This document shows, piece by piece, positions 1 through 64,000 of a stretch of DNA of 64,000 nucleotides. Positions within the stretch are counted from its first letter, which is position 1, and every line of letters begins with the position of its first letter. The stretch lies in NCBI GenBank assembly GCA_030429735.1, contig JAUIET010000001.1, forward strand, positions 620,001 through 684,000. Reading direction: 5' to 3'. This DNA comes from Gammaproteobacteria bacterium. Lineage in GTDB: Bacteria; Pseudomonadota; Gammaproteobacteria; Pseudomonadales; JAUIET01. Position numbers and translations under genes: made by a program. Under the pieces are notes generated by a model. The model did not search any database. It was not told the DNA's origin and saw nothing but the letters and a program-made list of their open reading frames with translations.

Positions 1-979
1 CGTTAGAAGAATCAATCTCGGCTTCAACCGCGGGCAATAAGCTGCTCATGCCCGCAAGCGTTCCAAGATTAATGGCGTTTGCACGGTCCAACCCGTTTTT
101 ATACGCATCAAGCGCTAACAAGGCGCCCGCCCTGTTCGAGCTACCGCAATGCAGAAACACGGGCCCTTTGGTTTTATCAAGTATCGCTCGAAGGCGCTGG
201 CTGTTGCTGAACGTAATATCTTTGGCGCCTGCAATGGGGAGGCTTTCGTATTGCAGGCCCAATTGTCGCACGGCTTCTGCCTCGTTGAAGGAAGATTCGT
301 CCGTAGTGCGCAGATTAATGACAGTAGCAATTCCCTGCGTTTTCAACTGGGCTATTTGCTCTTCGCTCGGTTGCCCCCCCACCCACAGTTCCTTGCTGAT
401 CATTGCCAGGTTTCTGATCGCCGAAGAGTCTTCACTACTGATTTGCCGCTCTACGCTGAACATGCCCCTGAGCTCACCCAGTGAGTAACCGGTTGCGGTG
501 TCAAACGGGTAGCTGGCTTGCAACTGGTTCGACACTTCCGGCGCAAGGTCGGTTCCATGACACGACAGGCAAAGGCCGTCTGTTCGAATTGCCTCTGCGT
601 ACACAGAGACGCCGTCACGTGAGTCGTCGAAATACACGTTTGAGCCGTACGGATTGTTGGCGAAGAACTCCAGTATGCTGGCCTGCGACTCGGAAGCTTC
701 GTTTAAGGGGTTTCGCGTACGATCACTGACACGTTGAAGTTTCACGCCATGTGTTCTCGACAAGCGAGACGCAATTAGCGGCGCCTGTTCGGCACAAACC
801 GAGACCGCGCTGGCTGCACCACCCTTGTTGATCGCTGATAGCAGTTCTGATTTCAGCTCCTTTTTAAACTGGCCAACCAGCGCCGCGCTGTGTTGTTTTG
901 TGTCTGTCGCACTGCTTGTCTGGCTTAACCCGACACTCATCAATACTGCAAACAGTAAATCTCCCGCTTTGTTTTTCAT
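1..979 (-). CDS. Periplasmic heme-c (DUF3365) / tyrosine-phosphatase-like fusion, partial
   Basis: The reading frame runs without a stop from the ATG at 979-977 to the window edge, so at least 326 residues are present and the C-terminus is missing. Residues 1-25 look like a cleavable signal peptide. Residues about 30-185 match the DUF3365 (Tll0287-like) heme sensor fold, with a CLSCH c-type heme motif (C137, C140, H141). Residues about 195-326 resemble the DUF442/BLH branch of the tyrosine phosphatase fold, with the loop HCGSSNRAG (C278, R283; Cys-X4-Arg). It starts 7 bases after the SulP stop and is the last visible gene of the sulfide operon. Family knowledge: the DUF442-like domain is fused to persulfide dioxygenase in Blh proteins, so a sulfur-linked role is an inference. 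Real phosphatase activity is unproven. Confidence 0.8.
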   Translation of the reverse strand, partial: MKNKAGDLLFAVLMSVGLSQTSSATDTKQHSAALVGQFKKELKSELLSAINKGGAASAVSVCAEQAPLIASRLSRTHGVKLQRVSDRTRNPLNEASESQASILEFFANNPYGSNVYFDDSRDGVSVYAEAIRTDGLCLSCHGTDLAPEVSNQLQASYPFDTATGYSLGELRGMFSVERQISSEDSSAIRNLAMISKELWVGGQPSEEQIAQLKTQGIATVINLRTTDESSFNEAEAVRQLGLQYESLPIAGAKDITFSNSQRLRAILDKTKGPVFLHCGSSNRAGALLALDAYKNGLDRANAINLGTLAGMSSLLPAVEAEIDSSN

Positions 980-986
980 AGTCTGT

Positions 987-2729
987 CTATTCTCCATGGT
1001 CTGTGTTCAATTGGGCCAATTGCGTATGAGCATCAAACTGCGACAGAAAAAGATTACCGCTCATTCGCGTCAGGAATCGATGTCGTTTCAATGTTCTCAG
1101 GACGGGTCCTTTCACTTCGGATAAATGCAGCTGTACTCCCTGGGCTTTGAGCATGTCATTCATTTGGCCCAGCGTTTCGATTGCACTGAAATCAATTTCG
1201 TTAATAGCCGAACACATCAGCACAACATGTGCAATGCGATCATTGCCAAATACTCTTGCACTCACCCAGTCTTCAAGGTAACTGGCGTTGGCGAAAAACA
1301 AACTTTCGTCCATACGCACAACTAATACATGCGGTAAGGTGTCTACGCGATAATGCCGCACGTTTCTAAAATGTTCGGTGCCGGGCACTCTGCCCACTTC
1401 CGCTATGTGCGGGCGCGAGGTGCGGTACAGGTGAAGCGCTATCGAAACAGCAATTCCGCTGGCAACACCCACTTCCACACCGGAACTTAAGGTCAGTAAA
1501 ATAGTGATCAATACAGCCAGAAAATCACTTCTGGATGTTAGCCAGGTTTTTTTCAAAATACTCAAGTCCACCAGCGACAGCACCGCAACAATGATGGTGG
1601 CAGCGAGCGCTGCTTTTGGCAGGTAATACAAACTCGGTGCGAGAAAAAGCGCGCAAACGGCGATGCCCGCCGCGGTGAATAAACTGGACGCCTGGGTGAG
1701 TGCGCCTGCGTCAAAATTCACTACTGACCGAGAAAATCCTCCCGTTACCGGAAACGCACCAGAGAAGCCCGCGGCCAGGTTGGAAGCCCCCAGGGCAAGC
1801 AGTTCCTGGTCAGGGTTTATTTTCTGTTGGCGCCTGGCTGCCAGTGTTTTACCCACAGACACTGACTCCACGTAGCCGATAACAGAAATCAGGCACGCCG
1901 GGAATAATAACGTTTGAATCAGTTCTGTATCAGGTATAGACAATGCGATACGTGGCAAACCGTTCGGGATGGCGCCAACCACGGCCACGCCGCCTGTATC
2001 AAGTTCAAGCAGTACAACCACCAACAGACTGCTGATGATGATGATCATTGGCGCTACCTTGGCAAACAGTGACGCAGTGCGTGGCGATAACCCTATGTGC
2101 GCCAGGAATTTAGCGGCGTATCTCCGCACCATCACTAGTAGAACCAATACGCTAACGCCCAGTACTGCGGTTGATAGGTTCGCATTGGGCACTGAACGAA
2201 ACAATGCTGGCACCATTTCGGTAAGCGTTCCACCCTCACTCTGAACACCCAGAAGATGCTGCAACTGGCTTAGCGCAATCAGAACACCTGAGGCGGTGAT
2301 AAACCCTGAAATAACCGAATGAGACAGAAAATTGGCAATAAAGCCCATGCGCAGCGCGCCCAAAGCCAGCAGGATGCCACCGGACAGCAAGGCCAATGTA
2401 GAGGCTGCCACAAGGTAGTGCGCTGTTCCACTGTCGGCAACATCCTTCAATGCCATCGCGGTCATCAGGGAGATAACGGCCACCGGGCCTACTGACAGCG
2501 TGCGGCTGCTACCGAACAATGCGTAAGCAATGAGTGGCAATATGCTTGCATACAAGCCCACTTCGGCCGGCACTCCGGCAAGCATTGCGTAGGCCAGTGA
2601 TTGAGGGATCAGCAGCACGGTCACAATCATGGCCGCAATCAAATCGCTTTCACAGCGCTTGCGGTCATAAACCGCCAGCCATTCCATGCATGGCAATGCG
2701 CGGACAAGCCGCGCTCGCAAGGCGCTCAT
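987..2729 (-). CDS. SulP-family anion permease with STAS domain
   Basis: A 580-residue inner-membrane protein of the SulP/SLC26 family. It carries the family's N-terminal signature (YDR, then DLIAAM and IPQSLAYAMLAG) followed by about ten to twelve hydrophobic segments. A C-terminal STAS domain covers roughly the last 130 residues, including the IDFSAIETL loop. SulP proteins move sulfate or other oxyanions and bicarbonate. Placement after a sulfide:quinone reductase suggests handling of the sulfite, thiosulfate or sulfate made by sulfide oxidation (inference). The chosen ATG at 2729 lies 7 bases after the preceding stop. An in-frame ATG at 2765 has an AAAGGG just upstream and would overlap the neighbour; it is the alternative start. 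Confidence 0.9.
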   Translation of the reverse strand: MSALRARLVRALPCMEWLAVYDRKRCESDLIAAMIVTVLLIPQSLAYAMLAGVPAEVGLYASILPLIAYALFGSSRTLSVGPVAVISLMTAMALKDVADSGTAHYLVAASTLALLSGGILLALGALRMGFIANFLSHSVISGFITASGVLIALSQLQHLLGVQSEGGTLTEMVPALFRSVPNANLSTAVLGVSVLVLLVMVRRYAAKFLAHIGLSPRTASLFAKVAPMIIIISSLLVVVLLELDTGGVAVVGAIPNGLPRIALSIPDTELIQTLLFPACLISVIGYVESVSVGKTLAARRQQKINPDQELLALGASNLAAGFSGAFPVTGGFSRSVVNFDAGALTQASSLFTAAGIAVCALFLAPSLYYLPKAALAATIIVAVLSLVDLSILKKTWLTSRSDFLAVLITILLTLSSGVEVGVASGIAVSIALHLYRTSRPHIAEVGRVPGTEHFRNVRHYRVDTLPHVLVVRMDESLFFANASYLEDWVSARVFGNDRIAHVVLMCSAINEIDFSAIETLGQMNDMLKAQGVQLHLSEVKGPVLRTLKRHRFLTRMSGNLFLSQFDAHTQLAQLNTDHGE

Positions 2730-2736
2730 TGGTTTA

Positions 2737-4029
2737 TCACGCGGTACTGGCTGCCAACCACTCATGCCCTTTGAGCATTCCATGCCAGTACAACGGCGGC
2801 AAAAATTGAGCTTTAAGATGCCACGCCAATCGAGTAGGCCGGGTGCCATCGTTTACCCAGCGCGGAAAGGTGGGTGTTACCACCCCGCCATAGGAAAATT
2901 CAGCCAGCACGATCTTGCCGCGCTCAACGGTGAGCGGGCAGGAACCATAACCATCGTAACTGGCTGTTGGCGAGCCACCATTCAGTGCATCGACCACATT
3001 TTGCGCCACAACAGGTGCTTGCTTTCTTGCCGCCGCCATCGTTTTGGCATTCGGAGTATTGGTTACATCACCCAGGCCCCAGACATTGTCAAAGCGCGGG
3101 TGACGCAATGTGTTTGGGTTTACATCACACCAGCCAGCCTCGTCGGCCAACGCGCTCTCGCTTATGAATGCGGGCGCGCACTGCGGCGGGCAGACGTGAA
3201 TCATGTCGAAGTCAATTTTGGTCTCTGTATCTTCGCCATTGCTGTCTTTGCCAGCAAACCACGCGACCTTCTTTGCGCCATCAATGCGCATCAGATTTTG
3301 GGTGTAGTGCACGTTTGCCTTGTACTTATCCATATAAGATTGCAGAGCAGGTACGTAGTCTGACACGCCAAACAAGGCAGCACCGGCATTGAAGAAATGG
3401 ATATTCACGTCGCTGAGTGCGCCCTGCTTATACCAGTGGTCCGCCGACAAATACAGTGCTTTCTGCGGTGCCCCAGCGCACTTAATGGGCATTGGCGGTT
3501 GCGTGAATACTGCGTTACCGCGCTTTAGTTGTTGCACTAACGACCAGGTATAGGGTGCAAGATCGTAGCGGTAGTTGGAGGTTACGCCATTGCTTCCCAG
3601 CGTTTCCTTCAAGCCTTCCACGCCGTCCCAATTCAAGCTCAAACCGGCGGCTACTATTAGCTGCTGATACGCCACTGAGCGGCCGTCGTTGAGCACTACG
3701 GAATTGTCTTCGGTATTGAAGGCGCTAACGCTGGCTTGAATCCACTCGATGTCAGCCGGGATAAGATCCTGCATGCGCCGCTCTGTAGTGGCTGCATCAA
3801 ACACACCACCGCCTACCATTGTCCAGCCGGGTTGATAGTAGTGACGTTCAGCCGGATCAATCAGCGCTATGCGTGTTTGCCGCCGGCGTTTCTTTAGGCT
3901 GGCAGCGGTGGCAAGCCCGGCGGAACCGGCTCCGATGATCACCACATCGAACAAGGGCAGGCCAGCGCCGTGTTGCGAGTGTGTAGATTCCTTTGTGCTA
4001 TGAACACTCGATTGCGTGTTGTTATTCAT
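2737..4029 (-). CDS. sqr: Sulfide:quinone oxidoreductase, SQRDL-like type
   Basis: A 430-residue FAD-dependent disulfide reductase that oxidises sulfide to persulfide and passes electrons to quinone at the inner membrane. The dinucleotide-binding motif GAGSAG is at residues 33-38. Two cysteines in contexts typical of SQRDL-type enzymes are present: C184 in PIKCAGAPQK and C364 in YGSCPL. The second FAD motif, WGLGDVT, lies near residue 317. The C-terminus has the amphipathic, aromatic-rich membrane-anchoring tail of the family. The first 25 residues are polar and unconserved in character. The ATG lies 12 bases after the dioxygenase stop, so the two are co-transcribed. The product, glutathione persulfide, is the substrate of the upstream gene product. 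Confidence 0.93.
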   Translation of the reverse strand: MNNNTQSSVHSTKESTHSQHGAGLPLFDVVIIGAGSAGLATAASLKKRRRQTRIALIDPAERHYYQPGWTMVGGGVFDAATTERRMQDLIPADIEWIQASVSAFNTEDNSVVLNDGRSVAYQQLIVAAGLSLNWDGVEGLKETLGSNGVTSNYRYDLAPYTWSLVQQLKRGNAVFTQPPMPIKCAGAPQKALYLSADHWYKQGALSDVNIHFFNAGAALFGVSDYVPALQSYMDKYKANVHYTQNLMRIDGAKKVAWFAGKDSNGEDTETKIDFDMIHVCPPQCAPAFISESALADEAGWCDVNPNTLRHPRFDNVWGLGDVTNTPNAKTMAAARKQAPVVAQNVVDALNGGSPTASYDGYGSCPLTVERGKIVLAEFSYGGVVTPTFPRWVNDGTRPTRLAWHLKAQFLPPLYWHGMLKGHEWLAASTA

Positions 4030-4041
4030 ATTGTGAAGACC

Positions 4042-4923
4042 TTAGTGTTCAAACAGATTGACTGGCAGTTTTAAATACACGCGGCCGTTGCTTTCCGGCT
4101 CCGGGAGATGACCGGCGCGCATATTGACTTGAAGCGATGGGAGAATCAGCTGTGGTACGTCAAGCGTTTCGTCTCGACGTGTTCGCATCTCAACAAATGC
4201 TTCCTGACTGATGCCCTGGTGCACGTGAATATTGTCTGCGCGCTGTGCCTTCACGGTAGTTTCGTATTCCAGTGCGCGGCCATCCGGGCGGTAGTCATGG
4301 CACATGAACAGGCGATAGTCTTCGGGTAAGGCCAGAATCTTCTGGATAGAATTGTACAGTGTTGCCGCATCGCCGCCGGGGAAATCTGCGCGCGCCGTGC
4401 CGCTGTCAGGCATAAACAGAGTGTCACCAACAAATACCGCGTCACCCAGAATATGCGTCATGCAGGCGGGTGTGTGGCCGGGCGTATGTATAGCCTGACA
4501 TACCATGTCGCCCACCTGGTAGTGATCGCCATCTTTAAACAACTGGTCAAACTGCCGACCGTCACGCGCGAAATCCGGGCCCTCGTTGTAGATCAAACCA
4601 AAGGTTTGCTGCACCACGGTGATCTTGGCGCCAATGCCGATTTTTCCACCCAGCTGCTGCTGTATATAAGGGGCTGCAGACATATGGTCGGCGTGAACAT
4701 GGGTTTCAATAAGCCAGTCGAGGGTGAGCTCATTATTGCGTACATACTCGATAATGGAGTCGGCACCCGCATAGGCAGTATGGCCACTGGCCTGGTCAAA
4801 CTCCATTACGGAATCAATGATGGCGCAATGCGTGCTGTCGGGGTCCTTCACCACGTAGCTGAATGTGCTGGATCCTTTGTCAAAAAACGGCGTAACGGTT
4901 GGGGGTCGTTCTGATCTCTTCAT
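4042..4923 (-). CDS. pdo: Persulfide dioxygenase (MBL fold, ETHE1-like)
   Basis: A 293-residue metallo-beta-lactamase-fold dioxygenase that oxidises glutathione persulfide to sulfite. Metal ligands are visible: THVHADH at residues 74-80, HTPGH at 146-150, GDTLF with D167, and H209 in CHDY. Length and motifs fit the bacterial PDO group lacking a rhodanese domain. I chose the ATG at 4923, giving the start MKRSERPP, because family members begin there. An in-frame ATG at 5007 would read through the sigma54 promoter and adds unfamiliar sequence. It is the first gene of the leftward operon with the quinone reductase and SulP. It lies 34 bases downstream of the predicted transcription start. Confidence 0.92.
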   Translation of the reverse strand: MKRSERPPTVTPFFDKGSSTFSYVVKDPDSTHCAIIDSVMEFDQASGHTAYAGADSIIEYVRNNELTLDWLIETHVHADHMSAAPYIQQQLGGKIGIGAKITVVQQTFGLIYNEGPDFARDGRQFDQLFKDGDHYQVGDMVCQAIHTPGHTPACMTHILGDAVFVGDTLFMPDSGTARADFPGGDAATLYNSIQKILALPEDYRLFMCHDYRPDGRALEYETTVKAQRADNIHVHQGISQEAFVEMRTRRDETLDVPQLILPSLQVNMRAGHLPEPESNGRVYLKLPVNLFEH

Positions 4924-4967
4924 GGTCTTGCAGCTTGTTGTTGGCGGTAGTGCTTCCCACACTTGAT

Positions 4968-4983
4968 AGCAGAAACTGTGCCA
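4968..4983 (-). promoter_or_regulatory. Sigma54 (-24/-12) promoter of the sulfide operon
   Basis: Read on the minus strand this is TGGCACAGTTTCTGCT. It matches the sigma54 consensus TGGCAC-N5-TTGC at every position except one T in the -12 element, with the invariant GG and GC ten bases apart. Transcription would start near 4957, about 34 bases before the dioxygenase ATG. The divergent neighbour encodes a sigma54 activator, which strongly supports this call. Confidence 0.85.
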
Positions 4984-5078
4984 TTCGTCGTGACAGCCCC
5001 AAACCATTGATATTTATAATATTATTTTTTTCTTTGCGGCCGCCTCGCTGCCCTGAACCACGCATTTATGACATAATT

Positions 5079-5111
5079 GACAAGTGTTTTGCCATTTATG
5101 GCAAACTTGTC
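5079..5111. promoter_or_regulatory. Inverted repeat, likely FisR binding site
   Basis: The core TTTGCCAT-TT-ATGGCAAA (5088-5105) is a perfect 8-bp inverted repeat. Imperfect outer arms GACAAG and CTTGTC extend it to 5079-5111. It lies about 100 bases upstream of the sigma54 promoter and 25 bases before the fisR start. That is a normal place for an enhancer element that could also autoregulate fisR. The site is seen directly; its assignment to FisR is inference. Confidence 0.6.
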
Positions 5112-5135
5112 CCTTCGCACTACCTTAGAGGCTTT

Positions 5136-6452
5136 ATGACACTTCTGGCCACCGACCGGGAAATTCCCATCGAGCTTGCATTGATGCTTGAAGGCTATGA
5201 CTGCCCGGCCATTCTTGTGTCAGACAGGTACAGGATTCTCGCCACCAATCAATTGTATGCCGACCAGTTTGGTGCGCTTGCCGACCAGCCTGGCGGGCAC
5301 TGCTTCGAGGTTTCACATGGCTATTCCGTGCCCTGTGATCAGGCAGGTGAGTCCTGCCCGCTGGCCAGCGCGCAGCAGTCAGGGCATCGTGAGCGTGTGC
5401 TGCACATCCACCAGACACCACGGGGCCGGGAGCACGTTGATGTTGAACTGTTGCCCATCAAGGACAAAGCAGGAAAGCTGGCGTTTTTTGTGGAATTACT
5501 GCGCGCCGTACCGATGGCCAGCACGCAAATTTCTCAAGACAAAATGGTTGGCTCGTCGAGTGCGTTTACTCAAGCCGTAAGCCATATCACGCGCGTGAGT
5601 CAGTCAGATGCGGCGGTGCTGCTGTCGGGCGAGTCGGGCACGGGTAAGGAACTGGCCGCTAAAGCAATACACGACGCCAGCTCGCGCAGCCATAACCCGA
5701 TTGTGACGCTGGAGTGCGCCGGCCTGAGCGAGGCCTTGTTTGAAAGCGAGTTGTTCGGGCATGTTAAAGGCTCATTCACCGGTGCGGTTTCGAACAAAAC
5801 AGGGTTGGTGGAGCTTGCCAATGGCGGCACACTGTTTCTGGATGAGATTGGTGATGTGCCGCTGTCCTTGCAGGTGAAATTACTGCGCTTGCTTGAAAGC
5901 CAGACTTATAGGCCGGTAGGCAGCGCTGAAACAAAGTCGTCAGACTTCCGGCTGATATCGGCAAGTCATATGAACCTTTCGGAACTGGTAAGCCGTGGAG
6001 AGTTTCGCCAGGACCTCTACTATCGGATCAACGTGTTTCCGATTCATATGCCGAGCTTGAGAGAGCGCAAGGAAGACATCCCCTTACTGGCCGCAACCAT
6101 CTTGCATAAACTAAGCCCCAATAAGGAATATCATTTTACCGAACCGGCAATGGTGGCCCTCAAGAACTACACCTTTCCCGGAAACATTCGTGAATTGCGC
6201 AATATATTGAATCGGGCGCTGTTGTGGTCTGATACGAATATTATTGAAGAGAGAGTGATTCAACAGTGCCTGACAGAAGATAACACACCGCCTGCCAATG
6301 CTGTTGACAAGCAGTGGACGACACTGAAGCGCAATGAATCAGATTACCTTGCCAGGTTAATGGAACATTGCAACGGCAATAAGGAAAAAGCTGCAAACAT
6401 TGCCGGTATCAGCACGCGCTCGCTGTATCGAAAGCTGTCCAATACTGAATAG
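5136..6452 (+). CDS. fisR: FisR, sulfane-sulfur-responsive sigma54 activator
   Basis: A 438-residue enhancer-binding protein. The N-terminal sensor (about 1-125) carries C56, C67 and C74 in the C-X10-C-X6-C spacing known for the polysulfide-sensing cysteines of FisR. The AAA+ domain (about 136-365) has Walker A GESGTGKE at 165-172, the sigma54 contact motif GSFTGA at 212-217 (a variant of GAFTGA) and Walker B FLDEIGD. A Fis-type helix-turn-helix (about 405-436) ends the protein. The ATG at 5136 is chosen because AGAGG lies 4-5 bases upstream and the sensor starts just after it; the longer upstream frame covers the operator and promoter. It diverges from, and should activate, the sulfide operon. 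Confidence 0.92.
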
Positions 6453-6591
6453 CCCCGCCGTTGGCTTTAAACCATCCGCATATGGATTTTAGCCTTCCGT
6501 ACTTTTACACTAGTCGATGTACCGTCCTGAATTTTTCTGAACTTTTGCCGGGGTCTGAAGTTCAAATTCGTACATTGTATTTAGCCCGTTT

Positions 6592-7557
6592 ATGGACACG
6601 CGCTCAGATTTAGCAAACAAGAACGCAAGCGCAGCGCTTGCTCAGAAACAATCACTGCCCAAATTGGCAGATTGGCCGGTCGCGTTTGCGCTTGGTCTTC
6701 TCAAGCTGCTTAGTCGCGTTCCGTTTCCGCTTAATATTCGCATTGGAAAACGCTTTGGCGCATTGCTGTACCGCATACCCAGCCGGCGAAAGCGTATTGT
6801 GCTGACCAATCTGAAACTGTGTTTCCCTGAACTGAGCGAGCCTGAAAGACAGGCGTTCTGCAAGCAAGTGATTGAGAACTATGGCGCAGGAATGGTGGAA
6901 ACAGCCATGGCCTGGTGGGCAGACAAAGAACGGCTTTACAAGCTGGTTGACATTGAAGGCCTGGAATTACTCGAGGCGGCGCAACAACAAGGTAAAGGCG
7001 TTTTGCTGTTGGGCGCTCACTTCACCACGCTTGATCTGGGTGCTGCATTTGCAGCCAAATACTTTGATTACTCGCTGGTATACAAGCCACAGCGAAACGA
7101 GTATTTTGACCGCGCCATGGCCAATGGCCGGCGCCGTCACGCCACCACTAACATCAAAAAAACCGAGCTAAGAAAACTGATCAAGACTATTCGTGATGGC
7201 AATATTGTGTGGTACGCGCCGGATCAGGACGATGGCATGAAAAACTCTGTATTCGCTCCGTTTTTTGGTCAGCAAGCCGCCACACTGACTGCCACCGCCA
7301 ACCTTGCCCGCTTAACGGGCGCGCCGGTTCTTATGTTTGGTCAGCACAGAAACAAGGACGACTCCGGTTACGTGATGCGCATCACCGGGCCGCTGAACAA
7401 CTTCCCAAGCGGTGACGAGGTAGCTGATGCTAGCGCGGTGAATAAATTGATTGAAGACGCTGTCAGGCACACTCCTACCCAGTATTACTGGTTTCACCGG
7501 CGTTTTAAAACGCAGCCCGATCAAGCCAGAGGTGCACTTTATGATGGATACAGCTGA
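6592..7557 (+). CDS. LpxL/LpxM-family lipid A (or ornithine-type) acyltransferase
   Basis: A 321-residue member of the lysophospholipid/lipid A acyltransferase family. The catalytic HX4D is at H143-D148 in GAHFTTLD, where most LpxL proteins have HX4E. The family blocks YAPDQD and YWFHRRFK are also present. A hydrophobic N-terminal segment around residues 28-45 should anchor it to the inner membrane, as in Kdo2-lipid IVA acyltransferases. The start has no clear Shine-Dalgarno. It is a single gene between fisR and the DUF3348 operon. The acyl donor and exact acceptor cannot be read from the sequence. Confidence 0.85.
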   Translation: MDTRSDLANKNASAALAQKQSLPKLADWPVAFALGLLKLLSRVPFPLNIRIGKRFGALLYRIPSRRKRIVLTNLKLCFPELSEPERQAFCKQVIENYGAGMVETAMAWWADKERLYKLVDIEGLELLEAAQQQGKGVLLLGAHFTTLDLGAAFAAKYFDYSLVYKPQRNEYFDRAMANGRRRHATTNIKKTELRKLIKTIRDGNIVWYAPDQDDGMKNSVFAPFFGQQAATLTATANLARLTGAPVLMFGQHRNKDDSGYVMRITGPLNNFPSGDEVADASAVNKLIEDAVRHTPTQYYWFHRRFKTQPDQARGALYDGYS

Positions 7558-7676
7558 TTCTACCTGTTAGACGGTTGGGCTCGTTGGCGTTGTCTGAATT
7601 GGCGCGGTAAACCGCATTGATCTGCTTTGTAGTACCTTTCTAATCAGTCACGACCCGAATCCTTAGCAAATTCACC

Positions 7677-7729
7677 GGGCTTCAACAAGCCCTGATCAGC
7701 CTTGAATATCACCTTAAAATCACGATAAT
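7677..7729 (+). promoter_or_regulatory. Hairpin plus sigma70-like promoter before the DUF3348 operon
   Basis: GGGCTT-CAAC-AAGCCC (7677-7692) forms a 6-bp stem and is followed at once by the palindrome CTGATCAG (7692-7699). Next come TTGAAT (7702-7707), a 16-base spacer and GATAAT (7724-7729), a fair sigma70 promoter pair. The operon ATG is about 75 bases after the expected start site. The hairpin could be an operator or the end of the upstream transcript. It has no T-run. Confidence 0.4.
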
Positions 7730-7809
7730 AGAACCCGGCCCGGCGCCAGTCACACCTCCTCGATTCCACTGCTGTTTCGTGCTGGTATCACCTTTGTTTG
7801 CGACAATTT

Positions 7810-8538
7810 ATGACCAATACCGCAGCGCTTGATTTCCGCGGTTCTCAGATGATTCGCTTTCTGGATGAGCTGCATATCACTGATGAACCGGTGTCTCCAG
7901 AGCGATTCTCCGGGCGCTTGGCCCAGCTCATTGATTTGTCGCACTCGGTCAAAATTTCGATCGCCCACACTGACATGGGCCGAATGGAGTTCGAGCCGTT
8001 CGACAACTCTTTCGACACGGCCAGAAACGAAGTAATGCGCGTGCACGCCGACACCGTCGATATTATTGTGAAAGCCTTCACCGACCACCAGGGCAGCACT
8101 CGGCTGAAAGCGCCAAAACGTGAACGGCTCAACAATGATTCGCCCAAAGAGGCGATAAAGCCTTTTCTGAGTTTCTATGTGTATTACCAGCGTATGCTGG
8201 ACAGCAAGCTGAATAATCTGCGCGAATACATCCGAAGTTGCGCCTCGGGCTTGTCGGTTAAGCTGGCGCAACTGGCCAAGCTGGATGAGGTGCTGGCCGA
8301 CACACTGGCCGCGCACGAGCGAAAATCCTTCGCGCAAGTACCGATTTTGCTTGAGCGCCGTTTCAGCGCGCAATTGCAACGCACGCAAGCCGCGCAGCTG
8401 GATGAGCTGCACACCTCGTTTTGCCGCGACTTGCAGGCCTTGTTACTCGCGGAACTGGAAGTACGCATGCTACCGGTTCTTGGCCTGATTGAATCAATAG
8501 AAGCCGAAGCTTACACCCAACAGATGACCACTCAATGA
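7810..8538 (+). CDS. DUF3348 family protein
   Basis: A 242-residue, soluble-looking protein with no signal peptide or membrane segment, recognised by length, context and general sequence as DUF3348. It is rich in charged and helical stretches (about 125-235), which suggests a helical bundle or coiled-coil adaptor. The function is unknown. The ATG at 7810 is preferred over a TTG at 7798; neither has a good Shine-Dalgarno. It is the first gene of the four-gene operon and overlaps the next gene by 4 bases, so it is translationally coupled. The gene order DUF3348, DUF802, OmpA, DUF2894 is a recurring one in proteobacteria from memory, which supports the label. Confidence 0.75.
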   Translation: MTNTAALDFRGSQMIRFLDELHITDEPVSPERFSGRLAQLIDLSHSVKISIAHTDMGRMEFEPFDNSFDTARNEVMRVHADTVDIIVKAFTDHQGSTRLKAPKRERLNNDSPKEAIKPFLSFYVYYQRMLDSKLNNLREYIRSCASGLSVKLAQLAKLDEVLADTLAAHERKSFAQVPILLERRFSAQLQRTQAAQLDELHTSFCRDLQALLLAELEVRMLPVLGLIESIEAEAYTQQMTTQ

Positions 8539-10280
8539 AACTACCCAATACTGACGTAACAAGAAAACTGCTGTTTGCCGTTCCTGCCGCAATTGGCTCT
8601 GTTGCCATACTGTGGGTGGCCGGCCTGTTTTTTGCCACCAATGCATTGGCCTTACTGGTGACCTTGCTGATCGCTATCGCCTTCGGTATCGGTGTGGCGG
8701 AACTGGCCCAGTTCCGTAAGGCAACCGATTCCCTGGAGCACGCGCTTGGCTCTATCCATCAACCCATCGAGCAGCTAGACGAGTGGCTGGGCAAAATACA
8801 CTCTTCACTGCAGAACCCGGTTCGGCTAAGAATTGAAAGTGAGCGAGTAGGCTTACCTGCACCAGTGTTAACGCCGTATCTGGTAGGGCTGCTGGTTATG
8901 CTGGGCTTGCTGGGTACGTTTATCGGTATGGTCGACACGCTGGGCGGGGCAGTCACTGCGTTGCAAGGCAGCACCGAGTTGCACGCCATCCGCCAGGGTT
9001 TAACGGCGCCTATCAATGGCTTGAGCCTGGCCTTTGGCACGTCAGTTGCCGGTGTGGCCGCGTCCGCCATGCTTGGCTTAATGTCCACATTAAGCCGCCG
9101 CGAACGCATGTTGGCCACACGCGCACTGGACGCCCAGATAGCCACCCATTTGCGCCCATTTTCACTTGCGCACAATCGCCAGCAAACTTACCTGGCCCTG
9201 CAAACACATGCCGCATTGATGCCAACGCTTGCCGAGCAAATGCACAGCATGATGGAAAGCATTGCCAACACGGGCACCGTGCTCAGCGAAACACTGTTGG
9301 CGAACCAACAAGACTTTCAGGAAACAGTACACGCGTCATTTACGCAACTGGCTTCTTCTGTACAAACCTCGCTCAATGAAAATTTGATTGAAAGCGGCAA
9401 CAAGACCAACGCCAGCATCAGCAATATGGTGTCAGAGCAATTAGCGGCCCTGGCCAAAGAAAGTGAAAACACCCATCAGCGAATTGGCGCCGCAGCAGAA
9501 CAGCAACTGAGCGCCGTTACCACGCACTTGCATGAGACCACTGCGCAGCTGAACTCGGCCTGGCAAGAAAACCTCAATTCCCAACAGGCCAGCGCTGCAG
9601 AATGGATGGCGCACAATCAAACCCGTATGGAACAGCTTACGGACTCTGTGGCTGAGCAAGTTGCCCAACTTGGTAAAACGCTGGAAGAACCGTTGGCGCA
9701 TTTGATCAGTACTGCGTCAGAAACCCCCAAAGTGGCGGCACAAGTGATTGGCGATCTGCGCCAGGAAATCACCAGCAATGTAGAGCGTGATAAAGCCCTG
9801 CTGGAAGAACGAAACTTATTGTTAGACAAACTAAACTCGCTCAGCGACGCCTTTGAAGCGGGCACCCAGCAACAGCATGAGTCCATGAACCAGCTAATTC
9901 AAGACTCTACAACTGCCCTGTCACAGGCCGGCATTGAATTCAGTCAGCACATCAGCAAAGAGCTTGAGAAGCTCGACACGGTCACTGAACACTTCGAAGC
10001 CAGCACAATTAACATGGAAAGCCTGGGCGAGGCTTTTGCCACGGCCGTCGCTCAGTACAGCCAGTCAAATGAGCAACTGGTTCAGCAGTTGAACCGAATA
10101 GAGCAGTCCATGGATACCGCTGGCAACCGCAGCGACCAGCAAATGTCGTACTACGTTGCGCAAGCGAGAGAGATCATCGATCAAAGCCTGCTGTCGCAGA
10201 AAGAGCTGTTTGATGAATTACGACAAATCAACAGCAGTAACGCCGAGCAAAACGAAGCTGCATCGGCGGCCCTGAACTGA
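8535..10280 (+). CDS. DUF802 protein, MotA/TolQ/ExbB-like membrane subunit with long coiled-coil tail
   Basis: A 581-residue protein with four predicted membrane segments at about 13-33, 37-56, 113-134 and 163-184. The last two carry GLLGTFIGMVDTL and a Gly/Ala-rich helix, as in the pore helices of MotA/TolQ/ExbB proton channels. Residues about 190-580 form a long Gln/Glu/Ser-rich helical tail with heptad-like spacing, expected in the cytoplasm. This plan resembles ZorA of Zorya defence, which also has a MotA core and a long intracellular tail. The partner should be the OmpA/MotB-like protein that follows with a 1-base overlap. Function in the family is unknown. Confidence 0.8.
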   Translation: MKLPNTDVTRKLLFAVPAAIGSVAILWVAGLFFATNALALLVTLLIAIAFGIGVAELAQFRKATDSLEHALGSIHQPIEQLDEWLGKIHSSLQNPVRLRIESERVGLPAPVLTPYLVGLLVMLGLLGTFIGMVDTLGGAVTALQGSTELHAIRQGLTAPINGLSLAFGTSVAGVAASAMLGLMSTLSRRERMLATRALDAQIATHLRPFSLAHNRQQTYLALQTHAALMPTLAEQMHSMMESIANTGTVLSETLLANQQDFQETVHASFTQLASSVQTSLNENLIESGNKTNASISNMVSEQLAALAKESENTHQRIGAAAEQQLSAVTTHLHETTAQLNSAWQENLNSQQASAAEWMAHNQTRMEQLTDSVAEQVAQLGKTLEEPLAHLISTASETPKVAAQVIGDLRQEITSNVERDKALLEERNLLLDKLNSLSDAFEAGTQQQHESMNQLIQDSTTALSQAGIEFSQHISKELEKLDTVTEHFEASTINMESLGEAFATAVAQYSQSNEQLVQQLNRIEQSMDTAGNRSDQQMSYYVAQAREIIDQSLLSQKELFDELRQINSSNAEQNEAASAALN

Positions 10281-10927
10281 TGGATCAACTCGACGACGGT
10301 CAGACGCACGACACGCCGGTATGGCCGATTTTTGGCGACTTGATGGCCGGTGTGGTAGGCGTATTTGTATTACTGCTGGTTTGGACGCTAGGCCATCAAG
10401 TGGAATTGTCGCAATCGTTGGAGCAGGAAGTACAACAACGGCAAGCGGAACAGCAACAGCGTTACCGCGCAGAAGAAGCGCTGGAAATCGCACTGGCTGA
10501 CCCTCTGGCCAGCGGCCGAATCACGCTAACGAATGGCAAAATAGGCATCAGCGGCAGCGTATTGTTCGCCACCAACTCAGCCGCCCTGCAGAGCGATGGC
10601 CAGAAGTTGTTGCGGAATCTGGTAGAACCACTGAAGCAATATCTAAGCCGACGCAATGAAATGCTGATGGTCAGTGGCTTTACAGACGACCGTGCTATTC
10701 ATCGTGACAATATCCACTTTGATGACAACTGGCAGCTCTCGGCCGAACGAGCGCTCACAGTTACCCGCGCGCTGATTGATGAAGGCATGCCGGCGGATCA
10801 AGTATTTGCCGCCGCGTTTGGGCAGGAACAACCGATTGTTGCTAACACCAGCAAACAAAACCGCGCGCAAAACCGGCGCGTGGAAATTGCGCCCGTTCCA
10901 AAAAGCAACAGTGACGCCGGGCGATGA
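10280..10927 (+). CDS. OmpA/MotB-like peptidoglycan-binding partner subunit
   Basis: A 215-residue protein with a short cytoplasmic N-terminus, one membrane helix (about 17-36) and a periplasmic OmpA-like domain (about 85-210). D20 in PIFGDLMAGV sits at the start of the helix, where MotB, ExbD and ZorB carry the ion-binding aspartate. The OmpA domain has NWQLSAERA and NRRVEI, typical peptidoglycan-binding positions. It overlaps the DUF802 gene by 1 base and the DUF2894 gene by 4. Together with the DUF802 protein it should form a 5:2 type ion-driven stator (inference from MotAB and ZorAB). Confidence 0.82.
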   Translation: MDQLDDGQTHDTPVWPIFGDLMAGVVGVFVLLLVWTLGHQVELSQSLEQEVQQRQAEQQQRYRAEEALEIALADPLASGRITLTNGKIGISGSVLFATNSAALQSDGQKLLRNLVEPLKQYLSRRNEMLMVSGFTDDRAIHRDNIHFDDNWQLSAERALTVTRALIDEGMPADQVFAAAFGQEQPIVANTSKQNRAQNRRVEIAPVPKSNSDAGR

Positions 10928-11553
10928 GCGAAGCGCTGAGTCACATTCAACATTGTCTGGCCACACTGAAAGCCAATGGTGATCATCACTTTGACCCGGT
11001 ACGCTATCAGCATATTCTGCGCCTGACAGAAAGGGCAGTTACCGCTCGCGAAGCAGTGCAAGCAAAGCTTCATGATAAAGCCTTGTCACTCCTTGATGCA
11101 TACCAAAACGACCTGGAAGACAACAAACACAATGTGTGCCGCCTACCAAGGCGATCGAAAACACAGGTGTTTCTAAAAGAACTGCATCAAACGCTCAACG
11201 ATAGACATCTCCGGCACATAGACGACAATCCTGGCGACGCCATCACCGAGCGCTTGCTGGAAAACGAAGACAGCACCCTTGTTCAATCAGGATTTGATAT
11301 CTTGAACAAGCAACCCAACGAGCTACAGGCATATACCCTGTACAGAGAAAGTAAAAAACAGTTTGAAACTGATACGCTGGTAAACGCAATCATCAATAAC
11401 CAGCCGGATACTTACGGCCCGTTAAACCCACAGAAGCTATTGATTCGATCGCTGGAATCAATGCGAGAGCTGTCGCCGCATTATTTGAATCGGTTTGTGG
11501 GGTATATTGATACCTTGGTTCGGTTAGAGGAGGGGGAGGAAGCCAGCCGGTGA
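10924..11553 (+). CDS. DUF2894 family protein
   Basis: A 209-residue soluble protein recognised as DUF2894 mainly by its place and size. The N-terminal half (about 1-65) is helical and charged. The C-terminal half carries the block SLESMRELSPHYLNRFVGYIDTL, shortened here as SLESMRELSP and RFVGYIDTL, a recurring feature of such proteins. There are no membrane segments or enzyme motifs. The start codon overlaps the stop of the OmpA-like gene (ATGA), making this the last gene of a tightly coupled operon. It may be the cytoplasmic effector or regulator of the membrane complex, but nothing in the sequence shows that. Confidence 0.72.
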   Translation: MSEALSHIQHCLATLKANGDHHFDPVRYQHILRLTERAVTAREAVQAKLHDKALSLLDAYQNDLEDNKHNVCRLPRRSKTQVFLKELHQTLNDRHLRHIDDNPGDAITERLLENEDSTLVQSGFDILNKQPNELQAYTLYRESKKQFETDTLVNAIINNQPDTYGPLNPQKLLIRSLESMRELSPHYLNRFVGYIDTLVRLEEGEEASR

Positions 11554-11737
11554 TGTTAACTCAGCGGCCTGAGCGCTGGGCATAGCGTCTATGGCTTCAA
11601 GAATGGGCAAGGTTAGGGTGCCATCCATATCGAAAATCCAATGCGTACAGTGGCTTAAGGGCATACTGTTCCAGGGTTCGTTGTGTGGTACATTTCGCAT
11701 CAATTATCCCACAACGTTTATTAAGCGGAATACCATT

Positions 11738-12274
11738 ATGCCTTCTTTAAAAGACCAACTTCTGAAAGCTGGACTGGTTGATGAAAAGAAGGCCAAGCAG
11801 ATAGAAAAGCAAAAGCGCAAGCAAGCTAAACAAACACCCAAAGGGCAACTACAGACCAACGAGGCTCGCGAGCACGCTAAAAAAGTGCAGGCGGAGCGCG
11901 CAGCAAAAGATAAGGAAATTAATCGTCAACGTCAGCAAGCGGCACAGCAAAAAGCCATTGCGGCGCAAATCAGGCAGCTGATTGACACCAATAGAATTGA
12001 CCGCAAGGACGGCGATATTGCCTATCAATTCACGCACGGCAAAAAAATAAAGAAACTGTATGTTACGCAACTGCTACAAACGCAGCTTACTAATGGTGTT
12101 ATTGCAATCGTTCTCAATGGAGATAAATACGAACTTGTGCCGGTGCAGGTTGCCGAGAAAATCAAGCAACGTGATGAATCCGTTGTGTTGGTTCAGAACG
12201 TAGCTGGTCACACAGAAATTGATGAAAACGACCCGTATGCTGACTATCAAATACCGGATGACTTGATGTGGTAG
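11738..12274 (+). CDS. DUF2058 (YaiL-like) family protein
   Basis: A 178-residue, highly basic protein. The N-terminal half (about 10-85) is a Lys/Gln-rich helix with KQIEKQKRKQAKQ and further charged repeats. The C-terminal half (about 85-178) is the compact domain of the DUF2058/YaiL family, ending in acidic ENDPYADYQIPDD. The family has been described as nucleoprotein-like, without a settled function. The ATG at 11738 begins MPSLKDQLLKAGLV, the usual family start; earlier in-frame codons add unrelated sequence. It lies 184 bases after the DUF2894 gene with its own likely promoter region, so it is probably not part of that operon. Confidence 0.85.
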   Translation: MPSLKDQLLKAGLVDEKKAKQIEKQKRKQAKQTPKGQLQTNEAREHAKKVQAERAAKDKEINRQRQQAAQQKAIAAQIRQLIDTNRIDRKDGDIAYQFTHGKKIKKLYVTQLLQTQLTNGVIAIVLNGDKYELVPVQVAEKIKQRDESVVLVQNVAGHTEIDENDPYADYQIPDDLMW

Positions 12275-12521
12275 CTATTTTTGGAATCAAGCAGCTCGCA
12301 ATGGTCAACAGCAGGGCTATGATATTGCCCAGCCAGTCGACCAGACTGCGCCGCTGGGGTATTGATGGTTCGCTGTTCATGGTTTAAAAACTGTACGAAC
12401 CAGCCCACCCAGAGAGCCAGGGGATTAGTTGTACGATATATGTACTATTTGACGGTTTTGATTTACCATCAATTTCACCACTTAACGTTGCCAAAGCCCC
12501 GCGCGCTTGCTGGAGACGTGG

Positions 12522-13475
12522 ATGAAATTCCTGGAACGCATTGCTAACAAACCGTCTTCCATTACGATTGACTATATTCCCAGGCAGTGCGCGTTTTGCC
12601 AGTCACCCAAAATTCTTCGCTCAGCTCCGTCCCATCTGGATGAGCGACTGCAAGTAAAGCTGCGCTTTTTTTGTCGCTCCTGCATGATCGACATGTTTGT
12701 TGTCGACACAAACATTGAGCGTGCCAAACAGCAAACACCAGCAGCACCCGGTACGGCAGCCGAAAACACGATTCTGCGCAATCGATTGAAGAACACCACC
12801 GAAAAGCTGGAGAAAACCAGGCGCGCCTTGCGTATTCAAAACGCAAGGCAGCAAAAAGACAGCGCGCGAATAGAAGTACTGGAGCAACTGGTGGCAGCCC
12901 AAGCCACTGACAGATCGCAACTGCTGGCACTGCAAGCCAAGTTGCTGGAGGCCGCGCAAGAGATCAAAGATAAAGAGTACGCTCTGGCCAAGGCCAATGC
13001 AGTAACAGATAGCATGCAAGCAAGACGAAGTGCCAGCAACCTTGTTAAGCTGCCCACACTGAACCCGAATCGGGTCAGCCACCTTCGCAGCGTTGATACC
13101 AATATGGAAATGGCGAAACGCATTGAACAGGGTTTGTCGCTGAGCAAGCTCGGCCACCTTGAGCCAAGCAGAACGCGGACAGCGCAACAAAATTACGCTC
13201 GTGCTGTGCGGTATATGAAAGGCAACGGGGTGCCGGTCAATCCGCACCAGGCCGTACGCTATTTTGAGCTGGCTGCGCGCGCCGGGCATATAAAAGCGCA
13301 GTTCAATATGGGTTTGTGTCGGGCACGCGGCACGGGTGGTAAGAAAAATCTGCAGGATAGCTATCGCTGGTTCGCTGCGGCCGCCGAGCAAGGGCACCAG
13401 AGGGCGTTTACCCTGTTGTCGGGCATCGCTGCGATGATATCAGCGGAAAAGAACACCGAACTTGGTGAGCGTTAG
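12522..13475 (+). CDS. Zinc-ribbon, coiled-coil and Sel1-repeat protein
   Basis: A 317-residue soluble protein with a clear three-part layout. An N-terminal CXXC pair (CAFC) and a second pair (CRSC) about 28 residues later form a probable zinc ribbon (about 20-60). A long helical coiled-coil region covers about 85-175. Two Sel1-like TPR repeats fill about 225-300 (ARAVRYMKGNGVPVNPHQA, then YRWFAAAAEQGH). The ATG at 12522 has GGAG about 7 bases upstream and is better than the TTG at 12507. Sel1 repeats bind proteins; the function is unknown. The stop is 8 bases from the end of the convergent kinase gene. Confidence 0.75.
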   Translation: MKFLERIANKPSSITIDYIPRQCAFCQSPKILRSAPSHLDERLQVKLRFFCRSCMIDMFVVDTNIERAKQQTPAAPGTAAENTILRNRLKNTTEKLEKTRRALRIQNARQQKDSARIEVLEQLVAAQATDRSQLLALQAKLLEAAQEIKDKEYALAKANAVTDSMQARRSASNLVKLPTLNPNRVSHLRSVDTNMEMAKRIEQGLSLSKLGHLEPSRTRTAQQNYARAVRYMKGNGVPVNPHQAVRYFELAARAGHIKAQFNMGLCRARGTGGKKNLQDSYRWFAAAAEQGHQRAFTLLSGIAAMISAEKNTELGER

Positions 13476-13483
13476 CGTTCGCT

Positions 13484-15031
13484 TTATGCGTAGCGCGGTA
13501 CGCTCAGAAAAAAACAACTCGCTATCAGCGGTGAACGCCTGACGCCAAATTGATATCCGTGTTGCTCTGCCAGTTCGAAACAGCTTGCCAGCCCTATGCC
13601 CTGACCTTTGGATGTATCGCCCTTCACGCCACGCTGGCGCAATTGCTCGAACTGGTCGGCGCTAATGCCATGGCCATGATCGAGCACATCAATGCGTACC
13701 CGTTTACCCTCACGCCTGCAGCCGATCAGTACTCTCTGTGAGCGTGAGTGTTCAATAGCGTTCGACACCATGTTTGATGTAATTCGCATAACCGCAACGG
13801 GGTTGACCAGGGCGTTCAAGGATGTAGGCACCGTAGTTAACCGGATGCCCTTACTGCTGGCCTCCTCTGCAAACATCTGCGTCATTGTTTGCAGCAGCAG
13901 GTTCAACGGCATGACTTCGTTTTGGGTATCTGATGACCGCGGTTCTTCCAGGGCGTTGTCCGGTTCGCTGTCATTGCTTGCAAAGCTGTCCGCCAGACGG
14001 TCGATATACGTTAAGGCTTGTTGGTACTCAATATCGTCCTCCAGATCAACCGCGTGTTTGAGCTTGTCCAGAGTAAGTTTCAAAGACACTAAAGGTTGGC
14101 GAATATCATGACTGGCAGCTGACAATTTCTCGCGCCGGCGAGCGGCTAATTCACGCATTCGTGCAAATTCGCGTTCAGCTTGCAGCTTTTCTTCACTGAT
14201 AAGCGCAGCGCGGCGCGCCGTCTGTAATTCACGCTGCAGGGCGTCTTCATGATCTTTTCGAATGCCAATAATATGCGCCATATAGGTGGCCACTAAGCTG
14301 AATGACAATAACGCATAGACCAGTCTTACCGCGGTATAACTCAACTCTGCATAAGAAAATGAATCCTTGCTCATTTGATACCAAGCCACAGCAATTATCA
14401 CCAGCACCGCCAATAAAAACAGTAAGCCGGTGATGCGCGAAAACCTGCCGGCATAGGCGAATTGGCGTTCACCGGAATGCTGTCCGGCCGGACGCCAGCT
14501 CATTGCCGATAGCAACTGCGACAAGACCATGGGTACAAACAAAATGTTGGCTATTACCGCAAGCAAAATAATGGGCACAAATGGAATCAGCGCGATGCAT
14601 ACAAAACTGAGTATGCCCATTACCTGAAAAATACCACTTAGTTTTTTCATTAGAACCGGTGGCTGGCCTTCTGAGGCGGCCACTGCAAGCAGCAATCCAT
14701 TGCCATTTAAAGCCAGTAAGGTTGTCAGCGGAATCCAGTTAGTGAGTTCCGGGTTGTCCGGCCAGAGCAGGCGAGAGGCCGTTCCATCTACGCAGGCTAC
14801 AAGAAACAGACCAAGCATAAATTGCAGCGTATACCACAGCCCAAAGCCATTGCGGGAAGCAACGTTGAACAAAGCGAACACCAACAGTAATACAATGGAA
14901 CTGCTGTAAAATATGGCGCTAATCGCCACACTCTGTAGTTGCTGTTCGTAGTAAGATATAGTTTGCGCTGCAGCGCTGGGTAAGCAAAATAAAACCAGAA
15001 TCAGCAGCGCGGTGATGGATTGCTTTTTCAT
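13484..15031 (-). CDS. Membrane sensor histidine kinase (7TM-type)
   Basis: A 515-residue histidine kinase. A signal peptide or first helix (1-22) is followed by about seven membrane segments between residues 35 and 255, like 7TMR-type sensor regions. A coiled linker (260-300) leads to the dimerisation box with phosphoacceptor H308 in SAASHDIRQPL. The ATPase domain has the N box NMVSNAIEHS, G1 DHGHGIS and G2 GQGIGLAS. The ATG at 15031 starts a good signal sequence; an upstream start would overlap the divergent regulator. It is divergent from the NarL-type regulator and very likely its partner. The ligand is unknown. Confidence 0.88.
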   Translation of the reverse strand: MKKQSITALLILVLFCLPSAAAQTISYYEQQLQSVAISAIFYSSSIVLLLVFALFNVASRNGFGLWYTLQFMLGLFLVACVDGTASRLLWPDNPELTNWIPLTTLLALNGNGLLLAVAASEGQPPVLMKKLSGIFQVMGILSFVCIALIPFVPIILLAVIANILFVPMVLSQLLSAMSWRPAGQHSGERQFAYAGRFSRITGLLFLLAVLVIIAVAWYQMSKDSFSYAELSYTAVRLVYALLSFSLVATYMAHIIGIRKDHEDALQRELQTARRAALISEEKLQAEREFARMRELAARRREKLSAASHDIRQPLVSLKLTLDKLKHAVDLEDDIEYQQALTYIDRLADSFASNDSEPDNALEEPRSSDTQNEVMPLNLLLQTMTQMFAEEASSKGIRLTTVPTSLNALVNPVAVMRITSNMVSNAIEHSRSQRVLIGCRREGKRVRIDVLDHGHGISADQFEQLRQRGVKGDTSKGQGIGLASCFELAEQHGYQFGVRRSPLIASCFFLSVPRYA

Positions 15032-15047
15032 AGCACAGGGGTTTCTT

Positions 15048-15725
15048 TTGGGTGCACACTCATTGATACACGGCGACAAAACCGTTGTTATTGCCGACGA
15101 TCACGCCATTATTCGCAACTCGCTGGATGAAGCCTTGAGCCGCCCTGGCCGCGTTGCGGTTAAAGGCTTGCATGTGTTGGCACATGCAAGCAATGGATTT
15201 GAAGCGGTAGCGGCTGTAAAGCAACACAAACCGGATTTGCTGTTGCTTGATGTGGCAATGCCGCTGGCTTCGGGTGCGCAGATTGTCAACGACATTCGCC
15301 GCTGGAGCGCCGACACTCACACGGTTGTGTTCACCGGGGTGGAAACGGCCGGCTTGCTGCTGGGCCTGATCGAAGACGGCGTGCGCGGTTTGTTTTCCAA
15401 GGCAGACCCTATTGAAGAGCTGTTGGACAAGCTGCCACTTATTCTTGACGGTTCCACCTACGTGTCGCCACGCTTTAGCAAAATTCTTGAAACACAAAGT
15501 GCGCTTGCTTCGCTCACGCCGCGCGAGCGGCAAACCTTGAATATGGTAGTGGCCGGGAAAAGCAACCGCGAAATCGCACAAGCGATTAATGTCAGTGCAA
15601 AAACCGTTGATAAGCACCGCACCAGTATGATGAACAAGCTTGGCGTGCATTCGGTGGTAGAGCTGATTGCCCTGGCCTTGCGCGAAGGCTTGCTTGATGA
15701 TGGTCACTCGGTTTCCCATAAATAA
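15048..15725 (+). CDS. NarL/FixJ-family response regulator
   Basis: A two-domain regulator of about 225 residues. The receiver has the acidic DD pair (VIADDHA), the phosphoacceptor aspartate in LLLLDVAMP, and the conserved Thr and Lys in FTGVE and FSKAD. The C-terminal LuxR-type helix-turn-helix begins LTPRERQTLNMVVAG and continues with SNREIA and VSAKTVDKHR. I chose a TTG at 15048 because AGGGG lies 7 bases upstream; an ATG at 15012 would overlap the divergent kinase gene. The palindrome 44 bases after its stop and a second copy at 18634 are plausible targets. Confidence 0.88.
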   Translation: MGAHSLIHGDKTVVIADDHAIIRNSLDEALSRPGRVAVKGLHVLAHASNGFEAVAAVKQHKPDLLLLDVAMPLASGAQIVNDIRRWSADTHTVVFTGVETAGLLLGLIEDGVRGLFSKADPIEELLDKLPLILDGSTYVSPRFSKILETQSALASLTPRERQTLNMVVAGKSNREIAQAINVSAKTVDKHRTSMMNKLGVHSVVELIALALREGLLDDGHSVSHK

Positions 15726-15768
15726 CGGCCTGCCATAACAATACTGGACCAGGACAGCCCTTTTTCAA

Positions 15769-15786
15769 ATGGGGTGCTTACCCCAT
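15769..15786. promoter_or_regulatory. Palindromic operator, copy 1
   Basis: ATGGGGT-GCTT-ACCCCAT is a perfect 7-bp inverted repeat with a 4-base spacer. It ends 63 bases before the start of the acidic-tail protein gene. The same arms and spacer length occur at 18634-18653 before another secreted-protein gene. The half-site TACCCCA resembles NarL-type heptamers, and a NarL-type regulator is encoded next door. Binding is inferred. Confidence 0.7.
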
Positions 15787-15849
15787 ACGTATTTATTCTC
15801 ATCAGTCCACACTGATTCCCAGATCGTTAGTCAACACCTGGAGAACACC

Positions 15850-16443
15850 ATGGATATTCTATTTCGAAAGACCGGCTACATTATTACATTTTTACTCGCC
15901 TTGATATGCAGCAGCTGGGCCTATGCACAGGCAGGAATATCGGGTATTCCGCAAATACCTGCGTTTCTGCCATTGTCTCATACGGTACCACCCACAGCAG
16001 AAGCTATGCCGCTGGATGGCGTGTGGAACATCACAACCATCAATAAGCGAATTCGCATAGATCGAGGTCGAGCGTATGCGGTTGACAGCTGGCTACACTT
16101 ATTTGTGCTGCAGGTTCAAGCCAATATGGTGGTGGTAAAAGACATTGTTAAAACGGGCGCAGGTGAATACAGTGGCAACGACTTACCGCTGTTGGGTGTT
16201 GCCACATTCAAGGCAAGCCCTTCCGGTAACCTCGATGTAACGGTACAAGCGCCATTAGGACCAATAAAATACGCACTGGCACCCGTTGATCTGGATGACC
16301 GTGACTGGTTTGAGCGGGACAGGGATGGAAACAGCAGAGTTGATGACGAAGAGGATGACGGCGACCAGGACGACAGCGAGTCAGAAGACGATTCAGAAGA
16401 AGACGATTCAGAGGAAGACGATAAAGAGTCCGAATACCCGTAG
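15850..16443 (+). CDS. Secreted protein with highly acidic C-terminal tail
   Basis: A 197-residue exported protein with a signal peptide ending near AYAQA (residue 27). The middle (about 50-150) looks like a small beta-rich domain with no family I recognise. The last 45 residues are almost all Asp, Glu and Ser, with the repeated unit DDSEE, and should bind divalent cations or basic surfaces. The ATG at 15850 has CTGGAG 6 bases upstream. The operator palindrome ends 63 bases upstream. The 3' end overlaps the beginning of the TonB-dependent receptor frame by up to 89 bases. This may be a co-operating surface binding protein (inference). Confidence 0.78.
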   Translation: MDILFRKTGYIITFLLALICSSWAYAQAGISGIPQIPAFLPLSHTVPPTAEAMPLDGVWNITTINKRIRIDRGRAYAVDSWLHLFVLQVQANMVVVKDIVKTGAGEYSGNDLPLLGVATFKASPSGNLDVTVQAPLGPIKYALAPVDLDDRDWFERDRDGNSRVDDEEDDGDQDDSESEDDSEEDDSEEDDKESEYP

Positions 16444-18622
16444 CCACCTGCATATTGCGGTAGCACTAGTGGCGGCACTAGTCGGCGTACACAGTGCCGT
16501 CAGTGAGGAGCTTACCACCGAAGAACTACTGGTTACGTCGCAGGCGTTTGCGTTGGAACAACTTGCACTTCCAGGCGCGCTCAGCAGCTTTGATGCAGCA
16601 CTGCTTTCACAGGCAAACATTTCTCACAGCAGCGAACTGGTAAAAGTTGCACCATCACTTACCGCGTTACAAAGTTTCAGCAATCGACAATCGGCCTTTC
16701 TGATCCGCGGCCTGGGTACACTGATTTTCAGCGCTGGTATAGAGCCTTCTGTGATTACCATGATCGATGGTGCGTCTGTAGGCAGCGCTGCACAAAGCAT
16801 GTTACCTGTACTTGATATAACGCGCGCAGAAATATGGCGCGGGCCACAAATTACCCGTTTTGCTCGCCATGCCGCCGCTGGCGTGATCAATTTAGTCAGC
16901 GAGCGCGCGAGCGAACAATGGCAAGGGCGCTTGCAATTACGCGCTAACAGGGTTGCGGATGGTGACAGCAATGCGTTTGAGCTAGGCGCTTACCTTGGTG
17001 GTCCAATATCAGAGAACCTGGGTGCGCGGTTTGCCATGACCAGCAGTGACACTGAAGGGTTTATCAAGAATGCATTTGATCAGCAGACGCTTAATGGCCA
17101 ACGGCAAACATCATTGATCGGCAAGTTCGATTGGGCCGCGTCGCAGTCTTTGTCTGTAGCGCTGGACCTGAGTCACAGCGATGCCCAGGCAAAATGCTGC
17201 GCGCCGGTTGTCAGCTCAATCAATAGCGCTCAGATAGGCGCTATCTTACTGCCGGTTGTGGCGGGTACTGCGAATAGAATGTCCAATACCAATACGGCCT
17301 TCATTGCCAATTCCCGCACCAGTGCGGCACGGCTTGCGATTGATAAATCGTTTGAAAGTGGTGCTCGCTTGCTATCGGTCACTGCGGCATCGACGTATTC
17401 CGAACGCGAGTCACAAGACTTTGATTTTTTGCCCATAGACCTCATCCCTGTCAGTATCGGCTATGACACACATGAACAGCTCTCGCAGGCGTTACGGTTT
17501 GAATCCTCGAAGGAAACGTCTTTTCACTACGAGCTTGGCGCTTATTACGAACAACAAGATCGTACCCGTGACTACGACAGAGCGTTTCTGAGCCTTGACC
17601 GCTCTTCTTTCAGAGCAGACATTACCCAGCGCAGTACGGCCGTGTTCGCCCATGCCACGTTTGCACTGTCAGACGACCTTAGCATTGGAGGCGGTGTGCG
17701 CCACACCAGTGAGCACATTGAGTTTCGCGCCAACCGGGATGCCTTTGTGCTGCAGGGTTTGACCGCGTTAAACAATGTAACTGATTCAACGGATGGAACG
17801 GTGCTGGACGGCGAGGCCTCAGTGCACTACAGACCAGACGCTGCGCATTCAATGTACGTGCGGTGGTCGCGTGGCCACAAGGCACCGGCGTACAATGTTA
17901 TTTTTGATCTTGCAGCTAATGCCCTTGAGCCTGTGCGCAAAGAGCGTGGCGAATCCTGGGAACTTTCGTATAAGCGGGTTTTTCCGCGTCAGCGTCTGAT
18001 GCTAGGCGCAACCGCGTTCCACACTCAGTACGAAGATTATCAGGCGCAGGTTCAGGAGCGTGACAGCGTGAGCCTGCTGTTGCTGAACTCAGGCGATATC
18101 CGCTCCTACGGTGTTGAGCTGGAAGCCGACTGGGTGTACCGCAGCTTACGCCTTCGAGCCGCTCTTGATTGGACAAGAGCGCATATTGGTGAGGTACAGG
18201 GTGTGCTGTGCGGCAATGGCGAAGTGCAACGCGGCGAATGCCCGAATGGTTTTCGCGAGCTAAAGGGCGAAGCGCTGCCTTTCGCACCAGATACGAAACT
18301 GAATGTGATGGCGAGTTATACCCTCGCTGCACAGCCCGCCGGATATGAACTGGCGCTGGACTCACTGTATCGATGGCAATCGTCGATGCAGACCGCCTTT
18401 AACAATGACCCTGCGCGCGAAGAGGGCGCGTTTGGCGTGTGGAATCTTGGCTTGACCATTGCCAGCGAGACAACGCAACTGCGAGTGTACGCTGAAAATA
18501 TCTTGAATAAGAATTTTGCATTAGCGCACTTCGACAACCCGGTTGATGCCGGGGGCTATCTATCTTTTTATGCGCGCGAATCCGCGCGCCGTTTTGGCAT
18601 TTCACTGCGCACTTCATTCTGA
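16355..18622 (+). CDS. TonB-dependent outer-membrane receptor
   Basis: A receptor of about 755 residues. A hydrophobic signal core (HIAVALVAALVGV) precedes a likely TonB box, EELLVTS. The plug domain (about 60-190) has FLIRGLGT and VLDITRAEIWRGPQ, and a 22-strand type barrel follows, ending in Phe as usual for outer-membrane proteins. The start is unclear. No ATG lies next to the signal core, and the nearest in-frame ones (16343 and 16355) fall inside the acidic-tail gene, giving a long basic n-region with KKTIQ repeats. CTG at 16448 or GTG at 16469 are alternatives. The substrate is unknown; the neighbours suggest a cation or metal complex. Confidence 0.83.
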   Translation: MTATRTTASQKTIQKKTIQRKTIKSPNTRSHLHIAVALVAALVGVHSAVSEELTTEELLVTSQAFALEQLALPGALSSFDAALLSQANISHSSELVKVAPSLTALQSFSNRQSAFLIRGLGTLIFSAGIEPSVITMIDGASVGSAAQSMLPVLDITRAEIWRGPQITRFARHAAAGVINLVSERASEQWQGRLQLRANRVADGDSNAFELGAYLGGPISENLGARFAMTSSDTEGFIKNAFDQQTLNGQRQTSLIGKFDWAASQSLSVALDLSHSDAQAKCCAPVVSSINSAQIGAILLPVVAGTANRMSNTNTAFIANSRTSAARLAIDKSFESGARLLSVTAASTYSERESQDFDFLPIDLIPVSIGYDTHEQLSQALRFESSKETSFHYELGAYYEQQDRTRDYDRAFLSLDRSSFRADITQRSTAVFAHATFALSDDLSIGGGVRHTSEHIEFRANRDAFVLQGLTALNNVTDSTDGTVLDGEASVHYRPDAAHSMYVRWSRGHKAPAYNVIFDLAANALEPVRKERGESWELSYKRVFPRQRLMLGATAFHTQYEDYQAQVQERDSVSLLLLNSGDIRSYGVELEADWVYRSLRLRAALDWTRAHIGEVQGVLCGNGEVQRGECPNGFRELKGEALPFAPDTKLNVMASYTLAAQPAGYELALDSLYRWQSSMQTAFNNDPAREEGAFGVWNLGLTIASETTQLRVYAENILNKNFALAHFDNPVDAGGYLSFYARESARRFGISLRTSF

Positions 18623-18633
18623 GCAACGCTCAA

Positions 18634-18653
18634 TATGGGGTTGATACCCCATA
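18634..18653. promoter_or_regulatory. Palindromic operator, copy 2
   Basis: TATGGGGT-TGAT-ACCCCATA is a perfect 8-bp inverted repeat with a 4-base spacer. It contains the same arms as the site at 15769-15786 and ends 61 bases before the crystallin-like gene, nearly the same distance as at the first site. The repeated sequence and position argue for shared control of both transcription units. Confidence 0.72.
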
Positions 18654-18714
18654 GTTGATCTCTCGCCAATCCATAAACTGAGAGTGTCACATCAATTGCA
18701 CCAGGAGAAAAGCA

Positions 18715-19422
18715 ATGACACTTACAGTATTACTAAACCGAACAAACCTATTCACATTCGCAAGCCTGCTCTTTATCCTATTTGCCGGTTTTAGCCAGTC
18801 GGTAAATGCGGGAAAACCCAAACACGGCTACCCCGCGTGCATGTATTTTTACGAAAACGCCGGTAAACAAAAGCTCAAGTCAGAACGCAGTTGTTTCACT
18901 CTGGGTGGCCATGGTCACAAAGCCATGGGCGGCGGCGACGCTAATTTCAAGAAAATTACCAAGATCGGGCGGGCATTCAAAAACCCCGTGCAATACGTCG
19001 GCGTGAAGAAGGGCTATACCGTTGAGATTCACCACAAAGACACTAAGGGTGCTATGAAAACAACCACATTGACAAGCAGTGGCCCGGTGGATATTCGTCG
19101 CAGTGCCATGAAGGGTGTGCGCATCTGGAAAACCAGTGATGGTCGGGGCGGCTACCCGGTGTGTTTGTACGAATCCAAAGCCAGCTTAAAGAAAAAGAAA
19201 ACCAAACACGCTTTGTGCCTGCCGTTTGGTGAATACAGAAACCTGGAAGCCTATGGCTGGGACAACAAAGCCAGGCATATTGATATCGGTAAAAAATACA
19301 AAGTGTATCTATACAAAGACACCAACTTCGACGGCAACAGCACCATTATGGAGAAAGACGGCCGAATTAAGATGGAAGGTAAAAACAAAAGCGTGTCATC
19401 CATTCGAATTGAGCGAAAATAA
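18715..19422 (+). CDS. Secreted beta/gamma-crystallin-like protein
   Basis: A 235-residue protein with a signal peptide ending near SQSVNA (residue 32) and an AGGAG site 8 bases before the ATG. The mature part is Lys-rich with four cysteines and appears to be two related domains, each opening with GYPAC or GYPVC. The C-terminal part (about 195-235) has KVYLYKDTNFDG and SVSSIRIE, spaced as in beta/gamma-crystallin Greek-key motifs, many of which bind calcium. An operator palindrome lies upstream and a strong hairpin follows. It is probably extracellular; its job is unknown. Confidence 0.75.
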   Translation: MTLTVLLNRTNLFTFASLLFILFAGFSQSVNAGKPKHGYPACMYFYENAGKQKLKSERSCFTLGGHGHKAMGGGDANFKKITKIGRAFKNPVQYVGVKKGYTVEIHHKDTKGAMKTTTLTSSGPVDIRRSAMKGVRIWKTSDGRGGYPVCLYESKASLKKKKTKHALCLPFGEYRNLEAYGWDNKARHIDIGKKYKVYLYKDTNFDGNSTIMEKDGRIKMEGKNKSVSSIRIERK

Positions 19423-19441
19423 CGCTGGCGTTGAGTCAAGC

Positions 19442-19470
19442 GGTCGGCTGAGTGCATTACTCTGCCGACC
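19442..19470 (+). terminator. Hairpin after the crystallin-like gene
   Basis: GGTCGGC (19442-19448) pairs with GCCGACC (19464-19470), and GAGT/ACTC inside extends the stem. It lies 20 bases after the crystallin-like stop. The following bases are pyrimidine-rich but lack a clear T-run, so a weak or assisted terminator is likely. Confidence 0.5.
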
Positions 19471-19530
19471 TTACCTTCCCCTCTATGTTTCATCTGCTAT
19501 CATTACGCTCCATTTTTTATTGGCGCGCTA

Positions 19531-20160
19531 ATGATTACTATCTACCACCTTGGTTTATCCCAGTCTGACCGTATTGTCTGGTTAATGGAGGAACTCGGCC
19601 TGCCCTATGACTTGCAGTGGTTTGATCGCGGTGACGATTTTTTAGCCCAAGACGATTACCACGCGCTGCACCCCACCGCTACCTCACCCACTATTCGAGA
19701 CGGTGACCTGGTGCTGACCGAGTCAAACGCAATTGTTGAATACATCAGCCATCGGCACGGCGAGGGAAAGCTGAGCGTCGCACCTGAAGACGACAAATAC
19801 GCCGAATACATGTACTGGATGCAGCTAAATCACAATTTGCAGAGCGCTTTTTTCGCAAAGATGGCAGCTGGAGATCAAGCAGATGAGAACAGCTCGATGA
19901 TCAAAACGATGAATTCTCGCCAACGTCGTTACTACAGTCACTTGAACAATCAGCTGGCTAGCAATGCGTTTATCATTGGGGACTCATTAACCTGTGCCGA
20001 TATTATGGCGATGTTTCCAATCACGATGTTATCTGGTATGACAGGCATCGACCTTGCGGATTACCCGAACATACAGGCGTACGTTGAGCGAGTATCAGCA
20101 AGACCGGCTTACCAAAAAGCCATGGCCATTGCCGGCCCATCGGCGCAACGGCCTGAATAG
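19531..20160 (+). CDS. Glutathione S-transferase family protein
   Basis: A 209-residue cytosolic GST. The N-terminal thioredoxin-like domain (about 1-80) has SQSDRIVWLMEELG, where S10 or S12 may be the catalytic residue. It also has the cis-proline segment ATSPTIRDGD and the glutathione-binding ESNAIVEYI. The C-terminal helical domain carries the N-capping motif LTCADIMAMF. The stop is 2 bases before the next ATG, so it is co-transcribed with the histidine phosphatase gene. The substrate is unknown. Confidence 0.9.
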   Translation: MITIYHLGLSQSDRIVWLMEELGLPYDLQWFDRGDDFLAQDDYHALHPTATSPTIRDGDLVLTESNAIVEYISHRHGEGKLSVAPEDDKYAEYMYWMQLNHNLQSAFFAKMAAGDQADENSSMIKTMNSRQRRYYSHLNNQLASNAFIIGDSLTCADIMAMFPITMLSGMTGIDLADYPNIQAYVERVSARPAYQKAMAIAGPSAQRPE

Positions 20161-20162
20161 CA

Positions 20163-20774
20163 ATGAGTTTAAACGGACGTCTGGGCCTGGTGAGGCACGG
20201 TCAGACTTACGCCAACATAGAGCGGGTTTGGCATGGTCACACCGATACAGAACTTACAGAGATTGGTTACCAACAGGCCCGTCTTTTAGGCGAGCACTTT
20301 GAAAACTACATGCAGCCAACTGTAGTGTATGCAAGCCCGCTACAGCGCGCGCGAATAACCGCCGAGGAAATTGCCAAACCCTTCCAGCTTGAAGTTCAAC
20401 TCGACGCGCGTTTGATGGAGTTCAATCTCGGTGACTGGGAGGACAAAACCTTCGAGTCTTTGTCGGCGTCCGGCGAGAATACCATGCGAAAGCTCGTTGA
20501 AGACCCTGAATACGCCACTCCCAATGGCGAGTCACAACGCATGGTCAGAGATCGTTTCGTGGCGGCTGTTGATGAGATTGTCGCGCGCCACACTGGCGAA
20601 CATATCGTGATTGTGGCCCATGGCGTAGCGCTGGGCATAGCCCTTGCCCACTATCTTGATAACGACACCCGACGCTGGATACAGTACTCAAAGAAAAACA
20701 CATCGTTTTCTGAGTTGTGCCTGCAAACTCGCTCGCTGCTCAGTTTTGATAAAACCGATCACTTGAGCGATTAG
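20163..20774 (+). CDS. Histidine phosphatase (phosphoglycerate mutase-like)
   Basis: A 203-residue member of the histidine phosphatase superfamily. The phosphohistidine motif is LVRHGQT at residues 9-15. The acid-base glutamate is in MEFNLGDWE (near residue 88), and the second histidine is in VIVAHGVALG (near 153). It probably dephosphorylates a small metabolite; which one cannot be told. It follows the GST gene by 2 bases and its end overlaps the end of the convergent protease gene by 4 bases. Confidence 0.9.
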   Translation: MSLNGRLGLVRHGQTYANIERVWHGHTDTELTEIGYQQARLLGEHFENYMQPTVVYASPLQRARITAEEIAKPFQLEVQLDARLMEFNLGDWEDKTFESLSASGENTMRKLVEDPEYATPNGESQRMVRDRFVAAVDEIVARHTGEHIVIVAHGVALGIALAHYLDNDTRRWIQYSKKNTSFSELCLQTRSLLSFDKTDHLSD

Positions 20775-21457
20775 CGCCTGAGCACCAGCAACCAGCGGCC
20801 TATGTTCACAACATCAGCCAAAGCGCCGGCAAAATAAGTCAGCGCAGCCGCTTTCAGTACTTTATTCGCACCTGGCTGGTATTGCTCGGGCAAGTACTCA
20901 CCTTCTTTTAATATCGGTAAGGCCTTGTTAAAACTCGCATCCCATTCTTCAGGCAATACGATCAAATACGCCAGCGCACCCATTAGCTGTAAGCCGATAC
21001 TCAGACCAATCAGGGCAAAAATTGCCGCGGGTGCTTTGATGACAAACCCCGCGATGGGCAACAGAGTAAGTAATAATATGCCGATTTTTTTCATCAGCAT
21101 GGCCTTTGGAATATAGCGCGAACGCAGCTGCGAAATAGTCTCATTGCGACTGAATTGAATGGCGTGACCCACTTCGTGCGCAGCAACGGCCACCGCCGTG
21201 ATTGACTTGCCTTGGTAGTTGCTTGGGCTCAAACGCACCATCTTTGCAGCCGGGTCATAATGGTCCGCACCTTCACTTGTCTGTTCAACGGCAACATCGT
21301 TCAGTTCGAAACGCGCAATAAGATGTTCAGCTAATTCGCCACCGGTGCCCGGCATTTGATCGAGCTGCGTGTTGTATTTATGCATCACGTAGCGAACCCA
21401 TAAACTGGGCAGATAGACCAGCAGCATCAGTAGCGCGCTCAGAACCGCGTACAACAC
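20771..21457 (-). CDS. YugP-like membrane zinc metallopeptidase
   Basis: A 228-residue membrane protein. The N-terminal helix (1-22) is followed by the zinc motif HEVGHAIQ near residue 94 and two or more membrane segments (about 125-170 and 205-225). This is the layout of the YugP/neutral zinc metallopeptidase-2 family. The catalytic face should be cytoplasmic. It ends 4 bases inside the convergent phosphatase gene and lies 12 bases after the YebC-like gene, so those two are likely one transcript. Substrates are unknown. Confidence 0.88.
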   Translation of the reverse strand: MLYAVLSALLMLLVYLPSLWVRYVMHKYNTQLDQMPGTGGELAEHLIARFELNDVAVEQTSEGADHYDPAAKMVRLSPSNYQGKSITAVAVAAHEVGHAIQFSRNETISQLRSRYIPKAMLMKKIGILLLTLLPIAGFVIKAPAAIFALIGLSIGLQLMGALAYLIVLPEEWDASFNKALPILKEGEYLPEQYQPGANKVLKAAALTYFAGALADVVNIGRWLLVLRR

Positions 21458-21469
21458 GGCGCCAGGCCC

Positions 21470-22189
21470 TTACGACAACGCTACGTTGTGATACACATTC
21501 TGCACGTCATCAACGTCATTGAGCATGTCGATGAATTTCTCAAAGGTTTCAAGTTCTTCACCGGCTAGAGTTTGTGTGTTCTGCGGTAGAAATTGAATTT
21601 CATCCACGTCAAAATCCAGCTCGCCAAAAGACTCCAGCAATGACGTTTTTGCTTTGAAATACTCGGTATTGGGCGCAAACACTGAGATCACACCGTCTTC
21701 ATTTTCGATATCGGTCACATCTACATCAGCCGTCATCAGCGTTTCCAGCACGGCTTCTTCATCGTCATGCTTGAATACGAAAATTGCGCTGTGATCGAAC
21801 ATATGACTCACACTGCCCTGTGTACCGATTTTGCATTTGGTTTTGGTGAAGCACACACGCACGTCGCCAAACGTTCTGTTCGGGTTATCGGTGAGGCAAT
21901 CAACTATCACCATGCACCCGCCTGGCCCAAAGCCTTCGTAACGGGCACGAGAAAAATCCTCACCGCCAGCACCTTTGGCTTTATCCAGCGCCTTTTCGAT
22001 CACATGTGCTGGCACCTGGTCTTTCTTGGCGCGTTCGATCAGGCCACGCAGCTCCAGGTTGCCACTGGGTTCCACCCCCCCGGCTTTGGCCGACACGTAG
22101 ATCTCACGGCCGTATTTGCTGTACACCTTGGCTTTCATGTCCGAGGTTTTTGCCATGGAATCTTTGCGGTTTTGGTATGCCCTGCCCAT
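21470..22189 (-). CDS. YebC/PmpR family regulator or ribosome-associated factor
   Basis: A 239-residue member of the YebC/PmpR/TACO1 family in its shorter-tailed YeeN-like branch. The start [14 protein letters not shown], the centre [15 protein letters not shown] and the highly conserved YEGFGPGG and NRTFGDVR are all present. Family members act as DNA-binding regulators or relieve ribosome stalling. The ATG at 22189 matches the family start; an upstream ATG adds six residues. It is transcribed leftward, ahead of the YugP-like gene. Confidence 0.93.
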
Positions 22190-22413
22190 TGTGATGACTG
22201 CTCTCAATATGTGACTGTGGGGATTTTACGCGAGTGAGCGCATGTGGTCACACTTCCGGATACACGACGAACGGTTCTATGAATGTGACGCGTGTCGCAC
22301 AAGCGCAAAAAATGTAATGTATTCCGACACTTTCTAAGACAGATGGCATTCCAGACAGCGTCAACGCCAAGTACAGTAGCCCTTCTTCGAACCAAAACAC
22401 CGATTTATCTGCA

Positions 22414-22647
22414 ATGAGTACAGTCAATAGCAAAAGCAGGGCCGGAGAGCCCGCATGGCGATTTTTTCGTAGCGATCGCTACTATTTCGATGGTGGTCGC
22501 TGGTATCTGATTACCCGTGAAGGCCGGCCCATGGGTCCATTTCGCGACAAACCCACTGCCCGTTTGGCCAACGACAATTTGGTGGAATATCTGCGTTTGG
22601 CGCCGGCCAAACTGAGCAAGCGCTTGCTGGATTCGCTACAGCGCTAA
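22414..22647 (+). CDS. Small DUF6316-like protein
   Basis: A 77-residue soluble protein with an aromatic and Arg-rich core (FFRSDRYYFDGGRWYLITREG, given here as YYFDGGRWYL and TREGRPMGPF). This resembles the DUF6316 family of small proteobacterial proteins. No catalytic motif is visible. It overlaps the end of the convergent DoxX gene by 4 bases. It may be a small regulatory or surface-responsive protein, but no function is known to me. Confidence 0.7.
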   Translation: MSTVNSKSRAGEPAWRFFRSDRYYFDGGRWYLITREGRPMGPFRDKPTARLANDNLVEYLRLAPAKLSKRLLDSLQR

Positions 22648-23072
22648 GCGCCGGGTCGATTCAGAACGCTCAGTATGACGCAGCTCAGCCACACACCGCA
22701 GGCCATGTAAAACAGCGCACCACCATCGGTATTGCCGGCAGCGTCGACCACTCTGTTCACACCAAGTGGCGTGAACAAGTGAAAAAAGATTGCGCCACTG
22801 ATCACACCCAAACCCAGCAATGCCCCATACAAACGGGTTGCCGGATAAACGAGCAAAGCAACTGCAATCAGCTCGGTCACACCAACCGCGTAACCACCGT
22901 GCGCGGCGAACACCTCTGCTATGGGTTGCAGTGGCCCGATACCGGCCATCCATTCTCCAATAGTGTTGAAAATAATCTCGGTTTCTTCAGACCCTGTGAA
23001 TTTGAAAAACAGTGATTGAAGAAAAACGAATGCGACGAAAGCGATCAACGCCCAGGAGAGGTATTTATTCAA
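22644..23072 (-). CDS. DoxX-like membrane protein
   Basis: A 142-residue protein with four predicted membrane helices (about 5-25, 58-78, 84-105 and 115-138). It has the DoxX/DoxD-like signature of a charged Lys/Phe patch after helix 1 (FFKFTGSEET) and a helix-2 VGVTELIAVALL block. Family members are linked to quinone or redox stress handling. It stands between the nuclease-helicase gene and the small DUF6316-like gene. Confidence 0.82.
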   Translation of the reverse strand: MNKYLSWALIAFVAFVFLQSLFFKFTGSEETEIIFNTIGEWMAGIGPLQPIAEVFAAHGGYAVGVTELIAVALLVYPATRLYGALLGLGVISGAIFFHLFTPLGVNRVVDAAGNTDGGALFYMACGVWLSCVILSVLNRPGA

Positions 23073-23146
23073 AGCGATGCCTTTTATTGTTTGCTTGTTT
23101 TTGCCAACACTTTACCCGCTTTGCCGCTTATTTGCAGCAAGCACTG

Positions 23147-26100
23147 TCAGGTATTGGAACCCTGCTCCATAATTGCGCAAAACAGGTCGACCTGCTTCAT
23201 TTGCTCAACGCTGCTGACTGAACTCAGAGCAAGATCCGGGTTGGCCACCACAATGGCCAGACATTGCGCGCGAGATATTGCCACGTTGAGTCTGTGCACA
23301 TCGAATAGAAAATTCATCCCGCGCGGTGACTCACTGGCATTACTGGCACACATGCTCAAAATAACCACAGGCGCTTGCTGCCCCTGGAACTTGTCAACGC
23401 TGCCCACTTTCGCAGTTGGACCCAATGCCTGCTGCAATTTACTGACCTGGTGATTGTAAGGTGCGACGAACAAGACATCGTCCAGCTGAAGTGGCCGTTG
23501 CTCACCGTGTTCATGCAGCGCGCAGCATAATAGATCTTTCAGTAAATCTTGTATGCACTGAATTTCTTCCGGCGCGTATTGCGCATTGCCTTCATGTTGC
23601 ACGGCAACGAACTGCAGCCCTGCGTTTTTCTTTATGGCCCCCTTTCTGCTTATCCAGCGCCGGTCATTGGCTGGGTGAGACTGCAGCTTGCCGTCGTAGA
23701 AGTGGGTACTGATAAACGCATTTAACTGCGAGTGCATTCGATAGGTGCGATTCAGAAATACACCTTGCTGATCAGTGATGGTTGCGTTGTCATGCAGCAA
23801 GTAGTCGAGTACTGACAAGCCACTTTCGCCAGGGTGGCTGCCTTGCAACGGTTGACCCAATTGCATCTGGTCACCTAGCAACACCATGTTACGGGCGCAG
23901 CGGCTAACACCAATCAGGTTAGCGGTTGATACCTGGCCGGCTTCATCAACAAACAGGTAATCGAGTTGCTCAGCCATGTCGTCGCGGGCAAAGCCCCAGG
24001 CCGTCGTACCTACAACTGTGGCGTTCTCGATCAGGTCAGGCAGATTGGAATTCTTCACGATACGAACGCCTAGCGATTGAAGCTGCTGATCAGTATCACG
24101 GGTGCAGGCAAAGTTGGCGGGTATGGATTCCGTCCGGCAATACTCGGCCGTGCTTAACAGCAGGTTGTTGATGGCCTTGTGGCTATTGCTGGAAATTCCA
24201 ATTTTCGCGCCCTGTTTTAGCAATGCGGCAATCGCACGGCTTGCTGTATGAGTTTTGCCAGTTCCTGGTGGGCCCTGTATGGCCAGGTAACTGTTATCCA
24301 GATTTTGGATCGCCTGAATCGTTTGCTGCAGGCGTCGCCCACTATCCTGCGCACTGACGATGGCACTGCCGCATAGGTTTACAATGCGTGGCGTTTTACG
24401 TTGTAGAAAATCACTTATCGCAGAGCGCTGTTCGGGTTCGTTCAGAAAACCCTCGGCCACTGCCGCAATGCCTGCGGGTATTGGGTCCGGCGAAACAAGA
24501 TCGTTCGGAATCAGAGAGACAAAAGGCGGGGGTTCTGAAGCACTTTGCAGGTGCAAATGACCGCGTTCCAGCTCGCTGCTGTCCAGCAATGTGACTTTTA
24601 GTTCTTCGCCTAACAGAAAGTAACTGCCGGTCGCCGATTTAAATTCCTGATGTGCGTCGAAGTAGTATGTATAGGTGCTGTTTCGGGCCCGTGCGGAATG
24701 CTTGAACGGTGGTTCACTGCCGCGCCGACAGCATCCCAGGCAGTCCGGGTCTTGCAGCAATTCCTGATGGGTTTGACCCAGCCGATCAAACCGGCGCCAG
24801 TAAACAGGTTTCATTTCACGACGATGAAATTCTATAGCCCAGGCAAAGATAGCGTGCGCGTCTGCACTGACCGGATTGCGCTCACGCAGCTGCTCAGCCT
24901 TATTCAGCAGCTTAGAGCTCAACTGCAGACGGTCGCTGACTGATGTGGGTAATTCAATGTCTTCCAGTTCGGTCTTGCCGAGGTATTGAATACCGTGTTC
25001 CGCCTGGCGGGCACGTAGCCAATCAACCAACTCCTGAGTGGAGTTACAATCATCTATGTTGTAGTCACGGATACTGTTGAGAATGTCAGAGTCTCGCCAG
25101 CTGGCGCCTTGCTGGCCCGCTGCATGCAAGGCACGCCACTGTTCGTACACCACCACTGACTCGCCACCGCTGGCTACATCGGTATCACGCTGTGGGCGAT
25201 ACAAATGCTCTATATTCTTGATGGAATAGCGCGGCTCACCCACTAACAGGCCGTTTCGAACAACGGTGTACAGATCAACAAATACGTCATTGCGGAGCAG
25301 CTGATCGACCTCATGCTCACACACCGCATAGCGGCCCATCAGTTTGCGACACGCTGCCACTTCGTAGTTTGCATAGTGATAAATATGCATTGATGGGTCT
25401 TGTTGCCAACGCTGATACGCCCATTGCACAAAATCAACAAAAGCCTGCTTTTCCTGTTCCGCCGTGTGGCCCCAAAAGTCTTTGAATTGCCGCGAACCAT
25501 CGCTCGCGAAATAACTTGCTCCCCACAGATACTCAAGACCGCCCTCTGCCAATGGGTTACCTTCAATGTCAAAGAAGATATCCATGGGTGAATGAGGAGG
25601 CAGCATGGCCAGGCCGACGGCCTGACCGGCTTGATCATTTGGCACTGGCAATACCTGATAAGCAGGTATTGGCTGACCGCGGCTTTGTATCTGCAGACGA
25701 GCCTGTTGCTGCAGACGCCGAAACACAGGCGGCCCGATACCACTGACGCTTGCCTCTGAGCTTTCCGCCAGAGCCTGCATCGTACCGATTTTTGCTGCTT
25801 CAAGATGTTTGATTTGCCCACGCGTGATGGTCGCCACCTGAAACAAGTGGTCACGCTGACGAAGCTGGCGCTCAGCTTCTGCTGACCAGTTCAACCAATT
25901 GGCTGATTGCGCAGGGTCGATTGGCGCTTGCGGGTCGAAATTCTGTTGAAACTGAAGAAAGCTGTGCTTCAGCACTGAATAGTAATGCTGGCATTGACGG
26001 CTTGGCACACGATCTAGCTCACCGCTGCCCACAGCCACAGTCAGGTACTCAGCGTGGCGTTGCTGTATATCAAACAGCATGTCGGCGTAGCAGGCCAGCT

Positions 26101-26542
26101 GCATGTAAAACGCAGCGCGCGCACTTTGCGCCAGTTTCGCGTCCCAGACTTCATAATGATAGTCACCCAATGCACTGCGACCGGGCACTTTCACCAGGAA
26201 ATCAGCGTATCCAGCAAACGGTGGCTGAGTCAGATAGGCTTGGGCAACGACGTCAGCGCCGTCGTGTAGCGCATCCAGGGTTTGCTGATAGCGCACCGCA
26301 ATATCGGGCGCGTCAATATCAACTACATTCAGCCCCTTGGACCGAAACTCATCGAGAATTTGGCGTTCGTGATCCAGACCGCGAGTGCCAAGCACATGCA
26401 TCAGCGGGTCTGCAGGGTCGCTTGCCTCAATAAGCGCGGGATTGTGCCAACTGCTTCGGTCCATCCAACTCGCGAACGGACTTTCCATGTAACGTGTTAG
26501 ATCAGTGGGGGAAAACCACAGCGAGTTATCGTAAGTGTGCAT
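23147..26542 (-). CDS. RecB-like nuclease / RNase H-like / SF1 helicase fusion (TM0106-like)
   Basis: A 1131-residue three-part protein. Residues about 1-200 form a TM0106-type RecB-like nuclease with PD-(D/E)XK residues D114, E131 or D134, and K136. Residues about 318-515 are a YprB/RNase H-like exonuclease domain with DIFFDIEGNP and IDDCNS. Cysteines near 601-605 (CLGCC) may bind metal. Residues about 700-1110 are a Dna2/Upf1-type SF1 helicase: Walker A GPPGTGKT at 757-764, Walker B VDEAG at 865-869, then GDQMQL, VDKFQGQ and a NVAISRA block. It probably processes DNA or RNA ends. It is not part of a recognised defence operon; a small secreted-protein gene lies 21 bases upstream. Confidence 0.88.
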   Translation of the reverse strand: MHTYDNSLWFSPTDLTRYMESPFASWMDRSSWHNPALIEASDPADPLMHVLGTRGLDHERQILDEFRSKGLNVVDIDAPDIAVRYQQTLDALHDGADVVAQAYLTQPPFAGYADFLVKVPGRSALGDYHYEVWDAKLAQSARAAFYMQLACYADMLFDIQQRHAEYLTVAVGSGELDRVPSRQCQHYYSVLKHSFLQFQQNFDPQAPIDPAQSANWLNWSAEAERQLRQRDHLFQVATITRGQIKHLEAAKIGTMQALAESSEASVSGIGPPVFRRLQQQARLQIQSRGQPIPAYQVLPVPNDQAGQAVGLAMLPPHSPMDIFFDIEGNPLAEGGLEYLWGASYFASDGSRQFKDFWGHTAEQEKQAFVDFVQWAYQRWQQDPSMHIYHYANYEVAACRKLMGRYAVCEHEVDQLLRNDVFVDLYTVVRNGLLVGEPRYSIKNIEHLYRPQRDTDVASGGESVVVYEQWRALHAAGQQGASWRDSDILNSIRDYNIDDCNSTQELVDWLRARQAEHGIQYLGKTELEDIELPTSVSDRLQLSSKLLNKAEQLRERNPVSADAHAIFAWAIEFHRREMKPVYWRRFDRLGQTHQELLQDPDCLGCCRRGSEPPFKHSARARNSTYTYYFDAHQEFKSATGSYFLLGEELKVTLLDSSELERGHLHLQSASEPPPFVSLIPNDLVSPDPIPAGIAAVAEGFLNEPEQRSAISDFLQRKTPRIVNLCGSAIVSAQDSGRRLQQTIQAIQNLDNSYLAIQGPPGTGKTHTASRAIAALLKQGAKIGISSNSHKAINNLLLSTAEYCRTESIPANFACTRDTDQQLQSLGVRIVKNSNLPDLIENATVVGTTAWGFARDDMAEQLDYLFVDEAGQVSTANLIGVSRCARNMVLLGDQMQLGQPLQGSHPGESGLSVLDYLLHDNATITDQQGVFLNRTYRMHSQLNAFISTHFYDGKLQSHPANDRRWISRKGAIKKNAGLQFVAVQHEGNAQYAPEEIQCIQDLLKDLLCCALHEHGEQRPLQLDDVLFVAPYNHQVSKLQQALGPTAKVGSVDKFQGQQAPVVILSMCASNASESPRGMNFLFDVHRLNVAISRAQCLAIVVANPDLALSSVSSVEQMKQVDLFCAIMEQGSNT

Positions 26543-26563
26543 TCAGTAAGCAGCAAGCATTCG

Positions 26564-26860
26564 CTAACGCACGCGCACATCGCGGCCATGATTGATACCA
26601 CGCATGTCTTCTTCGAGGTAATTACGCTTACTCACAGTTCGTGGCCTGGGACAATATCCGCGCCGGGTGGTGCTTACGTAGTGCTCACCTTGAAAGCCGC
26701 CCTGTAGACCGGCACATTTCCATTGGCAAATAGTTTCGCCGTCAAGGTTTTGCACTTCGCTGATTTTCGACCACACGTGATGGCCATCATGTCGGCCATT
26801 GGGGTCTTGGTCTACCGATATGGCCACTGCCAGAAATGGCATCAGTATTAATGAGCTCAT
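26564..26860 (-). CDS. Small cysteine-containing exported protein, hypothetical
   Basis: A 98-residue frame beginning with a short hydrophobic stretch (SSLILMPFLAVAIS) that may be a signal peptide. A His/Gly-rich segment, three cysteines (ICQWKC and GYC) and a very basic C-terminus follow. I recognise no family. The Shine-Dalgarno is weak. It points the same way as the nuclease-helicase gene and ends 21 bases before it. It is kept because the composition looks like a real exported peptide and no other gene covers the stretch. Confidence 0.45.
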   Translation of the reverse strand: MSSLILMPFLAVAISVDQDPNGRHDGHHVWSKISEVQNLDGETICQWKCAGLQGGFQGEHYVSTTRRGYCPRPRTVSKRNYLEEDMRGINHGRDVRVR

Positions 26861-26941
26861 GGTGTTAGCACCGCAGACAAACTGTACACTCTGATTGTAC
26901 GCCTGCGGGCAAGAAAGTGAACCTTACTGTTACGGTGACGC

Positions 26942-26955
26942 TTTCTGGCCAGAAA
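26942..26955. promoter_or_regulatory. Perfect 14-bp palindrome in a divergent intergenic region
   Basis: TTTCTGGCCAGAAA is its own reverse complement. It lies between the leftward small exported gene (start 26860) and the rightward beta-rich protein gene (start 27026), where an operator would be expected. No protein can be assigned to it. Confidence 0.4.
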
Positions 26956-27025
26956 CCACCACTTTCATCGGGCGACCTAGCGGCGTTATACTCGGCACTG
27001 TCGGCACTGTCAGGAGTGGCGCAGC

Positions 27026-28555
27026 GTGACACGTATAACAATACTATTGGCAACACTGTACTCCGTGTTGGCTCATTTAGCCGGTTTTTCAGCGGCGAAT
27101 TTGTTGCTGGGCGATCGGTTTGATGTGCGCATAGACAGCCCCACGCTGCTGGTCAGCGTTAACAGCGACAGTGAGTTTATCAATGGCGCGCCACTACCCG
27201 CGCCCGCCCCCGTGGACCCACCCACACCGCGTAAAGACGAAGTGATCGCGCAGCTGTCCACCAAGGCACCGCTCGCTCGAAACAGTACGGAACCACGGAT
27301 TGACCTTATAGCCAGACAACAGGCAAAAGTGGCGCCGTCGACGCAAGCACCTCAGGCCACGCAAGCACTGGTCACTTTGTCGGCTGCAGAGTTCAGCGCC
27401 GCAAAAATCACTCAAGCGCGAAAGCCGGGCCCGCCTGGCGAAGCAAAACTGTCGTTAAGACAGGAAAAGATGCTGGAAAAGAAAATTTCCAAGTGGGCGC
27501 GCCAACTGACCGAAGCGCCCGCCAGCGAGACCAGTAAACGCTGGCGACATAAAGGACAATACTACGAAGCAAGCTTCACCCAGTTGCCCCCAACAGACAA
27601 TATGGGCTTGCATCGCGTAGTGGTAGACATCAGTACGGATAACAATGGTGAGCGGCGCTCTACACAGATGAGCCTTAAAAAGCTGGCATTTTCGAACTAC
27701 GCCCAGTTGGTAGATCGCTGGGACCCCGACGTAGAGATTTATAACGATGAAATGGAGGGGCGGTTTCACTCCAACTCGGAAATCAGCCTATCTTATAGCC
27801 GCCGGGTTAAGCCGGTGTTTCACGGCGCAGTGACTACAGCTGCACCGAGAGTCAAAGTGAAAAACACCGTAGGTTTTATGCGCCGCGATGAAATATTTAA
27901 GGGCGGTTTGCATACCGGGGTTAGGAGCATCCGCTTGCCGGATAGTTTTCAATCCCAGCTCAATCGCCTGGATCTGGCGGCGGACCAGCTGATTCGGATT
28001 GAGCGCAATTCACACCTTCGATTTTTGGATGACGGCCGCGTAGAACTGCGCGAAGAGCATGACGATTCTGATGTAGTGCACATGCAATTACCTGACAAGG
28101 TGGCCTATCTTATCGCGAACGACAAGGTGCGATTGTGTGTGCAGGGTAAAGTGCGTGGCAAAGTGTTGGTGTACTCGCCAGAACGAATCATTATTTCCGG
28201 CAATCTGGTGTATGCCAATCAATCTGCAGGCGCGCGAGACTTCCTTGGGCTGGTGTCCGACAAGGTGATTGAGATAGCGGGCATTGAAAAAACAGGCCGT
28301 GGAGATCTGCACATTCATGGCGCGCTGTACGCGAAACGACGCTTCGCAGTACGAAATCACTCCGTGCGGAACCATGGGGTTCTGAACGTCTTTGGCAGTC
28401 TCAGTGCGGGCTCGCTCACGGCGACGGAGCCGCGCTACCGCACTCGCGTGCGCTTTGACCAGCGTCTGCACGAACAGCGCCCGCCAGGTTTTCCTGTTAC
28501 CAATCACTACGAGATCGAACAATGGGACAAAACCTGGCAAGTGGGCGCAATCTGA
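27026..28555 (+). CDS. Single-pass exported protein with C-terminal beta-solenoid-like region
   Basis: A 509-residue protein starting at GTG, with CAGGAG about 9 bases upstream. One hydrophobic N-terminal segment (about 4-28) is followed by a Pro/Ala/Thr-rich linker (about 50-130). A middle globular part (about 150-330) comes next. The Gly/Val-rich C-terminus (about 355-470) has short repeats such as GKVRGKVLVYSPERIIISGNL, given here as VRGKVLVYS and RIIISGNL, followed by IEIAG, LHIHGAL and LNVFGSL. This is reminiscent of right-handed beta-solenoids in PilX-like or bactofilin-like proteins. No firm family match. It is probably anchored in the inner membrane with the bulk in the periplasm. Confidence 0.7.
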   Translation: MTRITILLATLYSVLAHLAGFSAANLLLGDRFDVRIDSPTLLVSVNSDSEFINGAPLPAPAPVDPPTPRKDEVIAQLSTKAPLARNSTEPRIDLIARQQAKVAPSTQAPQATQALVTLSAAEFSAAKITQARKPGPPGEAKLSLRQEKMLEKKISKWARQLTEAPASETSKRWRHKGQYYEASFTQLPPTDNMGLHRVVVDISTDNNGERRSTQMSLKKLAFSNYAQLVDRWDPDVEIYNDEMEGRFHSNSEISLSYSRRVKPVFHGAVTTAAPRVKVKNTVGFMRRDEIFKGGLHTGVRSIRLPDSFQSQLNRLDLAADQLIRIERNSHLRFLDDGRVELREEHDDSDVVHMQLPDKVAYLIANDKVRLCVQGKVRGKVLVYSPERIIISGNLVYANQSAGARDFLGLVSDKVIEIAGIEKTGRGDLHIHGALYAKRRFAVRNHSVRNHGVLNVFGSLSAGSLTATEPRYRTRVRFDQRLHEQRPPGFPVTNHYEIEQWDKTWQVGAI

Positions 28556-28738
28556 GCACGTTGCAAGACATAATCGTGCTGCTTCTTCAGGTAACACCGT
28601 ATTCCGCCTGGCTATTCGCCAAATAACTTTTAGTTATTTCTCTATATCACTGATAAATAAAGAATAATAAATCACAACTTGTCGACGAAAGGTTGTATTT
28701 TCATTGCATTGCCCCCACTCTGTGTTACTCTTGTATTT

Positions 28739-28753
28739 GTTACCTAAGGTAAC
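28739..28753. promoter_or_regulatory. GTTACC-TAA-GGTAAC inverted repeat
   Basis: A perfect 6-bp inverted repeat with a 3-base centre, 46 bases before the start of the small exported protein gene at 28800. The AT-rich surroundings suggest a promoter region. It is probably an operator for a dimeric regulator; which one is unknown. Confidence 0.45.
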
Positions 28754-28799
28754 ATTTTGATTAAACGCATTCACCTACACAGACATCAGGGGCAGATCG

Positions 28800-29063
28800 A
28801 TGAGATCGCGATTACGACCATTCACGGCAATCATGGTACTGGCAGGGATAGCCGCTAATGCACATGCCGAACAACAGCTGAAAGTGAAAGATAAACTTGC
28901 TCCCAAAACGGCTAGCAGCATGCAACCTACTGATCTGGAGCGTCATACCAGCAAGTTGGCCGAATTCCGAATGAATGCGATCAACGACGATATTGATAAG
29001 CAATTACGCAAAAACAGCAAGGTTGCCAAACCTAAAAAGAGTGCACCTAAAACCACCAGTTAA
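28800..29063 (+). CDS. Small exported basic protein, hypothetical
   Basis: An 87-residue protein with a good signal peptide (cleavage near AANAHA, residue 23). The mature chain is about 64 residues, Lys-rich, and ends KPKKSAPKTTS. An AGGGG lies about 8 bases before the ATG, and an inverted repeat precedes it. I recognise no family. It is probably a periplasmic protein. Confidence 0.62.
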   Translation: MRSRLRPFTAIMVLAGIAANAHAEQQLKVKDKLAPKTASSMQPTDLERHTSKLAEFRMNAINDDIDKQLRKNSKVAKPKKSAPKTTS

Positions 29064-29101
29064 CGCCTCTGCTTGGCTGAGGCCCGGTACGGGTGTGCTG
29101 G

Positions 29102-29983
29102 TTATGCTCTGCGCTGCTTAAGACGTTCCAGCAGCGAAGAAGTGTCCCAGCGCGCGCCGCCAAGCTCCAACACGTCACCGTAATAGTCATTGACGAGCTC
29201 TGTGACCGGTAGTTCCGCGCCATGCGATCGCGCCTCGGCAATACCATAGGCCAAATCTTTGCGCATCCATTCCACAGCGAAGCCGTGATTGTAGTGGCCA
29301 GCCAGCATGGTTTTATAGCGATTTTCCATCTGCCAGGATTGCGCGGCACCCTTGGAAATAACCTCTATGACCTTGTGCGCATCAAGGCCGGCAAGCTCAG
29401 CAAAATTCAAACCCTCTGCCAGACCCTGCACCAGGCCGGCAATACATATCTGGTTAACCATTTTGGTTAACTGACCACTGCCGGCAGGGCCCATTAATTC
29501 GCACTTTCGAGCGTAAACGCCCAGTGTGTCACTGACACTTTCGAAACTTACCTGCTCTCCACCAGCCATAATGGTCAGCGCACCATTCTCGGCGCCCGCC
29601 TGCCCGCCGGAGACAGGCGCGTCTATAAAGCCAACGCCGGCCTGCCGCGCGGACTCTGCCAGCTCACGAGCAAGTTCAGCCGACGTCGTTGTATGGTCAA
29701 CCAGTATGGCGCCCGGTTTCATGCCGGCCAAGGCGCCGTCATCACCGTACACCACCGAGCGCACATCGTCATCATTACCAACACAGACCAGTACTATATC
29801 GGCATTGGCCACCGCCAGGCCGGGCAAGTTTTCACAGTTACCTGCATAGTCTTCGCACCAGCGCTTCGCTCTGTCCGGTGAGCGGTTATATACCGTCACC
29901 GGATACCCGGCATTGGCCAGATGGCCCGCCATGGGGTAGCCCATAACGCCCAGCCCGAGGAAAGCGGTTTTTGGATGACTCAT
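29102..29983 (-). CDS. Beta-hydroxyacid dehydrogenase (3-hydroxyisobutyrate dehydrogenase family)
   Basis: A 293-residue NAD(P)-dependent enzyme. The nucleotide-binding motif GLGVMGYPMAGHL begins the protein. The substrate-binding block DAPVSGGQAGAENG (about 122-135) and the catalytic lysine in GQLTKMVNQ (near 171) mark the 3-hydroxyisobutyrate/tartronate semialdehyde reductase family. The ATG at 29983 has GGAGAA 8 bases upstream; an earlier in-frame ATG lacks this. The exact hydroxyacid is not predictable. It diverges from the DUF4404 gene. Confidence 0.9.
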   Translation of the reverse strand: MSHPKTAFLGLGVMGYPMAGHLANAGYPVTVYNRSPDRAKRWCEDYAGNCENLPGLAVANADIVLVCVGNDDDVRSVVYGDDGALAGMKPGAILVDHTTTSAELARELAESARQAGVGFIDAPVSGGQAGAENGALTIMAGGEQVSFESVSDTLGVYARKCELMGPAGSGQLTKMVNQICIAGLVQGLAEGLNFAELAGLDAHKVIEVISKGAAQSWQMENRYKTMLAGHYNHGFAVEWMRKDLAYGIAEARSHGAELPVTELVNDYYGDVLELGGARWDTSSLLERLKQRRA

Positions 29984-30138
29984 TAGTGCGAATTCTCCAG
30001 CATGATCACTATAAGACAACTATGCGGCAAGCAAGACCGCGTTGCAATCAGCTGGCGTTCAGTTTCATTTCAGCCTGTTTGGTTTGCTGCTACTGCGATT
30101 TTGGTATGATAGCCTCTGCCATTGCAAAGAGCATAGTC

Positions 30139-30399
30139 ATGAGCGCGCAAGAATTAAAAGCACTTTTGGTTCAACTGGAACAGGAACTGGCCGACACCGA
30201 GCTTGATGATGAAAGCCGTCAGCTGCTGGGGAAATTGGGCGATCATATTGATAGCGCCCTGGAAGATGGCGAGACCTACAACATGAGCCCCATGATGGAA
30301 ACCGCAACATTGCTGGAAACAGATTTTGCGGCCAAACATCCCACCGCTGAAAAATTACTTAGAACGGTGATGGACGCAATGGTGAAAATGGGCGTTTGA
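30139..30399 (+). CDS. DUF4404 family protein
   Basis: An 86-residue acidic, helical, cytosolic protein beginning MSAQELKALLVQLEQEL. This, the LLGKLGDHID segment and the ending LRTVMDAMVKMGV fit the DUF4404 family. The function is unknown. The start at 30139 is preferred over a longer frame from 29971 because the family begins here and the upstream part overlaps the divergent dehydrogenase gene. Confidence 0.8.
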   Translation: MSAQELKALLVQLEQELADTELDDESRQLLGKLGDHIDSALEDGETYNMSPMMETATLLETDFAAKHPTAEKLLRTVMDAMVKMGV

Positions 30400-30428
30400 C
30401 CCACGGACAATATGCGCAGCATCTACTG

Positions 30429-31292
30429 TCATGATTTGGCATCGTGATGAGCGTTTCTATCTGGCAGGGTTCTCGCCGGGTGCATACCGTTTACGTAACC
30501 CATAAATGGCGGATGGATTGAATAGCCTATAAGCTCTTGCGCTCGCTTTGGCAAAGTGCTGGCCAATTCGGCTGGCACAGCCAGCAACATGTTCTCCAGC
30601 GGCCTGGCCCAACCCGGGGCGTACTGGGGCGTGACAATCAACCTGTCGCGTTTGGATTTGTTTGCACCACCGCGGTGAAGCAAGCCACCTTTTGCAAGCA
30701 TTAATGAGCCTGCCGGCAAAACGGCTTTTACCGCGTCCGGGTGTGCCTGGGGGTCATCGTTAACATCACGCACCTGAGTATCGTCAAACACGCTCAGATC
30801 AAGCTGACCTTCCGCCCAGTTGTGGCTGCCTGGCAATACCTCAGTAGCACCGTTAGTTTCGGTGGTATCATCCAGCACCCAGAACGCGCTGACGCCTGCT
30901 GACGGGCGAGGCCGGGGGATATCAATGTGGCCATCATCCGTGTGCCAGGGCTGCACTGTTTCACCCGGCTGCAAATTGATAGCCAAACACGCCGACAAAA
31001 TACACGATGCGCCAAGATCTCTTTCCGCGAACGCCAGGGCCAGCGGATGTAAGGCAAGACGAACAAAGGCGTCTCCTTTTGCCAGCAGTGCGTATACGCG
31101 ATTTGACTTCAGACCCTCAAAGTCATTGCGTCCGTGCACATTGCTTGCCAAGTGGGGTCGTAACGCCGCCTTAAGCGCGTCAATTTCAACGCCTGGCAAT
31201 ACATTTTCGAAAATTACGAATCCGCGCTCGTCGAATTCTTCGCAATAGCTGTCAAAACTTCGCTCGCCAAAGTATTTTTCCAGAGCGTCCAT
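30429..31292 (-). CDS. Phytanoyl-CoA dioxygenase family protein
   Basis: A 287-residue Fe(II)/2-oxoglutarate-dependent dioxygenase of the PhyH family. The metal-binding HXD is in WHTDDGHID (near residue 117). The distal histidine is in LLHRGGANKS (near 206), and the arginine that binds 2-oxoglutarate follows in KSKRDRL. The substrate is unknown. The gene lies 7 bases after the small membrane protein gene, so the two probably share a transcript. Confidence 0.87.
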   Translation of the reverse strand: MDALEKYFGERSFDSYCEEFDERGFVIFENVLPGVEIDALKAALRPHLASNVHGRNDFEGLKSNRVYALLAKGDAFVRLALHPLALAFAERDLGASCILSACLAINLQPGETVQPWHTDDGHIDIPRPRPSAGVSAFWVLDDTTETNGATEVLPGSHNWAEGQLDLSVFDDTQVRDVNDDPQAHPDAVKAVLPAGSLMLAKGGLLHRGGANKSKRDRLIVTPQYAPGWARPLENMLLAVPAELASTLPKRAQELIGYSIHPPFMGYVNGMHPARTLPDRNAHHDAKS

Positions 31293-31299
31293 GTTTGCC

Positions 31300-31692
31300 T
31301 CAAATAGGCATTGGCTGGTTGTTTAGAAGTCTTACCGTGCCTCGCACCATGCGATACGCCACCCAAAGACCCACCACCACGGCCAGTACCCAGGCGATTG
31401 GAATGCCAATCACTGTCAGTACCAGAACGCCTGCAATTGCAAACCAGAGCAAGGCGAACCAGAAGGTACGTATTTGCCATCTGAAATGAGATTCAAGATA
31501 TGTGCCCCGGGTGTCACCCCGCTTTATATAATTCAAAATCACGGCGAGAATGGATGGCCAGCCAGTCAGAAACGCAGTCACCACCATAGCTGCGGTCGTC
31601 AGGCCGGTGACTACGCCAAACAAATGCAATCCGTAAATCACGTAGGTCAGCGTGACCAGGTTGGGGTTAGCGGGGGCGCTGAGATCGTTCAT
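31300..31692 (-). CDS. DUF4870-like small membrane protein
   Basis: A 130-residue protein with three hydrophobic segments (about 14-45, 77-95 and 95-115) and the block SHFRWQIRTFWFALLW, typical of DUF4870-like inner-membrane proteins. The function is unknown. It is upstream of, and close to, the PhyH-like gene on the same strand. Confidence 0.8.
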   Translation of the reverse strand: MNDLSAPANPNLVTLTYVIYGLHLFGVVTGLTTAAMVVTAFLTGWPSILAVILNYIKRGDTRGTYLESHFRWQIRTFWFALLWFAIAGVLVLTVIGIPIAWVLAVVVGLWVAYRMVRGTVRLLNNQPMPI

Positions 31693-31747
31693 GGGGTTCC
31701 CTTAAAATGCGTTCACTCCGATTATACGCGCTCATTCCACTCACTTT

Positions 31748-33097
31748 CTATCTTATCACCAGATACAGTGCGGCATTGCCTCGCAACACTCTTAACAACA
31801 ATTGCGAATTACTGAGCCGCAGCGCGTAGTCAAGATGCTCAACTGTTCTGACTTTGCGTCGATTTGCACTCAAGATCACATCGTTCAAACGCAAGCCGCT
31901 TTGCCAGGCATTGGACCCCTGTTCCAGGCGCACCACAACCAGACCCAGCTTTGGGTCTTCCTTGAATCTCGCGCCTTCAAGATGCACGCCCATCGGGCTT
32001 TGCAGTTGATTGCTCACGAAGTCAAACGGGTCGGCGATGGAGCAGCGCACGGTTTTTCTATTACCATTTCGCAGCACAGTGATGTTAACCGTATCACCGA
32101 TACGCAGCAGGGCTATGGCATTCTGGTATGCGCGAGAATTTTTAATGGTTTGCTGATCTACGCGAACAATGACATCCCCCGCTTGCAGACCAACCTGGTC
32201 AGCCGGGGAACCCGGCTCTATGCTCGCAATCAGGGCACCGGCACGTGAGGGTAAATCAAATGCCTGGGCAAGCTCCTCATCAATGTCTTGTGTGTCTACG
32301 CCAATTCGGCCGCGCGATACCGCGCCATACTCCACAATCTGGCTGACACTGGCCAAGGCCATATTGGAGGGAATAGCGAAACCAATGCCGACATTACCGC
32401 CAGAGGGCGCAATAATAGCCGTATTGATGCCCACCAATTCACCATTCAAATTCAGCAAAGCACCTCCCGAGTTGCCGGGGTTAATAGACGCATCGGTTTG
32501 AATAAAATCTTCAAGCCCTTCAATACCGAGACCGGTTCGACCCAGGGCGCTGATGATGCCGGTAGTCACCGTTTGATTAAGCCCAAATGGATTGCCTATT
32601 GCAATGACGAAGTCCCCCACTCGCGCTCGACTGGAATCAGCTACCTTAACTTGTACAAGATTGCGTGCAGCGACACGTAGCACAGCGATGTCAACCTCCG
32701 GGTCACTGCCAACCAGCTCAGCTTCCATCACACGCCCATCGTGCAGTATCACATTTATCTCATCGGCATTTTTTACCACGTGGTGGTTGGTCACCACAAT
32801 GCCCTTGCGGGCGTCCAGAATAACGCCAGAGCCTGCACTCTGAACCTTTCGGGCACGATACTCCCGCTGCGGCACATTGAAAAAATGGCGAAAGAACGGG
32901 TCATTGAACAGAGGGTTATTACTGCGTCGCGTGGTTGAGGTGGCAATGTTCACAACGGCTGGCGTGGCCTTATCAACCAGTGGCGCCAATGAGGGCAATG
33001 GCTTGCCGCTGCCATCTGTTGCCGGTAGCGCTGCGTATGCAGCGGGCACCAAAATCAGCGCCAGGCTGACCAGAAAAAGCTTTGCGTATACGCGCAT
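31748..33097 (-). CDS. Periplasmic Do-like serine protease (DegQ/DegS group)
   Basis: A 449-residue Deg protease with a signal peptide ending near PAAYA. The catalytic triad is visible: His in VVTNHHVV, Asp in DPEVDIAVL and Ser in NPGNSGGALL. Two PDZ domains follow (about 255-340 and 365-445); the first has GALIASIEPGSPAD and the second GLVVVRLEQGSNAWQSG. It degrades or refolds damaged periplasmic proteins. The start at 33097 gives the signal peptide; an upstream in-frame start adds sequence that does not look like a signal. It stands alone. Confidence 0.92.
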   Translation of the reverse strand: MRVYAKLFLVSLALILVPAAYAALPATDGSGKPLPSLAPLVDKATPAVVNIATSTTRRSNNPLFNDPFFRHFFNVPQREYRARKVQSAGSGVILDARKGIVVTNHHVVKNADEINVILHDGRVMEAELVGSDPEVDIAVLRVAARNLVQVKVADSSRARVGDFVIAIGNPFGLNQTVTTGIISALGRTGLGIEGLEDFIQTDASINPGNSGGALLNLNGELVGINTAIIAPSGGNVGIGFAIPSNMALASVSQIVEYGAVSRGRIGVDTQDIDEELAQAFDLPSRAGALIASIEPGSPADQVGLQAGDVIVRVDQQTIKNSRAYQNAIALLRIGDTVNITVLRNGNRKTVRCSIADPFDFVSNQLQSPMGVHLEGARFKEDPKLGLVVVRLEQGSNAWQSGLRLNDVILSANRRKVRTVEHLDYALRLSNSQLLLRVLRGNAALYLVIR

Positions 33098-33202
33098 GTA
33101 AACATCAACTCCGCAGTTGCAGTTTATCGGGTGCCCTATTGTCACGATTACGCAAGGTTTTCACAAGTGCAGGCAACAACTGTACTTCCACTTGCCGCTC
33201 AA

Positions 33203-34219
33203 TCAACGGCCAGAGCGGAACTTGGCCGGTGATACGCCTTTCCAGGCGATAAAAGCGCGGCGAAAATTTGCCACGTCCGAATAACCTAACATATCTGCTA
33301 TTTCTTGTATGGACAATGGGCTAGCGCGCAGATACTCTTCCGCAAGCTGGCACCGCACTTCCTGAACCAGTTGCTTGTATGTGGTATTTTCACCGGCCAG
33401 TCGGCGACGCAAGGTACGCGATCCGATCTTCAGCCGATCGGCAGTCTGCTCTATGCCAGGAAATCGACCGGGTTGCTCTAACAACAGTTGTTGTACGCGT
33501 ATACTGTAACGACCTTGTTCCATTCGCTCCAGCAGCGCGTCGCACTGTTGCTGATAGATATGCTTCATCACCGGGTTTGCAAACTGCAGCGGCCTTTCCA
33601 GCAGTTCGGCATTGCAATACAAGCTGTTGACCGACGATTGGAACTCAATGTTGTCGCCAAACACCGACTCATAGGCGTTGGAGTACAATGGTGGCGCGTG
33701 GCTGAATTGCGCCCTTAGCTCCAGGTTGTTTTCACCTAGCAGGCTGGTGAGAGCGGTGGTTGCCGAGGAAAACAAAATCTCGCTGTCGATGGACGTGACT
33801 TTAGGGCTCAGCAGGCCTTTGTGCAGGGTTATACAAACTTCGCTTTCACCTACCGAATAGCGAATATCGCAGGTTGGCGAGATGAGCCTGTGGTATCTGA
33901 GCAGCAGGTCAAGCACCTCCCGCAAGTTGGCGCAGCACATGAACGCATAGCCCAATACGCCAAGCGAGGCGAGGCTGATTTCTTGTCCATAGCGTAATAG
34001 TAGATCAGGGCTGGAGGATAAACGCAGGCTTTGCACCAATAAGGTTTCGAACTCCTCCAGCGGCATCTCGTAGTCCAGATCTTGCAAGCGCTCAGGGTTT
34101 AACTGCGTGCCCGCACACAGCCGGTTTACACTTACCCCGCGTTTCTCAAGCATCTGCAGCAGCACCAGTCGAACGGGCCCACCAACGCCCGGAATCGATG
34201 ATTTAAGGTTCACTTGCAT
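33203..34219 (-). CDS. AraC-family transcriptional regulator
   Basis: A 338-residue regulator with an N-terminal ligand-binding domain of the arabinose-binding type (about 15-215). Its C-terminal double helix-turn-helix (about 235-335) includes GSRTLRRRLAGE and LSIQEIADMLGYSDVANFRRAF, given here as IQEIADMLGYSD, and ends ISPAKFR-like. It diverges from the ferritin-like gene (start 34327), which it may control. The effector is unknown. Confidence 0.88.
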   Translation of the reverse strand: MQVNLKSSIPGVGGPVRLVLLQMLEKRGVSVNRLCAGTQLNPERLQDLDYEMPLEEFETLLVQSLRLSSSPDLLLRYGQEISLASLGVLGYAFMCCANLREVLDLLLRYHRLISPTCDIRYSVGESEVCITLHKGLLSPKVTSIDSEILFSSATTALTSLLGENNLELRAQFSHAPPLYSNAYESVFGDNIEFQSSVNSLYCNAELLERPLQFANPVMKHIYQQQCDALLERMEQGRYSIRVQQLLLEQPGRFPGIEQTADRLKIGSRTLRRRLAGENTTYKQLVQEVRCQLAEEYLRASPLSIQEIADMLGYSDVANFRRAFIAWKGVSPAKFRSGR

Positions 34220-34291
34220 ATGTATTGACCTGTAATGGCCCGGAATGACTTAATATAGGCATTCAATCACCTTGTTACCCAGCGAGGCAAG

Positions 34292-34326
34292 CGTATTCTC
34301 AATGTTATCGATGAGAGGAGAATACG
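34292..34326 (+). promoter_or_regulatory. Hairpin that can mask the ribosome binding site of the ferritin-like gene
   Basis: CGTATTCTC (34292-34300) is the exact reverse complement of GAGAATACG (34318-34326), with a 17-base loop. The second arm ends at the base before the ATG and contains part of the Shine-Dalgarno GAGAGGAG (34313-34320). In RNA the stem would occlude the ribosome binding site, so translation may be regulated. As DNA it could also be an operator. Confidence 0.55.
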
Positions 34327-35421
34327 ATGGATATACGACACGTCAGCACGCCCCCCAAGGGCGTGGTGGAGTTTCCTGAATACGCAGAATACGCCGGGCC
34401 GGATGACCCAAAGTTAAGTCCTGCCGACGTAAAACACGTGGTGGAAATTTTCAACACGCCACTGACCGGTAGCTATAACTGGGATTATTCAGTTCAGGAC
34501 GACCGTATTCGCAAGCTCTATGAACTGGGTAAGCAACTCAACTGGAATGTCGAGGTGGATATTGACTGGACATTGCCCATGCAGGAGGAAGTGGCTCCAG
34601 ACGTTAATACGTTTCTTAATTATGAGCCGTACGCCACACTGGATGACGCCGGTAAAAAGGAAGTAAACCATCATCTCAATGCGTGGACACTGTCGCAATT
34701 CTTGCATGGCGAACAAGGTGCCCTGCTGGTGGCGTCGCAGCTTGCCTGTTGCGCCCCCAGCTACAACGCCAAACTGTATGCGGCCTCACAAACCTTCGAC
34801 GAAGCACGCCACGTGGAAGCGTTCAATAAACTCATACAAACCCGGATTGGGCATTGCTACCCGATAGACCCCAGCCTTAAATTTCTGCTGGATAAAATCC
34901 TCACAGACCCGCGCTGGGACTTAAAATTCATTGGCATGCAATTGGTCATTGAAGGCTTCGCTCTTTCAGCATTCAACACCATGAAGATGGTATCTGAAGG
35001 CAGCATCGTTGGCGAGCTGCTGCATTACATTATTCGTGACGAGGCACGGCATGTCACCTTTGGGGTGAATTACCTGGAAGCGTTTGTGCAGACTCTTTCC
35101 GAGCAGGAAAAAGAAGACCGCGCGATGTTTGCCTACGAGGCTTGTGTGGTGGCACGCGAGCGCTTGATCCCAACCGGTGTGTTTGAGCATTTTGGCTGGA
35201 ACGCAGACGAAGCACGAGAAGTGTATTTAAAGGGTCCGCTGATCAGTCAATTTCGAAACTTGCTGTTCAATCGCATCATTCCAAACCTGCGCCGAATCGG
35301 ATTACTGACCGATGCTGTCAGACCCAAGTTCGAAGAACTGGGCCTGTTGGAATTTGAGCACATGCCCGACGACTACGACATTGACTGGGCAGAGATCAGC
35401 AAGCCTTTGAACGCAGCCTAG
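34327..35421 (+). CDS. Ferritin-like diiron protein
   Basis: A 364-residue ferritin-like (R2-type helical bundle) protein. Probable diiron ligands are E in FLHGEQGA (near 131), DEARHVE (near 161), E in VIEGFAL (near 214) and DEARHVTFG (near 238). This two-EXXH plan is found in diiron oxygenases and ribonucleotide-reductase-like proteins. The substrate is unknown; a hydroxylase or N-oxygenase is possible. It diverges from an AraC-family regulator. The start has a strong AGGAG but sits at the foot of a hairpin. Confidence 0.82.
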   Translation: MDIRHVSTPPKGVVEFPEYAEYAGPDDPKLSPADVKHVVEIFNTPLTGSYNWDYSVQDDRIRKLYELGKQLNWNVEVDIDWTLPMQEEVAPDVNTFLNYEPYATLDDAGKKEVNHHLNAWTLSQFLHGEQGALLVASQLACCAPSYNAKLYAASQTFDEARHVEAFNKLIQTRIGHCYPIDPSLKFLLDKILTDPRWDLKFIGMQLVIEGFALSAFNTMKMVSEGSIVGELLHYIIRDEARHVTFGVNYLEAFVQTLSEQEKEDRAMFAYEACVVARERLIPTGVFEHFGWNADEAREVYLKGPLISQFRNLLFNRIIPNLRRIGLLTDAVRPKFEELGLLEFEHMPDDYDIDWAEISKPLNAA

Positions 35422-35445
35422 CGCCAGTCTACCGTTTAGCGAAAA

Positions 35446-35473
35446 GTGTGCTGTCGGTTTTCTGACAGCACAC
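35446..35473. terminator. Strong hairpin after the ferritin-like gene
   Basis: GTGTGCTGTC (35446-35455) and GACAGCACAC (35464-35473) form a perfect 10-bp stem with an 8-base loop. It lies 25 bases after the ferritin-like stop. There is no T-run on the plus side; on the minus side TTTTC follows the stem. It probably ends or protects the rightward transcript. Confidence 0.55.
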
Positions 35474-35632
35474 CGTCTGCGAAGAACTTCACCTTGTATC
35501 ACGATGAAATTACTCGAATTGTGTCGGGTATGCTTGCTTGCTGCGAAAAACATCGAGCGACACCCTTGCTGTTCGAACTGTCCATTTTATCTACACTGAA
35601 AAAGATATGGACTGAAGTAGTAATCAGAGCGC

Positions 35633-37597
35633 ATGGAAAGCACTCGCAAATCGGAATTGCTCATTGTCGCCGCGGTGTTGTTGACCGCTGTTGCAACGGT
35701 ATTCTCGCAAATTAAACTGGATAACTTACAGGACCGCATTCAAGAAAGCGTGCAACGCGGCTTGATGTTGGCCGAGTTAGCCGGTGAAATTCGCTATTAC
35801 GACGAAGTGCTGTCAATGTCTGCGCAAGTAGCGGCGCACAGCGGTGACCCAATGGGTATCTGGCAGCAGCGGCACGCGTTAACCTCCTCGATGCTGCAAG
35901 CCAGTATTCATAAAGCCACTATGCGCAGCACCACCCAGTCTATCCGCAAGATAGACGAGCTTAATCAACGCTTGCTAGCGGTTGAGGCGCTGGCGTTCTC
36001 GGCCATCGCCAGTTCGCGCAAGGAGCGCGCCTTGCAGCTGCTGCAAGACGACTATTACAGCGATTTGAAGGCGAAGTACAACGAGGCGCAATTTGAATTG
36101 CAAAATGCCTTAAGCGCCACCGCCATGAGTAACCGCGCAGCGCTGCGAACCAGTCAGAATCAGGTACGGCAGTTTAATTACGTGGTGTCGGCATTATTGG
36201 CCTTGATGTGGGCTTTGGTATTGACCCGTGCAGCCAACTGGCGCCGGCAAATCATCAGTAATACCAGCGAACTTACCGAACTGGCCCACTACGACAGTCT
36301 TACCGGGCTTGCCAACCGCACATTGTTTAATATGAAGCTTAAGGAGGCCAGTGAACAAGCAGAGCGAAGTGGTTTATCGCTGGCCTTGATTCTGGTCGAT
36401 GTAGACAAATTCAAAGAAATTAACGACGCCTACGGCCATATGGCCGGTGACGAGCTACTTAAGTCAATCGCCAGAAAACTGAAAGCACGATCACGTACCA
36501 CCGATACGGTTGCTCGGCTGGGTGGTGATGAGTTTGCAATTATCGCGACCAACATCCGACAGAGTGATACAAGTCAGGCCTACGCCGAGGATATTTTGCG
36601 TGAAGGCCGACAGAGCATAGTATTCGACAACAATAAATTCGGCACTACGCAGAGTATTGGTATTGCCTTGTACCCGGACGACGCCGATAGTGTCTCGGCG
36701 CTGATGAAAAAAGCGGACTTTGCGCTCTACCAGTCCAAGCAGGCGGGTTGCGGCGAGTACCGTTTGTTTGACCATAAGCTGGAGCAGAAAGTACAAGCAC
36801 GAAAGCGCATGCAGGAAGACATGCAGGAGAGCCTGGAACAAAATCATTTCAGCCTGCATTATCAGCCCGTCATCGACATCAATAGCAATTGCTTAAAAGG
36901 TGTGGAAGCCTTGTTGCGTTGGACACATCCCGAGAGGGGTGTTGTCTCACCGGGAGAATTTGTGCCAGTTGCCGAAGAAAGTGGCCTGATCATCGAACTC
37001 GGTGACTGGGTACTCAAGCAGGCGTGCCGACAGCAGGTCATATGGCGTGAGAGTGGCATGGGTGACATCGTTGTTGCAGTGAACTTATCGTCCATTCAAT
37101 TCCAAAACCCTGATCTTGTTGCCACTATCAAGCAAACCGTGCTGGACACTGGTTTGTCGCCCGGCATGCTGGAACTCGAGATAACCGAGTCAGGCATCAT
37201 GGATAAGGGAAGCACCGTGGTTGAGCTGCTAACGGAGTTAAACGAGTTTGGTTTAAAACTGGCGATAGATGACTTTGGCACAGGATATTCCTCGCTGGCG
37301 TATCTCAAGCATTTTCCCGTTCATCATTTGAAAATTGACAGGGATTTTGTAACTGATTTGCCGCATAACAAGGACGACGCGGCTATTGCTAAAACCATTA
37401 TCAGCATGGGGCAAACCATGAAGATGAAAGTGGTGGCGGAAGGGGTTGAAACGGAAGAGCAGCTGGAATTTTTGCGCGCGGAAAATTGCGATTTTGTGCA
37501 AGGTTACTACATCAGCCGGCCCTTACCGGCCGCTGAATTTGCTGAGTGGTTTCGACTGGCATACCCAAAACACCAACGATTATCGGTTGTGCGCTAG
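35633..37597 (+). CDS. Membrane GGDEF-EAL cyclic-di-GMP protein
   Basis: A 654-residue inner-membrane protein. One helix (about 9-27), a periplasmic helical sensor (about 28-185) and a second helix (about 186-203) lead to a GGDEF domain (about 215-380). This has an intact GGDEF and the inhibitory site RTTD five residues upstream. The EAL domain (about 395-645) has EALLRW, ELEITES, DDFGTGYSS, KIDRDFV, AEGVET and QGYYISRP, so it looks catalytically complete. It could make or break cyclic di-GMP. The stop codon TAG falls at the left end of a repeat shared with 44281-44305. Confidence 0.92.
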   Translation: MESTRKSELLIVAAVLLTAVATVFSQIKLDNLQDRIQESVQRGLMLAELAGEIRYYDEVLSMSAQVAAHSGDPMGIWQQRHALTSSMLQASIHKATMRSTTQSIRKIDELNQRLLAVEALAFSAIASSRKERALQLLQDDYYSDLKAKYNEAQFELQNALSATAMSNRAALRTSQNQVRQFNYVVSALLALMWALVLTRAANWRRQIISNTSELTELAHYDSLTGLANRTLFNMKLKEASEQAERSGLSLALILVDVDKFKEINDAYGHMAGDELLKSIARKLKARSRTTDTVARLGGDEFAIIATNIRQSDTSQAYAEDILREGRQSIVFDNNKFGTTQSIGIALYPDDADSVSALMKKADFALYQSKQAGCGEYRLFDHKLEQKVQARKRMQEDMQESLEQNHFSLHYQPVIDINSNCLKGVEALLRWTHPERGVVSPGEFVPVAEESGLIIELGDWVLKQACRQQVIWRESGMGDIVVAVNLSSIQFQNPDLVATIKQTVLDTGLSPGMLELEITESGIMDKGSTVVELLTELNEFGLKLAIDDFGTGYSSLAYLKHFPVHHLKIDRDFVTDLPHNKDDAAIAKTIISMGQTMKMKVVAEGVETEEQLEFLRAENCDFVQGYYISRPLPAAEFAEWFRLAYPKHQRLSVVR

Positions 37598-37617
37598 TGT
37601 CCCTTAACATAAGTTCG
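37593..37617. repeat. Half copy of the MITE-like inverted repeat
   Basis: These 25 bases are identical to 44281-44305, the left arm and flank of the 80-bp element. The copy begins at the TAG stop of the GGDEF-EAL gene and, on the minus strand, encodes the last residues and TAA stop of kdkA. No second arm was found nearby. Confidence 0.75.
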
Positions 37618-38395
37618 TAGCCTGGTACCCCTGCATCAGGGTTTGCCATTGCAGATCTGAAAACTCAAAATTGTGACGTTGCTGAAGCTTGTGAATCGAG
37701 CGCAGCAAACGTTTAAGGCTGGCCGCTCGCCAATCCACCAATTCCGAATGTCGAAATCCACCTCGATCAAAATCGATTAGCACGGCTTCAGCATCACGAA
37801 TCAATATGTTGTTGGCATTCAGATCAGCGTGATGAATGTTCTGATCGTGCATTACCCGAATCGCTTTGCCGGTTGCGCGAAACACTGCATCGCTGACCGC
37901 GTTCGATTGCAGTAACTCGCCCAGCGTGTGAGCATTGGTCACCTGCTCGGTGATCAGCTGCGCCTGATACGCCAATCCATTACGAACAATCCGCGCAGCG
38001 AACGGATAGCAGGCTGCAACACTCATGGCTTGCATTGTTGACAGCAACACAAGTTCCCTGAAAGGCCGGGTGTTTTCCAGCCCTGTCCACAGATAGCTGC
38101 GCTCGACCAGCCGCCCAATCAAACCGCCACGACGGTACTGGCGCATCACCAGCTTTCGGCCAGCATGCTCAAAAAAGTGAACTTTGCCGCGGCCATGCGC
38201 AGCGGCGGGGTTTGCGCCCGAATTAAGCAGTTGCTGGCCGTGTTGGTCGAACAGGCTGCGCAAAGCGTCATCCTCGACAGCACTATCGGAACTGGCTAGG
38301 ATGTAGTGCTTCACAACACGGTCGGGCTTTACCTCGTCCACCGCGCTGTATTCAATCACTTTCAGACCTGCGCGCAAATATGTCTTTGTCTGCAC
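37604..38395 (-). CDS. kdkA: 3-deoxy-D-manno-octulosonic acid (Kdo) kinase
   Basis: A 263-residue kinase-like protein that phosphorylates Kdo in the LPS inner core at the inner membrane. The catalytic loop HHADLNANNILI (near residue 190), the metal-binding segment IDFDRGG, and an early lysine/arginine region (KLVMRQYRRGGLIGR) match the KdkA family. KdkA is typical of species with a single phosphorylated Kdo. The start is uncertain: GTG at 38395 is used, which overlaps the divergent glycosyltransferase start by 16 bases; GTG at 38359 is an alternative. The last five residues and stop fall inside a repeat. Confidence 0.87.
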   Translation of the reverse strand: MQTKTYLRAGLKVIEYSAVDEVKPDRVVKHYILASSDSAVEDDALRSLFDQHGQQLLNSGANPAAAHGRGKVHFFEHAGRKLVMRQYRRGGLIGRLVERSYLWTGLENTRPFRELVLLSTMQAMSVAACYPFAARIVRNGLAYQAQLITEQVTNAHTLGELLQSNAVSDAVFRATGKAIRVMHDQNIHHADLNANNILIRDAEAVLIDFDRGGFRHSELVDWRAASLKRLLRSIHKLQQRHNFEFSDLQWQTLMQGYQATNLC

Positions 38396-39486
38396 TCTCT
38401 CAATCCAGGTTTGTGCCGTTTAGCAAACCACCCGCTTCGGTTTGCATTCTGCGTTTGTCCGCTATTGGTGACACAACGAATATTGTGCCGGTCGTGCATG
38501 CAATGCAACAGCAATGGCCAAATTGCGCAATAACCTGGGTAATAGGCGCTGGCGAATATCAGCTGATGCAGTATCTGCAAGGCGTAGAGTTTATCACTTT
38601 TGACAAACGCAGCGGGCTACGCGGGCTGCGCGAATTCAAGCAACAAATGAGCGGGCGCCAGTTCGAGGCCTTGTTCCACATGCAGGCTGCGCTGCGTGCC
38701 AGCGTACTAAGTCTGTGCATCAAAGCACCGGTACGCCTGGGATTCGACCGACAACGCGCCGTGGATTTTCAATGGTTGTTCAGTAATCGACGAATTGCGG
38801 CGCAGCCAAACGCCCATGTGCTGGATGGCTTTCTGGCGTTTTTGAGTGCAGCGGGTTGTGCAGACATGCCTCCTAACTGGCGTTTCGATGTGCCAGATAC
38901 TGTGCGTGACAGTACCTTGCGAAAGCTCCCCGATCAGCAGCCTTTCGTCGCCATTAATGCCTGCAGCAGCGTGCGTAAAAACAATTGGCGCAATTGGCCG
39001 ATCAAGCATTATAAGCCTGTCATACACTATCTGCAGGAGCGCGGGTTTCGTGTGGTATTAACGGGTGGTCCTGCTGAAAACGAACGTCTTGTTGCGCAGC
39101 AAATCAATGAGCAGAGTGGCGGCACACTGATCGACTTGTGTGGCCAGACAACGCTGGGTGAGTTGTACGCGTTGTTGTCCCAGGCACGTTTACTGATTGC
39201 ACCGGATACCGGTCCTGCCCACATCGCGAACCTGGCAGGCACACCGGTAGTAGGACTGTACGCCAGCAGCAACCCCTTACGAACCGGCCCGTATCGCTTC
39301 CAAAATTTTGTTGTTAACGCCTACCCGAATGCGCTACAAACATATATGGGGAAGACGATTAACCAGGTGAAATGGGGGCAGCGTGTACGCCACCCGGAGG
39401 TAATGAACCTGATCACACCGGATGCCGTAATCGACAAAATAGATCAGGTGTTAGAGGCTAGCCAAGCCGGGCAAGATATTCACTGA
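38380..39486 (+). CDS. Glycosyltransferase family 9 (heptosyltransferase-like)
   Basis: A 368-residue GT-B glycosyltransferase of family 9, which adds heptose to LPS inner core. The N-terminal Rossmann half has [12 protein letters not shown]; the C-terminal half has [20 protein letters not shown] and the family-defining [21 protein letters not shown], given here as [10 protein letters not shown]. Which heptosyltransferase step it performs cannot be decided. It diverges from kdkA, and its end overlaps the end of hldD by 29 bases. Confidence 0.88.
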
Positions 39487-40399
39487 CACCCTGCTCCACT
39501 GTTTTAAATTCCCGCTGGTAGCCCGCAGCACGCAGCTTGGAGATATCAGCCTGGGTAAAGCTTTGATACGCTTCCTTGAGACCGGGTGGAAATTCTATGT
39601 ACTTGATTTCTCCGCGACCATTAAATTTGATAACGGCATTGGCAACGTCGTTAAACGTTTGGCTTCTACCACTACCGACGTTAAAAATGCCGCATACCTC
39701 TGAATTGCTCAACAGCCATTGATTAACGTCGACAACGTCGTCAACAAACACGAAATCGCGGCGCTGCTCACCTGGGCCATACTGGTCGCTGCCTTCAAAT
39801 AATTTGACCGTATCGCCTTTTTTCAACTGATTGTGCAAATGAAAAGCCACACTTGCCTGGCTGCCTTTATGCTGCTCACGTTGACCGTACACGTTGAAAT
39901 AGCGCAGGCCGGCTACTTGCGAATACGGCCGCGTAAAATCAACCACTCTACGCACATACTGGTCAAACAGTAACTTCGAATAGCCATAAACGTTGAGTGG
40001 TGATTCGTAATCAGCTACTTCAACAAAGGTTTGATTACCACCGTATACCGCGGCTGAAGAGGCGTACACAAACTGAATATTGTGTTGAAGACAATGGTGA
40101 AGTAAGACTTTCGAGTAACGAAAGTTATTCTCCATCATGTAGTGGCCATCCCACTCTGTGGTTGTTGAACACGCGCCCTGATGAAAAATTGCCTGCACGC
40201 CGGCAAAATCACCGTGCTGCACGCGCTGCTCGAATTCCACGAAATGCATATAGTCAGCAATTTCACAATCCACCAGGTTGATAAATTTGTGACCGTCACT
40301 AAGGTCGTCCACAACAATCACATCTTTACGACCTGCTTCATTCAACGCTTTGACGAGATTGCTGCCAATAAACCCGGCGCCACCGGTCACCACTAACAT
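39458..40399 (-). CDS. hldD: ADP-L-glycero-D-manno-heptose 6-epimerase
   Basis: A 313-residue short-chain epimerase that makes the L,D-heptose donor for LPS. The NAD(P) motif is [10 protein letters not shown] near the start. The catalytic Y and K lie in [10 protein letters not shown] (near residue 138), and [13 protein letters not shown] and FRYFNVYG-like [10 protein letters not shown] follow as in HldD. The ATG at 40399 gives MLVVTGGAG, the family start; GTG at 40417, just after the hldE stop, is an alternative. It follows hldE by 19 bases, and the two enzymes act in sequence. The 3' end overlaps the glycosyltransferase gene. Confidence 0.93.
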
Positions 40400-40418
40400 G
40401 CCTGTTATATCGATCACA

Positions 40419-41846
40419 TTACACCCGTTTCTTGATCGCTGAAATAATGGCCGACGTCGACAAGCCATCAATGAACTGCAACACCTGCACATCGCCGCCG
40501 TTGGCGATCACAGCATCTCCCCCGGCAATCTCCTCAGGCGCATAGTCACCGCCTTTTACCAGAGTATCGGGCAATAATTTTTCGATCAGCCGTGCCGGTG
40601 TGTCTTCAGCAAAGGGAACTACCCAGTCAACGCTTTCAAGACCAGACAGCACGGCCATTCGTTGTTGTACCCCATTTACCGGGCGGCCCTCGCCTTTTAA
40701 GCGTTTTACCGAGTCGTCATCGTTAACAGCAACAATCAATCGGTCACCCAGTTCGGCCGCACTGGATAGATAAGCAACATGACCCGCGTGCAAAATATCA
40801 AAGCAGCCGTTTGTCATGACTATGCGTTCGTTGTTTGCCTTTGCAAGTGCCAGAGTTTCCAACAGCTGATCTTCATCCGTAATACCGCGCGGCAGTGGCT
40901 CATGGGTCAACATCGCTTGCTGAAGCTCAGCGACAGTTGCCGTCGCCGTGCCGATCTTGCCAACCACCACGCCGGCCGCCAGGTTCGACAATTGCATGGC
41001 CGATTCAAACTCCTGACCCGCTGCAATGGCGGCAGCCAGGGTGCCAATCACAGTGTCACCGGCCCCGGTCACGTCAAATACTTCTTGTGCACGGGTGGGC
41101 AATGTAACGGCCGCTTTGTCTCTTTGAAACAGTACCATGCCGCGCTCACTTCGCGTCACCAGCAAGGCATCTAGCGCCAGCTCAGCACACAACTGCTCAC
41201 CTTTTCTTAGTAAATCCTCATCATCCGCGCAAGGCCCTACAACGGCCTCGAATTCAGACTGATTCGGAGTAATTAATGAGGCATTGCGATACTTTCGAAA
41301 ATCACTGCCTTTGGGGTCAACCAGAACCGGTATGTTTGCCGCACGGGCTTTATCAATCAACAACTCGGTGTTGGTAAGCGTCCCTTTACCGTAATCCGAC
41401 AGTACTATAGCGCCGCAACCGGCCATGGCTTGCTCATAATCAGCGTGCAACTTGGCCGCATTAACATCAGCGAAGCCTTTTTCAAAATCCAAACGTATCA
41501 ATTGCTGATTGCGACTCAGCACGCGCAATTTGGTCACTGTTTGCTGGCCATTAACCGTCTGGAACTGACACTCCACACCGGCCGCTTGCAGGGCATTGCC
41601 CAGCAGCTGTGCTGATTCGTCGTCGCCCACATACCCCAACAAACGCGCCCCGCACCCCAGCGAGGTGATATTGAGCGCCACGTTGCCAGCACCACCCGGG
41701 CGCTCGAACTGTTCATCAACTCGCGTGACCGGAACAGGTGCCTCTGGTGAGATGCGCGATGTAGGGCCCGCCCAATAGCGGTCCAGCATCAGATCCCCAA
41801 GAACCAGTACTTGCTTGCCCTCAAAGCTTGGTATGACAGTTTTCAT
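40419..41846 (-). CDS. hldE: Bifunctional heptose-7-phosphate kinase / heptose-1-phosphate adenylyltransferase
   Basis: A 475-residue fusion that phosphorylates D-glycero-beta-D-manno-heptose-7-phosphate and adenylates the 1-phosphate. The N-terminal ribokinase-like part (1-320) has [18 protein letters not shown] and the catalytic TGAGDTVIG. The C-terminal nucleotidyltransferase (about 340-475) has [16 protein letters not shown]. The ATG at 41846 begins [10 protein letters not shown] as expected; the longer upstream frame is not family-like. It is the first gene of the hldE-hldD unit. Confidence 0.95.
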
Positions 41847-41916
41847 GCGACTTATTCTACCGGTAATGTAAACTAGTGTCCTGCAACAATAGTCCAACCA
41901 ATTGTGGGAATACTTT

Positions 41917-43158
41917 ATGCTTCGCGTTTTACTTTTGATGGTGTTATCGGTGTTTATCCTTGGCTGCGGCCAGGAATCGTCAGTTTCCACGCAACCTGCT
42001 CCTGCCGGCTCCGATGATTTTCAGAAATCCCTACTGCAGAAACTGATTTCCGCCAAACCTGGCGATGTAATAGAACTCCCCGAAGGCCGGTTTGATATGA
42101 CTCGCGGGCTAAGCCTGAATGTCGACGGCGTGACCCTGCGCGGGGCGGGCATGGACAAGACCGTATTAAGTTTCAAGAACCAGATTCAAGGGGCCGAGGG
42201 CTTGTTGGTCAACGCCAGTGACTTTACCCTGCAGGATCTGGCGATCGAGGATACCAAGGGCGACGCTATCAAGATTAATCAGGGTGAAAACCTGATTGTG
42301 CAGCGCGTTCGAACCGAATGGACTGATGGCCCTAAAACAAGCAATGGGGCGTATGGGATTTACCCCGTGCAAATGAACAATGTTCTGATAGAAGATTCAG
42401 TTGCGATTGCCGCATCAGATGCGGGCATCTACGTGGGGCAGTCCACCAATATTGTGGTGCGTAGAAACCGTGCCGAGTACAACGTAGCCGGCATTGAAAT
42501 CGAAAACAGTATTGGCGCTGATGTGTATGAGAACATTGCCACCAATAACACCGGCGGTATTCTGGTGTTCAATATGCCCAATCTGCCACAACCCGGCCAT
42601 AGCACACGTGTGTACAACAACGAAGTCAATGGCAACAACACGGAGAACTTTGGCGCCGAGGGCACACCGGTTGCCAGCGTGCCGGCGGGTTCGGGTATTG
42701 TTATTAACTCCAATGATAAGGTGGAGATTTTTAATAATCGCATTAAAGACAATGACACCGCGAATATTCTGGTCACCAGCTATTTTACCGCTGGCTTCTT
42801 CAGCGACAAGGCCAGCGCAGACGACTTTGACCCCTACCCCGAAAGTATTTTTATATACGATAATGAGATGAGTGGTGCCGGCGGTACGCCTGGCGATGTT
42901 CGACTCAAGGCGTTGCGGATAGCCGAGTACGGCTTGACTGGCAACCTACCGGATATTCTATGGGACGGTGTGGTCAATCCTCAGCGGCTGGTAAACGGCA
43001 AGCTGCCTGATGATTTGCGTCTGTGCATTCAGCAGGAAAACGCCGGCTTTATCAATCTGGATGCTGCCAATGATTTCGATTCCGTGAGCAAAGACATTAC
43101 GCCACATCAGTGTGAGCTGGCCAAGTTGCCTGCAATTACAATGACCCTGGGCAGTTAG
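41917..43158 (+). CDS. Parallel beta-helix lipoprotein (TIGR03805-like)
   Basis: A 413-residue lipoprotein with lipobox FILGC (Cys at about residue 17). From about 40 to 330 the repeats [32 protein letters not shown] and [16 protein letters not shown], given in short, build a right-handed parallel beta-helix. It is followed 5 bases later by a diheme cytochrome lipoprotein. From memory this pair recurs as the TIGR03805 and TIGR03806 families. The helix could bind or modify a polysaccharide. The ATG at 41917 starts the lipoprotein signal; a TTG 15 bases upstream is less likely. Confidence 0.82.
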
Positions 43159-43163
43159 TATTG

Positions 43164-44285
43164 ATGTACCGAATGTGTATTTTGCTTATCAGCAGCCTGC
43201 TGCTGTCTTGTTCGCAAACCCGACCCGATGTAAAACTGCACGCCGCCGATGCGGTGCCACAACAGCTCAGTGAGTGGCAGCTGTTAACAACACGCAACAA
43301 TCGTTTGGTATTAAACGCTCGCGCAGTGCCCTATGAACTGAACAGCAGTTTGTTTACAGACTACGCCCACAAGCTGAGAACCGTCTGGATTCCTCAGGGC
43401 GAGCAAATTGCGTTCGACGCCGAGGAAACTTTTGACTTTCCGCTTGGTACCGTTATTTCAAAAACCTTTTTCTACCCAACCGCTACGGGTGGCGCCGCTA
43501 ACGCCGTGCTGAAAGAAGCCGATGAAGCGCAGTATTTTAGCGATGGGCAATTGGACCTTAACAAGGTACGTTTGATCGAAACCCGCCTGTTGGTGCGTCA
43601 CAGCGACGGTTGGCAGGCACTACCTTATGTATGGGATGAGCAGCAGACCGATGCCAGCCTGGAGATTACCGGCGATATCAAGCCCTTGTCGCTGGTGACA
43701 CCCGACGGCGAAGAAACCAGGCCTTTTGCTTACGTGGTCCCGGATATGAATCAATGCGCCGGTTGCCATGAAACCCATCATGGCTCCAAGCAGTTAATGC
43801 CGATAGGTCCAAAGGCGAGACACTTGCACAAGGCCTCCATCTACCATGATGGTGATCCACAGTTGAGCATTTGGCAGGACAAACTGGCGCTCACCGGCCT
43901 GCCCGAGACAGTTGCTGCGAACGCTGATTGGCAAAACAGCAGTGCACACTCTCTGAATGAACGTGCCAGAGCCTATCTGGATATTAATTGCAGTCATTGT
44001 CACAGCCCTGACGGTGCTGCTGACACCTCCGCCTTGCTGCTCAATATTCAGAACACTAATGCCCTGTCAATGGGCGTGTGTAAGCCGCCGGTCGCCGCCG
44101 GACGAGGTACCGGAAACCGTCAGTATTCAATTGTCCCCGGTGACGCCGAGCAGTCGATCATGACCTTTAGGATGCGCTCTACAAAGCCTGGTGACATGAT
44201 GCCGGAACTGGGCAGGTCGCTGGCGCATGCGGAAGGTATTGCACTGCTGAGCGACTGGATCAACGCTTTGGATGGCGGCTGCTAG
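43164..44285 (+). CDS. Diheme c-type cytochrome lipoprotein (SO2930/HNE_0200-like)
   Basis: A 373-residue protein with lipobox LLLSC near residue 15 and two heme-c motifs, CAGCH (near 206) and CSHCH (near 281). The regions around them match SO2930/TIGR03806-type diheme proteins, including LNERARAYLDINCSHCH, given here as RAYLDINC, and a proline-glycine end PGDMMPELG. It probably moves electrons at the outer face of the inner membrane or at the outer membrane. It follows the beta-helix lipoprotein gene. Its TAG stop is part of the left arm of the MITE-like element. Confidence 0.85.
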   Translation: MYRMCILLISSLLLSCSQTRPDVKLHAADAVPQQLSEWQLLTTRNNRLVLNARAVPYELNSSLFTDYAHKLRTVWIPQGEQIAFDAEETFDFPLGTVISKTFFYPTATGGAANAVLKEADEAQYFSDGQLDLNKVRLIETRLLVRHSDGWQALPYVWDEQQTDASLEITGDIKPLSLVTPDGEETRPFAYVVPDMNQCAGCHETHHGSKQLMPIGPKARHLHKASIYHDGDPQLSIWQDKLALTGLPETVAANADWQNSSAHSLNERARAYLDINCSHCHSPDGAADTSALLLNIQNTNALSMGVCKPPVAAGRGTGNRQYSIVPGDAEQSIMTFRMRSTKPGDMMPELGRSLAHAEGIALLSDWINALDGGC

Positions 44286-44363
44286 TGTCCCTTAACATAA
44301 GTTCGCACCATTTAGCCCGCCATTCGAGGCCTCCAGTGAGGCGAACTTATGTTAAGGGACACT
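44284..44363. mobile_element. 80-bp MITE-like element with perfect 23-bp terminal inverted repeats
   Basis: Bases 44284-44306 and 44341-44363 are exact reverse complements, starting AGTGTCCCTTAAC and ending GTTAAGGGACACT. The 34-base core contains AGGCCT. The element codes for nothing and touches the cytochrome stop on the left and the exporter start (10 bases away) on the right. No clear target duplication is visible. A 25-base piece including its left arm recurs at 37593-37617. It could form a strong hairpin that ends transcription. Confidence 0.75.
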
Positions 44364-44373
44364 TGGACATTTT

Positions 44374-46191
44374 ATGTCTCCTCACGGCCAACTAGCCGAT
44401 AACGCTGACGCAAAACTGAATTGGCGGGTGTTCCAGATGATCTGGCCGCACCTGGCTGGCTATCGCAACCGAATAGTTGTTGCTTTTCTGTGCCTGCTGG
44501 CCGCCAAAGGCGCCAGTGTTGTGGGCCCTTTTCTGCTGAAGTACATCGTTGACGCACTGGACAGTGGCAATGAGATGATCATTGTGCCTGTGGCGCTGAT
44601 TGTTGCGTATGGCATGGCACGCTTCTCAAGCGTCGCGTTCGGTGAGTTGCGCGATACCGTATTTGGCCGAGTCACCGAGCGGGCCATGCGACGGATTGGA
44701 TTGCAGGTGTTTGAGCATTTGCACGCACTGGATCTGGATTTTCACCTGAACCGCCGCACTGGCGGGCTCGCCCGCGACATTGAACGAGGAACCACGGGCG
44801 TTGGCTTTTTGATGCGCTTTTTTGTGTTCAATATTGTGCCAACATTCCTCGAAATATTTTTAGTTATCGGCCTTTTGATGGCCAATTATGGCTGGCATTT
44901 TGCGGCCATCACTCTGGTTGCTATCGCCTTTTATGTTGCTTTTTCAGTTGTCACTACAGAGTGGCGCACGCGCTTTGTTCGCGCCGCAAATCTAGCGGAT
45001 TCCACCAGTAACACTCACGCGATAGACAGCCTGCTGAACTATGAGACAGTGAAGTATTTCACTAACGAGCAATTTGAGGCTGACCGTTACGACGTGGATT
45101 TGGCGGAATGGGAGGCCGCCAGACGCAAAAATCGCTTGTCTTTGTTTACGCTGAATGCGGGTCAGGCCTTTATCATCGCCGCCGCTATGACGGCCATGAT
45201 GATGCTGGCGGCACAACGCGTTAGCACCGGCGAAATGACGCTGGGCGATTTTGTGTTAATCAATGCGTTTATGTTGCAGCTGTTTTTGCCACTGAATTTT
45301 CTTGGTTTTGTGTACCGGGAGATCAAGGGTTCTATGGCGAATATTGAACAGATGTTTGCGCTGCTTGATGAGCAACCCAGTGTTCGCGATGTGCCGGATG
45401 CCGTTGAATTGCAGCTTCCCGCTGCGGGCAAGCCTCCCAGCGTGCAGTTCAGCAATGTGAGCTTTCGCTATAACAATGACCGCAATATTCTAAGCCACCT
45501 GAATTTTTCAATCAGCCCCGGGGAAAAAGTGGCGTTGGTTGGGGGAAGCGGTGCAGGCAAATCCACGCTGGTGAAGCTGCTGTTTCGCTTTTATGACCCC
45601 AGTCTGGACGAGCAAAACCAGACTGGTCAGGTTTTGATTAATGGCCAGGACATTTCGCAGTGCACGCAGCAGTCGGTGCGCAAGGCCATTGGTATTGTTC
45701 CTCAGGATACCGTGCTATTCAACGACAGCATTCTTGAAAACATTCGCTACGGGCGCATTGAGGCCAGTGACCAGGAAGTGCGCGACGCAATAAAGATGGC
45801 GCACCTGCAGGACTTTATCGCATCCTTGCCCGATGGGGTCGATACCGCCGTTGGTGAACGTGGCTTAAAACTCTCAGGGGGTGAAAAGCAACGGGTTGCG
45901 ATCGCGCGAACCATTTTGAAAGGCGCCCCTGTGCTGGTGTTTGACGAAGCAACGTCATCATTGGATAGTCGATCTGAACGGGCCATCATGGCAGCGCTCA
46001 AGGAGTTTCAGCAGGGCCATACCAGCCTCACCATCGCTCACCGCCTATCAACCGTCGTGGACTCGGACCGTATCATTGTAATGGGCGAAGGCGGTATTGT
46101 TGAGCAGGGCAGTCACGATGCCTTGTTACAGGCCGACGGCGCGTATGCTGCCTTATGGCGCGCTCAGGAGCGCGAGCAGGTTCTGCTTTAA
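44374..46191 (+). CDS. Atm1/HMT1-type ABC exporter
   Basis: A 605-residue half-transporter with a six-helix membrane domain (about 25-325) and an ATPase domain (about 350-600). Walker A is GGSGAGKST, the signature is LSGGEKQR and Walker B is [12 protein letters not shown]; the switch histidine is in IAHRLST. The segment [18 protein letters not shown] and ETVKYFTNE are typical of Atm1/HMT1 proteins, which export glutathione-linked sulfur or metal compounds from the cytosol. The ATG is 10 bases after the MITE-like element, so the element may replace or shield the promoter. The stop overlaps the end of the convergent gene by 4 bases. Confidence 0.9.
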
Positions 46192-47978
46192 CACTGCTTC
46201 GCGTTAGACTGCCACTGACGCCGCAGCGCAGCCGCCGCGAGCAGGGCTGTGATAAGAGGTGGCGTGCTGCCACCACCACCGCCACCTGACGAATTCGCTG
46301 CTGCAGGTTGGGGCTGCGGCGCTGGCTGTTGAGGGGCCGGCGCAGGCTCTGGTTCTGGAACTGGCTCGGGCTCAGGCTCCGGGGTTGGCGGAGGCTCCGG
46401 GACGGGCGCTGGCGCCGGAGTGGGTTCAGGCTCTGGAGTGGGTTCAGGCTCTGGGGTCGGTTCAGGCTCTGGAGTCGGTTCCGGGATTGGTTCAGGTTCC
46501 GGGGTTGGTTCAGGCTCTGGAGAGGGTTCAGGTTCCGGGGTTGGTTCAGGCTCCGGGGTTGGTTCAGGCTCTGGAGTCGGTTCAGGCTCTGGAGTCGGTT
46601 CGGGTTCCGGCGCTGGTGTACACGCAGGACTGACTGCAGGTGCGGCATTGTTGGCGTTTGTCGCAATGGCCGCGGCGTCAGGTCTAAGTACAAATAATCC
46701 TGCATCAATGTCACTGACAATGACATTGCCGCTGGCAAAGTAAATATAGCTGCTCCATGCGCCGGAAAAGCGCGCGGCGTTTGAGCAGGGTATGGTGTCG
46801 AAGTACGCGCGCTCGCTCATCGTGCCACTGTCTACGTTGCTGGCGCTCAAGATACGCAGACCTTCGCGATAATTCGATTGGAATACATGACCGTCGCGGG
46901 TATACAGATTGTGATCTATCGCATTTGAATTACCACGGTATCGACCGGTTTCCATGGGTGCATCCAGCAAACTCATGTTCCACATATAACTGGTGGTATT
47001 CACACCCGTATTTTGTTCGTCCAACTCGTCGTTCATCACGATGTAGGTGTGGTTTTCACTTACAAACCAACCCTGATGCGTGTATTGCGCCCCCGGATAC
47101 GCGGTACGCGACAACATCACCGGATTGCTTTTTGTCGTAACATCGACAACCGTTAGCGTGTCTTCGTTGTAGGCAATGCAAATCTCCTGGCCAAAATAGC
47201 GCGTATCAGGCCCCTGATAGACAACACATTGTGCATCATGGGTATAGCCGTCTTCTGAGAAACAGCCAGCAAATTGTGGGTTCGCCGGCGTTGACACATC
47301 CAGCATGTACAAGCCGCCACTGCACTGATCTGCACCCACCACGTAGGCAAAGCCTGTGTCTTCGTTGATGGCAATATTGTGGGCATAGCCGAAGCCGCTG
47401 TGTAATGCTGTTTGGCTCAGAGTGCTGCCCGGTGTGATGCCACTCAAGGTACGAAGATCGAATATCTGCAGACCATGGCCGCTGTTAGCTGCGCCATCCG
47501 CGACAATATAGGCGTGATCCTGATACACCTTGATGTCACGCCAGTCTCCCACTCCGCCATTCGATGACGGTAAAAAACCCATCAGCTGTGGATTGGTCGG
47601 GTCGCTGATATCCACGAATGAGGTGCCGTTCTCCTTGCCTACAATCGCCACTTCAGTACCGGTGGTTAAATCTGTCCAGCCCCAGATATCGTTCAGGTAG
47701 GTGTCCCCTCCGCCTAATTCTGTTTTGCTCATCAGGGAACGTAAATCGATGTTGCGACAGGGGTAATCACCAGCCAGGCCATCTACGCAATTCTGATTGC
47801 TGAGTACAGCTCTTGCCTTGCGTGGCGCCGCACTGCTTGCGGCAAGCTCACTGCGCCCCTCATCGCTGCCGTCATAACGGAATTGATCGGGAAACATTGC
47901 GGAATGGGCCATGGCTTGAGTGGCGATAAGCGATAGCAGCAAGCTGCTCAGCAACAGAGAGAACGGTATTTTCGGCAT
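46188..47978 (-). CDS. LVIVD-repeat (choice-of-anchor B) surface protein with GlyGly-CTERM tail
   Basis: A 596-residue exported protein. A signal peptide (1-24) leads to a beta-propeller-like region (about 80-440) with LVIVD-type repeats such as [32 protein letters not shown] and DAGLFVLRP, as in choice-of-anchor B proteins. A Pro/Glu/Thr linker of about 95 residues follows. The end is [10 protein letters not shown], a hydrophobic helix and ALRRQ, the GlyGly-CTERM signal cleaved by rhombosortase in species with type II secretion. It should be displayed on the cell surface. No rhombosortase gene is in this window. Confidence 0.87.
46316..46617. repeat. Tandem repeats encoding the Pro-Glu linker
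   Basis: Imperfect tandem repeats of about 18 bases (GGTTCAGGCTCTGGAGTC on the plus strand and close variants) encode EPEPTP units of the surface protein on the minus strand. Units differ mostly at third positions. Unit number could change by slippage. Confidence 0.8.
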
Positions 47979-48105
47979 TGTGTATGGGGATTCATCAATA
48001 CAATCCCGCAACGTTAACCGAAGTTACAATAGACCACAGCACAGCTCGTCGCGCACAAAGCACGAGACGTTAAGTACGCGACGAAGCGCCCGATAAAAGG
48101 CTGTT

Positions 48106-48663
48106 TCAGGCGGGAAACGGGGGTTTGCCCAGCGTCAGTAAACGAAAGCTCGCGTAAGAAGGGTCACCAGGGCCAGGCTCGCCAATATGGGAACCGGCGA
48201 CAAACGGATGGTCCAGGCGCACCGTACTTGGCTCGCTGATCTTAACCCAGTCAGCCAGCACCGCCTTGTAGCTGAATTTCCAGACCTCATCGCGCTTTTC
48301 GTATTTGTCCAGATACCGACCGCCAATTAACACATCAATGGGCTCGCCGTTTTCATCCAGCGCCTGATGGAAAGCAAGTACGTATATCTCACCCTCTGCG
48401 TAATTTCCATCAATTGCGATGTTCATGGTAGTAAGGTTGTGGTGCAGAATTCTCATTGACTGCTGAATCTCCGGCAGATGATCAATGAAATCCATCGCCG
48501 GCCCTCTGAAAAAACCGCCATGGTCATCAATAGCGTCTTCGTGATACAGCTGGCGCATTTTCACATTGTCATGCCGGTCGGCGGCATTGCAGTAGGCGTA
48601 CAGCAACTCTGTGATGGCCTGCTTGTCGAGCAGGCGGGTAATTTGTTCGTCTCGAGTCAACAT
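48106..48663 (-). CDS. NTF2/SnoaL-like family protein
   Basis: A 185-residue protein of the SnoaL-like/NTF2 fold. The opening helix LLDKQAITELLYAYCNAADRHD, given here as ITELLYAYC, the acidic YHEDAIDDHG and a beta-sheet half ending GGRYLDKYEKRDEVWKFS, given here as GGRYLDKYE, match ring-hydroxylating dioxygenase-like and lyase-like family members. It probably works on a small organic compound. It follows the SDR gene by 1 base, so the two act together. Confidence 0.85.
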   Translation of the reverse strand: MLTRDEQITRLLDKQAITELLYAYCNAADRHDNVKMRQLYHEDAIDDHGGFFRGPAMDFIDHLPEIQQSMRILHHNLTTMNIAIDGNYAEGEIYVLAFHQALDENGEPIDVLIGGRYLDKYEKRDEVWKFSYKAVLADWVKISEPSTVRLDHPFVAGSHIGEPGPGDPSYASFRLLTLGKPPFPA

Positions 48664-48664
48664 A

Positions 48665-49459
48665 TTAAGAAAATGCCCTTGGCATAATCATGTTCAAGGT
48701 TTGCAAACCACCATTGACCTGGAGAACATCGCCGGTCAGGTAGCCCGATGCCGGTGCCGCCAGATACAGTGCGCAGGCGGAAATATCTTCCACCTCACCC
48801 AGGCGATTCATAGGGGTCAGATCGACCATGGCTTGTTCTATTTCCGGGGTTAGCACTGTGTCCAGCGCGCTGGTTTTTGTCGAGCCAACCGCAATGGCAT
48901 TAACACGTACTTTTGGTGCAAACTCCTGGGCAAGTTCCTGGCTAAGAAACGACAACGAAGCCTTGGCAACACCGTAGGCTGCAAAACACGGGTGCGGATG
49001 ACGCCCCGCTACCGATGAAATATTGACAATTGAGCCGCCGCCCGCGGTTTCGACCATCAGAGGCGCTACCAGTTTGCTCAATTCAAACGCCGACACCGTG
49101 TTAAAACGAAAATCTGCTTCCATCTGTTTGCTTGATGTCTGCAGGGCAGGGGCAGGTCCTGCGCCGCCGCCCGCGTTGTTAACCAGAATATCAATTCGAC
49201 CAAACTCAGCCATGGCTTGATCAACAAAATTGGCCAGCTGATCTTCTTTCATCACATTCAGGGGCACACACAGCGCACGCTGGCCCATCGCCCGAATTTT
49301 CTCGGCAACAAGCTCTAACTGCGATTCGGTTCGCGCGCCAATCACCACATCGGCCCCCGCTTGGGCAAATGCCAATGCACAAGCTTCACCAATACCGCGA
49401 CCTCCACCGGTCACCAATGCCACTTTACCGTCCAGTCGAAAGCGATCAAGAATACTCAT
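48665..49459 (-). CDS. Short-chain dehydrogenase/reductase
   Basis: A 264-residue classical SDR. The NAD(P) motif is TGGGRGIGEA, followed by NNAGGG. The catalytic triad is Ser in VNISSVAG, then YGVAK with Tyr and Lys (about 156-160). The final PASGYLTGDVLQVNGG block is family-typical. The ATG at 49459 starts MSILDRFRLDGK, the usual length. It is transcribed with the SnoaL-like gene, which fits a catabolic pathway for an alcohol or ketone substrate. Confidence 0.9.
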   Translation of the reverse strand: MSILDRFRLDGKVALVTGGGRGIGEACALAFAQAGADVVIGARTESQLELVAEKIRAMGQRALCVPLNVMKEDQLANFVDQAMAEFGRIDILVNNAGGGAGPAPALQTSSKQMEADFRFNTVSAFELSKLVAPLMVETAGGGSIVNISSVAGRHPHPCFAAYGVAKASLSFLSQELAQEFAPKVRVNAIAVGSTKTSALDTVLTPEIEQAMVDLTPMNRLGEVEDISACALYLAAPASGYLTGDVLQVNGGLQTLNMIMPRAFS

Positions 49460-49538
49460 GCAGCTACCCTGTTGTTTTAAGCGCTCTGGCAGCATAATAC
49501 CTTTTTGTACGGCGCTGTTTTAACAGGAGTTAACCTGC

Positions 49539-51137
49539 TTGAAAATTTATGCATTATTAATAGCGTTACTGGCGCTTTCCGGCTGCGGCCAGCCCGCACC
49601 AGACGCAGCAACAGAACAAACCGCCAGGCCAGTCTCTGCTGAACAAACAGTGCAGCATAAAGCTGGAAGTATTCATTGGTTTGATGGCAGCGTAGAGCAG
49701 GCCTTTGCCAAGGCCACTGCCGACAATAAGCCCGTGTTCCTCTATTGGGGTGCCGAATGGTGCCCGCCATGCCATGAACTCAAGGCAACTGTATTTCAGG
49801 AACCGTCTTTTATCCAGGCCAGCAGGCAATTTGTGGCCGTGTATCTTGACGGTGACACGCCTGGCGCTCAAAAGTATGCCGAACAGTTTGGGGTAATGGG
49901 CTACCCGACTCTGGTGGTGTTTAACACGCGCGCAGAGGAATTAACGCGCATTCCAAATGGTCTGGACCTGGGTGCGTATGCGAACGTTTTACAGTATGCG
50001 CTTAATGATTTGCAGCCAATCGGCGCCCTGGCTAAGCGCATTCGCACCGAGCTCGATCAAGATGCCATCGCATTGACCGAGGCCGAATGCCGAATGTTGG
50101 CACAACATTCATGGCAACAAGACCCTGAACCCATGGACCCTGGCGTATTGAGCGCGGTATTTTCGGCCGCAGCCGTACATTGCCCGCCCACTGCCAGCCA
50201 GGAAAAAGCTGCACTCACGGTAATGCAGCTGCAACAACAGATCCTTGCGGCAAGCGATTCTGAGGGCAATGTTAATCTCGCAGATGATGCACGGCAGCTT
50301 GCCGCCCAGCAGCTGAGCGGTGTACTGAAAAACCCGGAAGGGTTACGGTCAAATTTGTACCTGTTTCTGGACGCAGGCAAATCACTGGCCCCTGTTTTAA
50401 CCCGGGAACAGCAAGCTCAATTTCGAACTTTTTATGAGAGCATGAGCGACAATAGCGACAGCGAACTGTTTCAGCGTATTCAGTCCTTGCGCGCACTGAT
50501 AGGCCTGAATAAAGCCTTGTCGACAAACCAGGGCGCGGACATACACGACGATGTATTGGTGCGCATAAACGCATTGAGAGCAAACGCTGAAAAAATGGAT
50601 CGCACTGACCCCAAGTTTCATGCCACAATAAACGCCACAGGGAACATGCTCGTTGAATCGGGTCAACTCACCGAAGCAAAGGAATTGCTCAGTGCTGAAG
50701 TCTCACGCTCCAAATACGTCTATTACTTTATGGGCGAACTCGCCGACATCGAACAGAAATTGGGTAATGCAGAGGCCGCTATTGAATGGCGGCGCAAAGC
50801 GTTTGATCAGGCTCGCGGGCCGGCAACACGGTTTCAATGGGGCGTTAATTATTTGCGTACCCTGCTCGAACTCGATGCAGACAACCTTGACGCTGTACGC
50901 AGCGGTTTTCATGAGGTGTTTGCCGAGCTGGCTACAAGCAAGTCTATGTATCAGCGATCGCGCACTCGGCTGCAAGGCCTGGATCAGAGCTTGCGAGACT
51001 GGGCAGGTGATGACAGCTCACGTATTGCCGCACTTGCGGAGTTTCGCAGCACTGCGCAAACGCACTGCAAATCACTTCCCGCTACCGAGCAAGCAAAAAA
51101 CTACTGCGAATCGTTTTTGCAGACCTCTGAGGCCTGA
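49539..51137 (+). CDS. Thioredoxin-like lipoprotein with TPR-like tail
   Basis: A 532-residue protein starting at TTG, with CAGGAG about 9 bases upstream. Lipobox LALSGC (near residue 15) makes it a lipoprotein. A thioredoxin-like domain (about 45-150) has the redox pair WCPPC. The rest (about 170-530) is helical, with TPR-like segments. It may reduce periplasmic disulfides. A DsbD-like partner is not visible here. It is followed by recQ 5 bases later. Confidence 0.82.
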   Translation: MKIYALLIALLALSGCGQPAPDAATEQTARPVSAEQTVQHKAGSIHWFDGSVEQAFAKATADNKPVFLYWGAEWCPPCHELKATVFQEPSFIQASRQFVAVYLDGDTPGAQKYAEQFGVMGYPTLVVFNTRAEELTRIPNGLDLGAYANVLQYALNDLQPIGALAKRIRTELDQDAIALTEAECRMLAQHSWQQDPEPMDPGVLSAVFSAAAVHCPPTASQEKAALTVMQLQQQILAASDSEGNVNLADDARQLAAQQLSGVLKNPEGLRSNLYLFLDAGKSLAPVLTREQQAQFRTFYESMSDNSDSELFQRIQSLRALIGLNKALSTNQGADIHDDVLVRINALRANAEKMDRTDPKFHATINATGNMLVESGQLTEAKELLSAEVSRSKYVYYFMGELADIEQKLGNAEAAIEWRRKAFDQARGPATRFQWGVNYLRTLLELDADNLDAVRSGFHEVFAELATSKSMYQRSRTRLQGLDQSLRDWAGDDSSRIAALAEFRSTAQTHCKSLPATEQAKNYCESFLQTSEA

Positions 51138-51142
51138 GCACC

Positions 51143-52999
51143 ATGTCTGAAGCGCTGCGAATTCTGCAGCAGGTATTCGGTTACAGCGCGTTTCGCGAAC
51201 CGCAGGAAGAAATTATCCAACGTGTGGCCTCGGGTAAGGACGCGCTGGTCGTAATGCCCACCGGTGGCGGTAAATCCATGTGTTACCAGCTGCCGGCTCT
51301 ACTGCGCGACGGCACTGCGGTTGTCATTTCACCGTTGATTGCTTTAATGCAGGATCAGGTAGACGCACTGGCACAATTGGGTGTAGAGGCACGTTTTCTC
51401 AATTCAAGCCTGTCGCCGCAACAAGCCTTCGAGGTTGAGCAATCGTTCGCAAGCGGCCAGCTCGATTTACTGTACATCGCGCCCGAAAGACTCGTACAAC
51501 AGCGAACCCTGGACATGCTGCACAGCGTTACACCCGCGCTATTTGCAATCGACGAAGCTCATTGTGTAGCGCAATGGGGCCATGACTTTCGTTCCGACTA
51601 CCTGCAGCTGAACCTGCTGCATGAGCAATTCCCAACCGTACCGCGTATCGCTCTGACCGCAACCGCGGATGAGCGAACCCGCCGTGAAATAGTCTTGCGT
51701 TTGCAGCTGGAAGACGCCAAGCAGTTTATCTGCGGTTTTGATAGGCCCAATATTCAATACCGTATTACCAACAAGCAAAACGAAAAGCGCCAGCTGCTCA
51801 GCTTTCTTCGCAATGAACACAGCGACGATTGCGGTATTGTGTATTGCCTGTCGCGCAAGAAAGTTGAATCGATAGCCGATTGGTTAAGCGGGGAAGGCTT
51901 CAACGCCCTACCGTACCACGCGGGCATGAGTGCGGAGAAACGGCAACGCAACCAGCAGCGTTTTTTGCGCGAAGAGGCCGTGATTATTGTTGCCACGATC
52001 GCTTTTGGTATGGGTGTGGACAAGCCCAATGTGCGCTTTGTTGCACACCTCGACTTGCCTAAAAGTATTGAGGCGTATTATCAGGAAACCGGCCGTGCCG
52101 GCCGCGATGGAGAGCCAGCCACAGCCTGGATGGCGTATGGCCTGCAAGACGTGATCAAGCTGCGGCAGATGATGGAAGATTCGCAAGGGAACGAGGAATT
52201 CAAGCGCATCGAACAACACCGTCTTAACGCCATGCTTGGATTATGTGAAATTACCTCCTGCCGTCGCCACGCCCTTTTACAGTATTTCGACGAGAACAGC
52301 CCCGAACGCTGTGGCAACTGTGACGCGTGCATAAACCCGATTGAAACCTGGGACGGCACAGAGGCTGCACAAAAAGCCTTGTCTTGCGTATACCGCAGCG
52401 GCCAACGCTTTGGCGTCACTCACGTTATTGACATATTGCGCGGTGGCGACACTGACAAAATTCGACAGTGGGGGCACGACAAGCTGAGCACCTATGGCAT
52501 AGGTAAAGATCTGGACGCCAACCAATGGCGATCCGTGTTCAGGCAACTAGTAGCGCGTTCATACCTGGAGGTTGATTTCGACGCGTTTGGCGCGCTAAAA
52601 CTCAGCGACAAATGTCGGTCAATATTGCGCGGTGAGGAAACTATCTTCATGCGTAAAGACAACAAGGAAGCACTGCGCAAGAAACCACGCACTCAAAAGG
52701 CCAGGAGCCACCATGGTGATCTAAGCGAATCTGACCATCGGCTGTGGGACGCATTGAAAGAAACGCGCACCAGGCTTGCCGAAACCCAGGGCGTTCCTCC
52801 CTACGTCATATTTCATGACGCCACCTTGATGGAAATGATGGAGTATCGACCACTTTCCCCAAGCGCGTTTTTACAGCTCAATGGTGTAGGTGATGCCAAG
52901 CTTGAAAAATACGGCAGCGAATTTTTGGAAGTTATACAATCGTTTCAGGACCCATCCAGTGGACTGGGTCATGGCTATGGTGAGAATGTTTCCTTATAG
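51143..52999 (+). CDS. recQ: ATP-dependent DNA helicase RecQ
   Basis: A 618-residue RecQ helicase that unwinds DNA with 3'-5' polarity in recombination and repair. Motif I is MPTGGGKS, motif II DEAHC, motif III TATADE, and motif VI QETGRAGRDG. The zinc-binding cysteines (CEITSCRRHALL and CGNCDAC) and winged-helix region lead to an HRDC domain (about 535-610) with FLQLNGVGDAKLEKYG, given here as LNGVGDAKL. The ATG overlaps nothing and follows the thioredoxin-like gene by 5 bases. Confidence 0.95.
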   Translation: MSEALRILQQVFGYSAFREPQEEIIQRVASGKDALVVMPTGGGKSMCYQLPALLRDGTAVVISPLIALMQDQVDALAQLGVEARFLNSSLSPQQAFEVEQSFASGQLDLLYIAPERLVQQRTLDMLHSVTPALFAIDEAHCVAQWGHDFRSDYLQLNLLHEQFPTVPRIALTATADERTRREIVLRLQLEDAKQFICGFDRPNIQYRITNKQNEKRQLLSFLRNEHSDDCGIVYCLSRKKVESIADWLSGEGFNALPYHAGMSAEKRQRNQQRFLREEAVIIVATIAFGMGVDKPNVRFVAHLDLPKSIEAYYQETGRAGRDGEPATAWMAYGLQDVIKLRQMMEDSQGNEEFKRIEQHRLNAMLGLCEITSCRRHALLQYFDENSPERCGNCDACINPIETWDGTEAAQKALSCVYRSGQRFGVTHVIDILRGGDTDKIRQWGHDKLSTYGIGKDLDANQWRSVFRQLVARSYLEVDFDAFGALKLSDKCRSILRGEETIFMRKDNKEALRKKPRTQKARSHHGDLSESDHRLWDALKETRTRLAETQGVPPYVIFHDATLMEMMEYRPLSPSAFLQLNGVGDAKLEKYGSEFLEVIQSFQDPSSGLGHGYGENVSL

Positions 53000-53011
53000 C
53001 ATGCCAACAAT

Positions 53012-53725
53012 ATGACCACGGTGCTCGGCTCCAACCTGAGAATAAAATCCGAACTGCCATTTGACGTTGAGGTGCAACGCTCGCGACGAAAGTCTGCAGT
53101 GATTTACGTGCGTAATGGCAAAGCAGAAGTGCGGGTTCCAAACCGCACGCCAAATTATTGGGTCAAGCAATTTGTGCACGAAAAGCGCGACTGGATTGAG
53201 CAACAATTAAAAGCCGAGCAGATACGCAAAAGCGAGCAATACAGCCTGCGCAACGGCGCGAGCATTCCCTTTCTTGGCCAGCCATTGCAGATCAGGCATG
53301 TAGCTAATGCAGACGTGCACATCAACCGACAAGAATTGATTTTACCTGCCGATGACTTGTTTACCGACGCGGCAAAGGAGTTTCACAGCTGGCTTAAACA
53401 CCAGGCCACTGAATATATAGTGCCGCTGGCCAATAAACTGGCCGAACAAGCACAGGTTGACAATAAACTGCGTAACATAAAGTTTAAGAAAACCAAATCA
53501 CGCTGGGGCCATTGCACCCGAGACGGCGACATACAGTTCAACTGGTTAATCATGCTTGGCCCGCCGGAAATAGTACATTACCTGGTGGCACATGAAGTAT
53601 GCCACCTGGTGCACATGAACCACTCGCGTGCGTACTGGGCCGTAGTGGACAGCCTTTGTCCTGCACGCAAAGCAGCGCAAAAATGGCTGCGCAGCAACGA
53701 GCATAAAGTGTTAGCTCTGCATTAA
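53012..53725 (+). CDS. YgjP-like (DUF45) zinc metallopeptidase
   Basis: A 237-residue protein of the YgjP/SprT-like group. The zinc site is HEVCHLVHMNHS (near residue 193), and KFKKTKSRWGHCTRDG, given as KSRWGHCTRDG, is family-typical. It is probably a cytosolic metalloprotease. It lies 12 bases after recQ and 18 bases before the GDPD gene, in one likely transcript. Confidence 0.9.
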   Translation: MTTVLGSNLRIKSELPFDVEVQRSRRKSAVIYVRNGKAEVRVPNRTPNYWVKQFVHEKRDWIEQQLKAEQIRKSEQYSLRNGASIPFLGQPLQIRHVANADVHINRQELILPADDLFTDAAKEFHSWLKHQATEYIVPLANKLAEQAQVDNKLRNIKFKKTKSRWGHCTRDGDIQFNWLIMLGPPEIVHYLVAHEVCHLVHMNHSRAYWAVVDSLCPARKAAQKWLRSNEHKVLALH

Positions 53726-53743
53726 ACAACTTAGGGGCGAAGG

Positions 53744-54472
53744 ATGGAAGTTTATGGTCACCGAGGTGCCGCGGGCGAGGCACCGGAAAATACGATTGCC
53801 GGGTGCCGGCATGCAATAGAACGTGGCGTTCGCCGAATAGAAGTTGACTTGCAGTTTTCAAGCGACGAGCAGATTGTCATTGTGCATGACGGTACTGTGA
53901 ACCGCACTACTAATAAGAAAGGCAAAGTCTCTGCACATACAGCCCGACAACTTCTGCATATGGAGGCCAATCGCTTTGGTCCAGTGTGGCCAGGCAAGAA
54001 ATCCATAGGCATTCCCAGCCTGGAGAAATTACTGCGTTCAACACCCGAACTCAAAAAATACCAGCTGGAAGTAAAACCCGGCAGTAAACGTGACATGCAG
54101 AAAATGGCCAACATGCTGGCTGATCGGTTTGCCTCCAAAAAAGACGCTAAGCGAATAATCGTAACGTCATCAAACACAAATGTGTTGAGCTTTATCGGTG
54201 AGTTGGCCCCGCATATCGAACGAGGCATGGTCGCTACAGCAAAAGGCGACCTGAAAACCGCAAGCACGCTTGGTCTGGATTACTTTTGTGCGCACTGGAA
54301 GCTGTGCACGCCGGCTTTGGTTAAGAAGGCCCAGGCCAAAGGTATGCACGTGTCATGCTGGACGGTGAATGATCCTGGTGTAGTAAAGACGCTTTATCGA
54401 ATGGGTGTAGACAGCATCATTACCGACTACCCGTCGATGGCCATTCCGCTTGTGAGTTCGCTGATGCGTTAA
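53744..54472 (+). CDS. Glycerophosphodiester phosphodiesterase
   Basis: A 242-residue GDPD of the cytosolic UgpQ type, without a signal peptide. It cleaves glycerophosphodiesters to glycerol-3-phosphate and an alcohol. Visible are GHRGAAGEAPENT (near the start), the metal-binding EVDLQF and VHDGTVNRTT, and the terminal GVDSIITDYP. It is last in the recQ-linked run. Confidence 0.92.
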   Translation: MEVYGHRGAAGEAPENTIAGCRHAIERGVRRIEVDLQFSSDEQIVIVHDGTVNRTTNKKGKVSAHTARQLLHMEANRFGPVWPGKKSIGIPSLEKLLRSTPELKKYQLEVKPGSKRDMQKMANMLADRFASKKDAKRIIVTSSNTNVLSFIGELAPHIERGMVATAKGDLKTASTLGLDYFCAHWKLCTPALVKKAQAKGMHVSCWTVNDPGVVKTLYRMGVDSIITDYPSMAIPLVSSLMR

Positions 54473-54505
54473 CTTTAGCAGACAGGCTCGGATGGCATTA
54501 GCCCC

Positions 54506-54525
54506 GTGCGAGACGGTCTCGGCAC
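54506..54525. terminator. Inverted repeat between convergent genes
   Basis: GTGC-GAGAC-G-GTCTC-GGCAC can fold with one bulge between the GDPD stop (54472) and the Lrp-type stop (54535). No T-run is present, so a terminator role for both directions is only likely. Confidence 0.35.
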
Positions 54526-54534
54526 ACCTACCAA

Positions 54535-55005
54535 TCAAATATGATCCAACGGCAACTCTGTTCGATCAATCAGTTTCCTGAGCACAAAACTGCTGTGCAC
54601 CCCCGTCACCCCTTCAATACGGGTCAAACGCCCCAACAGGAATTCCTCAAAGAAACTCATATCCGGCAGCATCGCCGTCACCAGAAAGTCTGCCTCCTGA
54701 CCTGTGACAATGCTGCATTCAACCACTTCCGGGTATTGACGGATTTGCTCAGCAAAGTTATCGAAGCGCTCAGGCGTGTGCCTGTCCATGCTCACGCCCA
54801 CAATCACCTTGATGCCAAGCCCCAACTTATCCGCATCCAGCAACGTCACATGCTGGCGGATGATTCCTGACTCTTCGAGGCGTTTAACCCGTCGTGAACA
54901 CGGGGTAGGCGACAGCCCAATCTGCTCCGCAAGCTCCAGATTGCTGATGCGCCCGTTGCGTTGCATTAATGCGAGTATTTTACGATCAGTGCGATCTAGC
55001 TCCAT
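54535..55005 (-). CDS. Lrp/AsnC-family transcriptional regulator
   Basis: A 156-residue regulator with an N-terminal helix-turn-helix (about 5-60, LDRTDRKILALMQRNGR and LSPTPCSRRVKRLEESGII in short) and a ligand-binding RAM domain (about 65-150). It diverges from leuA, with the 9-bp inverted repeat between them, so it probably binds there. Lrp proteins sense amino acids, often leucine. The effector here is unproven. Confidence 0.92.
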   Translation of the reverse strand: MELDRTDRKILALMQRNGRISNLELAEQIGLSPTPCSRRVKRLEESGIIRQHVTLLDADKLGLGIKVIVGVSMDRHTPERFDNFAEQIRQYPEVVECSIVTGQEADFLVTAMLPDMSFFEEFLLGRLTRIEGVTGVHSSFVLRKLIDRTELPLDHI

Positions 55006-55009
55006 ATAT

Positions 55010-55067
55010 CACTACTAAATTAATAATAATTAGAGAATTATAGCGATTTATAGCAATATTAGTAGTG
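55010..55067. promoter_or_regulatory. 9-bp inverted repeat flanking an AT-rich core, Lrp/leuA intergenic region
   Basis: CACTACTAA (55010-55018) is the exact reverse complement of TTAGTAGTG (55059-55067). Between them lie 40 AT-rich bases that repeat TATAGC. The site overlaps the regulator's promoter region and lies 72 bases before the leuA ATG, a usual position for Lrp-type wrapping. Confidence 0.6.
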
Positions 55068-55139
55068 AGTTTGCAATCAATCACTCCCAATAATCTCATA
55101 TACTTTCACCCTCAAGAAACCAAGCAGACGATTTCCCTC

Positions 55140-56828
55140 ATGAGTCGATTTGACCACCGCAAATACCCCGCTTTCCAAACCCTGGATATGCCCAATCGGC
55201 AATGGCCGAACCAGCGCATTACCAAGGCGCCATTGTGGTGCAGCGTTGATCTTCGCGATGGCAACCAGGCGTTGATAGACCCGATGAATGTTGCTCAGAA
55301 GATGCAGATGTTCAAATTGCTGGTCAATGTAGGCTTTAAGGAAATCGAAGTTGGCTTTCCTGCCGCCTCACAACCCGACTTCGACTTTGTTCGACGGCTG
55401 ATCGACGAAGACTTGATCCCCGATGATGTGACCGTGCAGGTCCTGACCCAGGCGCGCCAAGAACTGATTGAACGCTCTTTTGAATCGCTGAAAGGGGCCA
55501 AATCGGCGGTGATGCACCTGTACAACTCCACCTCGACTGTGCAACGCGAACAGGTGTTTGAGCTGGATAAGGAGGGTATCAAGGCCATTGCTGTCGAAGG
55601 TGCCAGAATCGTCAAAGACTGCGCAGAACAGCAAACCGACACTCATTGGGTTTTCCAATACTCACCGGAGAGCTTCACCGGCACAGAAATTGATTACGCT
55701 GTGGAAGTGTGCGACGCCGTTATGGATGTCTGGCAGCCGTCTGCAGACAACCCTTGCATCATCAACTTGCCCGCCACTGTAGAAATGGCAACGCCGAATG
55801 TTTATGCCGATCAGATCGAGTGGTTTTGCACGCATCTGGCTAATCGCGATGCCGCCGTGGTCAGTTTACACACGCATAATGACCGCGGTTGCGCGGTGGC
55901 CGCTGCCGAACTTGCGGTGATGGCTGGTGCTGACCGGGTGGAAGGCACCTTGCTTGGCAACGGCGAACGTACCGGCAATATGGACATTGTGACCATGGCC
56001 ATGAACCTGTACAGCCAGGGCATCGACCCGCAGCTGGATCTGTCCAATATGGATGAGATTATCCGTTGCGTTAAAGCCTGCACTCAACTGCCGGTGCACC
56101 CACGCCATCCTTACGCTGGCGAACTTGTGTTCACCGCCTTCTCGGGCAGCCATCAGGACGCGATTCGCAAGTGTCTGAACAAACGCGAGGAAAACGATAT
56201 CTGGCAAGTCGCGTACCTGCCCATCGATCCGTCTGATCTTGGTCGTTCGTACCAGGAAGTTATTCGAATCAACAGTCAGAGCGGCAAAGGCGGCATAGCC
56301 TATGTGTTAGAGCAAGAGCATGGTATGCACATACCGCGCTGGCTGCAAATCGATTTCAGTGGCGTCGTGCAAAAACACGCCGAGGTAACCGAAGCAGAAG
56401 TTGGCCCGGAAGTCATCGGCACCTTGTTCACCAAGCAATATATAGAGCAGTTCACACCCTATGAATTAAAGGGCTATCAGCTCAGCCGTGAAAACAAGCA
56501 AGAACGTTTGAATGCCTCAGTGTTGTACCGCGGTGAAGCATTAAATCTGCAGGGAACCGGTACCGGTGTGGTCGGCGCATTCGTGGACGCTCTGCAAACG
56601 CACAGTGGCAAACAGATAGTATTGGTAGAGTACAGCGAGCATGCGCTAAGCAACAGTGCAGGCGCCGACGCGGCGACCTACGTACAACTCAGTGTGGACG
56701 GGCAGCGCTATTGTGGTGTTGGTAAAAGCAGAGATATTGTCTCAGCATCATTGCAGGCGATATTAAGCGCGACAAACCAGCCTTTACAATTTGAGGCGGC
56801 CAGTCAACCAGATACCGCCATGGCGTAG
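55140..56828 (+). CDS. leuA: 2-isopropylmalate synthase (long, class II type)
   Basis: A 562-residue enzyme that condenses acetyl-CoA with 2-oxoisovalerate in leucine synthesis. The barrel has DLRDGNQAL (metal-binding Asp), the FPAASQPDFDF block and the SLHTHNDRGC histidine pair. The regulatory LeuA dimer domain fills about 430-555. The ATG at 55140 begins MSRFDHRKYPAF, the usual start for the Pseudomonas-type enzyme; GTG at 55065 would lie within the inverted repeat. Lrp-type control is likely from the divergent gene. Confidence 0.95.
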   Translation: MSRFDHRKYPAFQTLDMPNRQWPNQRITKAPLWCSVDLRDGNQALIDPMNVAQKMQMFKLLVNVGFKEIEVGFPAASQPDFDFVRRLIDEDLIPDDVTVQVLTQARQELIERSFESLKGAKSAVMHLYNSTSTVQREQVFELDKEGIKAIAVEGARIVKDCAEQQTDTHWVFQYSPESFTGTEIDYAVEVCDAVMDVWQPSADNPCIINLPATVEMATPNVYADQIEWFCTHLANRDAAVVSLHTHNDRGCAVAAAELAVMAGADRVEGTLLGNGERTGNMDIVTMAMNLYSQGIDPQLDLSNMDEIIRCVKACTQLPVHPRHPYAGELVFTAFSGSHQDAIRKCLNKREENDIWQVAYLPIDPSDLGRSYQEVIRINSQSGKGGIAYVLEQEHGMHIPRWLQIDFSGVVQKHAEVTEAEVGPEVIGTLFTKQYIEQFTPYELKGYQLSRENKQERLNASVLYRGEALNLQGTGTGVVGAFVDALQTHSGKQIVLVEYSEHALSNSAGADAATYVQLSVDGQRYCGVGKSRDIVSASLQAILSATNQPLQFEAASQPDTAMA

Positions 56829-56845
56829 AGCCTTATTGCAGATCG

Positions 56846-57061
56846 TCAGGCGCCTTCGAGCTCCTCGAGTTCGCTTGGCTGCTCTTTACTATTGGCTGAT
56901 TCCACGCTGACATGGCTACGCAGCGCTGTGTGCCGCAGGCTTACTTTCTTGGCATCGTCGTCGCCCAGATACTCTGCGATGTCTTCCAGACCCTGAATCA
57001 GTGCATCCTTTTCCTGAAGGAACTTATCGTCGTTCGAGCGTGATGAGAAAAACTTTGGCAT
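56846..57061 (-). CDS. Small acidic hypothetical protein
   Basis: A 71-residue soluble protein with an acidic centre (GLEDIAEYLGDDDA) and an acidic end (SELEELEGA). I recognise no family. The ATG at 57061 has GGAAG 6 bases upstream; an in-frame ATG at 57073 lacks this. It is convergent with leuA and fills the gap before the acyltransferase gene. Confidence 0.6.
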   Translation of the reverse strand: MPKFFSSRSNDDKFLQEKDALIQGLEDIAEYLGDDDAKKVSLRHTALRSHVSVESANSKEQPSELEELEGA

Positions 57062-57201
57062 TACAGCTTCCATTTGCTATCTATTTGTACAGTTAACAAA
57101 GTAGTTAAGCTGAACCTGCCCTGCCAGCGACTTAGTACACACACTTAATGTTGATTGCTTACATTTTAGAGTGCTATTGAGCATACAAGCCACGCAGGCG
57201 G

Positions 57202-57948
57202 CTAACACAGTGCAGATTGCTGTTCGTTGAGTATAGCGTTGCGAGCACGCTGCTTGAGCTGGTCGTGGCTCAGGCTAATGACGTCTTCTTTGGAAATTGG
57301 CTCCAATACCGTCATCACTGTTTTGCCAGGGTACAGGTCCAGGCTGCGCGCAGGAACAACGGCGTCTGTTCCAGCCAACACCACGGGAAGAATCGGCAAT
57401 TGCATTTGCTTGGCCATCACGAACGCTCCGCTCTTGAACGGCAGCAACACCCCCTTTTCACTGCGTGTGCCTTCCGGGAAAAATATAATCGAGGACCCCG
57501 GGGTGAATTTCTGCTGGGCTTCTCTGAGTTGTTTATGGGCCTTGGCCCTGTCACTTCGGTCTATATAGATGTGCCCCAGTTTTTCCGCGGCTATGCCAAA
57601 GAACGGTAGAGAGCGAAGCTCCTGCTTCATTACCCAACGAATATCCAGGCCTAGCCGCCCGTATAACAGGAAAATATCAAAGTGGCTTAGATGGTTAGCG
57701 ACAATGATGTACGATTGTCTGGGGTCCATGCGTTCCTGGCCACGTACCTCAACACTGCTTAGCGCAGTTAGGGTATTCAACGAGCACCAGCCGGGTGCCA
57801 CTTTTTGATTGCAAAAACGCGGGCACCAGCGGCAGAACAATAAAATAAATATGGCCGCAAGCAGCATTGACAGCACCAGTACCGGCCCGAAAACAAGCCA
57901 CTTGTATGGCTGAAATAAATAGTAGCGCCAGTTTTTTTCTCGTTGCAT
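57202..57948 (-). CDS. PlsC-like 1-acylglycerol-3-phosphate acyltransferase
   Basis: A 248-residue membrane acyltransferase that adds an acyl chain to lysophosphatidic acid. A hydrophobic N-terminal segment (about 14-40) is followed by the HX4D motif NHLSHFD (near 88) and FPEGTRS (near 161). The ATG at 57948 has GGGAAAG about 5 bases upstream; an upstream in-frame start adds 14 residues and lacks this. It diverges from argS. Confidence 0.9.
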   Translation of the reverse strand: MQREKNWRYYLFQPYKWLVFGPVLVLSMLLAAIFILLFCRWCPRFCNQKVAPGWCSLNTLTALSSVEVRGQERMDPRQSYIIVANHLSHFDIFLLYGRLGLDIRWVMKQELRSLPFFGIAAEKLGHIYIDRSDRAKAHKQLREAQQKFTPGSSIIFFPEGTRSEKGVLLPFKSGAFVMAKQMQLPILPVVLAGTDAVVPARSLDLYPGKTVMTVLEPISKEDVISLSHDQLKQRARNAILNEQQSALC

Positions 57949-58056
57949 ACCGCTTTCCCTTACAAGCCAAAGAGTGCCACGCAGACGCAAAAAATTCCAT
58001 ACTCTGCATTACCAGTCTTAGGTACAATTGTTGGCCTTCTATTCAGTGCCTGACCC

Positions 58057-59781
58057 ATGTCCATCAAAACCATTCTCGAGCAGCGATTTGCAGCGGCGAT
58101 GCTGAAAGCCGGCATTGATGCGTCCTGTCCACCGGCGATCGCACGCAGCAAACAGCCCCGTTTTGGTGACTTTCAAGCCAACGGCATGATGGGTGCGGCT
58201 AAAAAAATGCAGTCGCCTCCCCGCGAGCTTGCCGCTCAGGTGATCGAGCAACTTGAGCTTGAGGGCATCGCCGGGAAAACTGAAATTGCTGGCCCGGGAT
58301 TTATTAATATTTTTCTTGAGCCCGCGTTCTTGAATTCGCAGCTGGCAACATTGCCGGGCGGTCTGCAGGCAGCAGCGCCCGGTAGTCGCCAGGAGTTGAT
58401 CGTTGTGGATTACTCCGCGCCTAACCTCGCGAAAGAAATGCACGTGGGTCATTTGCGCTCGACCATCATTGGCGATGTGTTGGCAAGAGTGCTTGAATTT
58501 CAGGGCTACGAAGTTCTTCGCCAGAACCATATGGGCGACTGGGGAACCCAGTTTGGTATGTTGATCGCCGAGCTGGAACGTATTGAAGACGCTGAAAATA
58601 TGGTTCTCAGCGATCTGGAAACATTTTATCAGCGCTCCAAAACTCATTTTGATAATGACCCTGAATTTGCCGCAAAAGCTCGTGAGTATGTTGTGCGCTT
58701 GCAATCAGGCGATCAACACTGCGTGTCTCTGTGGCAAAAGTTCATTGATGTGTCGGTGGATCACAGCCAGGATATTTACGACGCGCTTGGCGTGACACTG
58801 ACTCGCGAGCATATTAAGCCGGAGAGTGCCTACAATGACATGCTCGCTGATACCGTTGCCAAACTGGAGCAGCGCGGTATCGCGGTTGACGACAATGGCG
58901 CCAAAGTGGTGTTCCTCGACGAGCTGGCTAATAAAGACGGGAAACCCAGCGCGGTTATTATTCAGAAGTCGGGTGGCGGCTTCCTGTACTCAACCACGGA
59001 TATCGCCGCCCTCGATTTTCGCTGCAATACGCTGGGCGCGAAACGCCTGATGTATTTTATTGATGCGCGCCAGTCTTTGCATATGAAACAATTATTTGCG
59101 ATTGGTCGCAAAGCCGGCATGGTGCCTGATGGTGTCAGTCTGGAACATCACGCCTTTGGCACGATGATGGGTAAGGACGGCAAGCCGTTTAAAACCCGAA
59201 CAGGTGGTACGGTAAAGCTAGCCAATTTGCTGAGTGAAGCGGTCGAGCGCGCCGCTGAATTGCTGAGCCAACGCGACAGCGAACTTAGCGAGCAACAGCG
59301 CCAGGAAGTAGCACGCAAAGTGGGCATCGGGGCCATCAAATACGCAGATCTAAGCATCACGCGCACCAACGATTATGTGTTCGACTGGGATGCCATGTTG
59401 AGCTTTGAAGGCAACACTGCACCGTATCTGCAATACGCCTACACTCGAATTCGCAGTGTGTTCCGCAAAGCGGATTGCGCGTCAGCCGATATCAGCGCGC
59501 TGCGTATTGTTGAAGCCAGTGAGCACGAACTGGGACTACTGCTACTGCAGTTTCCGGAAATCATCGACCAATTAGCCGCAGATGCATTTCCGCATGTGCT
59601 GTGCACCTATCTGTATGAACTGGCGAGTGCGTTTATGACGTTTTACGAAGCCTGCCCGATTCTGAAAGACGACGTGGACTCTGACACGCGAGCAAGCCGC
59701 ATGGCATTGTGCGAGCTAAGCGGCCAGGTACTCCAACGCGGCCTTGATCTGTTAGGTATCGAAGTTATGGAGTATATGTAA
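58057..59781 (+). CDS. argS: Arginyl-tRNA synthetase
   Basis: A 574-residue class I synthetase that charges tRNA-Arg. The N-terminal Add-1 domain (1-115) precedes HVGHLRST (HIGH motif, near 130) and the catalytic block. The KMSK-like loop lies in [14 protein letters not shown] (near 370). The anticodon-binding C-terminal domain ends LGIEVMEYM, close to the family consensus. It is convergent with yaaA. Confidence 0.96.
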
Positions 59782-59790
59782 CCGCGGTCA

Positions 59791-60561
59791 CTACTGCTTG
59801 CGGGTAAACACAGGCACGGCAGGTGACGACAGTTTTTTGTTGAGTTTGTAGCCGTCCACCGAAAATTCCAGCAATTCAGACGCTGACGTTACCCGATTCT
59901 TGATGATCCATGCTGCCATCTGCCCGCGCACTTTTTTGGCAAAGAAGCTGATCATCTTGTATTCGCCATTTTTGTAGTCCTTGAAGGCAGGACTGATGAT
60001 CTCAGCGTTGATGTCTTTTTTCTTCACCGCTTTGAAGTATTCGTTCGACGCCAAATTAAGTAATATTTCGCTCTTGTTTTTTTTGAGTTGCGCATTCAAT
60101 TCTTCGGTCAGCTGTGTGCCCCAAAATTCGTACAAATTCTTACCACGGGTATTGGCGAACTTGACACCCATTTCCAGCCGATAGGGCTGCATTAAATCCA
60201 GAGGCTTCAACAAGCCATAAAGGCCGGAGAGTATGCGAAGGTGTTTCTGCGCAAATTTAAAGTCGGCGCTGCTGAATGTGTCAGCTTCAAGGCCGGTATA
60301 CACATCCCCCTTGAACGCCAGTGCTGCCTGCTTGGCATTTGCCGTCGAAAAGGGCGTCTGCCATTGCTGATAGCGGTCAAAATTCAGCTCGCCCAGCGAA
60401 TCGCTGATACCCATCAAACCTGAAATATCCGCCGGCGACAAACGTTGTAATTGCTGGATTAACTCGGCAGAATCCTCCAGAAAGTCGGGCTGGCTATGAG
60501 CCTTGGTGGTCGGCTTGCTGTCAAAATCGAGCGTTTTGGCCGGTGACAAAATAACAATCAT
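59791..60561 (-). CDS. yaaA: YaaA family peroxide-stress protein
   Basis: A 256-residue cytosolic protein of the YaaA/DUF328 family, which limits free iron during peroxide stress in E. coli. It starts with MIVILSPAKTLDF and includes the family blocks DISGLMGISDSLGELN, given as GISDSLGELN, GLYGLLKPLDLMQPYRLEMG, given as GLLKPLDLMQPYRLEMG, and FFAKKVRGQMA. The ATG at 60561 is the family start; a much longer upstream frame is not coding. It ends 9 bases from the end of argS. Confidence 0.95.
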   Translation of the reverse strand: MIVILSPAKTLDFDSKPTTKAHSQPDFLEDSAELIQQLQRLSPADISGLMGISDSLGELNFDRYQQWQTPFSTANAKQAALAFKGDVYTGLEADTFSSADFKFAQKHLRILSGLYGLLKPLDLMQPYRLEMGVKFANTRGKNLYEFWGTQLTEELNAQLKKNKSEILLNLASNEYFKAVKKKDINAEIISPAFKDYKNGEYKMISFFAKKVRGQMAAWIIKNRVTSASELLEFSVDGYKLNKKLSSPAVPVFTRKQ

Positions 60562-60596
60562 GGTTTCACTAAACTGCCAACAAAAGACGAGCCGTA

Positions 60597-60624
60597 TTGT
60601 AGCAGACCAGCAAGCCCGTATAAT
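60597..60624 (+). promoter_or_regulatory. Sigma70-like promoter of the TRAP permease genes
   Basis: TTGTAG (60597-60602), a 16-base spacer and a perfect TATAAT (60619-60624). The expected start of transcription, near 60631-60633, lies 1-3 bases before the ATG at 60634, so the message would be nearly leaderless. Confidence 0.5.
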
Positions 60625-60633
60625 CCGCCGCGT

Positions 60634-61134
60634 ATGACCACTCTCGCCACATTTTGCAATACCATCAGTTCGGTGACCGGACGGGCGCTGGCCTGGCTGG
60701 TATACGCCATGATGCTGATCAGCTGTCTGGTTGTTGTGCTGCGCTATGGCTTTGGCATCAGCATTATTGCACTGCAGGAATCCGTTACCTACCTGCACGC
60801 GTGCGTATTCATGCTCGGGGCCGCGTATACCTTGCAACAAGGTGAACACGTGCGAGTGGATATCCTATACCGCAATTTTAGTGTGCGGCGAAAAGCGCTG
60901 GTGGACCTGGCAGGCAGTGTTCTGTTTCTTGTACCGCTGTGCCTGTATTTGCTGTATGCAAGCCAGGACTACGTCATCAACGCCTGGACAGTGAAGGAAG
61001 CGTCGGTTGAAAAAGACGGTATTCCGGCGGTTTTTTTGCTAAAAAGCCTGATTCCTCTAATGGCGGTGCTATTGCTGGTCCAAGCAGTCGCCGAGATCAT
61101 TAAAAATCTGCTGGTTTTGCGATGCCGTGATTGA
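60634..61134 (+). CDS. TRAP transporter small permease (DctQ type)
   Basis: A 166-residue inner-membrane protein with four predicted helices (about 13-35, 47-67, 92-112 and 128-150). The DctQ family pattern is visible: YLHACVFMLGAAYTLQQGEHVRVDI, given as GAAYTLQQGEHVRVDI. It forms the TRAP membrane complex with the large permease, whose ATG lies 8 bases before this stop. It has no evident Shine-Dalgarno. Confidence 0.9.
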   Translation: MTTLATFCNTISSVTGRALAWLVYAMMLISCLVVVLRYGFGISIIALQESVTYLHACVFMLGAAYTLQQGEHVRVDILYRNFSVRRKALVDLAGSVLFLVPLCLYLLYASQDYVINAWTVKEASVEKDGIPAVFLLKSLIPLMAVLLLVQAVAEIIKNLLVLRCRD

Positions 61135-62500
61135 GCTGATTCCCATTCTGATGTTTCTGGTGATCTGCCTGGTGTTGATCATCGGCTACCCGGTCGCTTT
61201 CAGCCTGGCCGGAACCGCACTTTTGTTTGCACTATTGGGTACGCTGGGTGGAGTGTTTGATACGGCGTTTCTTGCCGCCCTGCCCAATCGCATCTTCGGC
61301 ACTATCAACAATGTTACCTTGATTGCGGTGCCCTTGTTCGTATTGATGGGCGTGATGCTCGAGCGCTCCAAGGTTGCCGAGGCCTTATTGCAAAACATGG
61401 CGGCCGTTTTCGGGCAAATGCGCGGTGGACTGGGCGTGTCCGTGATCGTTGTCGGCGCCCTGCTGGCGGCGAGTACCGGCATAGTCGGCGCTACTGTAGT
61501 GACCATGGGTTTGCTGTCCTTACCGACCATGCTGCGCCAGGGCTATTCACCGGCACTGGCAACCGGCACCATCAGTGCAACAGGCACGCTGGGCCAGATT
61601 ATTCCGCCCTCTATCGCACTGGTGCTGCTTGGCGACATACTGTCCAGCGCGTATCAGCAAGCCCAGCTGGACATGGGTATATTCTCCCCGAAAACGGTGT
61701 CAGTGGGCGACTTGTTCGTTGGCGCATTGATCCCAGGCGTATTGCTGGTATTCGCATACATCAGTTATTTGCTGATTCACGCCTGGTTGCGCCCCGGTGA
61801 CGCACCGGCGATCGACAAGTCACTGCTACCCAACACCACCACCGCTGAAAAACTGCGCAGCATCGCAGCACCGATTTTTTTAATCGGTCTGGTGCTGGGC
61901 TCAATTCTGCTTGGTATTGCCACGCCAACCGAAGCAGCTGGCGTTGGTGCCCTGGGTGCAACCTTATTGGCCTGGATGCACGGCGCATTGAACCGGCTTG
62001 TGCTGGCCGATGTAGCCCGTTCCACACTGAACGTGACCTGCATGGTTTTCATGATTTTGATCGGCGCGGCAGTGTTCTCGCTGGTGTTTCGAGGCTTTGG
62101 CGGCGAGGAGTTGATTCAGGGCTTTTTCGAAAGTATGCCCGGCGGCGTTGTGGGCGCCACTCTGGTGGTGATGATCGCCATATTCTTGCTGGGCTTTATT
62201 TTGGACTTTATTGAAATCACTTTTGTGGTAGTGCCCATAGTTGCGCCCATTTTGCTGGTAATGGGCCTGGACCCGGTCTGGCTTGGCGTGATGATTGCCA
62301 TTAATCTGCAAACCTCGTTTCTGACCCCGCCGTTTGGATTTGCGCTGTTCTACTTGCGCGGCGTGGCACCGGAAAGTGTAGAAACCAGCGCGATGTATCG
62401 CGGTGTGATACCGTTTATTATTATTCAGGTTCTGATGCTGGTCGCACTGGCGTTTTGGCCACAATTGGCAACCTGGTTGCCACACACAATGTACCAGTAA
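61127..62500 (+). CDS. TRAP transporter large permease (DctM type)
   Basis: A 457-residue protein with about 12 hydrophobic segments. It has the DctM-family blocks IAVPLFVLMGVMLERS, given as PLFVLMGVMLERS, ATGTISATGTLGQIIPPS, and ATPTEAAGVGALGA. It carries the transport pathway driven by sodium or proton gradients. The start overlaps the small-permease gene by 8 bases; GTG at 61127 or nearby is used. The substrate is unknown. A thioesterase gene follows 17 bases later, and the binding protein is convergent. Confidence 0.92.
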   Translation: MIELIPILMFLVICLVLIIGYPVAFSLAGTALLFALLGTLGGVFDTAFLAALPNRIFGTINNVTLIAVPLFVLMGVMLERSKVAEALLQNMAAVFGQMRGGLGVSVIVVGALLAASTGIVGATVVTMGLLSLPTMLRQGYSPALATGTISATGTLGQIIPPSIALVLLGDILSSAYQQAQLDMGIFSPKTVSVGDLFVGALIPGVLLVFAYISYLLIHAWLRPGDAPAIDKSLLPNTTTAEKLRSIAAPIFLIGLVLGSILLGIATPTEAAGVGALGATLLAWMHGALNRLVLADVARSTLNVTCMVFMILIGAAVFSLVFRGFGGEELIQGFFESMPGGVVGATLVVMIAIFLLGFILDFIEITFVVVPIVAPILLVMGLDPVWLGVMIAINLQTSFLTPPFGFALFYLRGVAPESVETSAMYRGVIPFIIIQVLMLVALAFWPQLATWLPHTMYQ

Positions 62501-62517
62501 ACTCTTTAGGGAAGACT

Positions 62518-62916
62518 ATGGTCGATATTGCTGATGACGAAGTGCCAACGCCGCTGGGTGAGCTCACCTTGCAAGCGGTGGCCATGCCCAAAGACACCAA
62601 TGCCAGCGGCGATATTTTTGGTGGCTGGCTGGTGTCGCAAATGGACCTGGCGGGCCTGGTGACTGCGGAAAGGATAGCGCATGGGCGCGTAGCAACCGTC
62701 GCGATTGACGAAATGAGTTTCATGGTGCCAGTGAAAGTGGGGGCCGTAGTCAGTTGCTACACAACACTGATGCGAACCGGGCGAAGCTCAATCCATGTTC
62801 AGGTTGAAGTCTGGGCCGTCAATCAGGGCAAAACTGAATTGCACAAAGTCACCGAAGGCGTGTTTGTGTTCGTAGCCATCGACGACAATGGCCGCACGCG
62901 GGCCATTCCGAAATAG
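62518..62916 (+). CDS. Acyl-CoA thioesterase (YciA-like hotdog fold)
   Basis: A 132-residue hotdog-fold thioesterase. Visible are LQAVAMPKDTNASGDIFGGWL (catalytic Asp in TNASGDIFGG), DEMSFMVPVKVGAVV and the C-terminal VFVAIDDNGRTRAIP. Family members cleave acyl-CoAs and are usually hexameric. The ATG at 62518 has AGGGAAG a few bases upstream; a longer frame does not fit the family. It is in the TRAP transcript but probably has an independent role. Confidence 0.9.
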   Translation: MVDIADDEVPTPLGELTLQAVAMPKDTNASGDIFGGWLVSQMDLAGLVTAERIAHGRVATVAIDEMSFMVPVKVGAVVSCYTTLMRTGRSSIHVQVEVWAVNQGKTELHKVTEGVFVFVAIDDNGRTRAIPK

Positions 62917-62931
62917 CGCTCCCGGTATCGT

Positions 62932-64000
62932 TTACAGCTCCCGCGCTTCGATATACGCCTGTTCCGAAATTTTGTGCCAGGCGTTAACGTCGTCCTTAAA
63001 TGCTTTCCATGATGCATACACTTTTTTTGCAAACGGCGATGCGTTTGCAAATTCTTCGGTCACTTCCGCGGCGGCATCACGCAGCGCAATCAGCACTTCA
63101 TCGGGCAGGCGACGAACCTGTACGCCGTGTTCTTCTACCAGAGTTTTCAAGGCCGTATTGTTTTTTGCGGTGAATTCATCCAGCGTGTCCTGGTGCACAC
63201 TGCGGGCAGCAAACTCAACAATGGCTTGCAGGTCTTTGGGCAAGGTCTCCCATGCCGCTTTATTCACTGTGAATTCGAGGTTAGGGCCAGGTTCTTGCCA
63301 GCCGGGGTAGTAGTAATACTTGGCCGCTTTATGCAAGCCAAACGCCAAATCATTGTAAGGCCCCACCCACTCGGTAGCGTCAATTACACCGTTTTGCAAA
63401 GAGGTGAACAGGTCACCCCCGGGTAAGTTCATGGCCGCTCCGCCCAACTTGTTCAGCACTTCGCCGCCCAGGCCGGGTATGCGCATTTTCAGCCCTTTCA
63501 AATCTGCAACCGTGTTGATTTCCTTATTAAACCAACCGGCCATTTGCACGCCTGTATTGCCGCCCGCTAATGGCACCAGACCAAACGGTTCGTACGCTTC
63601 ACGCCATAGTTCCAGGCCACCGCCGTAGTGCAACCAGGCACTCATTTCCTGCGCGGTCATACCGAACGGGATGGCTGCAAAAAATGGCGACGTGGCAACC
63701 TTACCGCGCCAGTAATAGGCCCCTCCGTGACTCATCTCCGCGGTTCCTTGTTGCGCGGCGTCAAACGCCTGCATGGCGGGAACCAACTCTCCTGCGCCAA
63801 ATACTTTTATTGTTAGCCGACCATCGCTCATCAGTGCCACACGCTCAGCAAAGCGCTCAGGCGCCATACCCAGACCAGGGAAGTTTTTTGGCCAGGTTGT
63901 TACCAGTTTCCACTTGAACCGTTGTTGCTCTGCCGCCGCATGTCCATCGGATGCTGGTTGTTCAGCCCCACACGCCAGCAGCGTAAAAGTACATATAATC
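62932..64000 (-). CDS. TRAP transporter solute-binding lipoprotein (DctP type), partial
   Basis: The reading frame continues past the ATG at 63867 to the window edge; only the first few signal residues are missing. The upstream part reads as a lipoprotein signal ending LLAC, then KWKLVTTWPKNFPGLG, the usual first strand of DctP proteins. The rest has GGAYYWRGKVATSPFFAAIPFG, given as GGAYYWRGK, and the arginine-containing LKGLKMRIPGLG used to hold a carboxylate. The protein binds an organic anion in the periplasm for the TRAP permeases encoded convergently. The sequence resembles mannonate or 2-oxoacid binders; the ligand is not known. Confidence 0.9.
   Translation of the reverse strand, partial: IICTFTLLACGAEQPASDGHAAAEQQRFKWKLVTTWPKNFPGLGMAPERFAERVALMSDGRLTIKVFGAGELVPAMQAFDAAQQGTAEMSHGGAYYWRGKVATSPFFAAIPFGMTAQEMSAWLHYGGGLELWREAYEPFGLVPLAGGNTGVQMAGWFNKEINTVADLKGLKMRIPGLGGEVLNKLGGAAMNLPGGDLFTSLQNGVIDATEWVGPYNDLAFGLHKAAKYYYYPGWQEPGPNLEFTVNKAAWETLPKDLQAIVEFAARSVHQDTLDEFTAKNNTALKTLVEEHGVQVRRLPDEVLIALRDAAAEVTEEFANASPFAKKVYASWKAFKDDVNAWHKISEQAYIEAREL

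Follow-up and report, generated by a model that had tools for sequence, protein, structure and literature searches.

A palindromic candidate operator accompanies a NarL/FixJ-type response regulator and a small set of exported-protein genes

We propose that the palindrome ATGGGGT-N4-ACCCCAT very likely serves as the operator of the NarL/FixJ-type response regulator encoded at 15048-15725 of the window (the whole 64-kb stretch of DNA analyzed here), which would activate genes for a few exported or outer membrane proteins; we infer both binding and activation from sequence comparisons. The original prediction had named this adjacent regulator as a candidate binder, and the assignment is supported: the palindrome accompanies relatives of the regulator, appears to change together with the recognition helix and lies at a fixed distance from a −10-like element. 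Because the same palindrome accompanies the regulator in distantly related bacteria, it is best read as the regulator's own site.

Materials and methods

The window belongs to a genome (G000) of 5,029,329 bases that is 97% complete. Motif counts in this genome were compared with those of a control, the pattern read backwards, with up to two mismatches allowed. Relatives of the regulator were retrieved from species genomes (130 found, the best 80 being retained), from an order sample (4 of 194 genomes at E ≤ 1e-30, own genome included) and from a class sample (5 of 369 genomes at E ≤ 1e-40, own genome included), with longer stretches taken for four new class-sample genomes and for G052. The loci were split at about 40% identity into 14 near loci (L021, L024-L032, L134-L137) and 73 far loci (L022, L023, L033-L103).

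For promoter analysis, 22 sites drawn from 27 entries were oriented to their downstream gene. Five entries were omitted: L135 and L136, L122 b+, for which no gene was clear, the L025 site on its serpin side, and L028 b+, which nearly duplicates L026. The L028 site on the minus side belongs to neither set. Hexamers were scored with base frequencies that we take to be those of sigma-70 −10 elements. Export was judged by eye for all proteins in this analysis.

Results

Both palindrome copies are exact and carry the 4-base spacer originally described: ATGGGGT-GCTT-ACCCCAT at 15769-15786, the proposed operator of a SEC1/TonB-receptor unit, and ATGGGGT-TGAT-ACCCCAT at 18635-18652, the proposed operator of SEC2, neither being assigned to a strand. 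The regulator stop codon ends at 15725, which confirms the claimed gap of 43 bases to copy 1. Of the two claimed start-codon distances, that of copy 1 holds at 63 bases (ATG at 15850), while that of copy 2 is 62 bases (ATG at 18715) instead of 61.

With arms of 7 bases and 0-10 bases between them, 88 perfect inverted repeats occur in the window, and among these ATGGGGT-N4-ACCCCAT is the sole arm-and-spacer combination found twice. Any repeated arm-and-spacer pair was seen in 3 of 200 dinucleotide-preserving shuffles of the window, and the exact motif in none of the 200. A whole-genome scan, as had been suggested, yielded three exact sites, 63, 62 and 77 bases before start codons, no further site at one mismatch and a further 16 at two. 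As the control gave 10 matches, the two-mismatch sites were set aside as background, and only the exact sites stand out in this genome. Frequent occurrence inside genes had been named as a point that would count against the prediction; the exact motif shows no such pattern in this genome, its three copies each lying upstream of genes. In the class sample of 369 genomes, the exact palindrome is confined to the genome of the window and absent from the other 368. Shuffles, genome count and class sample thus agree with the earlier judgement that the pair is hard to attribute to chance.

A phylum sample of 398 genomes yielded the shorter core TGGGGT-N4-ACCCCA in 34 of them (four copies in G586, three in the own genome, two in each of two genomes and one in each of thirty), that is, at 41 sites against 37 for the control, so that on its own it is uninformative and reflects general background. 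The four G586 copies (contigs C42 and C171) have an identical spacer, two of them lie at contig ends, and they look like part of a repeated element. No close relative of the regulator was found in 29 of the new shorter-core loci of this sample (2-3 kb each), where the best match reached 28% over 102 residues by BLASTP (L166); L161 has receiver-domain matches.

Since both window copies lie just past a stop codon, and copy 1 fits a terminator-like pattern, the palindromes might be read as RNA hairpins terminating transcription after the regulator and TonB-receptor genes. We regard this as very improbable: copy 2 is not among the terminator-like matches, of which the region holds 3 against a shuffle mean of 3.6, the motif sits between divergent genes in L025 and L026, variants with unpaired positions such as TTGGGGG-N4-ACCCCAT exist, and the fixed −10-like spacing described below is unexpected of a terminator. 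A search of 13000-20000 at Rfam gathering scores returned no matches.

The product of 15048-15725 (plus strand; start TTG at 15048 or TTG at 15063), the proposed palindrome binder, belongs to the NarL/FixJ-type regulators, with a receiver domain (PF00072, 3.6e-16) followed by a GerE/LuxR helix-turn-helix (PF00196, 2.3e-20), both above cut-off. Divergently oriented from it, at 13484-15031 on the minus strand, is a gene for a sensor histidine kinase, presumed to be its partner, with HATPase above and HisKA and 7TMR-DISM below the Pfam cut-off. A kinase homologue is present in 10 of 11 relative loci compared, the exception being L061. Between the kinase and regulator genes of the window no palindrome site was found with up to three mismatches. 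The possibility that the regulator is an orthologue of the nitrate regulator NarL was rejected: it scores 95.6 bits against an NCBIfam NarL equivalog cut-off of 250, and the proposed sites have a 7-4-7 arrangement with outward ACCCCAT, against 7-2-7 inward heptamers.

Downstream of copy 1, SEC1 (15850-16443, plus strand) encodes an exported-looking protein with a predicted small beta-barrel core and an acidic tail. An ATG within copy 1 is in frame with SEC1; the start is nevertheless probably at 15850, where a GGAG precedes the ATG and a signal-like segment begins. The frame of a TonB-dependent receptor with plug and barrel (16424-18622, plus strand; start codon not fixed) overlaps the end of SEC1, and the receptor gene probably shares the SEC1 transcript. 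SEC2 (18715-19422, plus strand), likewise exported-looking, has sub-threshold matches only, to beta/gamma-crystallins; it was found in 1 of 14 genomes searched, the own genome, and its single-sequence model is of low confidence (mean pLDDT 48). The SEC1 model, built from seven sequences, has a mean pLDDT of 75 and a pTM of 0.59 (the five models range from 46 to 75), with residues 51-140 mostly above 90. The best Foldseek E-value was 0.025, and the best VIA-align hit a designed barrel (Z 9.9), with lipocalin, avidin and Cap15 barrels at 8-9. The core is accordingly predicted to be a small barrel, and the model is read no further than that. A SEC1 match is present in 8 of the 14 genomes searched, own included, and in all eight, one SEC1 copy is accompanied by a core site at about 80-210 bases; no core site is listed near a second, partial match in G196 (2248029).

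The third exact palindrome (G000:C2:262419-262436), unlinked to the regulator gene, precedes by 77 bases the ATG of a gene for a 616-residue lipoprotein (G000:C2:262514), in which a lipase-like GHSKG motif was recognized by eye. In G194, a counterpart with 70% identity is encoded 84 bases after the same palindrome, and outside the palindrome the upstream regions of the two genomes look unlike by eye. Counting partial matches, the lipoprotein gene occurs in 3 of 14 regulator-related genomes; it is full length in G000 and G194 only, the remaining partial matches covering the N-terminal part only. In the class sample it was found in 1 of 369 genomes, the own genome. All three exact sites of the genome therefore lie upstream of genes for exported-looking proteins, which supports the predicted regulon, albeit a small one.

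SEC1, SEC2, the lipoprotein and the scanned exported proteins of relatives gave no Pfam or NCBIfam family above cut-off. Where the window has the TonB receptor, five aligned loci (L025, L026, L027, L029 and L031) carry CGGLNQK-repeat proteins after SEC1, and serpin-like genes were noted by eye near sites in L025 and G052. Such exported binding, uptake and inhibitor proteins suggest that the sensed cue lies at the surface or envelope.

Near-locus regulators are about 42-62% identical to the window regulator, the nearest being L024 from G194 (62%), and they include loci labelled gamma- and alphaproteobacterial. Among the loci from the best 80 of 130 relatives and the samples, the core TGGGG-N6-CCCCA is present in 11 of 14 near loci against 1 of 73 far loci. 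Full-motif matches at 0, 1, 2 and 3 mismatches numbered 5, 2, 7 and 4 in the first ten near loci (108 kb) and 0, 0, 3 and 13 in the far loci (735 kb). In relatives, the sites immediately follow the regulator gene, precede SEC1 homologues or occupy the space separating two divergent genes for exported proteins. Eleven regulator-carrying genomes together contain 57 short-core sites against 26 for the whole-genome control. Nineteen of these are at regulator loci, with at least one in each genome, and the other 38 exceed the control modestly. Seven of the 38 were inspected: two are the lipoprotein sites, a pair in G196 precedes a gene for an exported-looking protein, and three (G000:C20, G194:C116 and G196:C1:1824321) were dismissed as background, being inside long open frames. 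The remaining off-locus sites are probably mostly background.

Several loci show individual features. The G196 pair (G196:C1:2778870-2778941; L122:3371-3442) consists of two GGGG palindromes spaced by 54 bases, as are those of the pair at the regulator locus of that genome; the protein encoded downstream has 192 residues and looks exported. At L030:6698-6900, the gene after the palindrome is apparently a short remnant with an end similar to the exported-protein gene of L032, while the palindrome is kept. In L137 a 672-residue gene whose start looks PAS-like by eye is separated from the regulator gene by a palindrome (5013-5030), and may add another signalling protein to the targets at that locus. 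The contig of L025 (NZ_VNWP01000041.1) bears the label Synechococcus; its regulator, kinase, SEC1 and three palindromes resemble proteobacterial loci, and it is probably a contaminant.

In near regulators with a GGGG palindrome, the recognition helix reads KT[VA][DE][KR]HR. L135 and L136, which are close relatives of each other, have KTVDNHR, with N replacing K/R, and directly after their regulator gene TTAGGGT-N4-ACCCTAT, i.e. AGGG instead of GGGG; this variant is absent, with up to two mismatches, from the 73 far and the 12 other near loci. The gene beside it is largely N-masked in both genomes. Among the far regulators, L061 is the only one of 73 with [KR]HR and the only one whose locus has the core, 44 bases after the end of the regulator gene. 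L023, the far row nearest to the clade, has NHR and neither palindrome type in its 3.6-kb locus. A Fisher test on 12 of 13 against 0 of 72 loci, with the window and the two AGGG loci left out and kinship ignored, gave a p of about 1e-13; as the near loci are related by descent, these locus counts are not independent. In a tree of 88 regulators, which contains several long branches, the near rows group together (13 rows at 99/86; 97/77 with L135 and L136), L023 is next to join them and L061 falls outside. The L061 regulator is deltaproteobacterial and 32% identical to that of the window, and the same kind of palindrome (L061:6699-6716) precedes a permease-like gene (by eye), so that this operator type may extend to other regulons. 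A phmmer alignment pairs the K/R position with the second V of the NarL segment TVKVHV, presumably Val189. According to PMC3246441, helix alpha-9 and the loop preceding it set specificity in the NarL-type family, and a DegU model in PMC9263151 places the alpha-9 residues K194, K197 and N198 at DNA bases.

These distributions also bear on whether a different dimeric regulator, encoded elsewhere, binds the palindrome and adjoins the two-component pair by shared function only. Such a reading would accommodate the site unlinked to the regulator gene, as well as L134, where a near regulator with [KR]HR is accompanied by neither palindrome type in 10.5 kb. The core, however, follows the regulator clade (it is absent from 72 of the 73 far loci), the AGGG palindrome occurs where the recognition helix differs, and G001, a genome of the same genus, lacks both the regulator (E ≤ 1e-30) and any exact site. 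We therefore consider a separate binder unlikely and retain the adjacent regulator as the probable one.

Each window copy is followed, after 21 bases, by a −10-like hexamer on the plus strand: a weak CACACT at 15808-15813 and TAAACT at 18674-18679 (SEC2). Further examples are TAGGAT (lipoprotein), TAGTTT (SEC1 of L025) and TAAACT (SEC1 of G052). Over the 22 oriented sites, the mean −10 score peaks 21-23 bases past the palindrome (1.09 at 22, the best value elsewhere being −0.67), a maximum that was never reached when the 90-base flanks were shuffled by base composition 1000 times; 5 of the 22 sites score below zero at these offsets. With the hexamer start at −12, the palindrome centre would lie at −42.5 to −44.5, i.e. 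near −43, an activator position. Such a geometry would suit a class II-type site, which overlaps −35 and is centred at about −42; the spacing to the −10-like hexamers is fixed, and the centre is computed from it. The promoter-distal first base of the palindrome is A in 15 and T in 7 sites, and its promoter-proximal last base is T at all sites but one (21 of 22). Many of the sites were collected by core match, which makes the invariance of the core partly circular and no proof by itself. In L025, regulator, kinase and SEC1 each have an upstream site, which suggests autoregulation there.

Overlap with the −35 position, where repressors also bind, could be expected as well if the site were real for the adjacent regulator but the latter were a repressor covering the −35 region and released on signal. 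At the three sites of the own genome, however, no TTGACA-like −35 element was seen by eye, which suits an activator-dependent promoter, and NarL 7-2-7 sites at −40 to −49 (napF) and −38 to −47 (yeaR) activate, according to PMC4549865. Repression is in our view rather improbable, if somewhat less so than binding by another regulator, and activation remains the preferred reading.

Discussion

In the proposed mechanism, a regulator dimer would read one ACCCCAT half-site on each side through its C-terminal GerE domains, at a palindrome whose centre lies some 43 bases upstream of the transcription start, in the place of a would-be −35 element. Phosphorylated, presumably by the kinase, it would activate SEC1 together with the TonB receptor, as well as SEC2 and, at G000:C2:262514, the unlinked lipoprotein gene. 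Here we infer phosphorylation, the kinase partnership and activation rather than repression. More tentatively, and with the odds somewhat against it, kinase, regulator and operator may have spread as one module from one bacterial class to another and come to control sets of exported proteins that differ, among them a small beta-barrel, a TonB receptor, a serpin-like protein, Cys-rich CGGLNQK repeats and a lipase-like lipoprotein. The cue would be a so far undescribed one at the cell surface, and a single recognition-helix position (K/R versus N, at Val189 of NarL) would set GGGG versus AGGG.

From sequence alone, an uncharacterized two-component system would thereby be given an operator, a set of targets and a promoter geometry, and its regulon can be proposed in other carrier genomes. 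Several exported proteins without known function would be tied into one response, and the recognition-helix and operator changes that occur together in nature offer part of a specificity code for NarL-type regulators that can be tested directly.

The proposed system is a known, ordinary kind of switch, whose operator sequence and gene set appear new, as we did not find them described. Spellings of the palindrome consensus were not found in a literature search, most subscription journals lying outside its reach; the short string TACCCCAT is common in the literature, none of the matches listed containing the consensus strings, and searching on this system returned nothing beyond an Fnr/Dnr paper.

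Three regulators of the same family invite comparison. NarL of E. coli binds 7-2-7 sites, for example the engineered 5'-TACCCCTAAAGGGGTA-3' in PMC4549865. The window regulator belongs to the same protein class (phmmer 6e-15 to 1A04), its half-site holds an ACCCC core as does TACCCCTAAAGGGGTA, and NarL activating sites lie near −43 in the same paper. Unlike those of NarL, the half-sites face outward, with GGGG on the left and CCCC on the right, and a 4-base instead of a 2-base spacer lies between them; the recognition helix reads TVDKHRTS in the window regulator against TVKVHVKH in NarL. For DosR/DevR, likewise a NarL-family regulator, the string TTSGGGACTWWAGTCCCSAA occurs in PMC2275270. By our count, its left-half GGG lies at an equal distance from the centre, whereas the DosR/DevR half-site is GGGACT and the regulon an actinobacterial hypoxia regulon. 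The string TTGCGGNNNNCCGCAA, which occurs in PMC3793909, we take to be a ComA site. ComA, again of the NarL family, resembles the present system in having a palindrome with a 4-base spacer and differs from it in the sequence of the half-site.
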